Below, piece by piece: positions 1 to 64,000 of a stretch of 64,000 nt of DNA. How positions within the stretch are numbered: position 1 is the stretch's first letter; each line of letters begins with the position of its first letter. The position numbers and the translations under genes are program-made. Source of the stretch: Phycisphaerae bacterium (lineage in GTDB: Bacteria; Planctomycetota; Phycisphaerae; Phycisphaerales; Phycisphaeraceae); the NCBI GenBank assembly GCA_030425705.1, contig JAUHZU010000014.1:1-64000 (forward strand), written 5' to 3'. The notes beneath the pieces were generated by a model. The model ran no database searches and was not told the DNA's origin. It worked only from the letters and a program-made list of their open reading frames with translations.

Positions 1-12
1 AGGAGCCCCCTC

Positions 13-840
13 ATGTCGAGCCGTCGTGCGTTTACGTTGATTGAGTTGTTGGTGGTGATCTCGATCATCGCGTTACTGATCGCGATCCTGTTGCCGGCGT
101 TGGGGGCGGCGCGGCAGACGGCGCGGGACATCTCGTGCCAGAGCAACATGCGGGGGATCGGGCTGTGCTTCGTGGCGTTCTCGACGGACCACAAGGACCG
201 TCTGCCGGCGACGGGCAAGGACTTCGGGTTCGTGAACATGGTCGGTCCGGGCCCGGACGACCGGTCGTGGATCGGGCAGGAGGCCTGGCCGGTCGCGGCG
301 GGGGGCGTGAACCACGACGGCGTGCTGCTGGACTACCTGGGCAACCAGGGGGTGGACGAGGCGGTGGTCGGGGACAAGGGCAACGTGCCGGCGTACCTGT
401 GCCCGCAGCTGCAGACGCGTGGGGGGATCGGCGACGGGACGGGGTCCAACGGCCGGTTCGACTACATGGGGGTGTACGCATTCACGGGGGCGAACGTGGA
501 CCGGGTGCCGCTGGAGTGCGAGTACCGCGAGTCGACGTCGCCGGACTACACCGACGCGTATGTGCCGATCGTGCTGGAAGAAGACCCGGCGTTCTACGGC
601 GGGACGTCGGGCACGGACCCGGGCCACGCGGGGGCGGACCGGATGTCGACGATCCACACGAACAAATCCAGCCACTACTTCGCGGTGGACGGCTCGATGC
701 ACACGTACAACGGCGTGACGGAGAACGAGGGCGTGCTGGTCAACGGCTGGCGGGTCGAGACCCCGTCGGGCAACTTCGCGACGCTGCAGTGGTCGACCAC
801 CGACGGCGTCAACGCCTGGGGCGCCTGGGACTCGCGGTGA
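13..840 (+). CDS. Prepilin-type N-terminal cleavage/methylation protein (pseudopilin-like)
   Basis: The 275-residue protein opens with a short basic stretch, then the class III signal [20 protein letters not shown]: prepilin peptidase would cut before the Phe, and Glu+5 and the hydrophobic helix follow. Such proteins are processed at the inner membrane and enter type II secretion or type IV pilus-like assemblies. Near the end, a His at about residue 214 is followed ten residues later by Asp-Gly, close to the H-X9-DG tail common in planctomycete pseudopilins. AGGAG at 1-5 sits 7 nt before the ATG and supports this start. The upstream neighbour is outside the window. The family assignment is firm; the cargo or role is unknown. 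Confidence 0.88.
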
Positions 841-929
841 GACACGGGAGCTGCTGAGCCGACACGATTCATAGGTTCGGCTGACTCCTTGTGACGTGAC
901 GGCATCAGCATTGGAAGAATCTTCGTGCG

Positions 930-954
930 AGACACACTTATCCACAGTGTGTCT
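930..954 (+). terminator. Terminator-like hairpin after the pseudopilin gene
   Basis: A perfect 9-bp stem (AGACACACT at 930-938 with AGTGTGTCT at 946-954) encloses a 7-nt loop and is followed by a T-rich stretch (TTCACTTTAA). It lies 90 nt past the pseudopilin stop and before the promoter-like sequence at 970. The T tract is imperfect, so termination strength is uncertain. Confidence 0.5.
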
Positions 955-969
955 TTCACTTTAACGGTG

Positions 970-998
970 TTGACAAATCCAGAACGGCGCGCGATAAA
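970..998 (+). promoter_or_regulatory. Sigma70-type promoter candidate upstream of the RHS locus
   Basis: A perfect -35 hexamer TTGACA (970-975) is followed by a 17-nt spacer and a -10-like GATAAA (993-998, 4 of 6 consensus positions). It lies 122 nt upstream of the gene at 1121 and could drive that gene and the RHS gene behind it. Only the sequence match supports it. Confidence 0.5.
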
Positions 999-1120
999 CA
1001 CACGCTTACGGGGCTCCTCATTTCCGGGGGGCCACAACAACCTGGACCGTCGTTACACAGCGTCTGTGTGCGCGATTTGTATCCAGCGTTTGACTCCACC
1101 CCTTTCCGAGGTGCAGGAAG

Positions 1121-1981
1121 ATGTGGCGAAACACATACCATCGGGGCCTGTTTCAAGGTCTAACGGCGATCGGATTGGCGGGGTTAGCAGCCGCCGGGCT
1201 CGCCTGGTCGCGTCCCCCCACGCCGATGAAAAGTCACTGCCAGGGGGCATTGATCGGCAAGCGAGCGATGCAGAGCGGGGACGATCCCGCGATCGAATCC
1301 TTGCCGGGGCAGGAGCCCGCGTTCTATGACCGGGTACGGCGCATGTGTCGGGGTGCGGCGTTGACCAGCCACGACCTTGCCGCGCTGTGCTTGGACACGG
1401 AGCAGGCCGGCGAGGTGCTGTCGCGCCTGTTGGATTGGACGCTCACCCATCAGGCCGACATGATCGCCGCGGACAACCGGGCGGAGTCGGCGCGGCAGGC
1501 GCTGGTGTCGCATGTCCGCCGAGTCCGCGTCGGCGAAGAGTCTGACGATGCGGGTTCGGAACTCACCCGACTGCAGCGGGATGTTTACGCGGCCGAGTCG
1601 GATTGTCGTGCGTGGTGCCTGAAAGCCGGGGAGTACGCAACCGCCACGCTGCCCAACAACGCCGCGCGTCAGTGGCGGCAGGCAGCCGGTCATCTCGGAC
1701 TTCCGGTGGGATTGCGCCACGTGCCCGGCCTAAGCCGGTTGAACCGCGAGGCCTTGCTCCAAGCCATCGCTTCCGAGGCGGGCCCGCCTGCCTCCGATGT
1801 GGCGGCGGTTCAGAATGCGACAGGCCTGTCTCATTCGGTTGCGGCGCAGCTCCGCCAGGTCCACGCTGATATCCAGGCCCACCTGCCCGGTGTACGCGCC
1901 GCGGAACGGCGGCTGTTCCCGCAGCCCACGCCGATCGACGATGCGTCCGGGTTCTGGCCAGATGAGTCCGACAACGACTAG
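1121..1981 (+). CDS. Hypothetical membrane-anchored protein upstream of RHS gene
   Basis: The 286-residue product is not one I recognise. Residues about 10-29 form a hydrophobic segment (GLTAIGLAGLAAAGLAW) that looks like a signal anchor; the rest is soluble and helix-rich, with several Leu/Ala/Arg heptad-like stretches between residues 90 and 260 and an acidic C-terminus. An AGGAAG purine run lies just before the ATG. The gene ends 88 nt before the RHS start and probably shares its transcript, so it may help export or assemble the RHS protein, but nothing in the sequence shows this. Composition matches the chromosome. Confidence 0.6.
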   Translation: MWRNTYHRGLFQGLTAIGLAGLAAAGLAWSRPPTPMKSHCQGALIGKRAMQSGDDPAIESLPGQEPAFYDRVRRMCRGAALTSHDLAALCLDTEQAGEVLSRLLDWTLTHQADMIAADNRAESARQALVSHVRRVRVGEESDDAGSELTRLQRDVYAAESDCRAWCLKAGEYATATLPNNAARQWRQAAGHLGLPVGLRHVPGLSRLNREALLQAIASEAGPPASDVAAVQNATGLSHSVAAQLRQVHADIQAHLPGVRAAERRLFPQPTPIDDASGFWPDESDND

Positions 1982-2069
1982 TCCGCAACCACGCCACGTC
2001 GTGGTCAGAGTTTATGCGATTCCGGGACCGGTCATGCCGGCTCGATGCCCAAGCCAATTGGATACCGCT

Positions 2070-5000
2070 ATGACCAACTTCTCTCGCTTGTTCGCCAGGA
2101 TGCCTGAACTCCTCGCCGCTGTAGTGGCGCTGCTGCTGATCGTTCCTGTACCGACGCTGATCGCACAGGAGGGTGAGGACACCTACGACGAAGTCACCTC
2201 CCCGGACCCGGACGCACGGAAGCTGCCGATCGAGGAGGCGATGCGGGAGTACAACGCGCGGTTCTGCGTAGTGTCCATCGTCGAGACGGTCGATGAGTTC
2301 GACCCGCAGGACCTGTACGACCCCATGTACTGGGATCACTGCTACCCCTGGCCCGACTCTCTGGGGTGTGGCGGTGGACCGACCTGGCCAACACCACCCA
2401 AGCCCGAGGACGGGTGGTACGGCCCGTCGGTGTACGACGACCCGATGGAGGCGGCCTTCCTGACCCAGGCGATCGTTCTGGCGTTCTACGACGGCGAGCC
2501 CGTGGAGACCGGCGGACCGTTGTACGGCTATTTCATTAACCCGGAAGAAGCCATCGAGAACGCCAATGTCGTCGCGCTGACCGAAGACGATTTCCCATTG
2601 ACCTGGCTCGCGGGCGCGCCGGTCTGGAGCAATGCCCCCTCGAGTATCGACGACATCGTGACGGTCGAGAACTACGAGGAGGTGCTGGACATCATCCTCA
2701 GCTACATCCGGCAGCTCGGTGCGACAGGTGCCGGTGGACCGGGTGGCACGACCGATCCGATGCAGAAGGCGGGGAACGGATCGGACAGCATCCAGCTCCC
2801 CGAGGGGATCCCGCCGGAGCTCGCCGTGGCCTGGGCAGACATGGCACAGGCGTTCGAGAACGATGACCCCGCGGCCCCCTCGAGCGGCGGCGGTGTCCTC
2901 GCGTCGTACACGCAGAACGCGATCGGCCACAACCCGAACCCGGTGCCGACAAGCATCCTTGTCGGCTACATCGAGATGATCTCGGACCTCGTGCTGATCG
3001 ACGCGGACGCGCATACCGGCGAGACGGCGGCGGTCTACATATTCGTCGATGAGTTTCACGCGCCGAACCTCGGCCCGCATATCCCGGGCATGATGCAACT
3101 CGTGGGCAACAACGAATACGGGCAATGGACCCAGCTCACCAACGCGGGCCAGACGATCAACGCCGGGGACCTGGTGAATGGCGACCTGATCGTTGAACTA
3201 CCCCTCGCGTTTTCAGAAGCCGCGCCGCCCCCGCCCGGCAGCGAGACCGGGACGGGGCTCTACAACGACACCTACGGCTGGCAGCTCAACGGTGTGGCCT
3301 GGCTGACAAGCAAGTATCCGCCGTTCGATACCAGCCCCTCGTACGAACCCGAGCAGGAGGAGGGGGCCAACGACGGCAAGCCCGGCGGCGGCGAGGCCCC
3401 GGACGCCGATTTGTCCGAAGACGGCGGGGCGGAACTCGCGCACGACGCTGGCAACACGGACGATGGGAACCGGACCGGCACGCTGAGTGTCGACGCGGAC
3501 AAGCCACGTGAGGATATCGGCGACCCGTCCTCACTCACCGGCACGTTCCACCCGTCCGTGGAGACGCCGGGATCGAACCGCGTGATCCGAGACGAAGACG
3601 GTCGCGTGCAGCAGGTCATGAACGGCCTGTTCAATCCCAGTGCAGCGTCACCCAGTGACCACCGGGTGCATTCGCTCGTGCATGTCGATCCGCTCCCTGC
3701 GACAAGCCACTCGTACGCGGTGGAGTACTACGCCGATGCGCACTGGGACAGTACCAACAGCGACTGGGACCCGCAGGGCGATCCATTCCGCCGGGTCACG
3801 GTCGAAGACACCAGCTCCGGGACGGACGGTACGAGCTTCCGTGTCACCAACGAGACCTTCGACGGCCAAACCCTGCTGGGCAGCGATGTCTCCGAGTTTG
3901 CCTGGGATGCAACCCACGAACGCTGGGTACTCGCGGAAGGCGTGGTCAACGGTGTGGCCGCGCGCAAGCGGTGGACCGAAGTAGCCGGGTCCAATGGGTT
4001 CCGGACAGTGACGCGCATCATCACCGGCGACAACACTTCCCAGATCGTCTCGAAGGTCGAGGAAGACTACCGATCGGTCGGCGACGGCTGGCAGCTGCTT
4101 GAACGCCGTGTGGTGTCGGCCGACGGTGGGGCCGGGCCAGACACCTACGCCTGGACCGAGTCCTGGACCTATACGTCCGCGGGGGATGTGCGTTCGTATC
4201 ACCACAGTAACGGGGCCTGGGTCTACTTCATTTACGACGCGGCCAACGGCCGACTGCTTAAGTCGATCACCCCGCTTGGGGACGCGGGTGCATACGACCC
4301 GCTGGACCCGGATGCCGAGGTCCCGCACCTGGTGACGACACGTCGCCGGCAGGCCAGCGACCTGAACGACACGCACACCGGAGACCGCGCGGAGATCATT
4401 CAGGAAACGATCCAGTGGATCGAAGACCCCTCGAACCCCGGCACGCAGATCGCGGCCAGCACCACATACCGCGTGACGTGGTCCTACGCGCCGACCAGCG
4501 GCGAGTACGAGGTGTGGGAGATCGCCTGCAACGACGGGGACCCGAAATCCGGCTATGCGGGTGCAGATGATGAAGCAAAGACAGTCGCTTTCCTCAATGC
4601 GTTGCTGGCCGACAGCGACCATCTGGGGCACCGCGTCACGCGGACCGTTCATCACGCGCCGGGTGAGTCGATGCGGTTCAAGATCAAGGCCGTCTACTAC
4701 CCCGATGGCACGGTCTCACTCCGATCGCGAAGCATGGCGGGCACGGTCCGGACGCGCGTCGCCGAGCACGGGTACCCCGCGTATGACACGAACGGGCAGG
4801 TCGTCGGCATCGCCCACGGCACGCGCACCACCGCTCAGGTCGACACCGCGAATCACACCGAGTCGATCCTCCATGAGCAACGCGTGCGCGGGGGGAACTG
4901 GGTCACGACGTCGCTGTCCCGCTCGTCCGCTGCCGATGAGTTAGGACGAGTGACCGGGTTTGAGTATTTCTACGGGAGCAACGCCGCAACCCCCGGCACA

Positions 5001-8000
5001 CCAGACTACACGGTTTCGGTCGCCTATGGCCACGCGGGCCCCGTGACACGAACAGGCCGACGCGGGCTGACGACCGAGTACGCCTACGACAGCGCGGGGA
5101 TGCTCGCGGAGAGCATCGTCAAGGCGGGGACCAGCGGGGCCCTTCGGCTGGGCACGCTGTATGACCCCGCAGGCCGGATCACCGCGACCACCAGCCAGGG
5201 GTTGGATACGCAGGGCGCGGCAACGACCCCGGTCCGCACCGATGTGAGCTACAGCTTTGATGTGGCTGGCCGGGTGATCGAGTCCTCGAACGTCGCGGGA
5301 GTCCAGTCGTTCTATACCTACCGCGATGTTACCGCGGACGGCAGCGCGTACACCAGCACACACGAATCAACGGGCGAGGCCCGTTACCAGGAGCAACGCA
5401 CCTACCCGAACGACCCGGACGGCGGGCCGATCGTCGTCACCCACACCAACCGCTTGGGCCGGGTTGTTCTGCGATACGAGGCGGCGCTGGACCCTGCCGA
5501 GACGGACTGGACCACGCTCCCCGACGGTCGGCCCACGGGCAGCGAGGACCTTGTCGCACTGACCCGGGTGACCTACGCCTACGACTGGCGCGGCCAGCAG
5601 ACCCGGGACCGCACCTACTTTGACCTGACGCAGATCCCGGCGCTCGATAGCGAGGGGTCTCTGGGCACGAACTACATCCAGACCGAGCGGCTCGCCGCAG
5701 ACTTCCACGGACGGCCCCTCCGCCACCGGGACACCGTCGGGACGATCAGCGCCGTGGTGTACGACGCCGATGGGCGGGTCATTGAGGAGTGGATCGGCAC
5801 CGACGACACAGGGGCCACACCCACCGACCCTTCCGGCAACGGCACGAACAACCTGGTCTGCGTCGCGCGTCACTACTACGACGACAACCGTGACGGGACC
5901 GGCGAGCCGATGGACTACGCGACCCGGACCGAGTTCCTGCGGCCCGGTCTGGCAACGCTTGCAAATGACGACACCGACTACACCGGGGTCGACTACGAAT
6001 CGCTGCTTGACGCCGACAGCGAAGTGGTCTGGACCAAGCCCGATGCCGGGCCGTGGTCCGCGACCACGCACGCCTACGACGACCGCCTGCTGGTGTCGAT
6101 CTGGACGCAGAACGGCAGCGAAAGCAACCTGCTCGCGAAGACCACCTGGCACTATGACACCGCCGGCAAACCCTGGCGGCTGACGGCGGTACGCACCTAC
6201 AGCGTGGAGAACTTCACCGCGGGCAACTACCTGGAAACCGCCTACGGCTACGACGACGCCGAGCGGCGTGAGAAGGAAGTCCACGCGACCGGCGGGTTCG
6301 TGCTGACCCAGCGCGACGCTCGCGGCCGGATCTCCAGGATCCTGGACTACGCGGATAGCGACACGGTCCTCCACCAGTCAGAGACGATCTATGACGGTGC
6401 CGATCGGCCGGTCGTCCGCACCGAGTTGACACGCTGGCACGACGATACGACGACCGTCGGGCCGCTGAGTATCACCGGGAGCGTGATGCGCGTGTCGGTC
6501 AACCGATATGACAATGCAGGCCGGCTGAACCGAGTCATCGATTTCGGGCAGGACAACGGGAGCACACGCTATGTCTACGACGCTCAGGGCGGCCTGATCG
6601 ACAGCGACTCGGACGGGATTCCCGATGAGGCAGACCCGGACGCCGATACCCCGCCCTCCAGCCCGCCGATTCTCCGTCCGCGCCAGACAAACACCTCCGA
6701 CGATTACCGAGTTACCCTGACCACGTTCGATGCTTTGGGCCAGGTCCGGCAGGTCACCACAAACGACGGGGTCAGCCGCCAATACTCCTACAACCACGCG
6801 GGCTGGCGGCTCTCAACCACCGAGAACTACATTGATGGCGTCGCGGGTGGCGGCGCGAACAACGACCAGGACCGCATCACTCAGCACGGCTACAACGCCT
6901 TTGGCCAACTGAGCACGATCGAGTCGGTGCTCTCGGCAGGCACCATCGAAAACACGCGGTACGTGTATGCCAGCGAGTTGGACGACAAGGGCGGGCCGGT
7001 CGCCGACAACGGTGTGCTGCGCGCACAAATCCTTGCGGACAGCGACGACTCGGTGGCCGACGGGGAACTCGTCGACAACGCCGCCGGCTACGACCGCGAG
7101 GAATACACCTACTACGCAGACCACTCGCCTCATACCTACAAGGACCCTCGCGGCGTGGTGTGGACCACCGGCTATACCGCGGCGGGTGAGGTGGACCACC
7201 GCCGCGTGACAGCCACGGGGACCTGGTCGGCGGTCGGCGACCAGCGGATCGGTTACACCTACGGCGACTTTGGCGAGCGACTGTCGGTCACGACCTACAG
7301 CGATGCCGCCGGCAACAACGCGACCTCCCGGATCACCTACACCTACGACGGCCTGTACTCCCGTGTCACGGACGCGCAGAACCATAACCCCGCCGGCTTG
7401 GGCGGGGGCACCGACCTGACGGTGACCACCGGCTTCGACACCACCGCCACCGGCGGACGCTACAGCAACGGCCACCGTAGGGATCAACTCACCTACCCCA
7501 ACGGGCGGGTGGTGAAGTTCGTCTACGACGGGCACGGCGGTATCGACCACGCCATCAGCCGGCCAAACGGGATCGACGAGGTCATCGGTGGCAGCGATGT
7601 GCCGGTAGCACGGTACCACTACCTCGGCAGCGGCACACTGGTCCGCAGCGACTACCCCGGGCCGCGGGTCCGGCTCGACATGATCGATGAAGGCACGGAA
7701 GGCACGGCGGGTGGTAGCGACTACGACGCCTCGATGAACAGCTTCGGGCAGACCTCGCGTTTTCAATGGGAGCGGTACGACGGCAACGGAGACGGTGCCG
7801 GGGTCTCGGGCGGCAGCGGCGAGACGATCCTGCACACGACGCACGCGTACGACAGAGTCGGCCAGAAGCGGTATGACCGACGACATGTCTACGCCGCCTA
7901 CTCCGCGGTGTACGAACACGATGCCCTTCGCCGGATGATCGCGCGCGACACCGGGCCGATCGAGACCGACAGCCAGGGGGGCGTCCTCCTGAGTAACGGG

Positions 8001-10268
8001 CTCGCCGCGGTTGATGCATTCTGGAAGATCAACGGCCGGCGTGCCGAGCTGGACCCACTGGGGAACACGGCCTTGATCGATACCGAATCGAGCACCGCCC
8101 GATCGGCTGCCGAGGTCAACGACGGCAACGAGATCACGTCGGCGGTCTCGCACGCGACCGCTCAAATCGCGGAGACCGCGCTTCACTTCTCCAACACAGC
8201 CGACAAAGACGTCTTTACCGAGTCCCTCAACTGCACGCTGAACGGGACGAGCGACGTGGAGGTGTACGGCGGCGAGCTGACCATCAAGACCGGCTCGACG
8301 ACCGCCCCTGCCATCATCCTGGCCGGGGAAGACCGCGGTCCGCTGCCATTCAGCACCCAGCTCCAGAGCCCAGCCAACACCGGGCTCGTGGGCATGGTGT
8401 TCGGCTACAAGTCCCCGCTGGACTACTGGGTGCTCGCAATCAACTTCGCGGTTGGGGACGGCGACTGGGAGGTCTACCACGTCCATGACGCCGACAGCGG
8501 CGGCACGATCGATTACACGGATCCCGATGAGAAGGAACTGGTCGGCAGCTACAACTACGACCACACCACGCTCAACCAGTGGTACGCGCTCTACGCACGC
8601 ACCGATGCAAACACGGTCGATGTGTTCCGCACCGCGTTCGACCTGAGCGAGGAGGGTGGGTATCCCTCGGGCCGATACGGCCTCTATACCGAGGTCCCCA
8701 ATGCCAAGTTCAACGACCTGCGGTTCTTTTCGGACGGCAGGCACGGACAACTGGGGGCCGCCTGGGAAACCACCGGCAACAACGCAGTTTACGGCGCGGG
8801 CGGGGTCGAGGGGGGAAGGCTCTGGACCTCGGGCACCTGGCACCGGCACTACATGCCCATCCTGCTCCGCGGCGTGCGCGCTCAGCGCTTCCAGGCCACG
8901 TTCCAGATGCAGCGGTCCGGTACGGATGATTACGCCGCGGGCTTTTTTATCTTCAACTACCGGGGCCCGGGCGACTACGACCAGATCCGCCTCTGGCACG
9001 ACGCCGAAGCGGTTGCCCCACAGGCGATGTCGTTCCGAAATGGGGGATCGGTTGACAACCTGGCCGTCGATCGAGACGCCGACGAAGTCCCGGATCGATA
9101 CGCGGACAGCGACCCGCTCTGGTATCGCGTTGTCTCGGATGGTGTACACGTCAAGGTCTTCGCGGCGACCTCCGCGGGGGCGCTCGATGGCAAGCAGTCC
9201 GCCGACCAATGGTGCATGCGTACCACCGACGCGACCGAACGGTTCGCGTTCAGCGAGGGCCCCGGGCGGATCGGCTTCGCCGGGGCGGCGCACCACCAGT
9301 ACTGGGACAACTTCACACTCGAGACCGACCCGGACGACGATGCCGACCTGAACACGACCGGCTCGTACGAGACCGTTGAGATCAGCGACAGCTTCGACCT
9401 GATCGACGGCAGCATCGAGCAGACCTACGAGTACGACTCGAGCGGGAACCTGACCTGCGACGGCGCGTTCCGCTACACGTATGACGCACTGGGGCGATTG
9501 GAATCCGTCCGGATGGTTGGCCTGAATGCGACAACGACCGGGAGTATGCTCGCCCGGTACCGCTACGACGGCCTCGGCCGATTGATCGAAGAAGAAAAGT
9601 ACACCGCCGAGGGGCTCGACCTCGTCGTACGGAACCTCTACGACGGCTGGAACGTCATCGAGACCCGGGACGCCGTCAAGTCCGTCGGGCGGGTCACGAC
9701 CCAGAACATCTGGCACGCATACGTCGGCCGGCCGATCGATGCGCTCGCGCAGGTCGCGCACAACATCAACGTTGGCGTAGACGACGATCCAACGACCGTC
9801 GGCACACAGGCCACGGTCGATGCCCGGCTCTATGTCCTGCAGGACGAGTTGTCGAACGTCACCGCCGTGGTGACCGGCCAGGGCATCCTCGTTGAACGCT
9901 ACGAGTACGACGCCAACGGCCGACGACGCACGTATCGCCCCGGCAACCTGGACTACGCCCGATTCGCTATGGCCGACGTCAGCAATGACGGCGACGTCGA
10001 TGTCTTCGAGGCAAGCGGGCAGGGAGATACACAGATCGTGATCGCGGGCTTCGGTGCCGCAACCCCCTGGAATCGCACGGTCGGTGAAGTGACAGGAGAT
10101 ACCACGGTCGGCAACAACGACCTGGACCTGATCACCACGGTGTACACCGCGTATGCAGCGCTCAACGACACGCGTGCCTATACCGCCGCCGATGGGCCAA
10201 AGGCGATGGACGATGGGATCGAGTCCGGCCTGCCGCTCATCCGGCACGGGATGCAGGGCCACGTCTAG
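2070..10268 (+). CDS. Secreted RHS/YD-repeat shell protein, ended by an in-frame TAG inside the RHS core
   Basis: This 2,732-residue protein starts with a signal peptide (hydrophobic run AAVVALLLIVPVPTLIAQ near residues 15-32). Residues about 480-2030 carry many YD-type repeats (motifs such as YDSAGMLAE, YDDAERREKE, YDGHGG), which in this superfamily build a hollow shell around a toxic C-terminus. Two LamG-like beta-sandwich segments lie at nt 8170-9345, a TSP3-like Asp-rich calcium motif near nt 6590-6650, and a dockerin-like pair of Asp-rich loops at nt 9967-10140. The coding frame is open upstream to 1797, but the ATG at 2070 directly precedes the signal peptide; ATG 2100 is an alternative. 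The stop falls within the GHV-x-DD-LLGVVHMRSR core motif and looks like a nonsense change: the same frame continues downstream. Confidence 0.85.
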   Translation: MTNFSRLFARMPELLAAVVALLLIVPVPTLIAQEGEDTYDEVTSPDPDARKLPIEEAMREYNARFCVVSIVETVDEFDPQDLYDPMYWDHCYPWPDSLGCGGGPTWPTPPKPEDGWYGPSVYDDPMEAAFLTQAIVLAFYDGEPVETGGPLYGYFINPEEAIENANVVALTEDDFPLTWLAGAPVWSNAPSSIDDIVTVENYEEVLDIILSYIRQLGATGAGGPGGTTDPMQKAGNGSDSIQLPEGIPPELAVAWADMAQAFENDDPAAPSSGGGVLASYTQNAIGHNPNPVPTSILVGYIEMISDLVLIDADAHTGETAAVYIFVDEFHAPNLGPHIPGMMQLVGNNEYGQWTQLTNAGQTINAGDLVNGDLIVELPLAFSEAAPPPPGSETGTGLYNDTYGWQLNGVAWLTSKYPPFDTSPSYEPEQEEGANDGKPGGGEAPDADLSEDGGAELAHDAGNTDDGNRTGTLSVDADKPREDIGDPSSLTGTFHPSVETPGSNRVIRDEDGRVQQVMNGLFNPSAASPSDHRVHSLVHVDPLPATSHSYAVEYYADAHWDSTNSDWDPQGDPFRRVTVEDTSSGTDGTSFRVTNETFDGQTLLGSDVSEFAWDATHERWVLAEGVVNGVAARKRWTEVAGSNGFRTVTRIITGDNTSQIVSKVEEDYRSVGDGWQLLERRVVSADGGAGPDTYAWTESWTYTSAGDVRSYHHSNGAWVYFIYDAANGRLLKSITPLGDAGAYDPLDPDAEVPHLVTTRRRQASDLNDTHTGDRAEIIQETIQWIEDPSNPGTQIAASTTYRVTWSYAPTSGEYEVWEIACNDGDPKSGYAGADDEAKTVAFLNALLADSDHLGHRVTRTVHHAPGESMRFKIKAVYYPDGTVSLRSRSMAGTVRTRVAEHGYPAYDTNGQVVGIAHGTRTTAQVDTANHTESILHEQRVRGGNWVTTSLSRSSAADELGRVTGFEYFYGSNAATPGTPDYTVSVAYGHAGPVTRTGRRGLTTEYAYDSAGMLAESIVKAGTSGALRLGTLYDPAGRITATTSQGLDTQGAATTPVRTDVSYSFDVAGRVIESSNVAGVQSFYTYRDVTADGSAYTSTHESTGEARYQEQRTYPNDPDGGPIVVTHTNRLGRVVLRYEAALDPAETDWTTLPDGRPTGSEDLVALTRVTYAYDWRGQQTRDRTYFDLTQIPALDSEGSLGTNYIQTERLAADFHGRPLRHRDTVGTISAVVYDADGRVIEEWIGTDDTGATPTDPSGNGTNNLVCVARHYYDDNRDGTGEPMDYATRTEFLRPGLATLANDDTDYTGVDYESLLDADSEVVWTKPDAGPWSATTHAYDDRLLVSIWTQNGSESNLLAKTTWHYDTAGKPWRLTAVRTYSVENFTAGNYLETAYGYDDAERREKEVHATGGFVLTQRDARGRISRILDYADSDTVLHQSETIYDGADRPVVRTELTRWHDDTTTVGPLSITGSVMRVSVNRYDNAGRLNRVIDFGQDNGSTRYVYDAQGGLIDSDSDGIPDEADPDADTPPSSPPILRPRQTNTSDDYRVTLTTFDALGQVRQVTTNDGVSRQYSYNHAGWRLSTTENYIDGVAGGGANNDQDRITQHGYNAFGQLSTIESVLSAGTIENTRYVYASELDDKGGPVADNGVLRAQILADSDDSVADGELVDNAAGYDREEYTYYADHSPHTYKDPRGVVWTTGYTAAGEVDHRRVTATGTWSAVGDQRIGYTYGDFGERLSVTTYSDAAGNNATSRITYTYDGLYSRVTDAQNHNPAGLGGGTDLTVTTGFDTTATGGRYSNGHRRDQLTYPNGRVVKFVYDGHGGIDHAISRPNGIDEVIGGSDVPVARYHYLGSGTLVRSDYPGPRVRLDMIDEGTEGTAGGSDYDASMNSFGQTSRFQWERYDGNGDGAGVSGGSGETILHTTHAYDRVGQKRYDRRHVYAAYSAVYEHDALRRMIARDTGPIETDSQGGVLLSNGLAAVDAFWKINGRRAELDPLGNTALIDTESSTARSAAEVNDGNEITSAVSHATAQIAETALHFSNTADKDVFTESLNCTLNGTSDVEVYGGELTIKTGSTTAPAIILAGEDRGPLPFSTQLQSPANTGLVGMVFGYKSPLDYWVLAINFAVGDGDWEVYHVHDADSGGTIDYTDPDEKELVGSYNYDHTTLNQWYALYARTDANTVDVFRTAFDLSEEGGYPSGRYGLYTEVPNAKFNDLRFFSDGRHGQLGAAWETTGNNAVYGAGGVEGGRLWTSGTWHRHYMPILLRGVRAQRFQATFQMQRSGTDDYAAGFFIFNYRGPGDYDQIRLWHDAEAVAPQAMSFRNGGSVDNLAVDRDADEVPDRYADSDPLWYRVVSDGVHVKVFAATSAGALDGKQSADQWCMRTTDATERFAFSEGPGRIGFAGAAHHQYWDNFTLETDPDDDADLNTTGSYETVEISDSFDLIDGSIEQTYEYDSSGNLTCDGAFRYTYDALGRLESVRMVGLNATTTGSMLARYRYDGLGRLIEEEKYTAEGLDLVVRNLYDGWNVIETRDAVKSVGRVTTQNIWHAYVGRPIDALAQVAHNINVGVDDDPTTVGTQATVDARLYVLQDELSNVTAVVTGQGILVERYEYDANGRRRTYRPGNLDYARFAMADVSNDGDVDVFEASGQGDTQIVIAGFGAATPWNRTVGEVTGDTTVGNNDLDLITTVYTAYAALNDTRAYTAADGPKAMDDGIESGLPLIRHGMQGHV
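10266..10268 (+). other. In-frame TAG separating RHS shell from core end/toxin
   Basis: Codons on both sides of this TAG are in one frame and together spell a continuous RHS-core signature: GMQGHV, stop, DDLLGVVHMRSRV, then GRFLTRDPAGN. The core consensus usually has an aromatic residue at this place (as in GxxWDExTGL), and TGG to TAG or TAC/TAT to TAG is a single substitution. It may be a real nonsense mutation, a read-through site or a sequencing error. Confidence 0.75.
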
Positions 10269-10292
10269 GACGACCTGCTGGGGGTCGTACAC

Positions 10293-11990
10293 ATGCGCAG
10301 CCGCGTCCTGACCACGGCCCCCGGCGCGGCGGGCGGGCGGTTCCTGACGCGCGACCCCGCCGGCAATATTGACGGCGAAAACCGCTACGTCGGCCACTTC
10401 CTGCACCAGGGCACCACCGACCCCTACGGCCTGTTCGGCACCGAAGCGGTCGCACGCGAGATCCGCGCCGCCGCCGAGGAAGCAACACGCATCAAACAGG
10501 AGATCCAAGCCGAGACACGCATACTCGGCACCCGCGCCTCCATCTACCAGGAACGCATCGGCGACTGCCCGATCGACTGGGGCGCGTTCAGCGCCGAGTA
10601 CGAGTACCTCGCAAAGCTGGATCGGGAGTACCACGCAACACTGTTCAGCGGGTACGCCGCCTACCTGATGGCGGTGGAAGACACCAGTCTGCTTGAAGGC
10701 ATCAGCCAGACCGTCAGCGATGGGATCAACGAGCACTACCGCGGCAAGGACACCGCCACCGCAGCCGTGGATGCGCTCTTCCGACACGGCTGGGCCAACG
10801 GGTTCTTCGAGAACTCGGAGGACGAGGACTACCAACAATCCATCCTGAATACGTATGCCGGGTACAACCAGCGGTTGGGTAAGGCCGCCAACCGCAACGC
10901 GCAGATTGCCGGCGTGACCTATCAGGTCGCCTGGTGGGCGGACAAGGTGCTGATGGCCGCGGGTGCCGCAGGCGGTGTCGCACAGGTCGGGCTGAAGGCC
11001 GCGGTCTGCGGTACGGCCAAGGCAATCGTCGCGGGGGCCCTCGCAGACGCGGCGCTCGGTGCCTCCATCGAATACTTCGACCTTAATCCAAACATCCGTC
11101 TCGCGCTACAGGTCGGCCGAGTCGCGATCGCGGCGCTGAGCAGCAAACGCGCCTGTTTCCCGGCCGGCACAACGGTCTGGATCGCTGACGAAACGACCGG
11201 GCAACTCCTCGCGGTACCGATCGAGACGGTCGTCCCGGGCGAGCGGGTGTGGTCGTACGACCCAGAGTCCGGCACCTGGGAGGCGTGCGTCGTCGAGGCG
11301 GCCTACGAGCTTCCTTACGACGGGGAAATCGTCGAGATCACGCTGATGGTGTCGGGGATGGGCCCGCTGACGGAGTCGGTGAGCGCGACGGGCAACCACC
11401 CGTTCTGGGTGGATATGGCGGCTTCCGGGGCCCCCGCGCTCACCGCCCGTCCGCTGGCGCTGCACCACACCGGCCCGGACGCCGAGTACGTCGGCCCCCG
11501 CGGCGGCCGATGGGTCCAGGCCCGGCACCTCACCCCGGGTGACATCCTCCTGCTCAAGGACGGCCGCAGCGCCACCGTCTGCGGCCTCACCGTCCGCAGT
11601 GAACGCACCCACGTCTACAACCTCTCCGTCGAACGCCTCCACAACTACACAGTTGGCACCAGCGGGGTGTTGGTGCATAATGGAAACTGCTGGAAGAAAG
11701 GTGATCCAATCACGGCCCCGACCCGAAATGGGTACCCAAGCTGGAGCACCGTACGGCGCAGGTATTGGATAAACCGAGGTACTGATGGTCGTGCCCCTAC
11801 AAGGCAAGTACGAGTCAGAGATCGCCGAACAAAGGAAGTTCGTACTATCACTGAGCGAAGGGAACTACATCATCGCAGAGGTAGAAGTGGCGATGATCCA
11901 CATAATGAGGATGGGCTGGAAGAAGTGTGGCCTTCAGAACATGAGTTGGTCGATCCTGATCGCCATACAAACTACGATGTTATTGGATGA
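10293..11990 (+). CDS. RHS core C-terminus - Hint autoprotease - HNH-type nuclease toxin (continuation of the RHS gene)
   Basis: The frame is that of the RHS gene, resuming after the TAG; ATG 10293 is only the first available internal start. Residues 10-50 hold the core end (GRFLTRDP, then DPYGL). A helical linker of about 230 residues follows. A Hint domain runs from Cys288 (CFPAGTTVWIADE) through TGNHPFWV to VHN near nt 11681, the arrangement used for self-cleavage. The last ~100 residues contain RRELHHRRGRSG, then EVWPSEHELVDPDRH, a His-rich pattern like HNH/ENDO VII toxins (LHH/GHH-type), so a DNase or RNase activity is likely. GC content falls sharply at the toxin tip, as expected for swapped toxin modules. 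The end overlaps the next gene by 4 nt. Without read-through this part would lack the export signal. Confidence 0.8.
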   Translation: MRSRVLTTAPGAAGGRFLTRDPAGNIDGENRYVGHFLHQGTTDPYGLFGTEAVAREIRAAAEEATRIKQEIQAETRILGTRASIYQERIGDCPIDWGAFSAEYEYLAKLDREYHATLFSGYAAYLMAVEDTSLLEGISQTVSDGINEHYRGKDTATAAVDALFRHGWANGFFENSEDEDYQQSILNTYAGYNQRLGKAANRNAQIAGVTYQVAWWADKVLMAAGAAGGVAQVGLKAAVCGTAKAIVAGALADAALGASIEYFDLNPNIRLALQVGRVAIAALSSKRACFPAGTTVWIADETTGQLLAVPIETVVPGERVWSYDPESGTWEACVVEAAYELPYDGEIVEITLMVSGMGPLTESVSATGNHPFWVDMAASGAPALTARPLALHHTGPDAEYVGPRGGRWVQARHLTPGDILLLKDGRSATVCGLTVRSERTHVYNLSVERLHNYTVGTSGVLVHNGNCWKKGDPITAPTRNGYPSWSTVRRRYWINRGTDGRAPTRQVRVRDRRTKEVRTITERRELHHRRGRSGDDPHNEDGLEEVWPSEHELVDPDRHTNYDVIG

Positions 11991-12499
11991 TTGTCATGAT
12001 CGCAGAGATTATTGACCTGCTGGATAGCAAAGAGTGGGTATGCATCGAGGATTCTGTTGCTGAAGCTGCTGGCCTGAAAGTGTATCGAGATCGCAGTGCA
12101 TATAGCGTGATTGCTGTTGCCAAGATTTTAGAACGGGAATTGGCTGCGGCATCACTAACGGTACTAGAGGCGAAAGAAGTTGTACTTGCTGACATAGACT
12201 ATTTTTCACGGTTTGTTACATCTTGGCTAAATAGCGAGTATGCCAAAGACGATTCACAAGAGTATCCTAAGTACGAGCCGCCGGAAAAGTATCTCGACGA
12301 CCCAAAACCAGTAGAGCACGGTTTGTCCGAGGGTTTTGCCTTGGGTTACGCAGGAATGTATCGATTCCTTTCCTCAGGAGATACTGGGGGCTTAATTGCT
12401 TATTGCAAAGCGATTCGTGTACCCCATGCCCGACTGTTTGCACAAAAAATACAGAATGTGTATGTGCACTCCCAGAATAATCGACCTAGAGGTCGATAG
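11987..12499 (+). CDS. Probable immunity protein to the RHS nuclease toxin
   Basis: The 170-residue protein is acidic, soluble and not one I recognise. Its start overlaps the toxin stop as ATGA, the usual coupling of toxin and immunity genes; ATG 11996 is an alternative start. The segment is about 37-48% G+C by line, far below the flanks, matching the toxin tip and pointing to acquisition as one cassette. The immunity role is inferred from position and composition only. A short palindrome (ATCGACCT/AGGTCGAT) spans its stop codon. Confidence 0.65.
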   Translation: MIVMIAEIIDLLDSKEWVCIEDSVAEAAGLKVYRDRSAYSVIAVAKILERELAAASLTVLEAKEVVLADIDYFSRFVTSWLNSEYAKDDSQEYPKYEPPEKYLDDPKPVEHGLSEGFALGYAGMYRFLSSGDTGGLIAYCKAIRVPHARLFAQKIQNVYVHSQNNRPRGR

Positions 12500-13383
12500 C
12501 CGTATTTGACTTGCATTCTTGGTTTAATTTTGCATAAGAGCGATAGAATAGCCGGATTCCGAACATGTGTGATGATTGAACAGTATGTCTTGCCTCCGAT
12601 TATGTGGTTCAATGCCATAACGTTAGAGAGTTCCTACTGCAGGCATTCGGCAAAAGTGATTGGAATCTGTCCGGCATCAGGCTTGCATCAGGGTTTACCA
12701 TCACGGCGGCAATGACGGAGTCTTGGGCAGTGCGGCTTTTGGGTTTCTTGAAAGCGATCTTGACTCGATTGCATCATTGAGCGGGGTATTGTCGAAACAG
12801 TTTTGGAAGTGTCACTGAACTCAGTGGATCGGATCTACGCCGCGAATCGGCTCCGTTTTCTAGGCCTGCATGCCGAGCAACGTCTGGAACTGGATTTTCT
12901 CGGTTCAACCACTTGCGCACGGTCTTGATCCCTTGGCTGCCAGATGACACCGGTCTTAAAGTCGAGCCATTGGATGCGCTTCATTGCTGGCATTTCAATC
13001 CGTAGGACAGGTCATTCACCAGTTACCCCATGCCGGCCTCCGCCAGCACCCTCAATCTGATCTGTTTCAGTGCGGAAAACCTCAATGAGTGAGCGGGTCT
13101 TCGCGGCATCCGTACGCTCGATCTGCCTCGCGGTCGAAATCTCAGGTCTATAGACGGGCTGGAGGCGTATGCCTCCACGCTTTGCGCGTGATCATCACGG
13201 AATGCAAGAAGATCAGCGATTTCTCTATTTTCGAGGGCCTGCCCCAACGGTCGCTTGCTGTGGTCGAAGGCCAGAAATCGCGGGTTGAGACCGCCAAGCC
13301 GGTGTCGGGATCTTGGTGGGGCGACACAGGCGCGCGATGGCGGGGTGCCGGGGGCGGTATGGCGGGGATGTGTGATCGAAAAG
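12500..13383. other. Gene-poor, probably decayed DNA between the RHS locus and tRNA-Ser
   Basis: About 880 nt hold no reading frame that I can support. The left half keeps the low G+C of the immunity gene and drifts back to chromosome-like composition by 13200. Short open frames exist on both strands but lack start signals, codon bias or recognisable motifs. A hairpin GGAGGC-GTAT-GCCTCC lies near 13171. It may be the remains of earlier toxin/immunity cassettes or of an insertion event at the adjacent tRNA; I see no transposase or integrase. Confidence 0.6.
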
Positions 13384-13470
13384 CGGAGAGGGAGGGATTC
13401 GAACCCTCGAGGAGCTTGCGCCCCCACACGAATTCCAATCGTGCGCCTTAAACCACTCAGCCACCTCTCC
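13384..13470 (-). tRNA. tRNA-Ser (GGA anticodon)
   Basis: Read on the minus strand, the acceptor arms GGAGAGG and CCTCTCC pair perfectly (13464-13470 with 13385-13391). The anticodon stem CACGA/TCGTG encloses the loop TTGGAAT, giving anticodon GGA (serine, UCC/UCU codons). A long variable arm (GGGGGCGCAAGCTCCT) is present, as required for tRNA-Ser, and the T-arm GAGGG-TTCGAAT-CCCTC is intact. CCA is not encoded. The 3' end faces the RHS accessory region. Confidence 0.95.
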
Positions 13471-13634
13471 GGGGGTGGTGGGGCGGACGTGCCGCCGAGC
13501 GGGGTATGCTATGCGATCCGGGGCCGTGGGAAAAGTCGGGGGAGGCGGTGTGGCCCGCGGATGGTCACACGCGGGCGTGTCGCATGGCGGATCGGACGGG
13601 TGCACGGGCGGTGCTGCTGCGGGAGGGTACGGGT

Positions 13635-14405
13635 GTGTCGGAGCGTTCGGATAAGCAGGGCGGGGCTGAGGCGGCGGGGGTGCCCAGCGGGCTGCTGGTG
13701 GTGGACAAGCCCTTGGGCTGGTCGTCGATGGATGTCTGCCGGAAGGTGCGGTGGGCGGTGCGGCGCGGGCTGCCCGAGGGGCTGGGGCGGCGCAAGGTCA
13801 AGGTCGGGCACGCGGGGACGCTGGACCCGCTGGCGACGGGGGTGGTCGTGGTCTGCGTGGGCAGGGCGACGAAACTGGTGAACCGGCTGATGGGCTCGAC
13901 GAAGGTCTACGAGGCGGGGGTAGACCTGAGCGGATTCACCGCGAGCGACGACGCGGAGTTTGAGCCGGAACGGGTAGAGGTGGAGACGCCGCCGACGCGG
14001 GCACAGGTGGAGGCCGCGCTCGCGCGGCAGGTGGGCGTGATCCAGCAGGTGCCCCCGGCGTTCTCGGCGGTGCACGTAGACGGCAAGCGGGCGTACAAGT
14101 CCGCGCGGGCGGGGGAGTCGGTCGAGCTCAAGCCCCGGCCGGTGCGGGTCGACGCGATCGAGTTGCGGCGCTACGCCTGGCCGACGCTGGACCTGCGGGT
14201 GACCTGCGGCAAAGGCACGTACATCCGCAGCATCGCGCGCGACCTGGGCCGGGCGCTGGGCACGGGCGGCTACCTCACCGGCCTGCGTCGCACCGCGTCC
14301 GGGCGGTTCCGTGTGGAGGACGCGACACCGATTGAGCGGTTCGAGTCGCCGATTGTGCAGGGGGACCTGATCGGCATGGATGGCATTGAAGCGGAAGATG
14401 CTTGA
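13635..14405 (+). CDS. truB: tRNA pseudouridine(55) synthase TruB
   Basis: TruB isomerises U55 in the T-loop of tRNAs. The start of the family domain is clear (GLLVVDKPLGWSS). The catalytic motif GHAGTLDPLATGVV carries the essential Asp at residue 64. RVTCGKGTYIRSIARDLG, with the conserved KGTYIRS stretch, follows near residue 195. I chose the GTG at 13635 because GGGAGG (13621-13626) precedes it by 8 nt and the extension before the family start is then only about 17 residues. ATG 13584 and ATG 13506 are in-frame alternatives. The C-terminal PUA-like part is short. It is divergent from the tRNA-Ser gene and convergent with tatC. Confidence 0.93.
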   Translation: MSERSDKQGGAEAAGVPSGLLVVDKPLGWSSMDVCRKVRWAVRRGLPEGLGRRKVKVGHAGTLDPLATGVVVVCVGRATKLVNRLMGSTKVYEAGVDLSGFTASDDAEFEPERVEVETPPTRAQVEAALARQVGVIQQVPPAFSAVHVDGKRAYKSARAGESVELKPRPVRVDAIELRRYAWPTLDLRVTCGKGTYIRSIARDLGRALGTGGYLTGLRRTASGRFRVEDATPIERFESPIVQGDLIGMDGIEAEDA

Positions 14406-14418
14406 TCTGGATAGACCA

Positions 14419-14437
14419 CCACGGCTGCAAGCCGTGG
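14419..14437. terminator. Hairpin between convergent truB and tatC
   Basis: CCACGGCT (14419-14426) and AGCCGTGG (14430-14437) form a perfect 8-bp stem with a GCA loop, in the 80-nt gap between the two converging stops. There is no T tract, so it may be a short repeat of the REP type rather than a true intrinsic terminator. Confidence 0.4.
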
Positions 14438-14485
14438 GCTTCGCATCATTGAGCAACCTATCCACTGGCGTGGCGGTGTGCTGCC

Positions 14486-15574
14486 TTACAGCGCGTCGGC
14501 GGGGTCGCTGCCGTCGCCTTCGTTGCGGTACGTCCACCGCATCAGCAGCAGGCCGAACTCGAACAGCAGGTACAGCGGCATCGCGAGGACGACCATGCTG
14601 AACACGTCGGTCGGGGTGAGCACGGCCCCGGCGATGAAGCTGCCGAAGAACGCGTACTTGCGCATCTTGCCCAGCGCGTAGGGGTCGAACAGCCGGGTCC
14701 AGCCCATGACAAGCATGACGACGGGGAGCTGGAAGGCGATGACGATGCCCAGCATCATGAACGCCGCGAACTTGACGTACTGGCCCATCTGGGGCATCGG
14801 GTTGATGAGCCGCTTGGACCGCTGGTTGAGGATACGGACTTTGTTGTCGACGACGATCATGGTCGTGCCCGATTCGCCGTCGACCCAGACCATGCCTTCG
14901 GCCAGCTCCTCGGGGGTGTCTTTGAGGACGGGTAGCCGCATCGGCTTGGTGTCGTAGACGAAGTCTTCGGGCAGACGGGAGCCCTGCTCATCGACGTACG
15001 GGCTGATGACCAGGCTGGTGATCGGGTTGGTGTCGGTGAGCTCGATGTCGGGGTAGAGCGTCGCGAAGTTCAGGAAGAACGTGAGTGAGACGGGCAGAAG
15101 GATGTAGTAGGTGAACAGCACGCCGAGCACGGTCATGATCGTGCTGAAGGGCGCGAGGATATGGACCGCGCGTTTTTCGTGTTCGTAGAGGCCGGTGACG
15201 ACGAACTGCCAGATCTGCCAGAGGATCCAGGGCGAGGCGATGATCGCCGCGGCGATGAGGCAGACGGGGAGGTAGACCGAGGAAAAGCCGACGGTGGGGT
15301 CGGTCTGGATGAACTGCGGGGGGAAGTCGAGGATTTTCTGGGCCTGGAGCAGGGGCTGGGCGAGCCAGGCGATGATGTGGAAGCCGAACGCGAAGGTCGC
15401 GACCGCGGCGATGAGCGTGCCCAGCAGGATCTTGATGAGGTGCTTGCGCAGCTCCTCGATGTGTTCGCCCAGGGGCATGGTTCTCTCGACCGCCGGGATG
15501 CCGTCCCACGCGCGGTCCTGCCCGGCGCGGTCGGCGTACGGGTCAACGTGTTCGTGCGACTGGTCTAGCGGCAT
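14486..15574 (-). CDS. tatC: Sec-independent translocase subunit TatC
   Basis: TatC is the inner-membrane receptor that binds twin-arginine signal peptides and works with TatA/B. The N-terminal cytosolic signature HIEELRKHLIK with its conserved Glu is at residues 38-48. Six membrane helices can be placed, with the conserved Ser-Pro after helix 2's start (IIASPWILWQIW) and YEHEKRAV between helices 2 and 3. At 362 residues it is about 100 longer than E. coli TatC: residues about 172-262, in the periplasmic loop between helices 3 and 4, form a polar insertion. The ~37-residue hydrophilic N-terminal extension is also unusual. Confidence 0.95.
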   Translation of the reverse strand: MPLDQSHEHVDPYADRAGQDRAWDGIPAVERTMPLGEHIEELRKHLIKILLGTLIAAVATFAFGFHIIAWLAQPLLQAQKILDFPPQFIQTDPTVGFSSVYLPVCLIAAAIIASPWILWQIWQFVVTGLYEHEKRAVHILAPFSTIMTVLGVLFTYYILLPVSLTFFLNFATLYPDIELTDTNPITSLVISPYVDEQGSRLPEDFVYDTKPMRLPVLKDTPEELAEGMVWVDGESGTTMIVVDNKVRILNQRSKRLINPMPQMGQYVKFAAFMMLGIVIAFQLPVVMLVMGWTRLFDPYALGKMRKYAFFGSFIAGAVLTPTDVFSMVVLAMPLYLLFEFGLLLMRWTYRNEGDGSDPADAL

Positions 15575-15675
15575 AGGTCCGGGCCGGGGCGGGTGCGGTG
15601 CAGGGGGGGACGGGATTTTAGCGGAACGGTTACACCGGTGGAGCGGTGCGGGCGTCCGGGTCGGGCGGGTCGTGC

Positions 15676-16767
15676 TCAGACGATGAGCATCGCGTCGCCG
15701 TAGGAGTAGAAGCGGTAGCCGTGGGCGATGGCCTCGCGGTAGAGCGACAGCAGCCGGTCGAGCCCGACGCCCGGGAGCGAGGCGACCAGAGCGAGCAGGG
15801 TCGACCGCGGCAGGTGGAAGTTGGTCAGCAGCGCGTCGGTGTAGCGGAAGGTGAAGCCGGCCTCGGGGTGGATGAACAGCCGGGTGTCGGCCGAGTAGGC
15901 CCCGCCTGCCGCGGTTGGTGTCGGCAGCGGGTCGGGCAGCGACTCGATCGCGCGGACTGTGGTCGTGCCGACCGCGAGGACCCGGCCGCCCCGGCCGCGC
16001 GCCGCCCGCATCGCATCGAGCGTGCCCGCGGGGACCGACAGGTGCTCGGCGTGCATGTCGTGCTGGGCCAGGTCGTCGACCCGCACCGGCGCGAACGTCC
16101 CCGCGCCGACGTGCAGGTCCACCGCCGCGCGCTCGATGCCTTGCAGCGCAAGCTGGTCCAGGAGCGCCGGGGTGAAGTGCAGCCCGGCCGTCGGGGCGGC
16201 GACCGAGCGGGCGTGCGCGTCGTCGCCGGCGTAGACCGTGTTGTAGCGGTCCGTGTCATCGGCGTTGACCTCGTCGTCGCCGAGCTGCCGCCGCTGCTTG
16301 CGGATGTAGGGCGGCAGGGGGGTGGTGCCGGTGCGCTGGAGCACGGCGAGCGTCGGCGCGTCGGCTTCGAGCCGAGCCAGCCACTGCCCGCCGCCCTCGC
16401 GCGTATGCAGCGCAAGCGACGCGTCGGCATCCAGCGCGATCGTCTCGCCCGGCTGCGGCTTTCCGCCGGACTCGAGCATCAGCCGCCACACGCCCGGCTC
16501 GGGCTCGCCCAGGTACAGCCCGGTGACGCGACCGCCCGTGGCCTGCCGGGTCCCGCGCACGTAGGCGGGCAGCACCCGCGTCTGGTTCACCACCATCAGG
16601 TCGCCCGCGGCGAGCACGCCCAGCCCCGGCAGGTCCCGCACGCGGTGGTGCTCGGACAGCCCGGTGGCCCGGCGGAAGACCAGCAGCCGGGCGCTGTCGC
16701 GCGGCTCCGCCGGCCGGGTCGCGATCAACGTGTCGGGCAGGTCAAAGTGCAGATCGTCGGTCTTCAT
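15676..16767 (-). CDS. queA: S-adenosylmethionine:tRNA ribosyltransferase-isomerase QueA
   Basis: QueA transfers and isomerises the ribosyl group of S-adenosylmethionine onto preQ1-modified tRNA to make epoxyqueuosine. Conserved segments are visible in order: DLPDTLIATRPAEPRDSARLL at the start, GDLMVVNQTRVLPA, LPPYI, then AAPTAGLHFTPALL, VDLHVGAGTFAPV and TDALLTNFHLPRSTLL near the end. The 363-residue length is usual. A queuosine-precursor transporter lies 6 kb away at 22602, fitting salvage plus synthesis. A TAACAT box ends 9 nt before the ATG, so the transcript may be leaderless. Confidence 0.96.
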   Translation of the reverse strand: MKTDDLHFDLPDTLIATRPAEPRDSARLLVFRRATGLSEHHRVRDLPGLGVLAAGDLMVVNQTRVLPAYVRGTRQATGGRVTGLYLGEPEPGVWRLMLESGGKPQPGETIALDADASLALHTREGGGQWLARLEADAPTLAVLQRTGTTPLPPYIRKQRRQLGDDEVNADDTDRYNTVYAGDDAHARSVAAPTAGLHFTPALLDQLALQGIERAAVDLHVGAGTFAPVRVDDLAQHDMHAEHLSVPAGTLDAMRAARGRGGRVLAVGTTTVRAIESLPDPLPTPTAAGGAYSADTRLFIHPEAGFTFRYTDALLTNFHLPRSTLLALVASLPGVGLDRLLSLYREAIAHGYRFYSYGDAMLIV

Positions 16768-16776
16768 CGGCCGGGC

Positions 16777-16782
16777 ATGTTA
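16777..16782 (-). promoter_or_regulatory. -10-like box close to queA start
   Basis: Minus-strand TAACAT with 9 nt to the queA ATG. ACGACA (plus 16800-16805) lies 17 nt upstream as a possible -35. Transcription would start within about 3 nt of the start codon. Confidence 0.45.
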
Positions 16783-16916
16783 GTCAGCGGCGACAACGGT
16801 GTCGTCTGCAGGCAACATCCCGCAGGATATGTACAGCCCTTTAGCGCGCAAGATGCTTGTGGGAAACAGGTTATGTCGCGTCTGGCTCCTGCGTGCCGGT
16901 TTGCATCCGTTGCGGC

Positions 16917-17294
16917 ATGCGTATCCCGGATCGGTCCAACCTGGCGATCTCCCTGCTCCGGCAGCAGTCCTACGGCGAGTTGGGGGTGCCCGACCCGGCC
17001 CCGCAGCCCGCCTACGTCCCGACGCCGGCGCCGGTCCTGCGGAGCAGCCGGCAGCAGGACCGTGTGGATTTCGTCCACCCCGGCCCGCGGGTCCACGGGG
17101 CCCAGGTGCTGGGCTACATCTTCGATCAGCCCGGCGTGCTCTACCCCAGGCCCGTCGGGACCGCGCGGTGCAGCGCCCTGCCCGTGGACCGAGACGAAAA
17201 CGACAAAGTCTCGCCGCCCCCGCCCGCCGAGCCAAACCCGGCCCCGCAACCGGCCGATGTTTCAACCGGCGGCGTGCTGAACCTGTACGCCTGA
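16917..17294 (+). CDS. Hypothetical proline-rich small protein
   Basis: About 125 residues from ATG 16917 (MRIPDRSNLAISLLRQQ). The middle and end are rich in proline (APQPAYVPTPAPVL; PPPPAEPNPAPQP), separated by a more ordered segment (VHGAQVLGYIFDQPGVLYP). No signal peptide or membrane helix is visible. It is read divergently from queA and sits 42 nt before the next small gene, so the two may be cotranscribed. The frame is open from 16857, but the extra residues look non-coding. I do not recognise the family. Confidence 0.5.
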   Translation: MRIPDRSNLAISLLRQQSYGELGVPDPAPQPAYVPTPAPVLRSSRQQDRVDFVHPGPRVHGAQVLGYIFDQPGVLYPRPVGTARCSALPVDRDENDKVSPPPPAEPNPAPQPADVSTGGVLNLYA

Positions 17295-17336
17295 CCCGGC
17301 AAGGACACATCGAATCGGGCGATCCACGGAGGCGAC

Positions 17337-17558
17337 ATGTTCATCCAGATGGCGATGGAGCAGATGATCCAGGAAGTCGGCGGGCTGTCGCGCGAGCGCT
17401 GCCTGCAGGAACTCGCGTTGGTCCCGCACGTCCCGCTGGATTTCTCGGCCGAGTACCTGGATTTGCAGAGCACCGATCAGCTCCGTCACCTGCTGTTCGC
17501 CGCGTTGCTGCAGGCCCGCCGGCACGCCGAGTGCGACCCGCCCACCGCCGCGGCCTGA
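17337..17558 (+). CDS. Hypothetical small helical protein
   Basis: A 73-residue acidic protein, probably all-helical (FIQMAMEQMIQEVGG; RCLQELALV; DQLRHLLFAALLQARRHA), with no membrane segment. GGAGG at 17328-17332 precedes the ATG by 4 nt, a close but usable ribosome binding site. The third-codon-position GC bias supports coding. It lies directly behind the proline-rich gene and before the thermonuclease gene. No function can be assigned. Confidence 0.55.
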   Translation: MFIQMAMEQMIQEVGGLSRERCLQELALVPHVPLDFSAEYLDLQSTDQLRHLLFAALLQARRHAECDPPTAAA

Positions 17559-17592
17559 ACGCTCGGCCGATCTGGCACGATGGCGGATCGGC

Positions 17593-17598
17593 TATGCT
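17593..17598 (+). promoter_or_regulatory. -10-like box close to the thermonuclease start
   Basis: TATGCT ends 6 nt before the GTG at 17605, which would place the transcription start on the start codon. No good -35 is visible. Confidence 0.4.
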
Positions 17599-17604
17599 CA
17601 CACC

Positions 17605-18207
17605 GTGGCCCAACGCCGACCCACCTCACGAAAACGTCCAGCGACGCTCCTGCCGGTCGAGGTGTTTCTGCGCCGTTCCCGCCGGTCGCGCATCGGCATG
17701 CTGCTCCTGCTGCTGGGGGTCCTCGCGGTGCTGGTCGTGCTGGACCGCGCGGGGCCGGGGCTCTACGTCACCGACGACCTGCGGCGGTATGACGGCAAGA
17801 CCTTTGATGTCGCGTGGGTGATCGACGGCGACACGCTGGACCTGCGCGTGCCCGACGGTACCCACGCCACGACGCGCATCCGGTTGTGGGGCGTGGACAC
17901 GCCCGAGAAGGCGTCGCAGGACGGCTCCCGGGCGGCCGAACCGCTGTCCGAGGAGGCCACGGCGTTTACACGCGGCCTCGTGCAGGGCCGGCGCGTCACG
18001 CTGCACCTCGAGCCGCAGCGCGAGCGAGGGCGGTACGGACGGGTGCTGGCGTACGTCGAGTTGCCCGACGGCACGCTGCTCAACGCCCGGCTGATCGAGG
18101 CGGGGCTGTCCCCGGCCGACGACCGGTGGAGCCACAGCCGGGCCGATCAGTTTGCCCGGCTGGAGGCGGAGGCGAAACGGCAAAGGGTCGGGCTGTGGGC
18201 GCCGTAG
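17605..18207 (+). CDS. Membrane-anchored thermonuclease (SNase) family protein
   Basis: A calcium-dependent nuclease fold of the staphylococcal nuclease type. Residues about 30-48 form one hydrophobic helix (IGMLLLLLGVLAVLVVL) after an arginine-rich N-terminus, so the domain is probably tethered outside the membrane rather than secreted free. The SNase domain covers residues 66-200: VIDGDTLDLRV with the calcium-binding Asp, RIRLWGVDTPEK with the catalytic Arg, then EPQRERGRYGRVLAYVEL with the second Glu/Arg pair, and LNARLIEAGLSPAD. The active residues look complete. The start is GTG. It could degrade nucleic acid for nutrition; its substrate is not shown. Confidence 0.85.
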   Translation: MAQRRPTSRKRPATLLPVEVFLRRSRRSRIGMLLLLLGVLAVLVVLDRAGPGLYVTDDLRRYDGKTFDVAWVIDGDTLDLRVPDGTHATTRIRLWGVDTPEKASQDGSRAAEPLSEEATAFTRGLVQGRRVTLHLEPQRERGRYGRVLAYVELPDGTLLNARLIEAGLSPADDRWSHSRADQFARLEAEAKRQRVGLWAP

Positions 18208-18286
18208 CGCCTTCGCGACCGATAAAGCACACGTCTGTGGCGTTCCGGCATCGTCGGGCCTAAACTGAGATGTTGTCGTCGCGGGT

Positions 18287-18601
18287 GTGCGGCGGGTTTC
18301 TTGGCATGTCTGGGGCACTGGCCCCCGATCCACCTGGTGGATTGTCTCCCCGGAAAAGGATGTGGCCTTGGGATTTGGCCGATCAAGCAGGTACCGGCCG
18401 CCCGCCGACGCGCGGGCCAAGGCGATCGCGGAGACGAGCGCCTTCCTGAGCTGGGCGCTCTCGACGGACCGCCCGCTGCCGCGGATCCCCCGCCGGCCGG
18501 TGAGCAAGGGGGGGTTCTCGGAGATGATGCGCCGGCCCCTAGCCGGTAAGATCGTCGCCCACTGGTGGTCGCAGGCGCTGGAGCGCATCGCCGACCGATA
18601 G
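18287..18601 (+). CDS. Hypothetical small protein
   Basis: Up to 104 residues. Codon third-position GC is high from about 18362 onwards but poor before it, so the GTG at 18362 may be the true start (79 residues, VALGFGRSS...). The C-terminal half (RRPVSKGGFSEMM, GKIVAHWWSQAL) looks like a compact basic helical domain. No membrane segment or known motif is visible. It stands alone between the thermonuclease and a membrane protein gene. Confidence 0.45.
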   Translation: MRRVSWHVWGTGPRSTWWIVSPEKDVALGFGRSSRYRPPADARAKAIAETSAFLSWALSTDRPLPRIPRRPVSKGGFSEMMRRPLAGKIVAHWWSQALERIADR

Positions 18602-18662
18602 CACCCCCCGGCCGCTCCGATCCATTGCCGGCCGCGCCTCGAAACGACAGCGAGCTACACCT

Positions 18663-19328
18663 ATGGCACACCGGGCAACCGTCGCGAGCGGGTACAGATG
18701 GCGGCTGATCATCATCGGCGTCATCGGCGTGGCCTACGCGGGCTGGGCGGTCTACGACGCCACAGTCGCCTACCCCGCTAAGCAAGATAAACGCGAGGTC
18801 TTCGAGCAGTTTGTCCTTGATAACGGCCCCGACCCGGCGCTCTGGGCCGCCGAGGCACGACGGCTGGGCTGGCCGATCGAAGAGCCCAAGAAGATCGGCC
18901 AACGCGACATCCTCACCCAGTGGGTGCTGTTCGGCATCGCGTTCCCGCTCGGGGCGCTGCACCTGGTGTTGTGGGTGCTCTGGAGCCGGCGGTTTGTCGA
19001 GGGCGACGAGGCCGGCATCCGCGCCGGGGGCGGCCGGTCGTTGACCTGGGACCAGGTGACCGCGGTCGATGCACACAAGTGGGACCGCAAGGGCATCGCC
19101 TACATCGACTACGAAGCCGACGGCGGCAAAGACACGGTGGTCCTCGACGACTGGAAGATGGAGCGTGAGCCGACCGACGCGATCTTCGACCTGCTAAGGG
19201 AGAACGTCGCGGAAGAAAAGATCGCCGGGCTGGGCGGCGGCTCGGATGCTGCCAAGGCTGCCGAGGACGCTGACACGTCTGAGCCCGAGCCCGAGGCCGA
19301 CAAGGTCCGCGAGCCGGTGGACGCGTAG
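18663..19328 (+). CDS. Hypothetical two-helix membrane protein
   Basis: This 221-residue protein has hydrophobic helices at residues about 12-30 (WRLIIIGVIGVAYAGWAVY) and 82-104 (TQWVLFGIAFPLGALHLVLWVLW), separated by a charged segment. A soluble domain follows (residues 108-180) containing LTWDQVTAVDAHKWDRKGIAYIDYE, reminiscent of a small PH-like fold. The last 40 residues are acidic and disordered (EDADTSEPEPEADK). A strong hairpin terminator follows. The function is unknown. Confidence 0.65.
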   Translation: MAHRATVASGYRWRLIIIGVIGVAYAGWAVYDATVAYPAKQDKREVFEQFVLDNGPDPALWAAEARRLGWPIEEPKKIGQRDILTQWVLFGIAFPLGALHLVLWVLWSRRFVEGDEAGIRAGGGRSLTWDQVTAVDAHKWDRKGIAYIDYEADGGKDTVVLDDWKMEREPTDAIFDLLRENVAEEKIAGLGGGSDAAKAAEDADTSEPEPEADKVREPVDA

Positions 19329-19370
19329 CGACGACACGGGCCACGATTCACGACAACGCATGTAAACAAA

Positions 19371-19395
19371 CAGCCCCGCCGAGTCGGCGGGGCTG
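19371..19395. terminator. Bidirectional intrinsic terminator
   Basis: CAGCCCCGCCG (19371-19381) and CGGCGGGGCTG (19385-19395) form a perfect 11-bp GC stem with a 3-nt loop. TTGTTT follows on the plus strand and the reverse side (AAACAAA) gives a T-rich tail for the minus strand. It sits between the convergent genes ending at 19328 and 19426. Confidence 0.85.
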
Positions 19396-19425
19396 TTGTT
19401 TAGTTCGGTGGTTGCGGTGCCGGGG

Positions 19426-20382
19426 TCAGCGGACGGTGCGGACGCCGGTGTTGGTGCCCGAGACGCCGCCGGTGCGTCGACGGGCCTGCCGCGCGGGGCG
19501 GGAGGAGCCGTCGTAGCCGCTGCGGTCCACCTGCCGGTCGGAGGACGACGCGGCGCGTGGGGTCTCGGTGCGGGTGCCGGGTGCGGCGGTCGGCACACCG
19601 ATCTGCTCGTGCACGAACTCGGGCGCGCTAACGATCAGCATGCCACGGAAGTAGCGGACCGACGCGTACTCGCCGCCGTTGGCCTTCCAGATGTCCGGCT
19701 CGATGGTGTCACGGATGAGGTCGGCGATGCGCTCGGCGCGTTCCGCGGTGGACAGGGTCTCTTCCTCGGGCTGGTTGTTGTCGTCGGGGAACAGCCCGCC
19801 GCCACCACCACCGCCGCCGCCGCTGTTGCCGTTGCTGCCGCCGGAGTTGGTGTTGCTCAGCGCTTCGTTGAGGTCGAACTCGGGGCCCTCGAAGTTGGGG
19901 ATCTCCATCAGCAGGTCGCCGATGAAGTACATCTTCGTGACCGAGTTGCGCAGCGCTTCGCCGCGGGTGAGGACCTGCACGTACCACTGGGTGGACTGCA
20001 CGACGAGCTTATCGTCGCCCAGCGGCTGGGGGTTCATCTGCCGGAGGATCAGCTTCAGTGCGGTCTCCGCGGGGACCCGGCGGAGGTTGAGCGTGATCGG
20101 GGCCTCGGTGTCGATGCCCTCGGCCTCGAGCGCGTTCCAGTTGATCACCAGCGCCACATCGGTTTGCAGCGACCACATCTCCAGCGCCAGCCGGGCGGGC
20201 ACCTCGTTGAGGTCGACGTTGGTCAGCGTGGCACGCAGCAGCTGGTCGGGCGTCGCGGTGCGTTCGAGTTCGCGGAACTCCTGCTCGTTGTCACGGTCGC
20301 CCTGCTGGGCGAAGGTGTGCGTCGGCAGGGCCATGGCCAGAGCGACCGCGGCGGTGGCTGCGAGGGGGCGGTACATCATCAA
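19426..20382 (-). CDS. Exported secretin-N-like (STN-type) hypothetical protein
   Basis: A 318-residue exported protein with signal peptide MMMYRPLAATAAVALAMALPTHTFAQ. Residues about 55-145 (LTNVDLNEVPARLALEMWSLQTDVALVINW, then RRVPAETALKLILRQM) resemble the small beta-alpha domains at the N-terminus of secretins and TonB receptors. A run of nine glycines (codons at 19795-19821) is followed by an ERIADLIRDTIEPDIWKANGG segment and a short domain that resembles the secretin N1-type fold, which occurs in many planctomycete proteins. No secretin pore domain is present, so it is probably a periplasmic partner. The C-terminus is basic (RPARQARRRTGG). Confidence 0.7.
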   Translation of the reverse strand: MMMYRPLAATAAVALAMALPTHTFAQQGDRDNEQEFRELERTATPDQLLRATLTNVDLNEVPARLALEMWSLQTDVALVINWNALEAEGIDTEAPITLNLRRVPAETALKLILRQMNPQPLGDDKLVVQSTQWYVQVLTRGEALRNSVTKMYFIGDLLMEIPNFEGPEFDLNEALSNTNSGGSNGNSGGGGGGGGGLFPDDNNQPEEETLSTAERAERIADLIRDTIEPDIWKANGGEYASVRYFRGMLIVSAPEFVHEQIGVPTAAPGTRTETPRAASSSDRQVDRSGYDGSSRPARQARRRTGGVSGTNTGVRTVR

Positions 20383-20574
20383 TCAAGCCCTTTCGGTGGA
20401 GGAGGAGGGGCAGGCGGGGCGGGCCTCGGAAAGACCCGTTCCTTGATCATAATCGGCTGCCGGGGCCGATTGCAAGGACCAATGTGTCAAGAAAACCACG
20501 AAATCCTAGGGTGGCAGCGGGCACGCGGTCCAGAAAGCCCGGTCTGCCCCCTGTGAATCGTAGCGGCAGGCCGT

Positions 20575-21837
20575 CTAACCCGAGCCGCGCTGGTACAGGT
20601 CCGGCGGGTCCGCGGCGAAGCGGCGCAGCTTCGGCAGGACCACCTCCTGCGACAGGATCTTGACGCACGCCGCGATCGGGATCGCCAGGATCATCCCCAA
20701 GATCCCCAGCAGCGCTCCCCCGGCCAGCACGACCAGCAGCACCGTCAGCGGGTCCATCCCCGTCGCCTGGCCCTGCACGATCGGCTCGACCACCCACCCG
20801 TCCAGCGACTGCGCGATCAGGTAGACCAGTGTCGGCCAGACCCCGGCCCAGACCAGCGCCATCCCGCCATGCCCACCCGTCGCCGTATCCAGCACCGCCA
20901 GCCCGACCGCCAGGGGCCAGGCCGCGATCGCGGCGTACGGCAGCAGGTTCAGCAGCCCGCCCAGCACACCCAGCAGCAGCCAGTACGGCACGCCGGCGAT
21001 CCACCAGCCCAGGCACAGCACCACCATCACACACAGCGACTGCACCAGCCGGCCGCGGATGATCGCCGAGACCGTCTGGTCCATCAGCCCGAGGATGCGC
21101 AGGGTCTCGCCGCGGTAGGTGACGGGGATGAGCGGGACGAACCAGGCCTTGAGCGGCTCGAACTTCCAGGTAAAGAAGAAGAAGCAGAAGGCGGTGACGA
21201 TCGAGGCCATGAGCAGGTAGCCGACGAACGACAGCCCGGAGAAGACGACGCCCGCGCTGACGCCGAGTGTTTGCCGGATCGCGCCGGTGTTGATCGAGGT
21301 CCAGTCGATGCTCTTGACCCAGCCCTCGATGCGCTCCTGGGCCTCCTCGGTCTCCATGCCCGCCCAGCCGAGGACGGTCTCGGCGTAGTCGGGGGCGTTC
21401 TCGGAGAGGACGACGCTCTGCTCGTAGGCGGGCTTGATCATCGCGGCCACGCCGCCGAGCACGATGAGGACGACGAGGGTGAGCATGATCGCCGCGGACG
21501 CGGGGCGGGGCAGGCCGTAGCGCCGCTCGAACCAGGTAACGAGCGGGTTAAAGATGTACGCCAGCCCGAGCCCGAGGAGCACGGGCGTGAGGATGCCGCT
21601 GACCGAGCTGAGCAGGTAGTAGATCGGCGGGAGGACAAACGACAGGAACAGGAAGAAGACGATCAGCCCGAGCACCCACTGGAACCATAGCCGCTGCCAG
21701 ACGTACCGTGCCGGCGGCGGGGGGCGCTTCGCGGGGGGTGCGTCGGCCGGTGGATCGCCTGCCGGGTCGGTGGCGTCGGCCTCCGGTGGCTTGGCGGTTT
21801 GCTTGGCCGACCGGGTTGTCTTTTTCTTCTTGCTCAT
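20575..21837 (-). CDS. AI-2E family transporter (PerM/YdiK-type membrane protein)
   Basis: A 420-residue inner-membrane protein. The first 40 residues are charged and disordered (SKKKKTTRSAKQTAKPP...). About eight membrane helices follow, with the family pattern of two N-terminal helices, LGLGLAYIFNPLVTWFERR, a soluble section at residues 145-195, then GLLNLLPYAAIAAWPL and the C-terminal VEPIVQGQATGMDPLTVLLVVLAGG, GILGMILAIPIAACVKIL. Members export autoinducer-2 or act as antiporters; the substrate here is unknown. ATG 21837 is chosen over the open frame to 21876 because the lysine-rich start follows a GGGGTGG run. Confidence 0.88.
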   Translation of the reverse strand: MSKKKKTTRSAKQTAKPPEADATDPAGDPPADAPPAKRPPPPARYVWQRLWFQWVLGLIVFFLFLSFVLPPIYYLLSSVSGILTPVLLGLGLAYIFNPLVTWFERRYGLPRPASAAIMLTLVVLIVLGGVAAMIKPAYEQSVVLSENAPDYAETVLGWAGMETEEAQERIEGWVKSIDWTSINTGAIRQTLGVSAGVVFSGLSFVGYLLMASIVTAFCFFFFTWKFEPLKAWFVPLIPVTYRGETLRILGLMDQTVSAIIRGRLVQSLCVMVVLCLGWWIAGVPYWLLLGVLGGLLNLLPYAAIAAWPLAVGLAVLDTATGGHGGMALVWAGVWPTLVYLIAQSLDGWVVEPIVQGQATGMDPLTVLLVVLAGGALLGILGMILAIPIAACVKILSQEVVLPKLRRFAADPPDLYQRGSG

Positions 21838-22012
21838 GGCCACCCCACGCGTGAAAGGACGGCCATAGCATCGCATCGCGGCGGGGCGATGACAACTGGA
21901 ACGGCGATGGGCCGGTCCCCATAAATCAACAACCCACCCACGCAGTGGATGGGCTCCAAGGACTGTTCTTAGACTCGCTCCTCGATCCCCGATCCTGATT
22001 CCCCGCTCCGGC

Positions 22013-22426
22013 TCAACTCTCGCTGAGCATCAGGCCGGGGGCGAAGGCGGTCGAGAAATCGAAGACATTAAGAAAGTCGCGGATCGTGTCGTCTTCGGTC
22101 TTGTGCATCAGCCCGCCCTCGACCATGGCGAAGACGATCTCGCCGAAGTCCCGGCAGGAGACGATCTTCCAGCGCCCCAGCACGGTCCGCGCTAGCAGGC
22201 CGTACTCGTGGATCGCGAAGTCGCGGAGCCCCCGGCACAGCTCCTGGCCGCTGACGTGCCGGCTGCTGGGGGTCGGGTCGTCCTCGTCCTGGAACTCTTC
22301 GAGCGGGTCCGGGTCGCCGTGCAGCCGACGGACGGTGAAGTCCAGCCCGCGCTGCACGAACAGGAACGCGTCCACGGGGTAGCGCGTCTTCCCAACCACC
22401 GACATGAGGTCCTGATGCACGGGCAT
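22013..22426 (-). CDS. Minf_1886 family protein (conserved, function unknown)
   Basis: This 137-residue soluble protein matches my memory of the Minf_1886 family of planctomycetes and verrucomicrobia. Conserved stretches are RYPVDAFLFVQRGLDFTVRRLHG, RHVSGQELCRGLRDFAIHEYGLLARTVL, and FGEIVFAMVEGGLMHKTEDDTIRDFLNVFDF. ATG 22426 (MPVHQDL) is favoured over the upstream ATG 22486: a TATACT box lies about 50 nt upstream of it with a small hairpin between. No catalytic motif is obvious. Confidence 0.72.
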   Translation of the reverse strand: MPVHQDLMSVVGKTRYPVDAFLFVQRGLDFTVRRLHGDPDPLEEFQDEDDPTPSSRHVSGQELCRGLRDFAIHEYGLLARTVLGRWKIVSCRDFGEIVFAMVEGGLMHKTEDDTIRDFLNVFDFSTAFAPGLMLSES

Positions 22427-22601
22427 TCGGCCGGCTCTCCACTGACGTGCGGGGCGACTGCCCCGACAACTTACAGTATACGCCACGTCGGCGCGGATGC
22501 GAGCGGGGTTGAATCGTGCAGCTTACCCCGTCTGCCTACCCGCGCCAGACGGTCGGTTGGCTTAGGATACGCCCCGGCCCGAACCCGCGGAGTGCCTGCC
22601 G

Positions 22602-23396
22602 ATGCCCGAACGATCACGCACCCTCACCGAACCGGCGGTGCTGCACCGGCGGCGCGAGCGGGTGTTCCTCGTCATGGCCGGGCTGTTCCTGGGCACGCTG
22701 GCGATGCTCAACATCCTGGGGATCACGCGGTTTATCGCGATCGCTTCGCACACTCGGGGCGAGGGCTGGTCGTGGGGCACCTTCGGAGACACAAGCTTCG
22801 CGGTCGCGGTGGGGGTGCTGCCTTACCCGGTCACCTTCCTCTGCACGGACCTGATCAGCGAGTTCTACGGCCGACGCCGGGCCAACGCGGTGGTCTGGGT
22901 CGGGCTGGTCCTGAACCTCTGGGTGATGGCCGTCCTGTGGGTCGGCGGTGTGCTGCCGGGCTCGGAGTCGCCGGCGTTCTTTGAAGTGCGCTCGATGGCG
23001 TTCGGCGCGGTGACGGCGTCGATGATCGCCTACCTCATCGCGCAGTTTGTTGACGTCTACCTCTTCCACTTCTGGAAGCGGGTGACGAAGGGCAAGATGC
23101 TCTGGCTGCGCAACAACGGCTCGACGATGATCAGCCAGATCGTCGATACCGTGGCGGTCATCCTGATCACGCACTACTACGCACATGCCCTGCCGATCAA
23201 CGCGGACCAGCCGGTCGTGCCGCAACTGGTGCTGTTTATCGCGACGGGGTACGCGTTCAAGTTTGTCGCGGCGCTGCTCGATACGCCGGTGATCTACCTC
23301 GCGGTCTTTCTCCTCAAGGGCTATCTGGGTATCGACCCCGCCGCGGAACACACGGCCGAGCAGGAAGAGGCCGCGCTCTACGCCCACCGCGAGTAG
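22602..23396 (+). CDS. Queuosine precursor transporter (YhhQ/DUF165 family)
   Basis: A 264-residue inner-membrane protein with about seven helices. The family signature is visible: helix 1 (VFLVMAGLFLGTLAMLNILG), then GVLPYPVTFLCTDLISEFYGRRRAN, where the PxxFLxTDxxSExYG stretch is typical of the preQ0/preQ1 importers, and VDVYLFHFWKRVTKGKMLWLRNNGSTMISQIVDT. It probably imports deazaguanine precursors used by QueA (encoded at 15676). The gene ends 3 nt before the cyclo-ligase start, so both are likely cotranscribed. Confidence 0.88.
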   Translation: MPERSRTLTEPAVLHRRRERVFLVMAGLFLGTLAMLNILGITRFIAIASHTRGEGWSWGTFGDTSFAVAVGVLPYPVTFLCTDLISEFYGRRRANAVVWVGLVLNLWVMAVLWVGGVLPGSESPAFFEVRSMAFGAVTASMIAYLIAQFVDVYLFHFWKRVTKGKMLWLRNNGSTMISQIVDTVAVILITHYYAHALPINADQPVVPQLVLFIATGYAFKFVAALLDTPVIYLAVFLLKGYLGIDPAAEHTAEQEEAALYAHRE

Positions 23397-23399
23397 CCC

Positions 23400-23981
23400 G
23401 TGAACACCCAGCCGGACACCATCAAGGCGGAACTGCGGCGCGAAGCCCTCGCCCGGCGCGACGCGATCCCGGCACTGGACCGCGCCGTGCGCTCGGAGCG
23501 CCTCCGCAAACAAGTGCTGGCGCTGCCGCATGTGCGAGACGCCATATGCATCTTCGCTTTCATGTCCCACGGCAGCGAGGTCGAGACCCACCGGCTGATC
23601 GATGCGCTGCTGGCCGCGGGCAAACGCGTGGCCGTGCCCCTGATCCTGCCCCGGCGTGACGACCCGGGGCGCCGGATGCTGGCCGTGCCGATCGCTTCAC
23701 GGGCCGAGCTGTCGCCGGGTGTGATGGGCATCCTCTCCCCGCCGCGGCCCGCCGTCGAGAGCGGCTTCACGCCCGACCTGGTGCTGACGCCCGGCGTCGC
23801 GTTTGCCCGTGCATCACCCGGCCGGGTCGTGCGTCTTGGTTACGGCGGCGGGTACTACGACCGGTACCTCGCCCGCCACCCGGGCGTGGCCACCGTCGGC
23901 CTCGCCTTCGCCGAGCAGGTCGTCGCTTCGCTGCCCGAGTCGCCGCACGACGTCCCGCTGCAACAGCTCGCAACCTGCTAG
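23400..23981 (+). CDS. 5-formyltetrahydrofolate cyclo-ligase
   Basis: ATP-dependent conversion of 5-formyl-THF to 5,10-methenyl-THF. Seen: an N-terminal basic helix (IKAELRREALARRDAIP), IFAFMSHGSEVETHRLIDALLAAGKRVAVPLI with the conserved substrate-loop residues, DLVLTPGVAFARASPGRVVRLGYGGGYYDRYLA, where GYGGGYYDR is the family hallmark, and VGLAFAEQVVASLP. It is 193 residues long, a normal size. The start is GTG, 3 nt behind the upstream stop. The next gene starts 16 nt downstream, giving a three-gene operon. Confidence 0.93.
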   Translation: MNTQPDTIKAELRREALARRDAIPALDRAVRSERLRKQVLALPHVRDAICIFAFMSHGSEVETHRLIDALLAAGKRVAVPLILPRRDDPGRRMLAVPIASRAELSPGVMGILSPPRPAVESGFTPDLVLTPGVAFARASPGRVVRLGYGGGYYDRYLARHPGVATVGLAFAEQVVASLPESPHDVPLQQLATC

Positions 23982-23997
23982 CCCAACGGAGCCGACC

Positions 23998-25566
23998 ATG
24001 CCCCTGACCCGAACCGCGCTGGCCGCCGCGGCCCTCGCACTCGCCGCCGTGCTCCCCGCGTCGGCCGACCGCATCCCGCTCGAGCCCGGGCCCGACACGA
24101 CCGTGTTCGACGGCCCGCTGCGTGCCGACGGCACGGTCGACTACATCGCCGCGCTCAACAACAAGCTGTCCGAAGGCGTAACCACCGACACCAACGCCTT
24201 TGTCGAGCTGTGGCTGCTCCACAGCGAGCGCGAGAACGCCGAGGGCGACGACCCGACCGCGAAGATGCTCGGCCTCGACACCCTGCCGGGGGGGCCGGTC
24301 TACACGCCGTGGCAGGTCTTTCTGGAAGAGAAGGGGCTCGCGGACGATGACGAGCAGAACACCCTGATGTACGACATCGCGATGGAGGGGCCGTTCACCC
24401 GCGAGGAGCTGCCGGTCATGGCGGCGTGGCTCGATCGCAACGGCCCGGCGCTGGACCGCGTGATGGCCGCGGTGGACCGGCCGCGGTTCTACGCGCCGTG
24501 GACCACCGGGCCGGACGATACGACCGGCATGGTGGTCGGGGTGCTGCTCCCGCACCTGGGCCAGTACCGCGACTACGCGCGGTCGCTGGTCCTGCGCCTC
24601 CACCTGGCCCTGGCCGAGGGGGAGACGGGCGCGGTGGTCGAGTCGCTGATCGCGATCCGTCGACTCGCGGCGCACGTCGCCGGTGAACCGACGCTGATCT
24701 CCAACCTGGTCGGCGTCTCGATCGAGGCGCTGGCGACCGGCGCGCTCGAGACGGCCCTGACGCACGGCGGGCTGAGCGAACACGAACTCGGGCAACTCGC
24801 CGACCACTGGTCGCCCGGGCTGGGCCGGCTCGACATGGCTGAAACGGTGGACCTGGGCGAGCGGTTGTTCATGCTGGACCTGCTCCAGCAGGCCTGGGCC
24901 GGGCGGCTGGGCGGTGACGCGGAAGAAGCGGCGTTTGTCACGATGATGCTGGGGGAGGGCGACGCCCTGGAGTTCATTGGCGTGATGAAGCTGGTACAGG
25001 ACGAGCGTTTCGATATCAACGCGGCGCTCCGCGCGAGCAACGCGGCGTATGACGAGCTGCTGGCGGTCTTCGAGACCGACTCCTACCCGGCGTTCCTGGA
25101 GCGCAGCCGGGCATACGAGTCCGAACTGGAGCAGGGGCTCACCGAAGCGCAGACCCGCCAACTGATCTGGGCCGGGCGGGGCGAAGAGGTACGCGGCCTG
25201 TCGACCGAGGCGATGACCACGCTCGCGGTGCGCGGGATGCAGCACTACCTGATGCCGGCCCTGGGTGCCGCGCGGCGTTCGGAGTACGCGGGGATGGTCC
25301 GCGACGACCTCGCGCAGATCGCGATCGCCATCGAACGCTACCGCCTCGCCACCCGCCGGCTGCCCGCGACGCTGGAGGACCTGGCAAAGCACCACGGGGA
25401 GCTCTTTACCACCGACCGTTTCAACGACGAGCCGCTGACCTACCTGCCCGATACGGATGGCCGCGGCTACACGATCTACAGCGTCGGCCGGAACCTCACC
25501 GACGAGGGCGGGCTGGACGATCAGAGCGAAGGCGACCTTGTCTTCCGCGTGGGCCTCGCAGAGTAA
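23998..25566 (+). CDS. Exported hypothetical protein with pseudopilin-like C-terminal region
   Basis: A 522-residue protein with a clear signal peptide (RTALAAAALALAAVLPASA). The body is helical. The last 110 residues (RDDLAQIAIAIERYRLATRRLPATLEDL, FNDEPLTYLPDTDGRGYTIYSVGRNLTDEGG) look like the globular end of type II pseudopilins, with the GY-x-IYSVG-x-N and D-EGG pattern, but there is no N-terminal pilin helix. Planctomycetes carry many such proteins; the role is unknown. It is the last gene of the 22602-25566 run. Confidence 0.7.
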   Translation: MPLTRTALAAAALALAAVLPASADRIPLEPGPDTTVFDGPLRADGTVDYIAALNNKLSEGVTTDTNAFVELWLLHSERENAEGDDPTAKMLGLDTLPGGPVYTPWQVFLEEKGLADDDEQNTLMYDIAMEGPFTREELPVMAAWLDRNGPALDRVMAAVDRPRFYAPWTTGPDDTTGMVVGVLLPHLGQYRDYARSLVLRLHLALAEGETGAVVESLIAIRRLAAHVAGEPTLISNLVGVSIEALATGALETALTHGGLSEHELGQLADHWSPGLGRLDMAETVDLGERLFMLDLLQQAWAGRLGGDAEEAAFVTMMLGEGDALEFIGVMKLVQDERFDINAALRASNAAYDELLAVFETDSYPAFLERSRAYESELEQGLTEAQTRQLIWAGRGEEVRGLSTEAMTTLAVRGMQHYLMPALGAARRSEYAGMVRDDLAQIAIAIERYRLATRRLPATLEDLAKHHGELFTTDRFNDEPLTYLPDTDGRGYTIYSVGRNLTDEGGLDDQSEGDLVFRVGLAE

Positions 25567-25677
25567 CGCGACCCGCTAGTAGAGCCTGATGGACACCGGC
25601 CCCCGCCTCCATGGCGGGGGTTGTTTTCATGGCATCGCGGTACAGGTTTGCGCAAGCGCAGCCCGCGCCGGCGGGGC

Positions 25678-25683
25678 TACACT
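25678..25683 (+). promoter_or_regulatory. -10-like box close to the aminotransferase start
   Basis: TACACT ends 8 nt before ATG 25692, consistent with a leaderless or nearly leaderless mRNA. No convincing -35 is visible. Confidence 0.4.
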
Positions 25684-25691
25684 ATGCCGCG

Positions 25692-26945
25692 ATGACCCCG
25701 ACCACCGCCGACACCCGACCGAGCACGATCATGTTCGCCCACGTCCAGCCCGCGCCGCCCGACCCGATCATCGGCCTCACCGAGGCTTACAAGGCCGACC
25801 CCAACCCCAACAAGATCAACCTCGCGGTGGGCGTGTACAAGGACGCCGAGGGCAAGACCCCGACCCTCGCCGCGGTCCGCGCGGCCGAGCAGTGGCTGAC
25901 CGACCATGAGCCCAACAAGGTGTACCTGGGCATCGACGGCGACGCGGGCTACGGCCAGGCGACCCGCGACCTGCTGTTCGGCCCCGGCCATGAGCTGGCC
26001 CGGGATACCGCGGCCGGCGGGCGGTCCGCGACCTTCCAGGCACCCGGCGGGACCGGCGCGCTCCGCGTCGCGGCCGACACCCTGGCGGCGCTTTCGCCCA
26101 ACTCGACGGTCTGGCTCAGCGACCCGACCTGGCCCAACCACCCGGCGATCTTCAAGGCCGCCGGGCTCGCCGTGAAGACCTACCCCTACCTCGACCCGGC
26201 GACCAACACCCTCGCGGATGAAGCGATGGCCGCCGCGCTCGCCGACGCCAGCCCCGGCGACGTCGTGCTGCTGCACGGCTGCTGCCACAACCCCACCGGC
26301 ATCGACCCCTCGACCGAGCAGTGGGGCGCGATCGCCGCGCTGCTCAACGACCGCGGCGCGGTCCCCCTGATCGACTTCGCCTACCAGGGCTTCGCGACCG
26401 GCCTGGAAGACGACGCCCACGGGCTGCGGCTCCTCGCGGAGGCGTGCGGCGAACTGATCGTCTGCAACAGCTACTCGAAAAACTTCGGGCTCTACCGCGA
26501 GCGTGTCGGGGCGCTGACCCTCGTCGCCGGCGACAACGACGCCGCGAAGGCCGTGCAGTCCCAAGCCAAGGCCGTGGTCCGCCGCAACTACTCGAACCCG
26601 CCCGCGCACGGCGCGCTGGTCGTCAGCCACATCTTGTCGGACGCCGAACTCACCGCGCAGTGGCACGCCGACCTCGCGCTGATGCGCGAGCGCGTTGCCC
26701 GGATGCGTAAGCTGTTCCGCGACACGCTCGACGAACGCGGCGTCACGCTCGGCCACGGCGACAACGCCTTCATCCAGCAGCAGAACGGCATGTTCACGAT
26801 GTCCGGCCTGACCCGCGAGCAGGTCGACCGGCTACGCGCCGAGCACGCGGTCTACATCGTCGGCAGCGGCCGGGTCAACGTCGCCGGCATGACCGAGCAG
26901 AACATCCCCGTGCTCTGCGACGCCATCGCCGCGGTCGTCGGCTGA
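25692..26945 (+). CDS. Aromatic/aspartate aminotransferase (class I, AspC/TyrB type)
   Basis: PLP-dependent transfer of amino groups between aspartate (or aromatic amino acids) and 2-oxoglutarate. The 417-residue protein has FAHVQPAPPDPIIGLTEAYKADPNPNKINLAVGVYKD at the start, as in AspC, then QAPGGTGALRVAADTL, CCHNPTGIDPSTEQW, DFAYQGFATGLEDDA and the PLP-binding NSYSKNFGLYRERVGALT (Lys263). SGRVNVAGM supplies the C-terminal substrate Arg. ATG 25692 is preferred to ATG 25611 because the earlier stretch resembles no family member; ATG 25731 would also fit. Substrate choice between aspartate and tyrosine cannot be decided. Confidence 0.92.
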   Translation: MTPTTADTRPSTIMFAHVQPAPPDPIIGLTEAYKADPNPNKINLAVGVYKDAEGKTPTLAAVRAAEQWLTDHEPNKVYLGIDGDAGYGQATRDLLFGPGHELARDTAAGGRSATFQAPGGTGALRVAADTLAALSPNSTVWLSDPTWPNHPAIFKAAGLAVKTYPYLDPATNTLADEAMAAALADASPGDVVLLHGCCHNPTGIDPSTEQWGAIAALLNDRGAVPLIDFAYQGFATGLEDDAHGLRLLAEACGELIVCNSYSKNFGLYRERVGALTLVAGDNDAAKAVQSQAKAVVRRNYSNPPAHGALVVSHILSDAELTAQWHADLALMRERVARMRKLFRDTLDERGVTLGHGDNAFIQQQNGMFTMSGLTREQVDRLRAEHAVYIVGSGRVNVAGMTEQNIPVLCDAIAAVVG

Positions 26946-27004
26946 GTTTGCCTCGGCCAGCCCTGGCGCTCCGTACCCAAATGCACCTGGATTCTCGGAT
27001 TTGT

Positions 27005-27033
27005 GTTGTAGCGGTTTGGCTGCACTGATATAC
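27005..27033 (+). promoter_or_regulatory. Sigma70-type promoter with overlapping inverted repeat
   Basis: TTGTAG (27005-27010), a 17-nt spacer and TATACT (27028-27033) give a good promoter for the gene at 27067. An inverted repeat, ATACTTT (27029-27035) with AAAGTAT (27043-27049), overlaps the -10 and the expected start of transcription, as an operator would. Confidence 0.55.
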
Positions 27034-27066
27034 TTTGCGTTGGAAAGTATAAAGGACGTGCCGCCC

Positions 27067-28950
27067 ATGCCCGATCCCGTACCGGCCCCCAGCGCCGAGC
27101 CGTCACAGTCTCCGCCTCTGCCTCACGCCGGCCCGGGCGATCGACGATCTCCCCACGCCCCGCGCGGCCGGCGGGGGTTCGGGCTCCGGCCGTTCGGGCT
27201 GCCGGTGATCGCGCTGGGTGTGATGGCGCTGGCCGACGTCCTGTTCTTCAGGCAGTGGGTCGGCTGGACGCTGGGCGGGTTCAGCGCCGCGCTGGTGGTG
27301 CTGCTGCTCGCGCGTCACGCGCGTGGGCTGTCGCGACGCTCCTCATCCATGCGTGTGCTGCTGTGGTCGACGGTGCTGCTCGCGCTCGCGGGATCGATGG
27401 TGCTTGAGCCCGGGCCGCTGCCGTTTGTGCTGCTGGTGGTGGGGCTGAGCGGTCTGGTGATTGAGGCGCGGGACGGGGGACGGGCGCTGCGGCTGGGCTG
27501 GGCCTGGCTGGGCCGGCTGGGCTGGCTGTGGATGACGCTCTGGGCCCGACCGATCCTGGACAGCCGGCTGGTGCAGCGGTGGCTGTCGCGCCGCAAGACC
27601 GGCTGGGCGGCAAAGGGGCTGGCGTTGTTCCGGTTCCTGTTCCTGCTCGCCGGCATCGTGGTGCCGGCGGTGCTCGGGCTGGTGTTCCTGGGGCTGTTCG
27701 CGAGCGCGAACCCGGTCATCGCGCGTTGGCTCGGTGACGGCTTTGATGAGGTCGGCGAGTTCCTGCTGAACGTGACCGACTACCTAACCGCGGGCCGCCT
27801 GCTGCTCTGGGCGGTGACCGGGCTGGGCATCTGGGGCCTGCTGCGCTACCACGGGGTACGCCGCTCGCGTGTTCGCCATGGAAGATCAACGGGTGTTGGG
27901 GCGGGTTCACCGGTCTACCTAAGCCAGTCCAGCCCGTGGGGCGGGGGCGTCACGGCTGACCTGGCTACGGTTGCGCCGGCAACATTATCCGCGGCAGCGA
28001 CCGTTTCCGACCGCGCCGCATGGTCGGCCTGGCTGGTGTCGCAGGCCGTGCGTCTGACGGTGAAGACGCTGGTGGTGCTGAACCTCGTGTTCCTGTTCCA
28101 ACTGGCGCTCGATACGCGGTACCTGCTGATGGGCGCGACGCTGCCGGAGGGGATGACCTACGCCGAGTACGCGCACCGCGGCGCGTACCCGCTGATCGTG
28201 ACGGCGCTATTGGCGGGGGGCATGGTGCTCGCGGTGTTCCGGCCCGGCGGCCCCGCGGAGCGGAGCGCCTGGGCGCGCGGGCTGGTCCTGCTGTGGATCG
28301 CGCAGAACGCGGTGCTGGTCGGCACGGCCGCGTGGCGGCTGGGGCTGTACGTCGAGGTGTACTCGCTGACGCGGCTGCGCGCGGCGGCGGGGGTGTGGAT
28401 GCTCATGGTCGTCGGCGGGCTGGTGCTGCTGATCTGGCGGATCGCGCGGCGTCGGGACAACCGCTGGCTGACCGGGCGGACGATGGGCTGGGGGCTGGTG
28501 GTCTTGTTCGTGTGCTGCTTCGTGCCATTCGACCCGGTCATCGCGTCGTACAACGCGGCGCACTGCCGGGAGATGGCCGGGGCCCGCGCGGCCGCGTTGG
28601 CGGACGAGGCGCATCAGCCGGTGGGGCAGCCGATCGACGTGGCGTACCTCGCGCGGCTCGGCCCGGACGCGTTGCCGGCGATCGACCGCCTGCTCGCGGA
28701 GGTGCCGGCCGAGGTGCTGGACCGGTCGACCCCGATCCGCCGCCCCGCGACGCGCTCGGTCGGCTCAAGGGCCGGCCCCGCCACCGAGCCCGATGAAGAC
28801 GCGCTGCCGATGGGCCCGACCCTGCGCGAGCGGCTGGTCGCGGCGCGTCGTGACGCACGGCGGGAACTGGACAGCCGGCTGTCCGGTTGGCGGGGGTGGA
28901 GCGTCCGGCGGGCGTGGCTGGACACGGTGGCCCAGCCGCTGGACCGGTAG
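27067..28950 (+). CDS. DUF4153/DUF4173-type polytopic membrane protein
   Basis: A 627-residue inner-membrane protein with a disordered proline-rich N-terminus and about 11 membrane helices over residues 40-470. The stretch LNLVFLFQLALDTRYLLMGATLPEGMTYAEYAHRGAYPLIVTALL, with YAEYA-x-RGxYPL, is what I associate with DUF4153/DUF4173 proteins. The C-terminal ~130 residues are soluble (the section PVGQPIDVAYLARLGPDALPAIDRLL, then an acidic-basic linker). ATG 27067 is chosen as it follows AAAGGACG; the frame is open to 27001. The function is unknown. Confidence 0.8.
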   Translation: MPDPVPAPSAEPSQSPPLPHAGPGDRRSPHAPRGRRGFGLRPFGLPVIALGVMALADVLFFRQWVGWTLGGFSAALVVLLLARHARGLSRRSSSMRVLLWSTVLLALAGSMVLEPGPLPFVLLVVGLSGLVIEARDGGRALRLGWAWLGRLGWLWMTLWARPILDSRLVQRWLSRRKTGWAAKGLALFRFLFLLAGIVVPAVLGLVFLGLFASANPVIARWLGDGFDEVGEFLLNVTDYLTAGRLLLWAVTGLGIWGLLRYHGVRRSRVRHGRSTGVGAGSPVYLSQSSPWGGGVTADLATVAPATLSAAATVSDRAAWSAWLVSQAVRLTVKTLVVLNLVFLFQLALDTRYLLMGATLPEGMTYAEYAHRGAYPLIVTALLAGGMVLAVFRPGGPAERSAWARGLVLLWIAQNAVLVGTAAWRLGLYVEVYSLTRLRAAAGVWMLMVVGGLVLLIWRIARRRDNRWLTGRTMGWGLVVLFVCCFVPFDPVIASYNAAHCREMAGARAAALADEAHQPVGQPIDVAYLARLGPDALPAIDRLLAEVPAEVLDRSTPIRRPATRSVGSRAGPATEPDEDALPMGPTLRERLVAARRDARRELDSRLSGWRGWSVRRAWLDTVAQPLDR

Positions 28951-28983
28951 GCACCCGCACGCATCGCGCCGCATGGACTCGGA

Positions 28984-28989
28984 TACAAT
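28984..28989 (+). promoter_or_regulatory. -10-like box close to prfB start
   Basis: TACAAT, one mismatch from consensus, ends 9 nt before the prfB ATG. Transcription would begin within a few nt of the start codon. The -35 region is not recognisable. Confidence 0.45.
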
Positions 28990-28998
28990 CCCGCGTCT

Positions 28999-30126
28999 AT
29001 GCACGAAAACATCCCCGGCATCCTCGACGAACTGGCCGAACGCGTCGCCGCGATGCGCGACGCGATGCGCGTCCAGGAGCGCGCCGCCCGCCTGAAGGAA
29101 CTCGAGGCGCTGATGGGTGAGCCCGGCTTCTGGGACAACCAGGACAAGGCCAACACGATCATCGCCGAGCTGAAATCGATCAAGGCCCGTATCGAGCCGG
29201 TGCAGAAGGCGATGGCCGGCGTCGAGGAGGCACAGCTCCTCTGGGAGATGGCCGAGGAGGCCGACGACGACGACACCCGCAAGGAGGTGGACGCGCTGAT
29301 CGACCCGCTGACGGCCCGGCTCGACAAGCTCGAGACCGCCTCGCTCCTGTCGGGCAAGTACGACGAGCGCAACTGCTACCTCACGCTGCAGTCCGGCGCC
29401 GGCGGGACCGAGGCCGACGACTGGTGCGAGATGCTGATGCGGATGTACCTGTTCTACTGCGAAAAACAGGGCTGGGACATCAGCGAGGTCAGCAAGACGC
29501 ACGGCACCGAGGCGGGCATCAAGGAGGTCACGCTCTACATCAAGGGGCCGATGGCCTACGGCTACCTCTCGGCCGAGCGTGGGACGCACCGGCTGGCGCG
29601 CGTCAGCCCGTTCAACGCCGAGGGCAAGCGGCAGACCAGCTTTGTCACCGTCGACGTCGTCCCCGAGTTCCCCGACACCGGCGGCGACCTGATCGACGAG
29701 CAGTACCTGGAGACCACCAACTTCGCGCGGTCCTCGGGCCCCGGCGGGCAGAACGTGAACAAGGTCGCCTCGGCGATCCGGCTGGTCTACCAGGAGCCGG
29801 ACATGGCCTCGCCGATCATGATCGTGTGCTCGGTCGAGCGGAAGATGGAGCAGAACAAACGCATGGCGATGGCGATGCTGCAGGGCAAGCTGGAGCTGAT
29901 CGCGGAAGAGAAGCGGCAGGCGGAGAAGGACGCCGCGACCGGCGGGAGCGTGGACCGCGGCTGGGGCTCACAGATCCGCAGCTACGTGTTCTACGACAAC
30001 CGCGTGAAGGACCACCGCACGAACTTCGAGAAGCCCAACCCCCAGCACGTCCTGGCCGGCGACCTGCAGGGCTTCATCGACGCGGAACTCCAACGCCGGG
30101 CGAAGGTCGAGGCGGGAGCGGATTAG
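28999..30126 (+). CDS. prfB: Peptide chain release factor 2
   Basis: RF2 reads UGA and UAA and triggers peptide release in the ribosomal A site. The 375-residue protein has the helical domain 1, GAGGTEADDWCEMLMRMYLFYCE, the stop-codon-reading tripeptide SPF (203-205) and the catalytic GGQ (249-251) in SSGPGGQNVNKVASAIRLVYQEP. The SPF tripeptide separates it from RF1 (PxT). Unlike many prfB genes, it is one uninterrupted frame: the segment where the in-frame UGA and programmed +1 shift usually lie (about residue 25) has no stop, so autoregulation by frameshift is absent. Confidence 0.96.
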   Translation: MHENIPGILDELAERVAAMRDAMRVQERAARLKELEALMGEPGFWDNQDKANTIIAELKSIKARIEPVQKAMAGVEEAQLLWEMAEEADDDDTRKEVDALIDPLTARLDKLETASLLSGKYDERNCYLTLQSGAGGTEADDWCEMLMRMYLFYCEKQGWDISEVSKTHGTEAGIKEVTLYIKGPMAYGYLSAERGTHRLARVSPFNAEGKRQTSFVTVDVVPEFPDTGGDLIDEQYLETTNFARSSGPGGQNVNKVASAIRLVYQEPDMASPIMIVCSVERKMEQNKRMAMAMLQGKLELIAEEKRQAEKDAATGGSVDRGWGSQIRSYVFYDNRVKDHRTNFEKPNPQHVLAGDLQGFIDAELQRRAKVEAGAD

Positions 30127-30133
30127 CGTTGCG

Positions 30134-30237
30134 TAGGCTGGGTGGAGGCCTCCTGCGGCCGATACCCACCACTTGTCACCAGGGTCCTTAGGCAGTGTTT
30201 GGTGGGTATCGCACGCGGACGCGCTCCACCCACCCTA
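30134..30237. repeat. Large imperfect inverted repeat downstream of prfB
   Basis: Arms of about 39 nt (30134-30172 and 30199-30237) are near complements: left TAGGCTGGGTGGAG...CGATACCCACCA, right TGGTGGGTATCG...CTCCACCCACCCTA. The type (GGGTGGGT arms, ACCCACCA core) resembles the mobile extragenic palindromes widespread in bacteria, so it may be a REP/MITE-like element and not a gene part. No second copy was noticed in the window. Confidence 0.6.
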
Positions 30238-30286
30238 GGGATCATTTCAAGCCCGCTTTGACGCTTTGACGATACGACAACCGTGA

Positions 30287-30315
30287 GAAGCCCGCGCCGT
30301 GTCGGCGTGGGCTTC
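30287..30315 (+). terminator. GC-rich hairpin upstream of the merR-like gene
   Basis: GAAGCCCGCGCCG (30287-30299) and CGGCGTGGGCTTC (30303-30315) pair almost perfectly over 13 bp with a TGT loop. No T run follows, so it may be a terminator of prfB transcription helped by Rho or a structured leader for the gene at 30348. Confidence 0.5.
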
Positions 30316-30347
30316 GGGTGGCTTGCAGGGATGCAGGAGCGGCACGG

Positions 30348-30650
30348 ATGTCACAGGTGATGTTGGGTGAGGGCGAAGCGGCTCGTTTGGGGACGCCGCC
30401 GCCCAAGCGGTACAAGATCGGGGAGCTGGCGCGGCACACGGGGCTGACGCGGCAGACGCTTCACAACTACACGCGTTGGGGGCTGATCGCCGAGGCCGGC
30501 TGGACGGCCGGCGGGCACCGGCTGTACGACGCGTCGGTGTTCCCGCGTCTGGCGCGCATCTTGACGCTAAAGCGGGACCACACCGTCGAGCAGGTCCGCG
30601 CGATGCTGGAGGCCGACCCGGCCGGGGAGGGGGTGGGCCATGGCGGATAA
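30348..30650 (+). CDS. MerR-type DNA-binding protein, HTH domain only
   Basis: A 100-residue protein whose residues 22-90 form a MerR winged helix: YKIGELARHTGLTRQTLHNYTRWGLIAEAGWTAGGHRLYDASVFPRLARILTLKRDHTVEQVRAML. The usual dimerisation coiled coil and ligand-binding tail are missing, so it may be a stand-alone DNA-binding protein or need a partner. ATG 30348 is chosen; ATG 30360 also fits. The 3' end overlaps the TPR gene by 11 nt, which suggests coupled translation. Confidence 0.82.
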   Translation: MSQVMLGEGEAARLGTPPPKRYKIGELARHTGLTRQTLHNYTRWGLIAEAGWTAGGHRLYDASVFPRLARILTLKRDHTVEQVRAMLEADPAGEGVGHGG

Positions 30651-33249
30651 GAACCCGATGGACGCGATTCTGGAGGACACGGAGCTGGCGGTGGGTGCGC
30701 CGGAGATGGCGTGGGCACAGGTCTGGCAGATCCCGGTGCTGCTGCTGGGCGTGGGGCTGCTGGCGGTGGGGGTGTACTTCGCGCTGCCCGACCACACGCC
30801 GCGGGAACTGGACAAGGAACTGGCCCGCATCGATGCGCAGGTCCAGGCGAACCACCTCAACGAGGCGGAGGAGGGCCTGGATGACCTGCACGGCGACCAG
30901 GGGTTCTTCGACCTCGCGGACGACCCGACGGAGGGGTACTTCTGGCAGCTCTATGCCGACCTGCGCTTCCGGCAGATCGACGAGCGGGTCTGGCAGGGGA
31001 TCACCACGGACACGGGCCGGGAGAACCTGGAGCGGATCGCCGAGCACTACCGGCAGGCGTTGACGCTCGAACGGGAGCTGCCCGAGTCGGCGCAGTGGCG
31101 GTTCGCGCAGACGCTCGCGGCGCTGGGGGACGCGGCGGGGGCGCTCGAGGTCGTGGATGCGATGCCGATGACCTCGGCGACGCGTCGGCACGAGATCGTG
31201 CGTTCGCTGGTCGAGCGAGCGGTAGCGACGGAGGATTCACCCGCGTCGGAACAGGTCGCCCGGCTGCTGGAGCGATTCGAGCAGGAGATCGGCAACGAGC
31301 CGGACGCGGTCCGCCGCCGTCAGGAGCGGATATGGCTGATGGTCCTGCGGGCCGAGCGGCTGTTGCGTGCGGGGGACGAGCAGGCGGTGATCGCGATGCT
31401 GGTGGAGGGCGGGCTGATGCGGCTGCGCCACGCGGGAGCGACGGACCTCGAACTGGTGCCGCTGAACGTCGTGCTCGGCGAGGCGTACACGATGGAGCGG
31501 AGCTTTGTCGATGCGCGCCAGCGGCTGAACGTCGCTCGCGCGACGATCGAGGCGAACGAGAAGACCGGCAGTGACCTGCTGCCGCGGGTGCTCGTTGGCT
31601 TCGCGGATATCGAGCTGGCTGAGAGCACGCCCGGCTACATCGAGCGGGCCTACGGGCTGTACAACCAGGCGCACCGGATCGCGCCGCAGGGGCCGGTCTC
31701 GATCGATGCGTTGATCGGCGAGGGGCACACCGAGGCGTACCGCGAGGGGCGGTTTGTCGAGGCGCTCGCCGCGTTCGGCGAGGCGGCGAGCCGGCTGCTC
31801 ACCGAGCAGGCCCGTCAGAGCGACCCGCGCCGGCTCAAGCTGGAGCACTACTTGTCGGTTCACATCGACCGGGAGTTCGAGAGCGGGGCGTACCAGAACG
31901 CGCTGGACCTTCTGGAGGTCGCCGACCCGCTGATGCAGGACGGCCGGAACGCGACGCTGGTCCGCCAGTTCGCCGAGACCTACCGCAAGCTGGGCGAAGA
32001 ATCGCTCGCCCAGGCCACGAAGCTGGAGCCCGACCCTAACCGCCCCGGCGACGACCCGCACCTGGAGGCCCGGCGGATCCACAACCAGGACGCGGCGCGC
32101 CACTTCGAGAAGGCCGCCCGCTCCTACCGCCGGGTCGCGACGCTGCTGGAAGACCAGACCGCGGAGCACAGCGACGCGCTGTGGTCGGCCGCGGAGAACT
32201 ACGCCAAGTCCCAGCTCTGGGACGAGGCCGTCGCTGTCTACCTCGACTACCTGGACATGCACGGCGACGACGAGAGGCGGGAAGAGGCGATGTTCCGGCT
32301 CGGGCAGGCGTACCTCGCCGACGGGCAGTACGGCGCCGCGTGCGACTACCTCGGCGGCCTGATCGACGCGTCGGCGAGCTCGCAGTGGGCGATGCGGTCG
32401 TACATCCCGCTGTCCCGCGCGATGGTCGCGATGAACGATTGGGACCCGGCCGAGCGGCTGCTGCGCAGCGTGGTCGAGGACCACGTCGCCATCGGGCCGG
32501 AGAGCGACTACTACCGCGACGCGTTGATCGAGCTGGGGACTCTCTATTACCGCCGAGGCACACAGGACGACACCTACTACGCCCGGGCGATCGAGGTGCT
32601 CGGCGACGAGGGCGGCGCGGTCGAGCGCTACGCGACGCTCGACGAGAACAGCGCCGCCGGCGCGGGCCAGTACCTGCCCGACCTCGCTCCGAAGCTGCGG
32701 TACATGCTGGCGGACTGCCTGCGTCTGAGTGCGTTGGGGCTGGGCCGGCAGGCCGCGGACACCCCCAACCAAGGCGAACGCCTGGCGATGCAGGCTGAGC
32801 GGGTGGCCCGGCTGCGCCGGGCGCAGATCCTGTTCAACCAGGTGCAGAACGACCTGGACGGCCGGCACCCGGATTCGCTGTCGCGGCTGGAGAAGGTCTA
32901 CCACCGCAACGCCTACTTCTACCAGGCCGACTGCCTGTACGAGCGCAGCGACTTCGCGGGCTCGATCCCGCTCTACCAGGACGCCGCGGCCCGGTGGCGC
33001 GAGCACCCCTCGGCGCTGGTCGCGTGGGTGCAGGTCGTCAACGCCGCCGCGGAGATGGGTGACTACGAGCGGGCCCGCGATGCGCACCGGCAGGCGGTCG
33101 AGGTGTTCAACAAGCTGCCCGACGACGCGTTCGATCGCCCCGACTCGCTCATGACCCGGCAGCGGTGGGACGACTGGCTGCGCTGGTCGACGGAGCTGAA
33201 TCTGTACCCGGACGGCACGGCGACGGCCGGCGTCGACACGGGCAATTGA
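30640..33249 (+). CDS. Membrane-anchored TPR-repeat protein
   Basis: An 869-residue protein. One hydrophobic helix lies at residues 29-48 (IPVLLLGVGLLAVGVYFALP), leaving a large, probably periplasmic, helical domain. Several TPR-like units are visible, for example ALTLERELPESAQWRFAQTLAALGDAAGALEVVDAM, RFVEALAAFGEAASRLL, LWDEAVAVYLDYLDMHGDDERREEAMFRLGQAYLADGQYGAACDYLGGLI, and YERSDFAGSIPLYQDAAARW. Such arrays bind partner proteins. It starts 11 nt inside the merR-like gene and ends 127 nt before the flagellar cluster, so a link to motility is possible but not shown. Confidence 0.8.
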   Translation: MADKNPMDAILEDTELAVGAPEMAWAQVWQIPVLLLGVGLLAVGVYFALPDHTPRELDKELARIDAQVQANHLNEAEEGLDDLHGDQGFFDLADDPTEGYFWQLYADLRFRQIDERVWQGITTDTGRENLERIAEHYRQALTLERELPESAQWRFAQTLAALGDAAGALEVVDAMPMTSATRRHEIVRSLVERAVATEDSPASEQVARLLERFEQEIGNEPDAVRRRQERIWLMVLRAERLLRAGDEQAVIAMLVEGGLMRLRHAGATDLELVPLNVVLGEAYTMERSFVDARQRLNVARATIEANEKTGSDLLPRVLVGFADIELAESTPGYIERAYGLYNQAHRIAPQGPVSIDALIGEGHTEAYREGRFVEALAAFGEAASRLLTEQARQSDPRRLKLEHYLSVHIDREFESGAYQNALDLLEVADPLMQDGRNATLVRQFAETYRKLGEESLAQATKLEPDPNRPGDDPHLEARRIHNQDAARHFEKAARSYRRVATLLEDQTAEHSDALWSAAENYAKSQLWDEAVAVYLDYLDMHGDDERREEAMFRLGQAYLADGQYGAACDYLGGLIDASASSQWAMRSYIPLSRAMVAMNDWDPAERLLRSVVEDHVAIGPESDYYRDALIELGTLYYRRGTQDDTYYARAIEVLGDEGGAVERYATLDENSAAGAGQYLPDLAPKLRYMLADCLRLSALGLGRQAADTPNQGERLAMQAERVARLRRAQILFNQVQNDLDGRHPDSLSRLEKVYHRNAYFYQADCLYERSDFAGSIPLYQDAAARWREHPSALVAWVQVVNAAAEMGDYERARDAHRQAVEVFNKLPDDAFDRPDSLMTRQRWDDWLRWSTELNLYPDGTATAGVDTGN

Positions 33250-33277
33250 ACGCGCATCACCTTGAGCTAACGTTCTT

Positions 33278-33305
33278 TAACGCTTGGCGGGGCGTTGGCC
33301 GATAA
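33278..33305 (+). promoter_or_regulatory. Candidate flagellar promoter before flgN-like gene
   Basis: An exact sigma28 -10 element GCCGATAA (33298-33305) is preceded 12 nt earlier by TAACGCTT, a partial match to the sigma28 -35. The same stretch also fits a degenerate sigma54 site (TGGCGGG at 33285, GC at 33298-33299). I cannot decide between the two. It lies 71 nt before the flgN-like ATG. Confidence 0.4.
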
Positions 33306-33376
33306 CCCTCTGGGTGGCCGGCCCACGGGCCACCCCGCCGCGGGATGCGGCGCGTCACCCTCACGAAAGGTCATGG

Positions 33377-33868
33377 ATGACCGGCACGCCAACGACCCCC
33401 CAGGACACGCCCGCCCCGAGCGCCGATCAGCTCGTCGGGCTGCTCTCGCGTCAACGCGACCTGTATCAGCAGCTCCGCTCACTGAGCGAGCAGCAGGGCG
33501 CGCTGATCGCGAACCATGAGGCCGAACAGCTTCTCTCGCTCCTCGGCCAGCGGCAGGGGCTGGTCGAAGAACTCGGCGACCTGTCGATCCAGATCAGCCC
33601 GCACCGCGCCGCGATCGCGGCGCTGGCGAACGACGGCAGCAAGCCCGTCGCCGCGGAGGTCCGCCAGCTCGTCGATGAGGTGCGTGAGTTGCTCGGCTCG
33701 ATCATCGAACAGGACGAGGTCGGCCGCAAAGAACTCCAGCAGGCCCGCGACGAAGTTGGGGCCCAGCTCCGGCAGGCGGCGAAAGCGCCCGCGGCGCTCG
33801 GGGCCTACGGCGGGTCGGCGGCAAAAGCCGGGCCGCAGCCCGCACGCTTCATGGATCAGCGAGGGTAA
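33377..33868 (+). CDS. flgN: FlgN-like flagellar export chaperone
   Basis: A 163-residue soluble helical protein with the FlgN layout: an N-terminal hairpin (DQLVGLLSRQRDLYQQLRSLSEQQGALIANHEAEQLLSLLGQRQGLVEEL) followed by a long helix (VAAEVRQLVDEVRELLGSIIEQDEVGRKELQQARDEVGAQLRQA) and a disordered tail ending ARFMDQRG, the likely substrate-mimic region. FlgN guards hook-filament junction proteins FlgK/FlgL in the cytosol. ATG 33377 has AAAGG 6 nt upstream. It heads the flagellar cluster. Helical chaperones diverge strongly, so the name rests on fold and context. Confidence 0.65.
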   Translation: MTGTPTTPQDTPAPSADQLVGLLSRQRDLYQQLRSLSEQQGALIANHEAEQLLSLLGQRQGLVEELGDLSIQISPHRAAIAALANDGSKPVAAEVRQLVDEVRELLGSIIEQDEVGRKELQQARDEVGAQLRQAAKAPAALGAYGGSAAKAGPQPARFMDQRG

Positions 33869-33870
33869 AC

Positions 33871-34806
33871 GTGCTGCAGATCGATCCGACCCCTAGCCCG
33901 ACCGCCGAAAGCCAGGCGATCCGCGTCGATGACCTCGCGCAGATCATCGAGGCGTACAACGGCGTGACCGAGAAGATGCAGGCCAGCCACGAGCGCCTGC
34001 AGGCCGAGGTCGTCCGCCTCCGCCGGGAACTCACCAGCGCGAACGCCCAGCTCCAGCGGTCCAAGCGGCTCTCGGCCCTGGGCGAGATGGCGGCGGGCAT
34101 CGCCCATGAGATCCGCAACCCGCTCGCCGCGATCCAGCTCTACGTCGGCATGGTCATCGACGACCTGTCAGACAACGACGCGTCGCCCGCCGAGGCGCTG
34201 GGCAACGCCCGCAAGATCGCCTCGGCCGTGCAGGGCATGAGCGGGATCGTCAACGACGTGCTCAGTTTCGCCCGCGGGATCGAGCCGAGCTGCCGGCCCT
34301 GCGCCGTGTCGGACCTGTTCGACCGGGCCGTGGCCGCGCATCAGCCGGCGATCGACGCGGCCGGCGTCGCCGTGGTTCGCGGCGACCGCCAGCGCGACGG
34401 GCTGACGCTCTCGGCCGACCCGGGGCTGGTGCAGCAGGCGCTGCTCAACCTCGTGCGGAACGCGGTGGACGCCATGCACACCGCCGAGGGCCCGCGCGAG
34501 CTGGTGCTTGACGCCGAGCAGGACGAGGTCGGCGTGGTGCTGGTCGTCCGCGATTCGGGGCCGGGCATCCCCGACGACCGGGTCGACCGCATCTTCAACC
34601 CGTTCTTCACCACCCGCAGCACCGGCACAGGGCTGGGCCTCGCGATCGTCCACCGCATCGTCGATGCCCACGGCGGGTCGGTCTCCGTCGCGAACGACGG
34701 CGGGGCGGTCTTCCGCCTGTCGATGCCCCAGGAGATCGGGCTGGGGCCGACCGACGTTCAAACCACGGCCGAGCCACGGCCGGCCGCCTCAGGAGCCGCT
34801 GCATGA
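33871..34806 (+). CDS. Cytoplasmic sensor histidine kinase (FlrB/FleS-like)
   Basis: A 311-residue kinase with no membrane helix. Residues 22-66 form a coiled coil. The phospho-acceptor motif is LSALGEMAAGIAHEIRNPL with His79. The ATPase domain has LLNLVRNAVDAM (N box), VVRDSGPGIPDD (G1), IFNPFFTTRSTGTGLGLAIVHRIVDAHGG (F and G2 boxes). It should phosphorylate the sigma54 activator encoded by the next gene, which it overlaps by 4 nt. The start is GTG, with GAGG 6 nt upstream. There is no PAS domain, unlike FlrB/FleS, so the signal is probably the state of the export apparatus, as in FlgS of Helicobacter. Confidence 0.87.
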   Translation: MLQIDPTPSPTAESQAIRVDDLAQIIEAYNGVTEKMQASHERLQAEVVRLRRELTSANAQLQRSKRLSALGEMAAGIAHEIRNPLAAIQLYVGMVIDDLSDNDASPAEALGNARKIASAVQGMSGIVNDVLSFARGIEPSCRPCAVSDLFDRAVAAHQPAIDAAGVAVVRGDRQRDGLTLSADPGLVQQALLNLVRNAVDAMHTAEGPRELVLDAEQDEVGVVLVVRDSGPGIPDDRVDRIFNPFFTTRSTGTGLGLAIVHRIVDAHGGSVSVANDGGAVFRLSMPQEIGLGPTDVQTTAEPRPAASGAAA

Positions 34807-36299
34807 GTACCAAGGTCCTGGTCGTCGACGACAAGCAGATGATGCGAGACAGCGTCGGCGCGATCCTCCAGCGGGCCGGCTATGTCGTCGTCGTCGCGTC
34901 GAGCGGTGAGGACGCGCTGGCGAAGGCCGCGAAGCACCACCCGTCGGTGGTGGTGACCGACCTCAAGATGCCGGGGATGACCGGGCTGGAGCTGTTGTCG
35001 CGGCTGCGCGAGCTGGACGCCGAGCTGCCGGTGGTGCTGATGACGGCGTACGGCACGGTCGCCGACGCGGTCCGGGCGATGCACGACGGCGCGTTCGATT
35101 TCGTCCAGAAACCCTTCGAGGGCGACCAGCTCGTGATGGTGGTCCGCCGGGCGGTCGAGAACCGTCAGCTCCGGCGTGAGAACGATGCGCTACGGACCGA
35201 GCACGCCCCGCGCGAGCCCGGCCCGAACCTGGTCGGCGGGTCGCAGGCGATGCGTGCCCTCGCCCAGCAGGTCAGCCAGGTCGCCCGCTCCAGCGGCACG
35301 GTCCTGATCCAGGGCGAGTCGGGCACGGGCAAGGAAGTCGTCGCCCGCACGGTGCACTCGCACAGCGGCCGACGCGACAAGCTGATGCTCTGCCTCAACT
35401 GTGCGGCGCTGAGCAGCTCGCTGCTGGAGTCGGAGCTGTTCGGCCACGAGAAGGGCGCGTTTACCGGCGCCGACCAGCTCCGCAAGGGCCGGTTCGAGCT
35501 GGCCGACGGCGGGACGCTGCTGCTCGACGAGATCAGCGAGATCGGCCCGCAGCTCCAGGCGAAGCTGCTGCGCGTCCTGCAAGAAGGCCAGTTCGAGCGC
35601 GTCGGCTCGTCGACCACGCTGAAGGTCGATGTCCGCGTGATCGCCACGACCAACCGCGACCTCTCGCGCTCGGTGGCAGACGGCACGTTCCGGCAGGACC
35701 TGTACTACCGGCTGAACGTGCTCCCGCTCGTGCTGCCGCCGCTGCGTGACCGGGCCGACGACGTGCCGCTGCTGGCCGAGCACTTCCTCGTGAAGGTTGC
35801 CCAGCGTGAAGGGCGTGACGCCAAACGGTTCAGCGACGAGGCGCTGGCGACGCTGATGGCCTACCCCTGGCCGGGCAACGTGCGCGAGCTGCAGAACATC
35901 TGTGAGCGTGCCAGCGTGCTGTCGCCGGGGCAGGTGATCGAAGCGGGGCTGATCCGGCCCTGGCTACCCACGACGGTGTCGAACCCGTCGATGAGGACCG
36001 GGCCGGCCATGGTTCCCGTGAATAACGCTGTGGGGGGTGGTGATACGGCAGGCACCCAGGCCTTCGGCAGCCCGCCCCTGCAGCCGCCCGCGACGCTCGC
36101 CGGGGCCATCCCCCCGGCCGCCCCGGCCCCGTCGATCCGCCCGCTCGAAGAGATCGAGCGCGAACAGGTCCTCCATGTCCTCGGCCAGTTCTCCGGCAAC
36201 CGCACGCGTGCGGCACAGGCCCTGGGCATCGGGGTCCGCACCCTCGGGCTCAAGCTCAAGAAGTGGAAGGAGCAGAACCTCGTTGCCGCGTCCGTCTGA
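34803..36299 (+). CDS. Sigma54-dependent response regulator (FlrC/FleR-like)
   Basis: A 498-residue activator with three domains. The receiver (1-120) has acidic D9/D10, phosphorylatable D53 (VVTDLKMPG) and K103. The AAA+ domain has Walker A GESGTGKE (171-178), the sigma54-contacting GAFTGA loop (218-223), Walker B LLLDE (239-243) and VRELQNIC. After a proline/glycine-rich linker of about 75 residues, a Fis-type HTH ends the protein ([23 protein letters not shown]). Its kinase lies just upstream, and a strong sigma54 promoter starts 145 nt after its stop, so it most likely activates the flgB operon. Confidence 0.92.
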
Positions 36300-36444
36300 C
36301 AGCCCGTCGCCTGCGGAGTCGCATCAGGCCGTGGAAAGCCCGCCGGTCTCAGCCGCGCACTTTCTGCGCGGTGCGTCGGGGTTCGGCGCGGTCGCTTTCC
36401 GCGAGTACCCGGGCTTCCCGGCCGCCGCACACAGCATGCGGGCC

Positions 36445-36460
36445 GGGCACGCGGATTGCT
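36445..36460 (+). promoter_or_regulatory. Sigma54 (-24/-12) promoter of the flgB operon
   Basis: GGGCACG (36445-36451), four nt, then TTGCT (36456-36460). Against the consensus TGGCACG-N4-TTGCW only the first base differs, and the -24 GG and -12 GC are 12 nt apart as required. It lies 74 nt before the flgB ATG, directly behind the gene for a sigma54 activator. Confidence 0.8.
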
Positions 36461-36533
36461 TGTCTTTCCAGGCCGGGCCCCAGCGTTGGGCCTGGGCCGA
36501 CCCCGCGGGTGTCCCGCGAGAGGAGTGTGGATC

Positions 36534-36983
36534 ATGATCCAGGGCATGTTTGACCGCGGCGCCATGCCGGCCCTCGAACGCATGGCGCAGTTCACCGGCG
36601 AGCGCAACAAGCTGATCGCCAACAACATCGCCAACTTCTCGACGCCGTACTACAAGGCCGTGGACATGGACCCCCGCGCCTTCCAGGCCCAGTTGCGGGA
36701 CGCGATCGACCGCCGACGCTCCGCGGCCGAGGCCCGTGACGGCCGACCGATGGGGCAGCTTGAACTGACCTCCGGCGGCCCCGCGAAGACCGACGCCGCC
36801 GGCAACCTGACCTTCGAGCCGACCCAGTCCAACGAAAACATCCTCTACCACGACGAAAACAACCGCGACCTTGACCGCACCATGCAGGACCTTGTCGAAA
36901 ACACGCTCGTCCACCGCGCGACGATCGACCTGATGAAGAACCAGTTCGACATGCTCGAGTTGGCGATCCGTGGCCGGCTCTAA
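36534..36983 (+). CDS. flgB: Flagellar basal-body rod protein FlgB
   Basis: A proximal rod subunit in the periplasm, exported by the flagellar type III system. The 149-residue protein has the rod/hook N-terminal motif NKLIANNIANFSTPYYKAVDM and the C-terminal helix LVENTLVHRATIDLMKNQFDMLELAIRGRL, both needed for helical packing. ATG 36534 follows AGAGGAG. It is the first gene behind the sigma54 promoter, with flgC 55 nt downstream. Confidence 0.95.
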   Translation: MIQGMFDRGAMPALERMAQFTGERNKLIANNIANFSTPYYKAVDMDPRAFQAQLRDAIDRRRSAAEARDGRPMGQLELTSGGPAKTDAAGNLTFEPTQSNENILYHDENNRDLDRTMQDLVENTLVHRATIDLMKNQFDMLELAIRGRL

Positions 36984-37038
36984 AACCGACCGCCGTGACG
37001 TGACGCAGGCCCCATGATCGACTGAAAGCCGCACGCTT

Positions 37039-37452
37039 ATGTTTGGATCTCTCGACATATCGACCTCCGGCCTCGTCGCCCAGCGGACACGGGCCGACGT
37101 GGTCTCCGCCAACCTCGCCAACGCGAACACGGTGGAGGACGCCGACGGCAACAACATCCCCTTCCGCCGACGCCTCGCGATCCTCGCGCCCGGCGACCCG
37201 GCTACGGGCGACCCCAACGGCGTTCACGTCCGCGAGATCGCCCAGGACATGCGGCCGCCCAAGGAGAAGTACGCCCCCGACCACCCCCTCGCCGGGACAA
37301 CCGCTCGGCCGGGCTACATCTACACGCCGAACATCGATCCCATGACCGAGCAGGTCAACATGCTTGAGATCGCGCGCGCTTACGAGGCAAACATTGCGGC
37401 CGCGGAAGCGACTAAGACGATGATGCAGACATCCCTCCGCCTGATCGCCTGA
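37039..37452 (+). CDS. flgC: Flagellar basal-body rod protein FlgC
   Basis: A rod subunit of 137 residues. It opens with LDISTSGLVAQRTRADVVSANLANANTVEDADG, the rod-family helix with the ANLANANT signature, and ends with VNMLEIARAYEANIAAAEATKTMMQTSLRLI, the conserved FlgC C-terminus (EARAYEANV-type). The central region has the typical YIYTPNIDPMTEQVNM phrase. It assembles with FlgB and FliE above the MS ring. Confidence 0.96.
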   Translation: MFGSLDISTSGLVAQRTRADVVSANLANANTVEDADGNNIPFRRRLAILAPGDPATGDPNGVHVREIAQDMRPPKEKYAPDHPLAGTTARPGYIYTPNIDPMTEQVNMLEIARAYEANIAAAEATKTMMQTSLRLIA

Positions 37453-37481
37453 TAGGGCGGGTTTTATTGGATTCACCCCTC

Positions 37482-37790
37482 ATGCACGACCCTTTAGGAC
37501 ACATCCAGAGCCAGGGCGCTTCCCCGCTCCAGCCGACCCAGGCCGGCAACGCGGCGAAGAAGATCGAGGGCCCGGACTTCAAGCAGCACCTGATGGACAA
37601 CATCCAGCAGGTGAACAAGCTTCAGCAGGACGCCGAGGTCGCGATCGAGGACCTGGTCGCAGGCAACCGGGATGATATGGACAGCGTTTTGATGGCTAAA
37701 CAGAAGGCGGACATCGCGTTCCAGATGCTGCTGCAGGTGCGCAACAAGCTGATGGATGCTTACGAAGAAGTGAAGCAGATCCGCGTCTAA
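37482..37790 (+). CDS. fliE: Flagellar hook-basal body complex protein FliE
   Basis: The adaptor between MS ring and rod. About 102 residues from ATG 37482 (MHDPLGHIQ); a TTG at 37467 would add five. The conserved C-terminus is clear: LVAGNRDDMDSVLMAKQKADIAFQMLLQVRNKLMDAYEEVKQIRV, with MDAYxE(I/V) matching the family. The order flgB-flgC-fliE is the classical one. Confidence 0.93.
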   Translation: MHDPLGHIQSQGASPLQPTQAGNAAKKIEGPDFKQHLMDNIQQVNKLQQDAEVAIEDLVAGNRDDMDSVLMAKQKADIAFQMLLQVRNKLMDAYEEVKQIRV

Positions 37791-37912
37791 ACGAGTGGGG
37801 GCTGGGGACCGAGGCATGAGCAGGACGCGAAGCCACGGGACCGACGCCGGCCTCAAGACGCGGGCAGGTATTGAGACACGCGGCGGAGCCGCGCACGGCA
37901 TGGAGGCCGGCC

Positions 37913-39592
37913 ATGAACTTTGACTTTATCCAGCGGAGCTGGACCCAGATCCAGGCCCACGTGGCCGACTGGAGCTTTACCACCAAGTGGCTCATCGGGT
38001 CGCTGGTGGTGATCCTGCTATTGGTCGGGGTGATCTTCGTGAACCTCGCGTCTGCGCCGCAGATGGTGCCGATCAGCACCGTCGCCGAGGGCGGGGCCGT
38101 GGAGTTGGTCGCCCACCTCGAGGCCGACGGCATCGAGAACGAGGTCCGCGGCAGTCAGGTCTACGTCCGCTCCAAGGACCAGAGCCGGGCCATCGCCACA
38201 CTCGCCAGCCACAACCTCATCTCGCCCAACGCCTACGCCGCCTTCGAAGAGTTGGTCAGCAACCAGTCCTGGATGACGACCAACCGCCAGAGCGATCAGC
38301 AGATGCGCATGGCGACGGGCAAGTTCCTCGGCACCGTCGTCGGCGAGTTCCCCGGCGTCGACCACGCCTACGTCGTGATCGACAAGCCCGACACCGTCGG
38401 CATCGGCCTGGGCTACGTCCCGCCGTCGGCGATGGTGACCGTGAGCATGCAGCCCGGGCAGGAGGTGAACCGCCGCATGGCCGACGCGCTGATCTCGTTG
38501 CTGACCGGCTCGGTGTCGGGGCTGCCGGCCCAGAACGTCAAGGTCATCGACGCGACGAACCACCGCGAGTTCGGCCCGCGCGACTCGGACAGCATCGACG
38601 CCGGCACGCACCTGGAGCACCTCATGGCCCAGGAACGCCTCCACAAGGAGAAGGTCGAGGAAGTGCTCCGCAGCTTCTCGGGCGCGATGGTCGCCGTGAA
38701 GATCGTGACCAGCCAGGTCACCCGCCGGTCGGACGAGTACACGGGCTACGACAAGCCCGCGGTCGCCTCGGAGATGACCAGCGAACAGACAATGAGCAAC
38801 ATGCAGGCCGGCGGCGAGGCGGGCAGCCGCTCGAACACCGGCGCGTCGATCGACACCGGCGGCGGGGTCGGCACGTCGTCGTCCACCACCGAGAACGAGA
38901 CCAGGTTCCACGAGCCCCAGGTCATCCGCCGGACGCAGGAGCAGGTCGCGGGCAACGAGATCCGCCTGATCAACGTGTCGGTCGCGATCCCCCGCAGCTA
39001 CTTCGTGCAGATCTACATGGCCCAGCAGGGCGGGTCGGAGAGCGTCGAGCCCCCGACCGACGCCGAGCTCGAGCCGATCATCGAGGCGGAAAAGTCGAAG
39101 ATCAAGGACCTGGTCGAGCCGCAGCTCGTCGCGATGCCGACCGAGAGCGGGGCCGAGGGCGGCGCTTCGGCGACGCAGCCGGGCACGATCAGCGTCGCGA
39201 TGGTGTACGACCGGGCGTTCCTCGAACCGGTCGCCGCGGGCAGCTCCAGCGGGCTCGGCGCGGTGATCGATTCGGAGTGGGCCCCGATGGCGATGGTCGG
39301 CTCGCTCGCGGTGATCTCGCTGGTGTTCATGCTCGGCATGGTCAAGAAGGCGACCCGCACCGAGTCCATGCCGACCGTCGAAGAGCTCGCCGGCGTCCCG
39401 CCGACGCTCCCGACCGAGGACGACCTGATGGGCGAGGTCGATGAGATGGACGGCGGGCTGGCGGGGGTCGAGGTCGCCGAGGAAGACCTCCGAAGCCGGC
39501 AGATCGCCGAGCAGATCAGCGAGCTGGTCAAGGCCAACCCCGAGGAGGTCAGCAACCTGCTGGGCAAGTGGGTCGAGACCGAGAAGCTCTAA
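37913..39592 (+). CDS. fliF: Flagellar MS-ring protein FliF
   Basis: The 559-residue protein spans the membrane twice: helix 1 at about 24-46 (TKWLIGSLVVILLLVGVIFVNLA) and helix 2 near 460-482 (PMAMVGSLAVISLVFMLGMVKKA). Between them are the periplasmic ring-building motifs, including YVVIDKPD, SAMVTVSMQPGQEVNRRMADALISLLTGSVSGLPAQNVKVID and the beta-collar region (serine/glycine-rich, about 290-350). The cytosolic tail ends with QISELVKANPEEVSNLLGKWVE, the FliG-binding segment. ATG 37913 is chosen over ATG 37871, which adds unrelated residues. Confidence 0.95.
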   Translation: MNFDFIQRSWTQIQAHVADWSFTTKWLIGSLVVILLLVGVIFVNLASAPQMVPISTVAEGGAVELVAHLEADGIENEVRGSQVYVRSKDQSRAIATLASHNLISPNAYAAFEELVSNQSWMTTNRQSDQQMRMATGKFLGTVVGEFPGVDHAYVVIDKPDTVGIGLGYVPPSAMVTVSMQPGQEVNRRMADALISLLTGSVSGLPAQNVKVIDATNHREFGPRDSDSIDAGTHLEHLMAQERLHKEKVEEVLRSFSGAMVAVKIVTSQVTRRSDEYTGYDKPAVASEMTSEQTMSNMQAGGEAGSRSNTGASIDTGGGVGTSSSTTENETRFHEPQVIRRTQEQVAGNEIRLINVSVAIPRSYFVQIYMAQQGGSESVEPPTDAELEPIIEAEKSKIKDLVEPQLVAMPTESGAEGGASATQPGTISVAMVYDRAFLEPVAAGSSSGLGAVIDSEWAPMAMVGSLAVISLVFMLGMVKKATRTESMPTVEELAGVPPTLPTEDDLMGEVDEMDGGLAGVEVAEEDLRSRQIAEQISELVKANPEEVSNLLGKWVETEKL

Positions 39593-39634
39593 CGTACCGC
39601 ACCCAGCACGCACGAAGGACCGAGACCCCGCCCG

Positions 39635-40687
39635 ATGCCAGACGCTACGGATACCGCGACCCAGACGCCCCCGGCCTCCCGGCACGAGGGGCTGTCGGGG
39701 ACCAAGAAGGCCGCGATCCTCCTGCTCGCGATCGACCAGGAGGCCGCCGCGCTGATCCTCCGTCAACTCGGCGCACAGGCCGTCGAAGAGGTCACGCGCG
39801 AGCTGGCGAGCACCGGCGGGGTGAAGAAGGAAGTCCGTGATGCCGTGCTGCGCGAATTTTACGACCTCGCCGTCGCGCATAGCTGGGCCCGCGAGGGCGG
39901 CCTGGACTACGCTAAGTCGCTGCTCGCACAGTCGCTGGACCCCGCCGAGGCCGACCGTATCCTCCAGCAGATCAGCCAGCAGGTGCGCAAAACCCCGTTC
40001 TCGTTCCTCCAGAAGGCGGAGTCGACGAACCTGCTCACCTTTATCCAAGACGAGCACCCGCAGACCATCGCGCTGATCGTCTCGCACCTCGCCTTCCACA
40101 AGGCCTCGGAGATCCTGGCCGGCCTGCCCACGCCCAAGCAGATCGAGGTCGTCAAACGTGTCGCCAATATGGAGCAGACCAACCCCGAGGTCATCAGTGA
40201 GGTCGAGCGCGGCCTCGAGGCCCGGCTGGCGAACATGCTCAACCAGTCGTTCGAGAAGATCGGCGGGGTCAACTCCGTCGCCGAGATGCTCAACCTCGTC
40301 GACCGCACGACGGAGAAGGGCATCATGGAAGGCCTCGAGGCCGACGACCCGGACCTGGTCGAAGAGATCCGCCGGCTGATGTTCGTGTTCGAGGACATCC
40401 TGCTCGTGGACGACAAGGGCATCCAGGCCGTGCTCAAGGAGATCGAGAACGACGAGCTGGCGCTCGCGCTCAAGACCGCGAGCCAGGAGCTCAAGGACAA
40501 GGTGTTCAAGAACATGTCAGAGCGTGCCGCGGCCATGATCGGCGAGGACATGGAGTTCATGGGCCCGGTCCGCGTCAGCGACGTCGAGCAGGCGCAGCAG
40601 CGCATCGTCGACATCGTCCGCCGACTGGAAGACGCCGGGGAAATCATCATCGCCGGCCGCGGCGGCGACAAGGACATGATCGTGTAG
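39635..40687 (+). CDS. fliG: Flagellar motor switch protein FliG
   Basis: The C-ring protein that meets the stator and generates torque. The 350-residue protein shows the N-terminal FliF-binding domain (GTKKAAILLLAIDQEAAALILRQL), the middle domain with the EHPQ motif (FIQDEHPQTIALIVSHLAFHKASEIL) and the C-terminal torque domain (MFVFEDILLVDDKGIQAVLKEIENDELALALKTASQELKDKVFKNMSERAAAMIGEDMEFMGPVRVSDVE) carrying the conserved charged residues on the torque helix. Confidence 0.97.
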   Translation: MPDATDTATQTPPASRHEGLSGTKKAAILLLAIDQEAAALILRQLGAQAVEEVTRELASTGGVKKEVRDAVLREFYDLAVAHSWAREGGLDYAKSLLAQSLDPAEADRILQQISQQVRKTPFSFLQKAESTNLLTFIQDEHPQTIALIVSHLAFHKASEILAGLPTPKQIEVVKRVANMEQTNPEVISEVERGLEARLANMLNQSFEKIGGVNSVAEMLNLVDRTTEKGIMEGLEADDPDLVEEIRRLMFVFEDILLVDDKGIQAVLKEIENDELALALKTASQELKDKVFKNMSERAAAMIGEDMEFMGPVRVSDVEQAQQRIVDIVRRLEDAGEIIIAGRGGDKDMIV

Positions 40688-40775
40688 GGAGCGACGAGGG
40701 GTGAGGATCGAGGATCGAGATTGAGCCCCGAGGCGCTATATAGCAGCCACCAGCCACAAAACCAGCCCCCGCCCC

Positions 40776-41633
40776 ATGCCCGTACTGAAGTCACAACTCG
40801 CGCCGCCCGCGATGAAAGAGGCGATCGTCTTAGACCTCGGGGACTTGGGCGCACAAGCCGCGCGGATCCGCGAGCAGGCGGCCCGGCAGGCGGAGGAAAC
40901 GCTTGCGGCCGCCCGGGCCAAGGCCGACGCGCTGGTCGCGGACGCGTTGGCCCAGGCCGAGCAGCGCGGCTACGCCGAAGGCCTCGCCAAGGGGACGGCC
41001 GAAGGCACCGAGCAGGGCCGCGCCCAGGCCTTGGCCGACGCCGCGGAGAAGCTGGATCACCTCACCGAGGCGTGGTCGCAGGCGGCGACAGCGTTTGACC
41101 AGCAGCGGCAGTCCATGGACCGCGAGGCGCGGGAGGCGGTGCTCGCGTTCGCGTTGCGCGCGGCCGAGAAGATCGTGCACCGGACGATCGAGACCGACAC
41201 GCAGGTTGCTGCCCGGCAGGTCGAGGCCGCGCTCGAAGCGGTGCTCTGGCCTCACGACGTCACGGTCTGTATCCACCCCGAGGACCGCGCCGCGGTTGAA
41301 GAAGCGCTGCCGCAACTGACCGCGAAGTTTGGCGCGCTCGGCCGCGTATCGCTGGTCGAAGACGACGCCGTCGGGCGGGGCGGCTGTGTGCTCAAGACCC
41401 TGAGCGGTTCGTCTGGTGCCGCGGCCGGTGGGCAGATCGACGCGACGATCCAGACGCAGTTGGATCGCCTGGCGGAACTGCTCCTGCCAGGTAGCGCCGC
41501 GCCAGCGGACGCCTCTGCAGAAGGACCTCTCGTAATGGAAGAAGCCGCGTCCGATGACTTCGCCGAACCGATCAAAGACAACGCGGCTTCGGAAACACCG
41601 CCCGATGACGAGCCCGCCGGGGAGAGCGCGTGA
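40776..41633 (+). CDS. fliH: Flagellar assembly protein FliH
   Basis: The stalk that regulates the FliI ATPase. The 285-residue protein has a long N-terminal helix with GxxxG-like repeats (QRGYAEGLAKGTAEGTEQGRAQAL), typical of FliH, followed by the conserved C-terminal domain (REAVLAFALRAAEKIVHRTIETD, WPHDVTVCIHPEDRAAVEEAL, DDAVGRGGCVLKTLSGS-x-DATIQTQLDRLAELLL). An acidic tail of about 50 residues is extra. It overlaps fliI by 4 nt (GTGA), so translation is coupled. Confidence 0.92.
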   Translation: MPVLKSQLAPPAMKEAIVLDLGDLGAQAARIREQAARQAEETLAAARAKADALVADALAQAEQRGYAEGLAKGTAEGTEQGRAQALADAAEKLDHLTEAWSQAATAFDQQRQSMDREAREAVLAFALRAAEKIVHRTIETDTQVAARQVEAALEAVLWPHDVTVCIHPEDRAAVEEALPQLTAKFGALGRVSLVEDDAVGRGGCVLKTLSGSSGAAAGGQIDATIQTQLDRLAELLLPGSAAPADASAEGPLVMEEAASDDFAEPIKDNAASETPPDDEPAGESA

Positions 41634-42988
41634 GTCTGCTCACGGACCAACTCGGTCTCATCCATGACGCGGTCACGCTGGAGGTCGTGGGGGCCGTGCG
41701 CGATGTGCGCGGGTTGTCGGCCCGGGTTGCAGCGCTGCCGGTGCCCATCGGGACGCAGGTCACCATCGCGACCGGGCGCGGCCGGGGGCCCTTGGTCGCC
41801 GGCGAGGTGGTGGGCTTCGAGGGCGTGTTGGCGGTCGTGATGGCGCTGGGCCCGCTCGCGGGGGTCGGGCCGGGCGACCCGGTGACTGCCGGTCAGCACG
41901 CGCAGCAGGTGCGGGTGGGCTCGTCGCTGCTGGGGCGTGTGCTGGATGGGTTGGGGCGTCCGATGGACGGGCTCGGCCCGCTGCGCGACACCGTGCCCCG
42001 GCCGCTGCAGCCGAGCCCGGTCGACGCGTTGTCCCGCCCGCCGATCGACGAGCCGCTGGCGACGGGGGTCCGCGCCGTGGACGGCATGACGACCCTGGGC
42101 AAGGGCCAACGCCTGGGCGTCTTTGCCGGGCCGGGCTGCGGCAAGTCCACGCTGCTGGGCATGATGGCGCGGCAGACCGAGGCGGACGTCAGCGTGATCG
42201 CGCTCGTCGGCGAACGCGGCCGCGAGGTGCGCGACTTTATCGACAAGGTGCTGGGCCCCGAGGGCCTGGCGCGCAGCGTCGTGGTCTGCGCGACCGGCGA
42301 TGAGCCCGCGCTGCTGCGTGTCCGCGCGGCGCTGGTCGCGACCACCATCGCCGAGCACTTCCGCGACCAGGGGCTGGACACCCTGTTGCTGGTCGACTCG
42401 GTGACCCGGCTGTGCCAGGCCCAGCGGCAGATCGGTCTCGCGGCGGGCGAGCCGCCGGCGACGCGCGGCTACCCGCCCAGCGTGTTCTCGCTGCTGCCCG
42501 AGCTGCTCGAGCGTTCCGGCCGGACTCCGTCGGGCTCGATCACCGGGCTCTACGCCGTGCTCGTCGAGGGCGACGACCTGACCGAGCCCGTGGCCGATGC
42601 GTGCATGGGCGTGCTCGACGGGCACATCGTCCTCTCGCGCAAGCTCGCCGACCGCGGGCACTTCCCCGCGATCGACGTGCTCGGGTCGATCAGCCGGGTG
42701 GCCGGCGAAGTCACACCGAAAGAACACCAGCAGGCGCGGCAGGAGCTGATCCGCCTCGTCGCGGCGTACCGCGACGTCGAGGACCTCCTGAACATCGGCG
42801 CGTATGCCGCGGGCAGCAGCGCCGAGTTCGACCTGGCGATCGCGGCCAAGCCGATGATCGACCAGTTCCTGCGCCAAGGCCGCGGCGAGGGCCCGTCCGA
42901 CGGCCGGGCCTCCATGGCGCACACCCAGTCCCAGCTCGGTGCGATCGTGAAGAGCCTGCAGCAGGCGGGGGCGCAATTGAAGCGATAG
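41630..42988 (+). CDS. fliI: Flagellum-specific ATPase FliI
   Basis: The hexameric ATPase of the flagellar export gate. The 452-residue protein has an F1-beta-like N-terminal barrel, Walker A GPGCGKST (167-174), IALVGERGREVRDFIDKVLG, Walker B DTLLLVDSVTR and the FliI/SctN phrase YPPSVFSLLPELLERSG, then TGLYAVLVEGDDLTEPVADA and DGHIVLSRKLADRGHFPAIDVLGSISRV. The start is GTG, coupled to fliH. Its usual partner fliJ follows only after a 650-nt interruption that carries a foreign-looking gene. Confidence 0.96.
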   Translation: MSLLTDQLGLIHDAVTLEVVGAVRDVRGLSARVAALPVPIGTQVTIATGRGRGPLVAGEVVGFEGVLAVVMALGPLAGVGPGDPVTAGQHAQQVRVGSSLLGRVLDGLGRPMDGLGPLRDTVPRPLQPSPVDALSRPPIDEPLATGVRAVDGMTTLGKGQRLGVFAGPGCGKSTLLGMMARQTEADVSVIALVGERGREVRDFIDKVLGPEGLARSVVVCATGDEPALLRVRAALVATTIAEHFRDQGLDTLLLVDSVTRLCQAQRQIGLAAGEPPATRGYPPSVFSLLPELLERSGRTPSGSITGLYAVLVEGDDLTEPVADACMGVLDGHIVLSRKLADRGHFPAIDVLGSISRVAGEVTPKEHQQARQELIRLVAAYRDVEDLLNIGAYAAGSSAEFDLAIAAKPMIDQFLRQGRGEGPSDGRASMAHTQSQLGAIVKSLQQAGAQLKR

Positions 42989-43036
42989 GCGGTACACCAA
43001 TCGTATGTATGTCATAGGCCACAAGACCGAATCGAA

Positions 43037-43519
43037 ATGCTACAGGATGTACCGCAGTCCGATGTGGGCGCACCATTACCGATGGTCCTATCTTCGGAGT
43101 ACCATCTCCTATTGGCATATCTTGTGCAACAGCCCAACCCAGCGTGGGATGGCTCGAATGTTGAGTTGATTTCGGCAGAGTCTGAAGGTGAAGTGGCGGT
43201 AGTCGAATTCGATAGACCCTCTCTTCATATGTTTGGTCCGCCGTGTGATGAGACATTCAGTAGTCACCCCCTTGCTGGTCGTGGGCTAGAGCCATACTCC
43301 GCTGTAGAAGTCCTTGATTCTTCGTGGAGGCTCCGTCGGATCGAGATGAATCGAGTACACCCGAGACACTCAGATTCACGGTTTGACGACCTGCGGCATT
43401 TTGTATTTACATTTCATGATTCGACTTTTGAGTGCCTTGCTCGTAGTTACTCAGTCAGTTTGACCGATGGGTCGATGCGGGATGTGGCACTCAATATGGC
43501 TAAGAAGCTACGCGCATAG
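43037..43519 (+). CDS. Unknown protein inserted between fliI and fliJ, AT-richer than neighbours
   Basis: A protein of 160 residues (145 from the alternative ATG 43082). Its G+C is about 42-52% per line against about 67% around it, and its codon use (many A/T third positions) differs from all flagellar genes, so recent acquisition is likely. The phrases SSEYHLLLAYLVQQ, LHMFGPPCDETFSSHPLAGRGLEPYSAVEVLDSSWRLRRIEMNRVHPRH and LRHFVFTFHDSTFECLA look like a conserved but unnamed family that I have seen scattered among bacteria. No signal peptide or catalytic motif is evident. The function is unknown; a flagellar role is doubtful. Confidence 0.7.
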   Translation: MLQDVPQSDVGAPLPMVLSSEYHLLLAYLVQQPNPAWDGSNVELISAESEGEVAVVEFDRPSLHMFGPPCDETFSSHPLAGRGLEPYSAVEVLDSSWRLRRIEMNRVHPRHSDSRFDDLRHFVFTFHDSTFECLARSYSVSLTDGSMRDVALNMAKKLRA

Positions 43520-43639
43520 TGCTAGATCCAATGGCATGAGAATCAATTCCAATCCGTTAGTCCACTTCCTGCCGATAGTGTCAGAATACTCGGCTGCATG
43601 GTTTGCCGTAGCCGGTTTCAGGTGCAAGGAGGCGCCGCG

Positions 43640-44146
43640 ATGGCACGATTCACGTTCCGCTACGAGACGATCCTCAAGCACCGCGAGAAGGCCGAGCAGC
43701 TCTGCCAGCGGGCGCTCGCGCAGCTCATGCACGAACGCAACGCGCTGATGCAGCGGCTGGCGCAGATGCAGGAGACGATCGGGCAGGCCAAGCGCGACGC
43801 CGCGTCGGGCCTGGTCGGCACGGTTGACCTGGACCAGGTGGCAGGAATTGCGCGGTACAGCGCAAGATGCACCGCCGACGGCCACGGGCTGGTCCGGCAG
43901 GTCGCGGAGCTGGAAACCCGCGTAGAACAGGCACGAAACCGTCTGATCGAGGCGTCGCGCGAGCGTCAGGCATTGGCTTTGCTAAGGGACAAGCAAGAGC
44001 AGGCCTGGCGGCTCGAACAGCGACGCATGGAGGCGAAGCGGTTCGACGAGCACGCCACCCAGGCCTACGCCCGTAGACCCCAGGCGGAGCCGAGCCCATG
44101 CGTACCCTTGCGACCGCGTTCACACTCGTCCTCATCATCAACCTGA
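43640..44146 (+). CDS. fliJ: Flagellar export protein FliJ
   Basis: The coiled-coil stalk of the FliI ATPase. About 168 residues, beginning MARFTFRYETILKHREKAEQLCQRALAQL, the usual FliJ opening, followed by almost continuous helix with heptads to residue 145 (LETRVEQARNRLIEASRERQALALLRDKQEQAWRLEQRRMEAKRFDEHA). AAGGAGG lies about 9 nt before the ATG at 43640. The last 16 residues overlap the next gene by 49 nt and are probably just overlap read-through. Its position after fliI, though interrupted, supports the call. Confidence 0.87.
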   Translation: MARFTFRYETILKHREKAEQLCQRALAQLMHERNALMQRLAQMQETIGQAKRDAASGLVGTVDLDQVAGIARYSARCTADGHGLVRQVAELETRVEQARNRLIEASRERQALALLRDKQEQAWRLEQRRMEAKRFDEHATQAYARRPQAEPSPCVPLRPRSHSSSSST

Positions 44147-44799
44147 TCGCCGGCGCCGGCTTCGTCGGCTGGCTGGCGATGAGTGGCCGGCTGGACAAGC
44201 AGCGGGTGCAGCAGACCGTCGACATGTACCGTGTCACGGTCGATCAGCAGGCGGCCGACGAGGCCCGGCTGCAGGAAGAAGCCGAAGAACAGGCCGCCTT
44301 GGAGCAGGAAGCCATCCGCATGGAGCAGGTGGCCGGCGGGCCGCTCACGCCCGAGCAGGTGCTCAATTCGCTCCACGATGTAGACGCGTACTACGACCAG
44401 TTGATCAAGCGCCGCGATGCGGAGGTCACGGCGATCCAGCGGCAGATCGACTCGACCCGCGCGATGGTGGAGGCGCAGTACGCCCAACTCGAGGCGGAGC
44501 GTGCCGAGTTCCAGGCCCTGCAGGAGCGCTGGCTCGAGGCGTCCCAGGAGGAAGACTTCAAGCAGGCCGTCGCGATGCTCGAAGGCATCCCCGCCCGTCA
44601 GGCGAAGCAGGTCCTGCAGGACATGCTGGGGCGTGGCGAAGAACAGCAGGTGGTTTCCTACCTCGCGGCGATGGATGAGCGCAAGGCCAACGGCGTGCTC
44701 AAAGAGTTCAAGACCCCCGAGGAAGTGGCACAGGCCGCGCAGCTTATCGAGCAGGTCCGCCTGCGTTCGGGGCTCGCGTTGCAGGAGGCAGGGCTCTGA
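44098..44799 (+). CDS. MotE-like flagellar chaperone/coiled-coil protein
   Basis: A 233-residue protein with one N-terminal membrane helix (FTLVLIINLIAGAGFVGWLAM), a long charged coiled coil (residues 45-165), and a C-terminal MgtE-N-like helical domain (DFKQAVAMLEGIPARQAKQVLQDMLGRGEEQQVVSYLAAMDERKANGVLKEFKTPEE). That layout and its place between fliJ and fliK match MotE, which supports the stator or FliG-related assembly in the periplasm. It overlaps fliJ by 49 nt and fliK by 1 nt (TGATG). Confidence 0.72.
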   Translation: MRTLATAFTLVLIINLIAGAGFVGWLAMSGRLDKQRVQQTVDMYRVTVDQQAADEARLQEEAEEQAALEQEAIRMEQVAGGPLTPEQVLNSLHDVDAYYDQLIKRRDAEVTAIQRQIDSTRAMVEAQYAQLEAERAEFQALQERWLEASQEEDFKQAVAMLEGIPARQAKQVLQDMLGRGEEQQVVSYLAAMDERKANGVLKEFKTPEEVAQAAQLIEQVRLRSGLALQEAGL

Positions 44800-46115
44800 T
44801 GACCCAGGCGATCCAGTCGTTTCTGATCCCCGGCAACGCCTCGTCGGCCGCGTCGTCGCCCCGTCAGGGTGCGGCGTCATTGTTTGAAGGCGAGCCGGTC
44901 GGCGCGGGCTTCGGCGAGCACCTCGCCGAGCAGTCGCGTCGTTCAGAGAAGCAGGCCGATCGGCGCGATGATGCGTCGACAAGGGTCAAGGAGAAAGAAC
45001 CGCAAGATGATCGAGCCGAGGGGGCTGATCGCACGCGCGATGAAGCTGCGGCCGTGAAAGAGAAGCCGTCCGAACGCGGCGAAGCGGACCGGGCCGACCA
45101 TGCAACAGCCGAGACGACCGAGCCGGTCGCTGAAGAGGCCGCGCCGGTGGCGGATGAGTCCGGCCTTGAAGCCGAAGACGCCGACCAAGCGTCACAACAA
45201 GTCAGCGAGGTGCTTGTCGGCCTGGTGGCTTCGGCCGAGTCCGCCGACACCAGCGCGTTGCAGTCCGCTCGTGCGGGCGAGACCTCGCGGCCGCAGCAGG
45301 CCAACTCGCGCACGGCCGAGCGGCTGGGTGAGCCGGCGGCGGCCCAGTCGTTGCAGCCCGCAACACACACCGAGACCGCGAACGCGGTTAAGCCCGTATC
45401 GACCGACGTCGCGGCGAACACCACCGCCGACCCATCGCAATCCGACCCGCTCGTCCTGCAAACGGCGTTGACCACCGCAGGCAAGGACGGCTCGGCCCAG
45501 GCCCCGATCAACCCTGTGGGGACGACCGCGCCGTCGGCGGTCGTCCCGGCCGAGGCGGCGCCCGCGACGCCGGGCGTCCAGCCGGGTGTTCCGGTGACGA
45601 ACTCGGCCGGCGCGCAGCTCGCCGACGCGCAGGTCGCCCGCGAGTCCGAGCAGGCCTCGCTCAACAACGCCCGCATCGCCCGCGGGCTGGCCAACGCGGT
45701 GCAGCAGCGCGGCGGCGCGGTCACGCTCCGCCTCACGCCGCCGGAGATCGGCACCGTCCGCATCCAGATGCAGATCACCGGCACGTCCCTCGCCGCGACG
45801 CTCCACACCGAGACGGCCTCCGCGCACCAGATGCTCACCCAGCAGCTCGGACAGCTCCGTGCATCCCTCGAATCGCAGGGGTTGTCCGTCGACCGCCTGC
45901 ATGTCCAGCAGATGCAGCAGGCCCAGGCCGGCACCGCCAACGAGCAGGCCGGCGACAATCCGCAGCAGCAGCCCAACGACGGGCGCAGCCGCGGGCAGCA
46001 GGACCGCACCGACCAGAACGCCCGCGGCGATACCCGCGATCGCGACGGCCGGCCCAATGCGCCACGCAACTTCGCAGAACACCTCGACGCGTCCGACGAA
46101 CACCCCGACGCCTAA
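44799..46115 (+). CDS. fliK: Flagellar hook-length control protein FliK
   Basis: The exported molecular ruler that switches the export gate from hook to filament substrates. The 438-residue protein has a low-complexity, charged and then Ala/Thr-rich ruler region (about 30-285) and the conserved C-terminal domain: QQRGGAVTLRLTPPEIGTVRIQMQITGTSLAATLHTETASAHQMLTQQLGQLRASLESQGLSVDRLHVQQM, containing the LxPPELGxVxV-type motif. The tail is Gln/Asp/Arg-rich. It starts on the last base of the previous stop (TGATG). Confidence 0.92.
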   Translation: MTQAIQSFLIPGNASSAASSPRQGAASLFEGEPVGAGFGEHLAEQSRRSEKQADRRDDASTRVKEKEPQDDRAEGADRTRDEAAAVKEKPSERGEADRADHATAETTEPVAEEAAPVADESGLEAEDADQASQQVSEVLVGLVASAESADTSALQSARAGETSRPQQANSRTAERLGEPAAAQSLQPATHTETANAVKPVSTDVAANTTADPSQSDPLVLQTALTTAGKDGSAQAPINPVGTTAPSAVVPAEAAPATPGVQPGVPVTNSAGAQLADAQVARESEQASLNNARIARGLANAVQQRGGAVTLRLTPPEIGTVRIQMQITGTSLAATLHTETASAHQMLTQQLGQLRASLESQGLSVDRLHVQQMQQAQAGTANEQAGDNPQQQPNDGRSRGQQDRTDQNARGDTRDRDGRPNAPRNFAEHLDASDEHPDA

Positions 46116-46136
46116 ACACCCCGCCCAGGACCCGCC

Positions 46137-46769
46137 ATGTCAGCAGCGATCGGCAGCGCCGCCACCACCGCCACACAGAACACGAACCAGACGGGCAACG
46201 CCTACGCGGAGCTCAGCTCCGGGGAGTTCCTGCAGATCATCCTTTCGGAACTGACCAACCAGGACCCGCTCGCGCCCAACGACACGACCGCGATCCTCGA
46301 ACAGCTCTCCAGCATCCGCAACATCGAGAGCCAGACGACACTGGAGGGCAAGTTCGATGCGCTGGTGACGCAGAACGCGATCTCCAGCAGCGCGAACATG
46401 ATCGGCAAGTATGTCCAAGGGCTCAACGCCTCGAACAACAGCGTGTCCGGCGTCGTGACCTCGCTCACGATTGAAGACGGCAAGCCGGTGCTCCGCCTCA
46501 GCGACGGCTCGTCCCTCGCCGCGGACCGGGTCACACAGGTGCAGGCCGGCGAAGCCAACGGCTCGCAACTGCTCGGCGGGATCGACCCGGAATCGCTCCT
46601 CGGCATGCTGGTTGCTGGTACGGGGCAGAACGGCCAGTCCGTCACCGGCGTGGTGACGGGGATCCGCTTTGAGTCGGGCGTCCCGTACTTCGAGCTGGAC
46701 ACCGGCGTGGCCATGCCGTTCTCCGGTCTGCGGGCCGTACGCCCCCTGACCGATACCGACGCGGGTTGA
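46137..46769 (+). CDS. flgD: Flagellar hook capping protein FlgD
   Basis: FlgD forms the cap on which hook subunits polymerise. The 210-residue protein has the N-terminal signature LSSGEFLQIILSELTNQDPLAPNDTTAILEQLSSIRNIESQTTLEGKF, with FLxxLxxxLxNQDPLxP, then an Ig/tudor-like region (NMIGKYVQGLNASNNSVSGVVTSLTIEDGKPVLRLSDGSSL). The second half replaces the usual FlgD_ig domain with a shorter one. It precedes flgE with one small gene between. Confidence 0.93.
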   Translation: MSAAIGSAATTATQNTNQTGNAYAELSSGEFLQIILSELTNQDPLAPNDTTAILEQLSSIRNIESQTTLEGKFDALVTQNAISSSANMIGKYVQGLNASNNSVSGVVTSLTIEDGKPVLRLSDGSSLAADRVTQVQAGEANGSQLLGGIDPESLLGMLVAGTGQNGQSVTGVVTGIRFESGVPYFELDTGVAMPFSGLRAVRPLTDTDAG

Positions 46770-46799
46770 TCGAAGCAGACACCAAGGGCCTGAACCACG

Positions 46800-47093
46800 T
46801 TGTCCACCGACCCGACCCAATTGCTGAGGATGCTGGAGCCGGCCGTGCGGCCCGGCGGGGCGTCGCAAGTTGCGCCCGACCGCGCAGATCCCGCGCCGTT
46901 CGAGAGCCGCCCGTTCGATCAGCTCCTTCAAGAAGCACAGAAGCAAACCGCGTCGCCGGACGACACCGACGCAGAACACCCCGCAACGCGCCCCCTCGCG
47001 GACCTCGCCGACATCACCCGGATCGAGAACGCATCGCTGCGTCGGCAGCTCGAATCCGCACGCCACGCCGGAACTACGAACGCGACCCCGTGA
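46800..47093 (+). CDS. Small unknown protein between flgD and flgE
   Basis: Up to 97 residues from a TTG start at 46800 (ATG 46830 is the first ATG). The phrases PFESRPFDQLLQEAQKQ and LADITRIENASLRRQLESARH suggest a short exported-type N-terminus and a helix. In many genomes this place holds a flagellar operon protein of the TIGR02530 type, and the F-x-x-L-L-Q-E phrase is similar, but the C-terminal DNA-binding-like part seen there is absent. A truncated or divergent relative is possible. Confidence 0.5.
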   Translation: MSTDPTQLLRMLEPAVRPGGASQVAPDRADPAPFESRPFDQLLQEAQKQTASPDDTDAEHPATRPLADLADITRIENASLRRQLESARHAGTTNATP

Positions 47094-47141
47094 CTCACGA
47101 CCAGACCGCCGGGCAACCGGAACACCTCGGAGAAGTAGGCC

Positions 47142-48854
47142 ATGCCGCTCACCACCTCGCTGTACACCGGGCTCACCGGCCTGCAGACCAACTCGCAGAT
47201 GCTTGACGTCGTCGGCAACAACATCGCCAACGTCAACACCACCGCCTTCAAGGCCAGCACCGCGACCTTCCAGACCCAGGTCTCGCAGATCCTCTCCAAC
47301 GGCTCGGCACCCAGCGCGCCCCTCGGCGGCACCAACCCCTCGCAGGTCGGGCTCGGCACTCGGCTGGCCGCGATCAGCCGGAACTTCAACGATGGCGGCC
47401 TCCAGCCCACCGGCGTCGCGACGCACGCCGCCATTGAGGGCGACGGCTTCTTCATCGTCGATATCGGCGGGGCCCAGCGCTACACCCGCGACGGCACGTT
47501 CACACTCGACCGCGACTTTAACCTGGTCACCTCCGGCGGCGGACGCGTCCAGGGCTTCGGCGTCGACGGCGAGTACCAGATCATCGACGGCCTGCTCCAG
47601 GACATCAACATCCCCATCGGCGTCCTCACCATCGCCGAGGCCACCGAGAACGTGAACTTCTCCGGCAACCTGAACGCCGACGGCGAAGTCGCCACGCTCG
47701 GCTCGGTCGTCACCACCGACCCGATCTTCTCGGATGCGGGTGCTACGGTCCCCGCCGTCGCGGGCGATGCGCTCACCGGCCTGTTCGACGGCACGGGCAC
47801 CTCGATGTTCACGCTTGGCGACGTGCTTACCTTCACCGGCGTGACCCGCGGCGGCGCGAACATCCCCGACGCCACCTTCGAGGTCGGGCCCGCCAACACG
47901 ACCGGCTCGGACGGCTTCGGCTCGACCCTCGCCGACCTCATGGCCTTCATGCAGAGCATCTCCGGCATCGACCCGACCCAGGCCGGCAGCCCGGGCGTCA
48001 CTGTCACCGCGGCGGGCGAGATCCAGGTCACCGGCAACCTTGGCACGGCCAACAGCGTCATCTTCGAGACCACCGACATCATCACCAACCAGGGCACCAC
48101 CAACGCCCAGCCGTTCACCTGGAACAACACCCAGGACGCGACCGGCGAGTCGGTCCGCACGACGTTTGTCGCGTACGACTCGCTCGGGACCGCGTTGACC
48201 ATCGACCTCACGCTCGTGCTTGACACCGCCGACAACTCCGGCACGACCTGGCGATTCTTCACGCACTCGGCGGACGACACCGACGTCGAGACCTTCCTCG
48301 GCTCGGGCACGATCCAGTTCGACACCAGCGGCCAGTACATCGGCGCGAATAACAACACGATCAGCATCGACCGCAACAACACCGGCGCGCTCAGCCCCCA
48401 GCCGATCACGCTGAACTTCAGCGACCAGTTCGGCGCGGTGACCTCGCTGGCCGACAGCAACAGCCAGGTCTCCTCCATCGGGCAGGACGGCACGCCGATC
48501 GGCACGCTCGAAGACTTCAGCATCAGCGAGGACGGCACGATCGTCGGTGTGTTCTCCAACTCCCTGCTCCGCGACCTGGGGCAGATCACCCTCGCGACCT
48601 TCTCCAACAACCAGGGCCTGCTCGAAGTTGGCGGCAACCTCTACACGAACACGTCCAACTCCGGGACCCCGCAGGTCGTCACGCCCGGCAGCGGCGGGGC
48701 GGGGCGGGTGATCGGCCGTGCCGTGGAGCTCAGCAACGTCGACCTGTCGCAGGAGTTCATCAACCTTATCAACGCCCAGACGGGCTTCAGCGCCAACTCG
48801 CGGGTGATCTCCACCAGCGAGCAGCTCATCCAGCAGCTGTTGCAGACCATCTAA
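47142..48854 (+). CDS. flgE: Flagellar hook protein FlgE
   Basis: The subunit of the universal joint between motor and filament. The 570-residue protein has the N-terminal packing helix with LYTGLTGLQTNSQMLDVVGNNIANVNTTAFKAST, then AIEGDGFFIV and YTRDGTFTLDRDFNLVTSGGGRVQGFGVD, a large variable middle region (about 150-420, outer hook surface), and the C-terminal helix VDLSQEFINLINAQTGFSANSRVISTSEQLIQQLLQTI. Length is above the E. coli size because of the middle insertions. Confidence 0.96.
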   Translation: MPLTTSLYTGLTGLQTNSQMLDVVGNNIANVNTTAFKASTATFQTQVSQILSNGSAPSAPLGGTNPSQVGLGTRLAAISRNFNDGGLQPTGVATHAAIEGDGFFIVDIGGAQRYTRDGTFTLDRDFNLVTSGGGRVQGFGVDGEYQIIDGLLQDINIPIGVLTIAEATENVNFSGNLNADGEVATLGSVVTTDPIFSDAGATVPAVAGDALTGLFDGTGTSMFTLGDVLTFTGVTRGGANIPDATFEVGPANTTGSDGFGSTLADLMAFMQSISGIDPTQAGSPGVTVTAAGEIQVTGNLGTANSVIFETTDIITNQGTTNAQPFTWNNTQDATGESVRTTFVAYDSLGTALTIDLTLVLDTADNSGTTWRFFTHSADDTDVETFLGSGTIQFDTSGQYIGANNNTISIDRNNTGALSPQPITLNFSDQFGAVTSLADSNSQVSSIGQDGTPIGTLEDFSISEDGTIVGVFSNSLLRDLGQITLATFSNNQGLLEVGGNLYTNTSNSGTPQVVTPGSGGAGRVIGRAVELSNVDLSQEFINLINAQTGFSANSRVISTSEQLIQQLLQTI

Positions 48855-48877
48855 CCCACGGCGGTGACCCCTGACGC

Positions 48878-49075
48878 ATGATTACCGTGACGCGCCTCAA
48901 CGGCCGGAAGCTCGTGATCAACGCCGAACTCATCAAGACCGTCGAGTCCAACCCCGACACGACGATCAAGCTGACGACCGGCGACACCATGCTCGTCAAG
49001 GAGACGATGCAGGAGGTCGTCGAGTTGGCGGTGGACTACGGCCGATCGCTGCGCAAGCTCCTGCCGCCGACCTGA
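48878..49075 (+). CDS. FlbD family flagellar protein
   Basis: A 65-residue protein matching the small FlbD/SwrD family: MITVTRLNGRKLVINAELIKTVESNPDTTIKLTTGDTMLVKETMQEVVELAVDYGRSL. It lies, as usual for the family, between flgE and motA/fliL; SwrD is needed for motor power in Bacillus. It should not be confused with the Caulobacter response regulator also named FlbD. Confidence 0.9.
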   Translation: MITVTRLNGRKLVINAELIKTVESNPDTTIKLTTGDTMLVKETMQEVVELAVDYGRSLRKLLPPT

Positions 49076-49238
49076 GCGCGGGGAAGGTCCGGTAACCCGG
49101 CGGGTGTTGCGTTCGCGACGAAAAAGACAGGAAAATACGTGCTGTTTCGGTGTCGCGGGCGGTGCCGGTTTTTCGAAGCGGCGTGCCGGACCAGACCGAT
49201 AAGCACCCTGTCGGACTCAACGGAATTCGGGCAAGACC

Positions 49239-50009
49239 ATGGACCTCGGCACGATCTTCGGCTTCATCGGCACCTGGCTGCTGATCATCGCGACGCTGCT
49301 CCTGGGCGGCAGCGTGATGACCTACGTCGATATCCCGTCGGTGGTCCTCGTCTTCGGCGCGTCCTTCACCGTGCTCTTCTTCGCGATCCCGGCGCGGCAT
49401 GTGAAGGGGATCGTCGCGGTCACGAAGAAGGCGTTCTTCTACAAGCCGCAGGCGATCGACAAGCTGATCGAAGACATGGTGTCCTACGCCGAGATCGCCC
49501 GCCGCGACGGCATCCTCTCGCTCGAGAACGCGGTCAAGGACATCGACGACCCGTTCATCGTGCAGGGCATCCAGATGGCGGTCGACGGCACGGACCCGGA
49601 GCTGATCGAGCAGGTCATGATCAACGACCTGGACAACCTCGCCGAGCGCCACGACAACGGCAAGTTCATCTACGACACGATGGGCAAGTACGCCCCGGCG
49701 ATCGGCATGATCGGGACGCTGATCGGCCTGGTCGCCATGCTCGCGGACCTGTCCGACCCCGCCGCCATCGGCGCGGGCCTGGCCGTCGCCCTGCTCACCA
49801 CGCTCTACGGCGCGATCGTCTCCAACGCCGTCGCCGGACCCATCGCCGACCGCCTCTCCAAGCGCTCGGCCGAGGAGATCATGTACAAGACCGTGATCGT
49901 CAAGGGCGTCATGGCCATCCAGTCCGGCGACAACCCGCGCGTCGTCGAGCAGAAGCTCCGCACCTTCCTCCCGCCGTCGCAGCGGCCGGCCGAGGAAGAG
50001 GCGGCGTAG
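49239..50009 (+). CDS. motA: Flagellar stator protein MotA (MotA/PomA type)
   Basis: The inner-membrane stator subunit that forms the ion channel with MotB. The 256-residue protein has four helices: two at the N-terminus (FIGTWLLIIATLLLGGSVMTYV; VVLVFGASFTVLFFAIPA) and two later (APAIGMIGTLIGLVAMLADL with the channel prolines; AGLAVALLTTLYGAIVSNAVAGPIADRL). The cytosolic loop holds the charged residues that press on FliG (ARRDGILSLENAVKD). The upstream 160-nt gap contains ACCGATAA (49195-49202), a near sigma28 -10. Confidence 0.95.
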   Translation: MDLGTIFGFIGTWLLIIATLLLGGSVMTYVDIPSVVLVFGASFTVLFFAIPARHVKGIVAVTKKAFFYKPQAIDKLIEDMVSYAEIARRDGILSLENAVKDIDDPFIVQGIQMAVDGTDPELIEQVMINDLDNLAERHDNGKFIYDTMGKYAPAIGMIGTLIGLVAMLADLSDPAAIGAGLAVALLTTLYGAIVSNAVAGPIADRLSKRSAEEIMYKTVIVKGVMAIQSGDNPRVVEQKLRTFLPPSQRPAEEEAA

Positions 50010-50045
50010 CCGGCCCGAGGCATCACCCCGCGAACGGCTCAACGC

Positions 50046-50834
50046 ATGCCGAAGAAGACCTGCAAATGTAAAGAGGGCTCGCCCGAGTGGATGACCACGT
50101 TCGCGGACATGGTCACGCTCCTGCTGTGCTTCTTCGTGCTCATCGTCTCCTTCTCCGAGATCAAGAAGGAAGACCAGTACATGTCCGTCGTCGAGCACAT
50201 CCAGGAGGCGTTTGGCATGATGGGCGGGGGCGGCCGGCTGCCGACGGACGACGACCCGGCCCTGTCGCTGATCCAGCGCCTCGAGGCGCTTCGGCTGCAG
50301 AACGAGCGCGTCCCCAACCGCTCGAATATCAAGGACCCGGGGCAGACCGGCCGGGAGTCGCGGGTCACGACGATCCGCGAGGGCACGCAGTACGCCGTCG
50401 GCGGGGGGGTGCGGTTCGAGCCGGACTCCGCCGAGCTGACCCTCGAGGCCCGCGCCGCGCTGATCGACCTGGTCGAGCGCAACAACCTGACCGGCACAAA
50501 GAACAAGATCCAACTCACCGGCCACGCCGGGGCGTTGGAGCTGCTCGAGCCGGGCGTGGCGCCGTCGGAAGACCGCACGGCGATGTTGAATGAACTGGGC
50601 TACCGACGGGCGAGTGCGGTGTTCACTTTCCTCACCGGCCCGGACATGCCCGAGGGGCTGCGGCTTGACCCGGATCGTTTCCGAATTGGCAGCAGCGGTG
50701 CAAGCGAGCCGATCAACGCCCGCGCACAGAGCTCGGCCGATGCGCGGGTAAACCGCCGGGTGGATGTTGTCGTGAGCGAGAACGTGGTCGAGGACTTCCA
50801 GGACAACGGTGCCGGCCAGCCCGCGATGCCGTGA
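50046..50834 (+). CDS. motB: Flagellar stator protein MotB
   Basis: The 262-residue protein starts with a cytosolic CKCKEGSPEWM stretch, then the single channel helix TTFADMVTLLLCFFVLIVSFSEI, in which Asp21 is the ion-binding residue. The plug region follows. The OmpA-like peptidoglycan-binding domain (residues about 120-250) has FEPDSAELTLEARAALIDLV, ITLTGHA-type KIQLTGHAG and the ending SSADARVNRRVDVVVSE. It probably acts with MotA 36 nt upstream. The coupling ion (proton or sodium) cannot be told from sequence alone. Confidence 0.95.
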   Translation: MPKKTCKCKEGSPEWMTTFADMVTLLLCFFVLIVSFSEIKKEDQYMSVVEHIQEAFGMMGGGGRLPTDDDPALSLIQRLEALRLQNERVPNRSNIKDPGQTGRESRVTTIREGTQYAVGGGVRFEPDSAELTLEARAALIDLVERNNLTGTKNKIQLTGHAGALELLEPGVAPSEDRTAMLNELGYRRASAVFTFLTGPDMPEGLRLDPDRFRIGSSGASEPINARAQSSADARVNRRVDVVVSENVVEDFQDNGAGQPAMP

Positions 50835-50914
50835 ACCGCGCTCGCCGCCTGCGCCACACATCCGCGTTCATGCGCAAAATCTGCGGGTCGGGCTAGCGAT
50901 CCCCCGCCGTTTCG

Positions 50915-50922
50915 GCCGATAA
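50915..50922 (+). promoter_or_regulatory. Sigma28-like -10 element before fliL
   Basis: An exact GCCGATAA, 47 nt before the fliL ATG, within the 135-nt motB-fliL gap. A -35 match is weak (TAGCGATC at 50894). It repeats the element at 33298 and, nearly, the one at 49195, all in gaps that precede flagellar genes. Confidence 0.4.
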
Positions 50923-50969
50923 ATACCCGGTATGCACCCGCCCCCACGGCGGGACCCCGGAGATGAGTC

Positions 50970-51527
50970 ATGGCAGACGACGCAAACACCGAATCCGACG
51001 CACCGGCCAAGAAGAAAAAGCTCCCGATGACCATCATCGTCATCGCCGCGGTCATGCTGGTTGAGGCCGTCGTCCTCGGCGGGCTCTTCATGGCCTTCGG
51101 CGCGAAGCCGGATGTCGCGGAGGCCCATGAACTCGAGAAGGACGAGCTGGCGGCGGAGGAAGAGCTCGTCGAGATCATGCTGATCGCCGACAAGTTCCAG
51201 AACAGCCGGCAGGGGGCACAGGCCTTCCTGTACGACACCTCTATCTACGTGCTGATCAAGCGGAAGAACCGCGGGACGGCCGAGGAGATCGAGGCGGGCG
51301 GCGGGTTCGAGGCCCGCGTCGCGGAGAACGTCGGCCGGGTACGGGGCGAGGTGGTCGAGATCTTCGCCCGTGCCGAGCCGGCCCACCTGAACGAGCCGGG
51401 CCACGAGACGATCCGCCGGCTGATCCTCGAGAAGTGTCAGGCACGGTTCGGCAAGGACGCCGACGGCGAGTACATCGTGCAGGACGTGGTGATCAGCGAC
51501 TGGAAGCGTTTCAGCGCCGACATGTAG
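50970..51527 (+). CDS. fliL: Flagellar basal body-associated protein FliL
   Basis: The 185-residue protein has a lysine-rich start (KKKKLPM), one membrane helix (TIIVIAAVMLVEAVVLGGLFMAFG, residues about 20-43), and a periplasmic SPFH-like domain with FLYDTSIYVLIKRKN, VRGEVVEIFARAEPAHLNEPGHETIRRLILEKCQARFG and VQDVVISDWKRF. FliL rings support stators. It is less conserved than the rest, but size, topology and place are right. GGAG lies 8 nt before the ATG. Confidence 0.85.
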   Translation: MADDANTESDAPAKKKKLPMTIIVIAAVMLVEAVVLGGLFMAFGAKPDVAEAHELEKDELAAEEELVEIMLIADKFQNSRQGAQAFLYDTSIYVLIKRKNRGTAEEIEAGGGFEARVAENVGRVRGEVVEIFARAEPAHLNEPGHETIRRLILEKCQARFGKDADGEYIVQDVVISDWKRFSADM

Positions 51528-51542
51528 CCCAAGGACGCAGGC

Positions 51543-51971
51543 ATGAGTGACGAGTCGATCAACGCCGAAGACGCCGCCAGCGAAGCGCTGGCCGAGGCCC
51601 AGCAGCAGGTCAACGCGCTGCAGGGCGCGGTCGCGGAGATCGCCGGACAGGCCGCCGCCGAGGGCGGCATCGACATGCTCGGCGATGTCGAATTGAACGT
51701 GACGGTCGAGCTCGGCCGGACCGAGATGCTGGTCGAAGACGTGCTGAAGCTGGGCAGCGGCAGCGTGGTCGAGCTGAACAAGCTCGCGGGCGACCCGGTG
51801 GACGTCTTTGTCAACGGCCGGCTGATCGCGCGGGGCGAGGTGCTGGTCCTGAACGACAACTTCTGTATCCGTGTGAGCGAGATCGTCGCGGGCATCGATG
51901 AGTCCGATGCCGACGACGCCGAGGATTCGTTGATCGGCCAGCCGGTGGAAGCCGTCGAGTCCGCCGGCTAG
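51543..51971 (+). CDS. fliN: Flagellar motor switch protein FliN
   Basis: The 142-residue protein has a 45-residue acidic helix followed by the SpoA/FliN domain: [68 protein letters not shown], which contains the hallmark ELGRT and NGxLIARGEVVVxxDxFxIR phrases. It forms the lower C ring. The gene directly follows fliL; fliM, the normal gene in between, is missing here. The C-terminal tail is acidic. Confidence 0.95.
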
Positions 51972-52118
51972 TTGTGGAAAACATGGGGCGTGCCTAAGTC
52001 TGATACGCTTCGCAAGTAACGAACGGTGGCGGGGTGGCTGGGCCGGCAGGATGCCGGGCCCCCACAGACAACCCGCCGGGTACCGCGAGCGATAGGCCAT
52101 GGAGGGCCGAGCGTGCGG

Positions 52119-52883
52119 ATGGACAAGCTCAACCTGGGTCGGCCTTCCGCTGTCGCGCTGTTGCTGTGCGCCGGCCTGCTGTTGTTTCCGAGCCCAGCCA
52201 TCGCTCAGCAGGGCGACGATACTGTCGCGGCCGGGCCCAACACCCCGACCCTCGACGAAGCCGTGGACGAGTTGTCGACTGTTCCCGCAGCCGACAACCC
52301 GCAGGAGCGTCTGCCGCTCGGGCCGATGGCGGGCAACGAGGCGGACACGATCCCGCGTAACAGCGAAGCGCCGGCCGGGGGGTGGGTGATGAACACCCTG
52401 GCGGCGCTGGGTGTTGTCATCGGCCTGGTCTTCGCGGTGCGCTGGGCGGCGCGGAAATGGGGCGGGCTCCGTGGGACCGGCGTCCGGGTCAACGCGAGCC
52501 CGATCGTTGAGGTGCTGAGCCGGACCTCCGTCGCGCCGCGTAACCACGTCGTGCTGCTGCGTGTCGGCTCGCGGATCCTTGTGGTCAACGATGGTACAGC
52601 GGGCATGCGCACCCTCGCCACGGTCGAAGACCCCGACGAGGTGGCCGGGCTGCTTCAGTCGGTCGAGGCCGCGCGGGAGGCGAGTCTGTCCAACAGCTTC
52701 AGCCGGGCGATGTCCAAGCTGTCCAACCAGTGGTCGGCGGCCGAGCGGGATGAGGAGATCGGCGGCGACGACGCGGAGACCGGGGTCGACCAGGTGCGCG
52801 GCGCGCTCAGCGGCCTGCGGGACCGTCTGCGGTTGACGACGGGCGGGGCCACCGGGGACCTGGCGCAGGGGGATGCGCGATGA
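52119..52883 (+). CDS. fliO: Flagellar biosynthetic protein FliO
   Basis: FliO helps assemble the FliP pore. A signal-like helix at the start (AVALLLCAGLLLFPSPAIAQ) precedes an acidic periplasmic segment and a second helix (MNTLAALGVVIGLVFAVRWAARKWGG), then the FliO domain: VNASPIVEVLSRTSVAPRNHVVLLRVGSRILVVNDGTAGMRTLATVEDPDEVAGLL. The 254-residue size exceeds that of E. coli FliO, mainly from the signal region and C-terminal tail. ATG 52119 is chosen; GTG 52113 is in frame. It overlaps fliP by 4 nt. Confidence 0.87.
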   Translation: MDKLNLGRPSAVALLLCAGLLLFPSPAIAQQGDDTVAAGPNTPTLDEAVDELSTVPAADNPQERLPLGPMAGNEADTIPRNSEAPAGGWVMNTLAALGVVIGLVFAVRWAARKWGGLRGTGVRVNASPIVEVLSRTSVAPRNHVVLLRVGSRILVVNDGTAGMRTLATVEDPDEVAGLLQSVEAAREASLSNSFSRAMSKLSNQWSAAERDEEIGGDDAETGVDQVRGALSGLRDRLRLTTGGATGDLAQGDAR

Positions 52884-53932
52884 GCCGCATACATGGCATT
52901 TTGTTCACGGGTCTGCTGGTCGTGGGCATCGTGGCCGCCGGTGCCGCGCAGGCGCAGGGCGCGAACCCGACCGGCGTCTCGACGGACGACCCGGCGATCC
53001 AGCCGCCGCCCATACAGCCCGCCCAGCCGGACCCGGCCGGGGCGCTGAGCGATACCCTTGAACAGCTGCAGGGCGAGGGCGGCGAGGACCTGCTCAACCC
53101 GTTCGTGATCGGTGAGAACGCTGGCGACTTTATGAACGCCCTGCTCGGGCCGACACGCGGCGTGGTCAACGACGACCTGAACAGCCCAAGCGGGCTCGCG
53201 TCGCAGGGCATCGGCAACACACCGGGCTCCGGCTCGGAGCGGGGGAAGTCCGGGCTCAGCTCGACGCTGTCGGTGATGCTCCTGCTCACCGTGCTCACGA
53301 TGGTGCCGGCGGTGCTGGTCATGTGCACCAGCTTCACGCGGATCGTCGTGGTGCTCGCGCTCTTGCGGCAGGCCCTGGGCACGCAGCAGCTCCCGCCGAC
53401 ACAGGTCATCACCGGGCTCGCGCTGTTCCTGACGCTGCTGGTCATGTCGCCGACGCTGAACCAGATCAACAACGAGGTACTCAAGCCGCTGAACGCCGGC
53501 ACCATCGACGAGACCGAGGCGTGGGAGAAGACCAAGGCCCCGCTGCGGGACTTCATGTTCCGGCAGATCGACCGGTCGGGGAACTGGGGCTCGGTCTACA
53601 CGATCATGGAGTGGCGCGAGCCGGGCATCACCGCGGAGAAGCGCGACCTCCGCCGGGAAGACGTGGACATGCTCACGCTCGTGCCGGCGTTCATGATCAG
53701 CGAGCTGAAGGTCGCGTTCCTGATGGGGTTCCGTCTGTACCTGCCGTTCCTGGTGATCGACATGGTGGTGAGCAGCGTGCTGATCTCGATGGGCATGCTG
53801 ATGCTCCCGCCGGTGCTGATCTCGCTGCCGTTCAAGCTGCTGCTGTTCGTGCTGGTGGACGGCTGGAACCTGCTGGTGGCGAACCTGCTGACGAGTTTCG
53901 ACGTGGGCGCGGTGCCCGCGGCGTCGGGCTAG
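52880..53932 (+). CDS. fliP: Flagellar export gate protein FliP
   Basis: A pore component of the export gate. The 350-residue protein has a signal peptide (GILFTGLLVVGIVAAGAAQAQ) and then about 110 residues of disordered, Pro/Gly/Asp-rich sequence before the conserved domain (from SSTLSVMLLLTVLTMVPAVLVMCTSFTRIVVVLALLRQALGTQQLPPTQVITGLALFLT). Later: PAFMISELKVAFLMGFRLYLPFLVIDMVVSSVLISMGMLMLPPVLISLPFKLLLFVLVDGW, the FliP signature. Typical FliP is about 245 residues, so the linker after the signal peptide is unusual. Confidence 0.95.
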   Translation: MSRIHGILFTGLLVVGIVAAGAAQAQGANPTGVSTDDPAIQPPPIQPAQPDPAGALSDTLEQLQGEGGEDLLNPFVIGENAGDFMNALLGPTRGVVNDDLNSPSGLASQGIGNTPGSGSERGKSGLSSTLSVMLLLTVLTMVPAVLVMCTSFTRIVVVLALLRQALGTQQLPPTQVITGLALFLTLLVMSPTLNQINNEVLKPLNAGTIDETEAWEKTKAPLRDFMFRQIDRSGNWGSVYTIMEWREPGITAEKRDLRREDVDMLTLVPAFMISELKVAFLMGFRLYLPFLVIDMVVSSVLISMGMLMLPPVLISLPFKLLLFVLVDGWNLLVANLLTSFDVGAVPAASG

Positions 53933-53974
53933 TGCCGTAGGGGAGGTGCGCGCGCAGCGCGTGGAGTGTGACGC

Positions 53975-54238
53975 ATGGTGTCGGATAGCGCGATCGACGT
54001 GACCCGTGAGATGCTGCTGCTGATGATGATGCTCAGCGCGCCGATCCTCGGCGCGGCGCTGGTGATCGGCCTGACCATCAGCGTGCTGCAGGCGGTGACG
54101 CAGATCCAGGAGCAGACGCTGACGTTTGTGCCCAAGATCGTGGGGATGGCGTTGGTCACGGTTTTTGCGATGCCTTGGATCGTGAGCAAGACGATGGAGT
54201 TCAGCGCCCGGATGTTCGGGCCCTGGGTCTCCGGCTGA
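53975..54238 (+). CDS. fliQ: Flagellar export gate protein FliQ
   Basis: An 87-residue two-helix gate protein: LLLMMMLSAPILGAALVIGLTISVLQAVTQIQEQTLTFVPKIVGMALVTVFAMPWIVSKTMEF. The QAVTQIQEQTLTFVPK loop with two conserved Gln residues is the FliQ hallmark. It sits between fliP (42 nt upstream) and fliR, as in nearly all flagellar clusters. Confidence 0.95.
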   Translation: MVSDSAIDVTREMLLLMMMLSAPILGAALVIGLTISVLQAVTQIQEQTLTFVPKIVGMALVTVFAMPWIVSKTMEFSARMFGPWVSG

Positions 54239-54282
54239 AGATGGAAAGGGCGCGGCGACCCCGCGCGGGACGAGTGTGACGA

Positions 54283-55128
54283 TTGCCTGTCGACCTGACA
54301 CCCCTGCTGCCGTTCGTGCCGGTCTGGCTGATGATCCTCTTCCGCCTGACGGGGATCTTTGTGCTTGCGCCGGCGCTGGGCAGCCAGTCGATCCCGCGGA
54401 TGGTCAAGGTGTTCCTGGCGTTGTCGCTGTCGTTCGCGGTCTGGCCGATGCTCTGGGCGGACCCGCAGGCCGCCGAGCACCTGGGCGCCGCGATCGGCGG
54501 GCTGAACATGTGGTCGCTGGCGGTGATGGTCGCCTTCGAGCTGCTGATCGGCTACCTGATCGGGTACGCGGCGTCGCTGCCGATGGTGGGGATGCAACTG
54601 GGCGGGCACATGATCGACCAGCAGATGGGCCTCGCGGTGGGCGGCATCTTCAACCCCGAGTCCGGCACCGAATCGGCCGCGATGGGGCAGGTGCTGTTCA
54701 TGCTCGCGTTAGCGCTGTTCGTGATGGCGGGCGGGCTGGAGGTCATGCTCACGACCCTCGCGCAGTCGTTCCGCACCGTGCCGCTGGGCGGGATGCAGCA
54801 CCAGCACCAGACGGCACAGTTCGTCGTTGGGCTCGTGACGGTCATGTTCGAGCTGGCGATCCGTGTGTCGGCCCCGCTGCTTTGCCTGATGTTCCTGACC
54901 AGCGCGGGCATGGGTTTCATCATGCGGACCGTGCCGCAGATGAACATCCTCAGCGTCGGGTTCTCCGTCCGCATCCTCGCGAGCGTCGCGCTGCTGATCG
55001 TCACGATCGGGGCGCTTGCGGCCGTATACGACGACACCGCAACGCTGACGTTTCAACGCATCATGCGCTTCTTCTCCGTCACCCCGCCGCCGTTCGATGG
55101 GACACCCCCGCCCACGCCCACGCCCTAG
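54283..55128 (+). CDS. fliR: Flagellar export gate protein FliR
   Basis: The 281-residue protein completes the FliPQR gate. Six helices are visible, including LLPFVPVWLMILFRLTGIFVLAPALGSQSIPRMVKVFLALSLSFAVWP, ELLIGYLIGYAASLPMVGMQLGGHMIDQQMGLAVGGIFNPESGTESAAMGQVLFMLALALFVMAGG and APLLCLMFLTSAGMGFIMRTVPQMNIL, the typical FliR phrases. The start is TTG 54283: an in-frame stop lies 6 nt upstream, so no earlier start is possible. The TTG shortly follows GGGACGAG. Confidence 0.93.
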   Translation: MPVDLTPLLPFVPVWLMILFRLTGIFVLAPALGSQSIPRMVKVFLALSLSFAVWPMLWADPQAAEHLGAAIGGLNMWSLAVMVAFELLIGYLIGYAASLPMVGMQLGGHMIDQQMGLAVGGIFNPESGTESAAMGQVLFMLALALFVMAGGLEVMLTTLAQSFRTVPLGGMQHQHQTAQFVVGLVTVMFELAIRVSAPLLCLMFLTSAGMGFIMRTVPQMNILSVGFSVRILASVALLIVTIGALAAVYDDTATLTFQRIMRFFSVTPPPFDGTPPPTPTP

Positions 55129-55143
55129 GAGACGCAACCCGCC

Positions 55144-56217
55144 GTGGCTGAGACCAGTGGCCAGGAAAAAACCGAAGCCCCCACCCCGCGCCGCCTTCGG
55201 CAGGCCCGCGATGACGGCAATGTTGCGCGCAGCACCGACCTCACCGCCGCGTTCATGATGCTGGCGTCTGTCGTACTGATGTATGTGCTGGGCATCCGCG
55301 TGGTCGAGGGGCTCTCGTCGTCGCTGCAGAATATGCTGCTCGGCGTTTTTTCCGACAACCCCACCCGCCCCGACGACCTGCAGGGCAGCTTCGATTACCT
55401 CGCGCACATCCTCGCGATCACGCTGCTGCCGCTGCTCCTCGCGATGGCGGCGGTCGGGCTGATCGTCTCGGCCGGGCAGGTCGGCCCGATGCTCACGGGC
55501 AAGCCGCTGATCCCACGGTTCAGCAAGATCAGCCCGCTCAGCGGTGTGAAGCGGCTGTTCGACGCCCGCGCCGCGATGCGGCTGGTCATGAGCCTGGCCA
55601 AGGTCATCCTGATCGCCGGCGTCGCGGTGATCATCATCATGGGCGATGTCGACGAGATCGCGGCGCTGTCGGCCATGAGCGTGCTCGAGGGGTTCTTCGC
55701 CTCCGCCGACATGCTCTTCATGCTCACGATCAAGCTCTCGGCCCTCCTGATCGTGCTCGGGCTGCTGGACTTCGCCTTCCAGCGCTGGCAGCACACCCGC
55801 GACCAGCGCATGACCAAGCAGGAGGTCCGCCAGGACCTCAAGGACATGGACGGCGACCCGCTCATGAAGCAGCGCCGCGCCCGCGTCGCCCGCCAGCTCG
55901 CCATGCAGCGGATGGCCCAGGCGGTGCCGGGCGCCGACGTCGTCATCACCAACCCGACGCACCTGTCGATCGCGCTGAAGTACGACCCCGACACGATGCG
56001 CGCGCCGCGCGTCGTCGCCAAGGGCGCGGACCTCATGGCCATGCGCATCCGGCAGATCGCCGCCGCACACGACATCCCCCTCGTCGAACGCAAGCCGCTG
56101 GCCCGCGCGCTGTACAGCAGCGCCGAGGTCGGCGACGAGGTCCCCGAGAAGCACTACGCCGCCGTGGCAGAGATCCTCGCCTACGTCTACCGCCTGAGCG
56201 GGAAGATGGCGGGCTAA
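55144..56217 (+). CDS. flhB: Flagellar export switch protein FlhB
   Basis: FlhB switches substrate class during hook completion. The 357-residue protein starts with a GTG, then GQEKTEAPTPRRLRQARDDGNVARS, typical of the family, has four membrane helices to residue 215 and a cytosolic domain with the autocleavage motif NPTH (270-273, cut between N and P) in VVITNPTHLSIALKY. RALYSSAEVGDEVPEKHYAAVAEILAYVYRL ends it. The gene follows fliR by 15 nt. Confidence 0.96.
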   Translation: MAETSGQEKTEAPTPRRLRQARDDGNVARSTDLTAAFMMLASVVLMYVLGIRVVEGLSSSLQNMLLGVFSDNPTRPDDLQGSFDYLAHILAITLLPLLLAMAAVGLIVSAGQVGPMLTGKPLIPRFSKISPLSGVKRLFDARAAMRLVMSLAKVILIAGVAVIIIMGDVDEIAALSAMSVLEGFFASADMLFMLTIKLSALLIVLGLLDFAFQRWQHTRDQRMTKQEVRQDLKDMDGDPLMKQRRARVARQLAMQRMAQAVPGADVVITNPTHLSIALKYDPDTMRAPRVVAKGADLMAMRIRQIAAAHDIPLVERKPLARALYSSAEVGDEVPEKHYAAVAEILAYVYRLSGKMAG

Positions 56218-56229
56218 CCGAAAACCCTG

Positions 56230-58473
56230 ATGGCCAACAGCCGCGCCAACACGATGCCCCCGTGGGTTCTCAAGGTGATCGAGAACCGTGCGCTGATGGT
56301 GCCGGTGGGCCTGGTCAGCCTGCTCGCGGTGATCATCGTGCCGCTCCCGCCGATCGTGATCGACATGCTGCTGACGGCGAACCTCGCGCTGGCGGCGCTG
56401 ATCCTGCTGACGACGATCTTTGTCGAGAGCCCGCTGGACTTCTCGGTGTTCCCGTCGCTGCTGCTGTTTACGACGATGTTCCGGCTGGTGCTGAACATCG
56501 CGACGACGCGGATGATCCTGACCGCGGACGCCGCGACGCCGGGCGAGGCGACGGCCGTCGCGGGCAAGCTCATCCAGTCCTTCGCGGAGTTCGTGGCCGG
56601 CTCGCAGCCGATCGTGGGCGTGATCCTGTTCGTGATCCTGATCATCATCCAGTTCGTGGTGATCACCAAGGGCGCGACACGGATCAGCGAGGTCGCCGCG
56701 CGTTTCGTGCTCGACGGCATGCCGGGCAAGCAGATGGCAGTCGACGCCGACCTGAACGCCGGGCTCATCAACGAGCAGCAGGCCCGCGAGCGCCGCGAGA
56801 CGATCCAGCACGAGGCGGACTTCCACGGCGCGATGGACGGTGCGTCCAAGTTCGTGCGGGGCGACGCGGTCGCCGGCATCATCATCACGCTGGTCAACAT
56901 CGTCGGCGGGCTCACCATCGGCATGGTCATGAAGGGCTGGTCCTTCGGCGACGCGATGATGACCTTCACCAAGCTGACGATCGGCGACGGCCTGGTCTCG
57001 CAGGTGCCCGCGTTCCTGATCGCCCTCGCGGCCGGCCTCATCGTCACCCGCTCGTCCAGCCGAAGCGACCTTAACTCCGAACTGACCCAGCAGCTTACCA
57101 ACCGTACCGCCGCGTTGGGGATCACCTCGGCCTTCCTCGCGGCGCTGGCGTTCACCCCGCTGCCGACGATCCCCATGCTCGCGCTCTCCGCGGTGACCGG
57201 GGCCCTGGCCTACAGCGGTGCGCGGAAGCGCAAGCAGAAGGTCGAGCAGGTCCAGCAGGAGGCCCGCAGGGCCGAGCACACGAAAGAGCCCGAGCCGATC
57301 GAGCAGGCGATGCAGGTGGATTCGCTCGAGCTGGAGGTGGGCTACGGGCTGGTGAAGCTGATCGACACGGCACAGGGCGGGGACCTGCTCGACTGGATCA
57401 CGAAGACCCGTCGGCAGCTTGCGCTCGAGCTGGGCATGGTCATGCCGCCGGTGCGCATCCACGACAACATGCAGCTGCACCCCAACGACTACTTCATCAA
57501 GATCCGCGGCAACACGGTCGCGCAGGGGCAGGTCTACCCGGGCCAGTACCTGGCGATGGACGGCGGGCTCGCGTCGCCGGGCAGCGCCGACCAGCTCCAG
57601 GGGATGCACACGGTCGAGCCGGCGTTCGGGTACAAGGCCGTCTGGATCGACCCGGGCCAGAAGCAGCGTGCCGAAACGCTGAACTACATGGTGGTCGCGC
57701 CGTCGCTGGTGTTGACCACGCACCTGTCGGAGGTCGTCAAGTCCCACGCCGACGAGATGCTCTCGCGTGAGGAGACGAACAACCTGGTGACCCAGCTCCG
57801 CGAGAAGGCGCCCAAGCTGTGCGACGAGGTGCTCGGCAAGCCGGGGGGTGGAGACACGCCGCTGGTTCGGGCCGGCGAGTTGCAAAAGGTACTGCAGAAC
57901 CTGCTGCGCGAGCGCGTCCCGGTGCGGGATATGGAGGTCGTGGTCGAGACGCTGGGCGACTGGGCGACACGGACCAAGGACCTGGACGTGTTGACCGAGT
58001 ACGTACGCAACGCGCTCCGGCGGTCGATCTGCGGGCAATACGTGGTGCAGGAGCCGGCCGACCCGCTCGCGACCGGCGACGGCGGCGTGATGAAGAGCCG
58101 GCTGTACTGCGTGTCCCTGGACCCGGCGCTCGAAGACCAGATCAACGGCTACATCAACCGCTCGGCCGAGGGCACGAGCATGACCATGCCCCCGCAGGTC
58201 GCCAACCGCATCACCGCCGCCATCCTCGGCGAGGCGAACCGGCTGGTGCAGAACGGCCGGCACCCGGTCATCCTTGCTTCGCCGCAGGTCCGGGCGCAGG
58301 TCCGCCGTCTCATCGAGCCCCACATGCCCAGCGCCGCGGTGCTCGGCTACAACGAGATCAGCAAGGGCGTCGAGGTCGAGTCGCTCGGCCTCGCGCAGCT
58401 CGAACCCGCCAACGCACCTGCGTATAAGCCCGACGCCGCTTCCGTATCACCGCAACCGGCCGGGGCGTTCTAG
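56230..58473 (+). CDS. flhA: Flagellar export gate protein FlhA
   Basis: The 747-residue export gate protein. Eight membrane helices occupy residues about 20-340, with the cytosolic FHIPEP motif VVITKGATRISEVAARFVLDGMPGKQMAVDADLNAGLINEQQARERRETIQHEADFHGAMDGASKFVRGDAVA containing the conserved Asp of the ion-conducting step. The C-terminal nonamer domain (residues 360-700) has EVGYGLVKLID, VMPPVRIHDNMQLHPNDYFIKIRG and TQLREKAPKLCDEVLG. It lies 12 nt after flhB. Confidence 0.97.
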   Translation: MANSRANTMPPWVLKVIENRALMVPVGLVSLLAVIIVPLPPIVIDMLLTANLALAALILLTTIFVESPLDFSVFPSLLLFTTMFRLVLNIATTRMILTADAATPGEATAVAGKLIQSFAEFVAGSQPIVGVILFVILIIIQFVVITKGATRISEVAARFVLDGMPGKQMAVDADLNAGLINEQQARERRETIQHEADFHGAMDGASKFVRGDAVAGIIITLVNIVGGLTIGMVMKGWSFGDAMMTFTKLTIGDGLVSQVPAFLIALAAGLIVTRSSSRSDLNSELTQQLTNRTAALGITSAFLAALAFTPLPTIPMLALSAVTGALAYSGARKRKQKVEQVQQEARRAEHTKEPEPIEQAMQVDSLELEVGYGLVKLIDTAQGGDLLDWITKTRRQLALELGMVMPPVRIHDNMQLHPNDYFIKIRGNTVAQGQVYPGQYLAMDGGLASPGSADQLQGMHTVEPAFGYKAVWIDPGQKQRAETLNYMVVAPSLVLTTHLSEVVKSHADEMLSREETNNLVTQLREKAPKLCDEVLGKPGGGDTPLVRAGELQKVLQNLLRERVPVRDMEVVVETLGDWATRTKDLDVLTEYVRNALRRSICGQYVVQEPADPLATGDGGVMKSRLYCVSLDPALEDQINGYINRSAEGTSMTMPPQVANRITAAILGEANRLVQNGRHPVILASPQVRAQVRRLIEPHMPSAAVLGYNEISKGVEVESLGLAQLEPANAPAYKPDAASVSPQPAGAF

Positions 58474-58502
58474 CCCGGCCCGTGTAAAGGATCGCTCCGC
58501 CT

Positions 58503-59921
58503 ATGAAGACAATCACCGCGAGTTCGATGGCCGAGGCCACGCTGCTGGTTAAGCGCGAGTTCGGCAGCCACGGCGTCATCCTGCACACGCGCAGCTACAA
58601 GCGCGGCGGCCTGCTGGGGATCGGCGGCCGACAGGTCGTCGAGGTCACCGCTGCGGACGGCCGTGAGCTGGGCCAGCGCTACCGCCGGCAGGCGCAGTCG
58701 TCCCCGCGGGCCCAGGCCCTCGCCGCCCGCCCCGTGCAGCGCACCGCCGCGACGCTGCCGGCCGCCCGGCCTACGGTGCCCACCCCCAACGCGGGCGACC
58801 TGATCCGCCGGACCTACGCCGCCGCGCGGGCCGACCTCACCCCTGCATCGGTGCCTGGGGCCCCGCTGGACAGCGCCGCGACATCGGCCGCCGGCGGCAA
58901 CGCGGTCGCCACTCGGCCGGTGCCTGTGCCGGTGGCCCCCACCGAGCCGCCGGTCGTGCGAGTCGTGGCCCCGCCGATGGAGAACTACCGCGTTGCTGAC
59001 GAATTGGCCGCGGTCCGGCAACTGGTCACGAAGATGATGCGTCAGCAGCAGGCCGCCGGCGCGTCGTCCGCGCAAACATCGACGGAAGACGTGGGGGCCG
59101 GGTTGTCCGACCCGCTCGTGGCGGAGTACCTGAAGCTGTTGGAGCAGGAGGTCGCCGAAGAATTGGCCGACGAGATCGTTCGGCAGGTCGGCCGGGCCCT
59201 GGACGGTGCGGAGGCGACCGACCCCGAGGCGTGCCATCGCGCGGTACGGGCAGAGATCGCCCGCCGGCTGCCGACCGACGCCGACGCCGGCCAGCTCCAG
59301 CCGACGGACGATGGCCGGCCGCGTATCATCGCGCTGGTCGGGCCGACCGGCGTGGGCAAGACGACGACGATCGCCAAGCTCGCCGCGACCTTCAAGCTCA
59401 AGCAGAACAAGAAGGTCGGGCTCATCACCATGGACACCTTCCGCATCGCGGCGGTCGACCAGCTCAAGACCTATGCGGGGATCATCGGCCTGCCGCTCAA
59501 GGTCGCCAACGGTGCCGCCGAACTGGGCGACGCGGTCGCGGCCCTGGCCGAGGACGGGGTGGACGCGATCCTGATCGACACGGCCGGCCGGTCCCAGCGG
59601 GCCGGGGAGAAGCTCGACGAGCTGGCCCGCGTGCTGGAGTCGATCCGCCCGCACGAGTCGCATCTGGTGTTATCATCCACGGTCAATCAGAAGGTCTTGC
59701 TCGAGACGGCCGAGCGTTTTTCATGTATCGCCTCGGACCGTGTGATCTTCACCAAGCTCGACGAGGCGGTGTCGTGTGGCGTGCTGCTGAACGTGGCCCG
59801 GCGTGTGGGCAAGCGGGTCAGCTACGTGACCACGGGTCAAGAGGTGCCTCACCAGATCGAGGCGGGGCGTTCGGATCGGCTTGCGTCGCTGGTGATGGGC
59901 GAAGATTGTGGGGACCGATGA
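58503..59921 (+). CDS. flhF: Flagellar biosynthesis GTPase FlhF
   Basis: An SRP-type GTPase that places flagella and recruits FliF. The 472-residue protein has the N-terminal FlhF opening MKTITASSMAEATLLVKREFGSHGVILHTRSYKRGG, a variable Ala/Pro linker (about 60-200), an NG domain with P-loop GPTGVGKTTT (from residue 280), TMDTFRIAAVDQLKTYAGIIGLPL, IDTAGRSQ and FTKLDEAVSCG. It couples to flhG by a 4-nt ATGA overlap. The flhF-flhG pair often goes with polar flagella. Confidence 0.95.
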   Translation: MKTITASSMAEATLLVKREFGSHGVILHTRSYKRGGLLGIGGRQVVEVTAADGRELGQRYRRQAQSSPRAQALAARPVQRTAATLPAARPTVPTPNAGDLIRRTYAAARADLTPASVPGAPLDSAATSAAGGNAVATRPVPVPVAPTEPPVVRVVAPPMENYRVADELAAVRQLVTKMMRQQQAAGASSAQTSTEDVGAGLSDPLVAEYLKLLEQEVAEELADEIVRQVGRALDGAEATDPEACHRAVRAEIARRLPTDADAGQLQPTDDGRPRIIALVGPTGVGKTTTIAKLAATFKLKQNKKVGLITMDTFRIAAVDQLKTYAGIIGLPLKVANGAAELGDAVAALAEDGVDAILIDTAGRSQRAGEKLDELARVLESIRPHESHLVLSSTVNQKVLLETAERFSCIASDRVIFTKLDEAVSCGVLLNVARRVGKRVSYVTTGQEVPHQIEAGRSDRLASLVMGEDCGDR

Positions 59922-60838
59922 TCGCGGATCAGGCAGAACAGCTCCGGGGACTGGTCGAGCAGCACCGCGCCGCCGAGGCCGCGGCGCAGCCGGTGCTCGC
60001 CGTGCATGAGCAGGTGCCATCGCCGGCCCCGCGTGCCGGTGCCCAGACCCTCGCGGTCACCAGCGGCAAGGGCGGCGTCGGGAAATCGACAGTGTCCGTC
60101 AACCTCGCGGTGGAACTGGCCCGGTTGGGCCGGCGGGTCGTGCTGCTGGACGCGGATCTGGGCACGGCCAACGCGGATGTGCTCTGCAACGTCATGCCGT
60201 CGGTGACGCTCGCCCACGTCGTCGCCGGCCGGCGCGAGATCGAAGACGCCATCGTCCCCGCGCCCGGCGGGTTCGGGCTGATCGCGGGCGCCTCGGGCCT
60301 GGCCCAGATGGCAGCGCTCAGCGGTTACGAGCGCGACCGGCTGCTCCAGCAGTTCCGCCGGCTCGAAGCGAGCTACGACGTCCTGCTGATCGATACCGGG
60401 GCCGGCGTCGGGCCGAACGTGCTGGGCTTTCTTGTCGCCGCCGAGCGCGTGCTGGTCGTGACCACGCCCGACCCGACGGCGATCACCGACGCCTACGCGG
60501 TCATCAAGACCGCGCACCGCCAGCGCCCCGACCTCGATGTCCGGCTGCTGGTCAACATGGTGCAGGACCAGGACGACGCCCGGCAGGTCTACACGCGTGT
60601 CGCCAACGTGTGTGAGAAGTTCCTCGGGCTGCACATCACCTACGCCGGCTTCCTGCCGATCGATGCGCAGGTCCGCGCCTCGGTGCGCATGCGCCTGCCG
60701 TTCGTGCTCGGCGAGCGCACCTCGCCCGCGGCGATCGGAATGAACGCGCTCGCGCACCGCCTGGACAAGCACGCCGCCGAACCCAGCCAACGCGGCGGCG
60801 GCCTGCTGCGGCGCATGACGACCTGGTTGTCGCGATAA
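59918..60838 (+). CDS. flhG: Flagellar number regulator FlhG (MinD-like ATPase, FleN/YlxH)
   Basis: The 306-residue MinD-type ATPase limits flagellar number and antagonises FlhF. It has a short N-terminal helix with a DQAEQLRGLV motif (the DQAxxLR element that stimulates the FlhF GTPase), the deviant Walker A SGKGGVGKST (49-58), LLDADLGTANADVLCNV, LLIDTGAGVGPNVLGFL and TTPDPTAITDAYAVIKT. The ATG overlaps the flhF stop. The open frame continues upstream to 59231 but inside flhF, so that start is rejected. Confidence 0.94.
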   Translation: MIADQAEQLRGLVEQHRAAEAAAQPVLAVHEQVPSPAPRAGAQTLAVTSGKGGVGKSTVSVNLAVELARLGRRVVLLDADLGTANADVLCNVMPSVTLAHVVAGRREIEDAIVPAPGGFGLIAGASGLAQMAALSGYERDRLLQQFRRLEASYDVLLIDTGAGVGPNVLGFLVAAERVLVVTTPDPTAITDAYAVIKTAHRQRPDLDVRLLVNMVQDQDDARQVYTRVANVCEKFLGLHITYAGFLPIDAQVRASVRMRLPFVLGERTSPAAIGMNALAHRLDKHAAEPSQRGGGLLRRMTTWLSR

Positions 60839-60890
60839 ACACAACGGAATGACCCGCGTTCACGCCGCGCATTTTTTGCACTTTTTTTTC

Positions 60891-60933
60891 ACGGATCACT
60901 ACAAGTCGTGATGCCAGCGCCAGCGTGATCCGT
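60891..60933. repeat. Inverted repeat upstream of the small membrane protein gene
   Basis: ACGGATCAC (60891-60899) and GTGATCCGT (60925-60933) are perfect 9-bp complements 25 nt apart, in the gap after flhG. TTACACT directly after the right arm could be a -10. It could be an operator, a hairpin or part of a terminator following the T-rich stretch at 60870-60889. Confidence 0.45.
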
Positions 60934-61001
60934 TACACTCCTTCCGTCGTGTGTTGCAAGGACGCAACTCACACGCATCTCAACGCCTCGGCAGCAACGG
61001 A

Positions 61002-61274
61002 GTGCTCGCCATACCCGCCCGTGTTATCGCAACCTGTTTCGCGCTCGCCTGCTTTGCCGGTTCTGTCATCGTCGGGATCTATCACCAGAACCCCGCGATG
61101 TCCGTCCTGCTCAGCAGCCTGGTTGTTCTGGTCGCGGCGTATGTCGTCGGCCTGATCGTCGGCGCGGTCGCGCAGCACGCGGTAAACGAGCACATCCGCA
61201 AGCACAAAGCGCAGCACCCGATCCCCGGTGAGGAGCCGGGCGACGACGCCGTCGCCACCGCGCCCCCGGGCTGA
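61002..61274 (+). CDS. Small two-helix membrane protein between flhG and fliA
   Basis: About 90 residues from a GTG at 61002 (the frame is open from 60951). Two helices are clear: RVIATCFALACFAGSVIVGIY and MSVLLSSLVVLVAAYVVGLIVGAVAQHAV, followed by a short cytosolic tail NEHIRKHKAQHPIPGEE. The gene sits between flhG and fliA, a place where clusters of related bacteria keep a small membrane protein; its role in flagella is not known. Confidence 0.62.
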   Translation: MLAIPARVIATCFALACFAGSVIVGIYHQNPAMSVLLSSLVVLVAAYVVGLIVGAVAQHAVNEHIRKHKAQHPIPGEEPGDDAVATAPPG

Positions 61275-61373
61275 ACCTCGCTTTCATTATCCGGCCGATG
61301 ATCTCGGCCGATCTACATCCCCATGCCCGCCTCAAGGACGAGACCCGGGCAGCCGCCGGTCAAGGAGCAGACC

Positions 61374-62207
61374 ATGGCTCGAGCACGCAGGCCCCACCGC
61401 CAGCCCACCCGTAAACCCACCCCGGAGCAGCTTGAAGCGATCCGCGAGGTCTGGGTTGAATACAAGCAGGGGCCCAACGAACCGCAGCGCAACCAGCTCA
61501 TGGAGTTCTACCTCCCGCTGGTCAAGTACAACGCCGAACGCATCCACACCAAGCTCCCCGACGAGGTCGATGTCGAGGACCTGATGTCCGCGGGCATCTT
61601 CGGCCTGATGGACGCGATCGACGCGTTCGACATGGAACGCGGCGTTAAGTTCGAGACCTACTGCGCGCCGCGGATCCGCGGTGCGATCCTCGATGAGCTC
61701 CGCTCCATGGACTGGGTCCCCCGGCTGGTCCGCTCGCGCACCTCGCAGGTCAACCAGGCCCGCGACCGCTTCGAGAAGGAGCACGGCCGCAAGCCCACCG
61801 ACGACGAGCTCCGCGAGGGCATCGGCGTCGACAACGAGGAGTACTCAAAGATCCGCAAGGACGCCGGCGCGACGCAGACCGTCTCGCTCAGCCGCAAGTG
61901 GTATGAGACCGACTCGAACAAGGACGTCCGCGAGATCGACGTCCTCCGCGACACCCGCCAGGCCAACCCGCTGACGGCGGTGCAGAAGCGCGACCTCAAG
62001 GACCTCATCACCCGCGGGCTCAACCGGGCAGAGCGGCTCATCGTCATCCTCTACTATTACGAGGAGATGACGATGAAGGAGATCGGCACGACCCTGGACC
62101 TCTCCGAGTCGCGCGTCAGCCAGATGCACTCGTCGATCCTCGCCCGGCTCAAGGCCCAGCTCCAGCACCGCACCAAGGAACTCAGCGAGGCCAACGCCGC
62201 CGGCTGA
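61374..62207 (+). CDS. fliA: RNA polymerase sigma factor FliA (sigma28)
   Basis: The sigma factor for late flagellar genes. The 277-residue protein has region 2 (LVKYNAERIHTKLPDEVDVEDLMSAGIFGLMDAIDAFDMERGVKFETYCAPRIRGAILDELRSMDWVPRLVRSR), region 3 (FEKEHGRKPTDDELREGIGVDNEEY) and region 4 (RGLNRAERLIVILYYYEEMTMKEIGTTLDLSESRVSQMHSSILARLKAQL). ATG 61374 has AAGGAG 8 nt before it; the ATG at 61323 is rejected. The anti-sigma factor FlgM is not in this window. Two CGGCCGAT direct repeats (61292, 61305) precede it. Confidence 0.94.
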   Translation: MARARRPHRQPTRKPTPEQLEAIREVWVEYKQGPNEPQRNQLMEFYLPLVKYNAERIHTKLPDEVDVEDLMSAGIFGLMDAIDAFDMERGVKFETYCAPRIRGAILDELRSMDWVPRLVRSRTSQVNQARDRFEKEHGRKPTDDELREGIGVDNEEYSKIRKDAGATQTVSLSRKWYETDSNKDVREIDVLRDTRQANPLTAVQKRDLKDLITRGLNRAERLIVILYYYEEMTMKEIGTTLDLSESRVSQMHSSILARLKAQLQHRTKELSEANAAG

Positions 62208-62258
62208 GCGACCCACCCCGACGCCCCCGCATCATGTGTTGCCCACCCGATGCGTCCA

Positions 62259-62293
62259 ACCGCCCCGCGCGCTCCCGCGGGGCGGTGTTTTTT
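62259..62293 (+). terminator. Intrinsic terminator of the flagellar cluster
   Basis: ACCGCCCCGCG (62259-62269) and CGCGGGGCGGT (62276-62286) form an 11-bp perfect stem with a 6-nt loop, followed by G and six T. It lies 52 nt after the fliA stop and separates the flagellar cluster from argS. Confidence 0.93.
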
Positions 62294-62452
62294 CCCTGAC
62301 CGAGATCGGCGGTCACCTGGTGCGGCGGTGTTGGCGTTACGAATAGCCGCCGCGTCACACGCGGCGGAGCGGGTCAACCCCTCCCGGTCGCGTGATCCTG
62401 CCAAACCTCCGCCGCGACGCCAAGCCCGGGAAGCAGCGGGCACATCGCCCGG

Positions 62453-62458
62453 TATCAT
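62453..62458 (+). promoter_or_regulatory. -10-like box close to argS start
   Basis: TATCAT ends 9 nt before the argS ATG, as with prfB and queA, suggesting a leaderless transcript. No -35 stands out. Confidence 0.4.
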
Positions 62459-62467
62459 GTGCCGCCT

Positions 62468-64000
62468 ATGCCCGACCCGACCCGACACCTCGAAGACGCC
62501 CTGCGTGCCGCTGTCGCCGCGTGCTTCGGCGATGGCTTTGCCGACCTCGACCCGCTGGTTCAGCCCGCGAACAACCCGAAGTTCGGCGACTACCAGGCCA
62601 ACCTCGCCATGCCCCTGGCCAAGCGTCTGGACCGCAAGCCGCGCGACGTGGCCGAGGCCATCGTCGATCAACTCGATCTGGGCGATGGCTACGACACGCC
62701 GACCATCGCGGGGCCGGGGTTCATCAACCTCACCCTGCAGCCCGCCGCGCTCGCGGGCTTCGCCGACGCGCTCTCGGCGGACGAACGGCTGGGCGTCCCC
62801 GAAGCGTCCGACCCGCAGACGGTCGTCATCGACTATTCCAGCCCGAATGTCGCCAAGGAGATGCACGTCGGCCACCTGCGCTCGACCGTCATCGGCGACG
62901 CGCTGGCGCGCGTCCTGCGCTTCCAGGGCCACACCGTCATCGCCCAGAACCACGTCGGCGACTGGGGCACGCAGTTCGGCATGCTGATCGAGCACCTGCT
63001 GGAGCAGGGCACGGTCGGCCTCGGGCAGGACGACCTCACCGCGTTGTACAAACAGGCCAAGCAGCGCTTCGATGCGGAGCCGGCCTTCGCCGAGCGTGCC
63101 AAGCAGCGCGTCGTCAAGCTCCAGGGCGGTGACGAACAGACCCTCGCGGTCTGGAAGTCGCTGGTCGACCAGAGCGCCGCCTACTTCGATGCGATCTACG
63201 AACGGCTCGGCATCGAGTTGACCCCCGCAGACATCTGTGGCGAGAGCTTCTACAACCCCATGCTTCCGGGCATCATCGACCGGCTGGTCGCCGACGGGGC
63301 GGCGGTCGAGAGCCAGGGCGCGCTGGTCGTCTTTGTCGACGGCTACACCGACCGCGAGGGCGAGCCGCTGCCGATGATCGTCCGCAAGTCCGACGGCGGG
63401 TACCTCTACGCCACGACCGACTTCGCCGCGACGGACTACCGCATCCACACGCTGCACGGCGACCGGCTGATCTACGTTGTCGGTGCCCCCCAGCGGCAGC
63501 ACTTCGAGATGCTCTTCGCCGCGATCCGCAAACTCGGCTGGGCCGACGAAAGCGTCCGGCTGGATTACGTCCCGTTCGGCTCCGTGCTGGGGGAGGACGG
63601 CAAGATGTTCAAGACCCGCTCGGGCGAGACCGTCCGGCTGGTCGACCTCATCGACGAGGCCGAGCAACGCGCAGCCACCGCGGTCAAAGAGAAGAACCCC
63701 GACCTCGCCGACGACGCATCGGCCATCGGCAAGGTGGTAGGCATCGGCGCGCTCAAGTACGCCGACCTGAGCAGCGACCGGGTGAAGGACTATAAGTTCT
63801 CCTGGGACCGGATGCTCGCGTTGGAGGGCAACACCGCGCCGTACCTGGTGAACGCATACGTCCGCATCTGCTCGATCTTCCGCAAGGCCGGGCTGGACCT
63901 GGCGGGCTACACCGCGCCGGTCTTGGTCAACGACCCGAACGAGAAGGCGCTGGTACTTAGGCTGATGCAGTTCGGCCCGGCGGTCGAGTCCGTCGCCGAG
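62468..64000 (+). CDS. argS: Arginyl-tRNA synthetase (3' truncated by window edge)
   Basis: Class I synthetase joining arginine to tRNA-Arg. The 511 residues present run to the window end without a stop; the full enzyme is usually about 560-590. The N-terminal Add1 domain is followed by SPNVAKEMHVGHLRSTVIGDALAR with the HVGH (HIGH) motif near residue 134, NHVGDWGTQFGMLI, IYVVGAPQRQHFEMLFAAIRKLGW, the KMSKS-like KMFKTRSGE near residue 380, and the start of the anticodon-binding domain (KYADLSSDRVKDYKFSWDRMLALEGNTAPYL). The ATG at 62468 follows a -10-like TATCAT by 9 nt. Confidence 0.95.
   Translation, partial: MPDPTRHLEDALRAAVAACFGDGFADLDPLVQPANNPKFGDYQANLAMPLAKRLDRKPRDVAEAIVDQLDLGDGYDTPTIAGPGFINLTLQPAALAGFADALSADERLGVPEASDPQTVVIDYSSPNVAKEMHVGHLRSTVIGDALARVLRFQGHTVIAQNHVGDWGTQFGMLIEHLLEQGTVGLGQDDLTALYKQAKQRFDAEPAFAERAKQRVVKLQGGDEQTLAVWKSLVDQSAAYFDAIYERLGIELTPADICGESFYNPMLPGIIDRLVADGAAVESQGALVVFVDGYTDREGEPLPMIVRKSDGGYLYATTDFAATDYRIHTLHGDRLIYVVGAPQRQHFEMLFAAIRKLGWADESVRLDYVPFGSVLGEDGKMFKTRSGETVRLVDLIDEAEQRAATAVKEKNPDLADDASAIGKVVGIGALKYADLSSDRVKDYKFSWDRMLALEGNTAPYLVNAYVRICSIFRKAGLDLAGYTAPVLVNDPNEKALVLRLMQFGPAVESVAE

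Follow-up and report, generated by a model that had tools for sequence, protein, structure and literature searches.

A horizontally acquired gene between fliI and fliJ of a Phycisphaerae bacterium, a probable orphan immunity gene

The insert between fliI and fliJ

In the window (the whole stretch of 64,000 nucleotides of Phycisphaerae DNA that was analysed), a foreign stretch with a single gene separates the flagellar genes fliI and fliJ. FliF, FliG, FliH, FliK, and FlgD were also identified near it by Pfam. The features of the locus are as follows.

41630..42988, + strand: fliI, flagellar export ATPase, left flank (Pfam ATP-synt_ab, 288 bits, and T3SS_ATPase_C)
42989..43639, no strand: foreign stretch between fliI and fliJ, 651 nt, about 51% G+C; a short gap in most relatives
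43005..43010, + strand: ATG-TAT, the 'MY' start of short-type family members, here one base out of frame (frame comparison)
43037..43519, + strand: family gene, 160-aa ORF, proposed orphan immunity protein against a ParBL1-like toxin (homology, tree, model)
43235..43252, + strand: conserved core GPPCDE, family consensus GPPNDE (family alignment)
43394..43435, + strand: conserved core RHFVFTFHDSTFEC, with the invariant H121, F126, F131, and E132 (family alignment)
43520..43639, no strand: 120-nt tail from the ORF to fliJ (attC scan, folding)
43640..44146, + strand: fliJ, right flank (Pfam FliJ PF02050, 44 bits)

The first-pass annotation had described a low-G+C insert of about 650 nt with a 160-residue ORF at 43003-43640. 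The ORF, the extent, and the low G+C content (51.1%) of the insert were confirmed, and its left edge probably needs a small correction. Sequence likeness to the nearest relative ends directly past the fliI stop codon, and therefore the foreign stretch probably starts there, slightly before 43003. The tail ends in GTGCAAGGAGGC ahead of fliJ, which is common to the nearest relative. The mean G+C content of the window is 67.3% with a standard deviation of 4.1 (106 non-overlapping 600-nt pieces), and only two other pieces, from 12000 and 12600, are lower in G+C than the piece over the insert; both sit downstream of another polymorphic toxin gene. The GC3 of the focal ORF is 48%, versus 93% in fliI, 92% in fliG, and 82% in fliH. 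Rfam gave no match at E 1 across 42900-43720. No convincing target-site duplication or terminal repeat was found at the insert. An integron cassette at the focal site was considered and set aside, since a consensus scan and folding gave no attC-like site and the fold of the tail is ordinary; a degenerate site would escape the consensus used in the scan.

Comparison with relatives agrees with the earlier premise that fliI and fliJ are usually adjacent. FliJ matches were obtained in 45 of the 51 genomes of the bacterial family, and 30 loci were compared, the focal one among them. Both genes were placed in 21 of the 29 relatives, after exclusion of five in which one gene was not found and three with a misplaced match. 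In 19 of these 21 the fliI-fliJ gap is 4-122 nt. The two long gaps are 1096 nt in L107 (genome G408) and 932 nt in L130 (G426), the latter at 68% G+C. G408 belongs to the same genus and has the closest FliJ, at 75% identity, and the three remaining genomes of the genus have gaps of 32-53 nt. The G408 insert (L107 405-1500) is unrelated to the focal insert and contains a 117-aa ORF whose N-terminus looks membrane-like and which has a zinc-ribbon-like pattern, as well as repeats of a CGTTCGGATACG-like unit, all by eye. The family gene described below is present in one of the five genus genomes, the focal one, and was not found in the other four searched, two of which are 70% and 89% complete. 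The simplest reading is that the ancestral junction was short and that two sister species took up different DNA there.

These comparisons bear on the idea that the lineage acquired an accessory flagellar or regulatory gene and uses it in export or motility. The gene does lie between fliI and fliJ on their strand, but it was not found in any of the four other genus genomes, the gap is too small for it in 19 of the 21 measurable relatives, and its composition is foreign. Some homologues adjoin unrelated genes, for instance ones that we take from their sequence to be PqqB-like and NuoH-like. A component of flagellar export was rejected on the ground that the gene is not conserved at the locus (4 genus genomes, 21 measurable relatives), and we regard any flagellar role as highly improbable.

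The protein family and its distribution

The focal protein belongs to a real, unnamed family that crosses phyla. A contig scan with the single focal protein found nothing, and a profile scan with an alignment found 79 loci out of 191 candidate stretches. They come from Acidobacteriota, Cyanobacteriota, Planctomycetota, Pseudomonadota, Bacteroidota, Bacillota, Spirochaetota, Verrucomicrobiota, Chloroflexota, and other phyla. Among 392 genomes of the focal phylum, 14 match at E 0.01, of which ten, including the focal genome, are convincing; the other four (E 0.001-0.005) were dropped, as was L017. Three Paraburkholderia plasmid records match the family. Carriage by phages was tried and rejected, with no match in phage records and none confirmed in viral contigs. 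In Paraburkholderia sp. PGU19 (L015 4992-6774), a ParBc_2 protein (Pfam, 147 bits), which may be a ParB-fold toxin, is encoded two genes after a remote member.

Pfam and NCBIfam have no match to the focal protein at E 10, and the family profiles have no sequence match in the PDB. In scans of 67 members, Pfam returned 13 families for one member each (best E 0.0036), and no two members share a family. PADLOC matched 1 of 12 members (E 0.042), and PHROGs gave three families, with one member each of 12. All of these were taken as chance. The NCBIfam scan of the family covered the focal protein and L027. Because no Pfam or NCBIfam model matched in the scans made, we do not file the family under SUKH.

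The core that had looked conserved in the focal sequence alone is indeed conserved. When the focal protein is aligned with 66 relatives (13 of the 79 loci, including L030 and L075, were left out for being nearly duplicated, interrupted, or short), four residues, H121, F126, F131, and E132, are invariant, and twelve, F58, G67, P69, D71, E72, H77, G83, S95, W97, D128, C133, and A135, are at least 90% conserved. Models are confident for the focal ORF (mean pLDDT 96.1) and for the full-length L027 protein (95.8). By VIA-align, both models have the same top two PDB matches, 8owu (Z 6.4 for the focal model, 5.6 for L027) and 5v77 (Z 5.6 and 5.5), and the following rows reach 3.6 and 3.3. By Foldseek, 8owu is the best match of the focal model (E 0.086) and the third best of the L027 model (E 0.68), for which 5v77 is best; the best viral match in the structure comparison has E 0.2. 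8owu is the polymorphic toxin PT7(Bc) with its immunity protein PIM7(Bc), and the matched chains D and E may be either partner. Though it is the best VIA-align match of both models, the match is low (Z 6.4 over 93 residues at 4.4 Å), with 5-7% identity across both models and no sequence match. 5v77 is an uncharacterised Neisseria gonorrhoeae protein. These model-based values do not settle the fold of the family.

In the tree, which has 74 rows and omits 6 of 80 sequences (L055, L073, L075, and L081 as interrupted, L089 and L094 as shorter than 95 residues), several supported groups mix phyla. L027 of the Cyanobacteriota pairs with L034 of the Planctomycetota (97/93), and L031, L033, and L045, of three phyla, form one group (100/93). 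The sister group of the focal protein consists of L028 and L030 from Bryobacterales, with support of 96/86 and a bootstrap that is not fully settled. The foreign origin of the gene, which the first-pass annotation had surmised for a single acquired gene, is supported by its composition, its presence in one of five genus genomes searched, the cross-phylum scatter of the family with its mixed groups, and its position in the tree next to toxin-linked copies.

The surroundings of the family vary. By mechanical ORF calls, 27 of the 73 family genes with both neighbours start at most 40 nt behind a same-strand ORF, so that lodging in operons looks common in the family; the count is consistent with family genes that ride host operons. 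In L033, repeated attC-like sites form an integron-like array, and the family gene is one of its cassettes. One such site ends 12 nt upstream of the family start; an apparent second one starts at the family stop, at the contig end. The array (L033 1-6544, closely spaced attC-like sites) belongs to a Thermoanaerobaculia genome, and a DUF4279 gene lies one ORF from the family cassette. Three Aquimarina loci (L063, L066, and L069) have a long-type subfamily with an N-terminal extension. They have the same two upstream neighbours, and thus the gene looks vertically kept there.

The start of the focal gene is irregular. Short-type members begin with 'MYxVD...', 12 codons upstream of L2 of the focal 160-aa ORF. 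The corresponding ATG-TAT does occur, at 43005, but a shift of one base separates its frame from that of the downstream gene, and so ATG 43037 falls inside the family reading frame. The copy may therefore be shortened or dying, with the usual family start codon out of frame: either translation starts at 43037 without the first strand, or the gene is newly broken, or the assembly contains an error. That the copy is a dead remnant of an immunity gene, its start already lost and the rest in decay, would be compatible with the orphan-immunity reading developed below. By eye there is no clear ribosome-binding site ahead of ATG 43037, and 4 of the 79 relatives (L055, L073, L075, and L081) likewise have interrupting stops. 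Nevertheless, 160 codons are open, the family-invariant residues are retained, the model without the first 12 residues is confident throughout, and a single-base assembly error is possible. We consider decay a possibility worth keeping in mind, though on the unlikely side.

Candidate toxin domains and kptA beside family genes

A close relative of the focal gene shows the order toxin domain, family gene, kptA. At L028, all on one strand, an RHS protein (538-3168; RHS repeats by Pfam, E 5e-32) is followed after 22 nt by the family gene (3191-3703) and directly next by kptA. Its sister locus L030 retains this order in part: a domain remnant ends at 482, the family gene is intact (509-1021), and a kptA fragment spans 1055-1294. 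The remnant comprises the last residues of the domain and was matched by eye to the L028 end (profile E 0.08). L028 is the only locus with an intact RHS toxin domain directly ahead of the family gene. In the Flavobacteriaceae locus L087, an RHS-like 1810-aa protein, which clusters with the L028 RHS protein by BLAST, has a C-terminal domain 52% identical to that of L028. The order differs there, as the 1810-aa gene overlaps kptA and the family gene is convergent to kptA. RHS genes were recognised by motif scan and reading at 3 of the 79 loci (L028, L086, and L087); the strict form of the motif had no matches, and its looser form had several evident chance hits.

The same domain ends CdiA-like proteins on plasmids of Duffyella (L136) and Burkholderia ambifaria (L138). 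It also occurs on a plasmid in an unannotated ORF of B. multivorans (L139), and in Mesorhizobium (L137) in an ORF behind an RHS core annotation. Since it takes the C-terminal position in RHS and CdiA-like proteins, we regard the domain as a putative toxin. No library identified it, and Pfam and NCBIfam gave no ParB match. It resembles Tox-ParBL1 as described in PMC3482391, where the domain ends RHS or CdiA-like proteins and carries a motif of the [NT][RT][RT] type. The motif reads NTR in five of the six aligned domains and NTC in L139. A Ser follows the conserved Phe in four of the five rows that cover it (Gly in L087), and this may or may not be the conserved N-terminal Ser of that account. 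A ParB fold is predicted for Tox-ParBL1 there, and the phosphotransferase activity of the superfamily is stressed. The immunity partners listed, Imm-SUKH and Imm44, are unlike the family here, and KptA and Tpt1 are absent from the parts of the account that were available.

The domain was found in 2 of 297 genomes of the L028 phylum, one of them that of L028 itself, in none of 294 genomes of the focal phylum, and in none of 343 and 247 genomes of two further groups; two plasmid searches matched 6 and 5 records. Among genomes with family genes, the toxin profile matches 1 of the 49 searched (27 others, including that of L087, lay outside the search). A subgroup (L140 and L142), from Streptomyces and an Acidobacteriota genome, has NRR in the motif and is followed by a different small protein of 84-89 aa, with no kptA among the ORFs listed.

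Beside the domains of L136-L139 other proteins occupy the immunity position. NCBIfam has no match to them. Compared with the family profile, they give P 0.0027 (0.0021 after trimming) and a score of 24.8, against 21.9 for the best of 150 column shuffles, 16.1 for the reversed profile, and 10.7 for the toxin profile; the hhalign probability is 11-13% only. Three of the four end in RH[FY]SIxFxxEN, and the family ends in RHFxFxFHDS. These likenesses weakly suggest that the family and the L136-L139 proteins may share a common immunity superfamily.

KptA (RNA 2'-phosphotransferase) is the sole protein that adjoins the family gene in four phyla, among 416 neighbours taken at most three per side. Neighbour clustering gave adjacent kptA at L075, L086, L087, and L093, and a profile search added L028 and L030, for a total of 6 of the 79 family loci; none was found flanking the other 73, many of whose flanks are short. 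These are true KptA/Tpt1 RNA 2'-phosphotransferases: against the PF01885 cut-off of 26 bits, the copies at L028, L075, L086, L087, and L093 score 120-166 bits (L086 137), and the L030 fragment scores 43. L086, L087, and L093 fall elsewhere in the tree than the focal protein, and the tree omits L075. In the planctomycete G108 (L025), a truncated kptA lies about 240 nt from a remote relative. From 25 kptA copies, a 12 kb flank, and 5.3 Mb, about 0.06 neighbours would be expected versus the six seen. The Poisson probability is 4e-11 for at least six and 5e-9 for at least five, with L028 and L030 taken as one. These probabilities are flattering because kptA was chosen after inspecting the clusters, but not enough to matter. 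At L093, a second, divergent family member (3798-4889) lies two genes upstream of the family gene that precedes kptA, and its ORF also has a weak leucine-rich-repeat match.

kptA also adjoins the domain itself, at five of the six aligned domains (L028, L087, L136, L138, and L139, but not L137). In Duffyella and B. ambifaria, an annotated kptA lies near the domain with the immunity-position ORF in between; in B. multivorans, a kptA-like ORF was recognised by reading; in Mesorhizobium, no kptA is annotated within 6.3 kb at the domain locus.

Two other explanations were considered. The family gene, kptA, and RHS genes could be generic mobile cargo that co-occurs only through the same variable islands and integrons. 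Most loci indeed have no recognised mobile or toxin partner near the family gene, L033 is an integron cassette, and in L036 and L093 other small genes without a Pfam match adjoin it. However, the three-part order is seen twice, in L028 and L030, the toxin domain lies near kptA in Pseudomonadota too and on other delivery proteins, and KptA alone is the adjacent protein in four phyla. We find such chance association quite improbable. Alternatively, the family protein and KptA could form a stand-alone pair, such as a toxin-antitoxin or RNA-repair module, that RHS toxins adjoin only now and then. The harmful partner could be KptA, which is related to ADP-ribosyltransferase toxins, with the family protein as its antidote. 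At L075 (short flank) and L093 the family gene is followed by a same-strand kptA and no RHS gene was seen ahead; PMC11833690 considers KptA-like toxins, and RNA ends are ADP-ribosylated by KptA-like enzymes. On the other hand, kptA accompanies the toxin domain at L136 and L138, where a different protein takes the immunity position. The sister copies of the focal gene have the toxin domain, intact or as a remnant. Of the 76 genomes of family loci searched, 24 carry kptA, and in 18 of those it lies outside the family-gene flanks (the count excludes L052, and L099 and L100 as the same strain as L095). We give this pairing little credence.

Proposed orphan immunity and a possible conflict system

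We propose that the focal gene came by horizontal transfer, lodged in the flagellar operon, and encodes an orphan immunity protein directed at a ParBL1-like polymorphic toxin; we put the probability of this reading at roughly two in three. A copy of the family stands directly behind the toxin domain at L028 (22 nt) and behind a remnant of that domain at L030; the focal copy is solitary. In the focal genome, no kptA was found, and no match to the L028 domain at E 1e-5, in a search that had no positive control and that a divergent toxin would escape; the window has no toxin-profile match. The sister copies in the tree thus have the toxin domain (or a remnant) and kptA, and neither was found in the focal genome, as would fit an orphan immunity gene; such a copy would protect against the delivered toxin of competitors. 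The excess of kptA beside family genes, the shared 8owu match of both models, the profile likeness of the L136-L139 proteins, the L033 cassette, and the mixed-phylum groups also speak for this reading. Against it stand the single intact RHS domain directly ahead of a family gene, with only a remnant in L030 and a different order in L087, and the small shares of loci with kptA (not found at 73 of 79) or a recognised RHS gene (3 of 79), where many flanks are short. The toxin-profile match in 1 of 49 family-bearing genomes, the low hhalign probability of the L136-L139 comparison, the low structural match, and the out-of-frame start of the focal copy also count against it.

In the proposed course of events, a single gene would have reached the planctomycete by horizontal transfer and settled behind the fliI stop codon, where read-through in the operon could express the protein. 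The family protein would bind an incoming ParBL1-like toxin, neutralise it, and so protect the host. The focal copy would still be functional despite the frame problem at its start. Orphan immunity genes are established elsewhere, according to the available parts of PMC12247911, PMC10539506, and PMC10470768. The focal gene resembles the rAID-type orphan immunity genes, as far as PMC12247911 was available, in being a homologue apparently without its own toxin, horizontally spread and presumed protective. Unlike rAID arrays, it is a lone gene in a flagellar operon, with no array seen. One antidote gene may then travel singly and lodge even in a core flagellar operon, and a family without a name, spread over many phyla, gains a testable role.

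The link to kptA invites a wider and more speculative view, which we offer tentatively and hold to be rather unlikely as a whole. The family, KptA, and the ParBL1-like toxin could be one undescribed conflict system, in which the toxin would 2'-phosphorylate RNA and be blocked by the family protein, and KptA would undo its damage. The toxin would put 2'-phosphates on victim RNA or leave 2'-phosphate ends, and KptA would erase the lesion with NAD+ as a second line of immunity. Alternatively, the toxin would be an RNase whose products are cleaned up via their 2'-phosphate ends. Solitary family genes, as in fliI-fliJ, would be scattered antidotes of the same system.

Several reports, each cited for its available parts, bear on this scheme. 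KptA takes 2'-phosphates off RNA with NAD+; what it does in bacteria is described as a 'longstanding conundrum', and a 2'-OH kinase is mentioned as one possible source of its substrate (PMC6333775). The roles described for KptA/Tpt1 are tRNA splicing and the erasing of 2'-phosphouridine (PMC6333775, PMC9095486), and ArkI and KptA provide natural 2'-phosphorylation and its erasure (PMC9095486). In phages, clean-up of RNase products through 2'-phosphate ends has been proposed for KptA (PMC9503650). The closest parallel is RhsP2/RhsI2/PARG (PMC11833690), with an RHS toxin that acts on the RNA 2'-OH, a binding immunity protein, and a lesion-reversing enzyme: the RhsP2 lesion on RNA can be erased by PARG, with protection comparable to that by the binding immunity protein. 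In that system PARG erases an ADP-ribose lesion; the candidate eraser in the present one is KptA, whose gene lies near that of the toxin. In the literature searched, mainly non-subscription and partly in excerpts, we found no report that ties KptA to ParB-type polymorphic toxin loci and no description of the variant locus type with toxin domain, immunity protein, and KptA; orphan immunity itself is already known. KptA/Tpt1, whose wide presence in bacteria is called a conundrum, would thereby be linked to a proposed interbacterial toxin class. If KptA reverses the action of the toxin, one answer could cover both what bacterial KptA acts on and which chemistry ParBL1-type toxins perform, and bacterial KptA would be a repair enzyme against the weapons of rivals.

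The first-pass interpretation as a whole is partly supported. The search that it proposed for the family and its neighbours led to the 79 cross-phylum loci, a few of them with kptA or RHS neighbours. Its suggestion that the gene is perhaps protective, by likeness to an RHS immunity gene, fits the immunity position of the sister copies behind an RHS domain or remnant. It did not foresee the link with kptA and the ParBL1-like toxin, the other insert in the nearest relative, or the frame problem at the start.

A separate toxin locus spans 10293-12499 of the window. There, the end of a polymorphic toxin (10293-11990), which carries a pretoxin HINT domain (Pfam PT-HINT), is directly followed by a low-G+C ORF of 170 aa (11987-12499), which has no Pfam match and is likely the cognate immunity gene of that toxin end.
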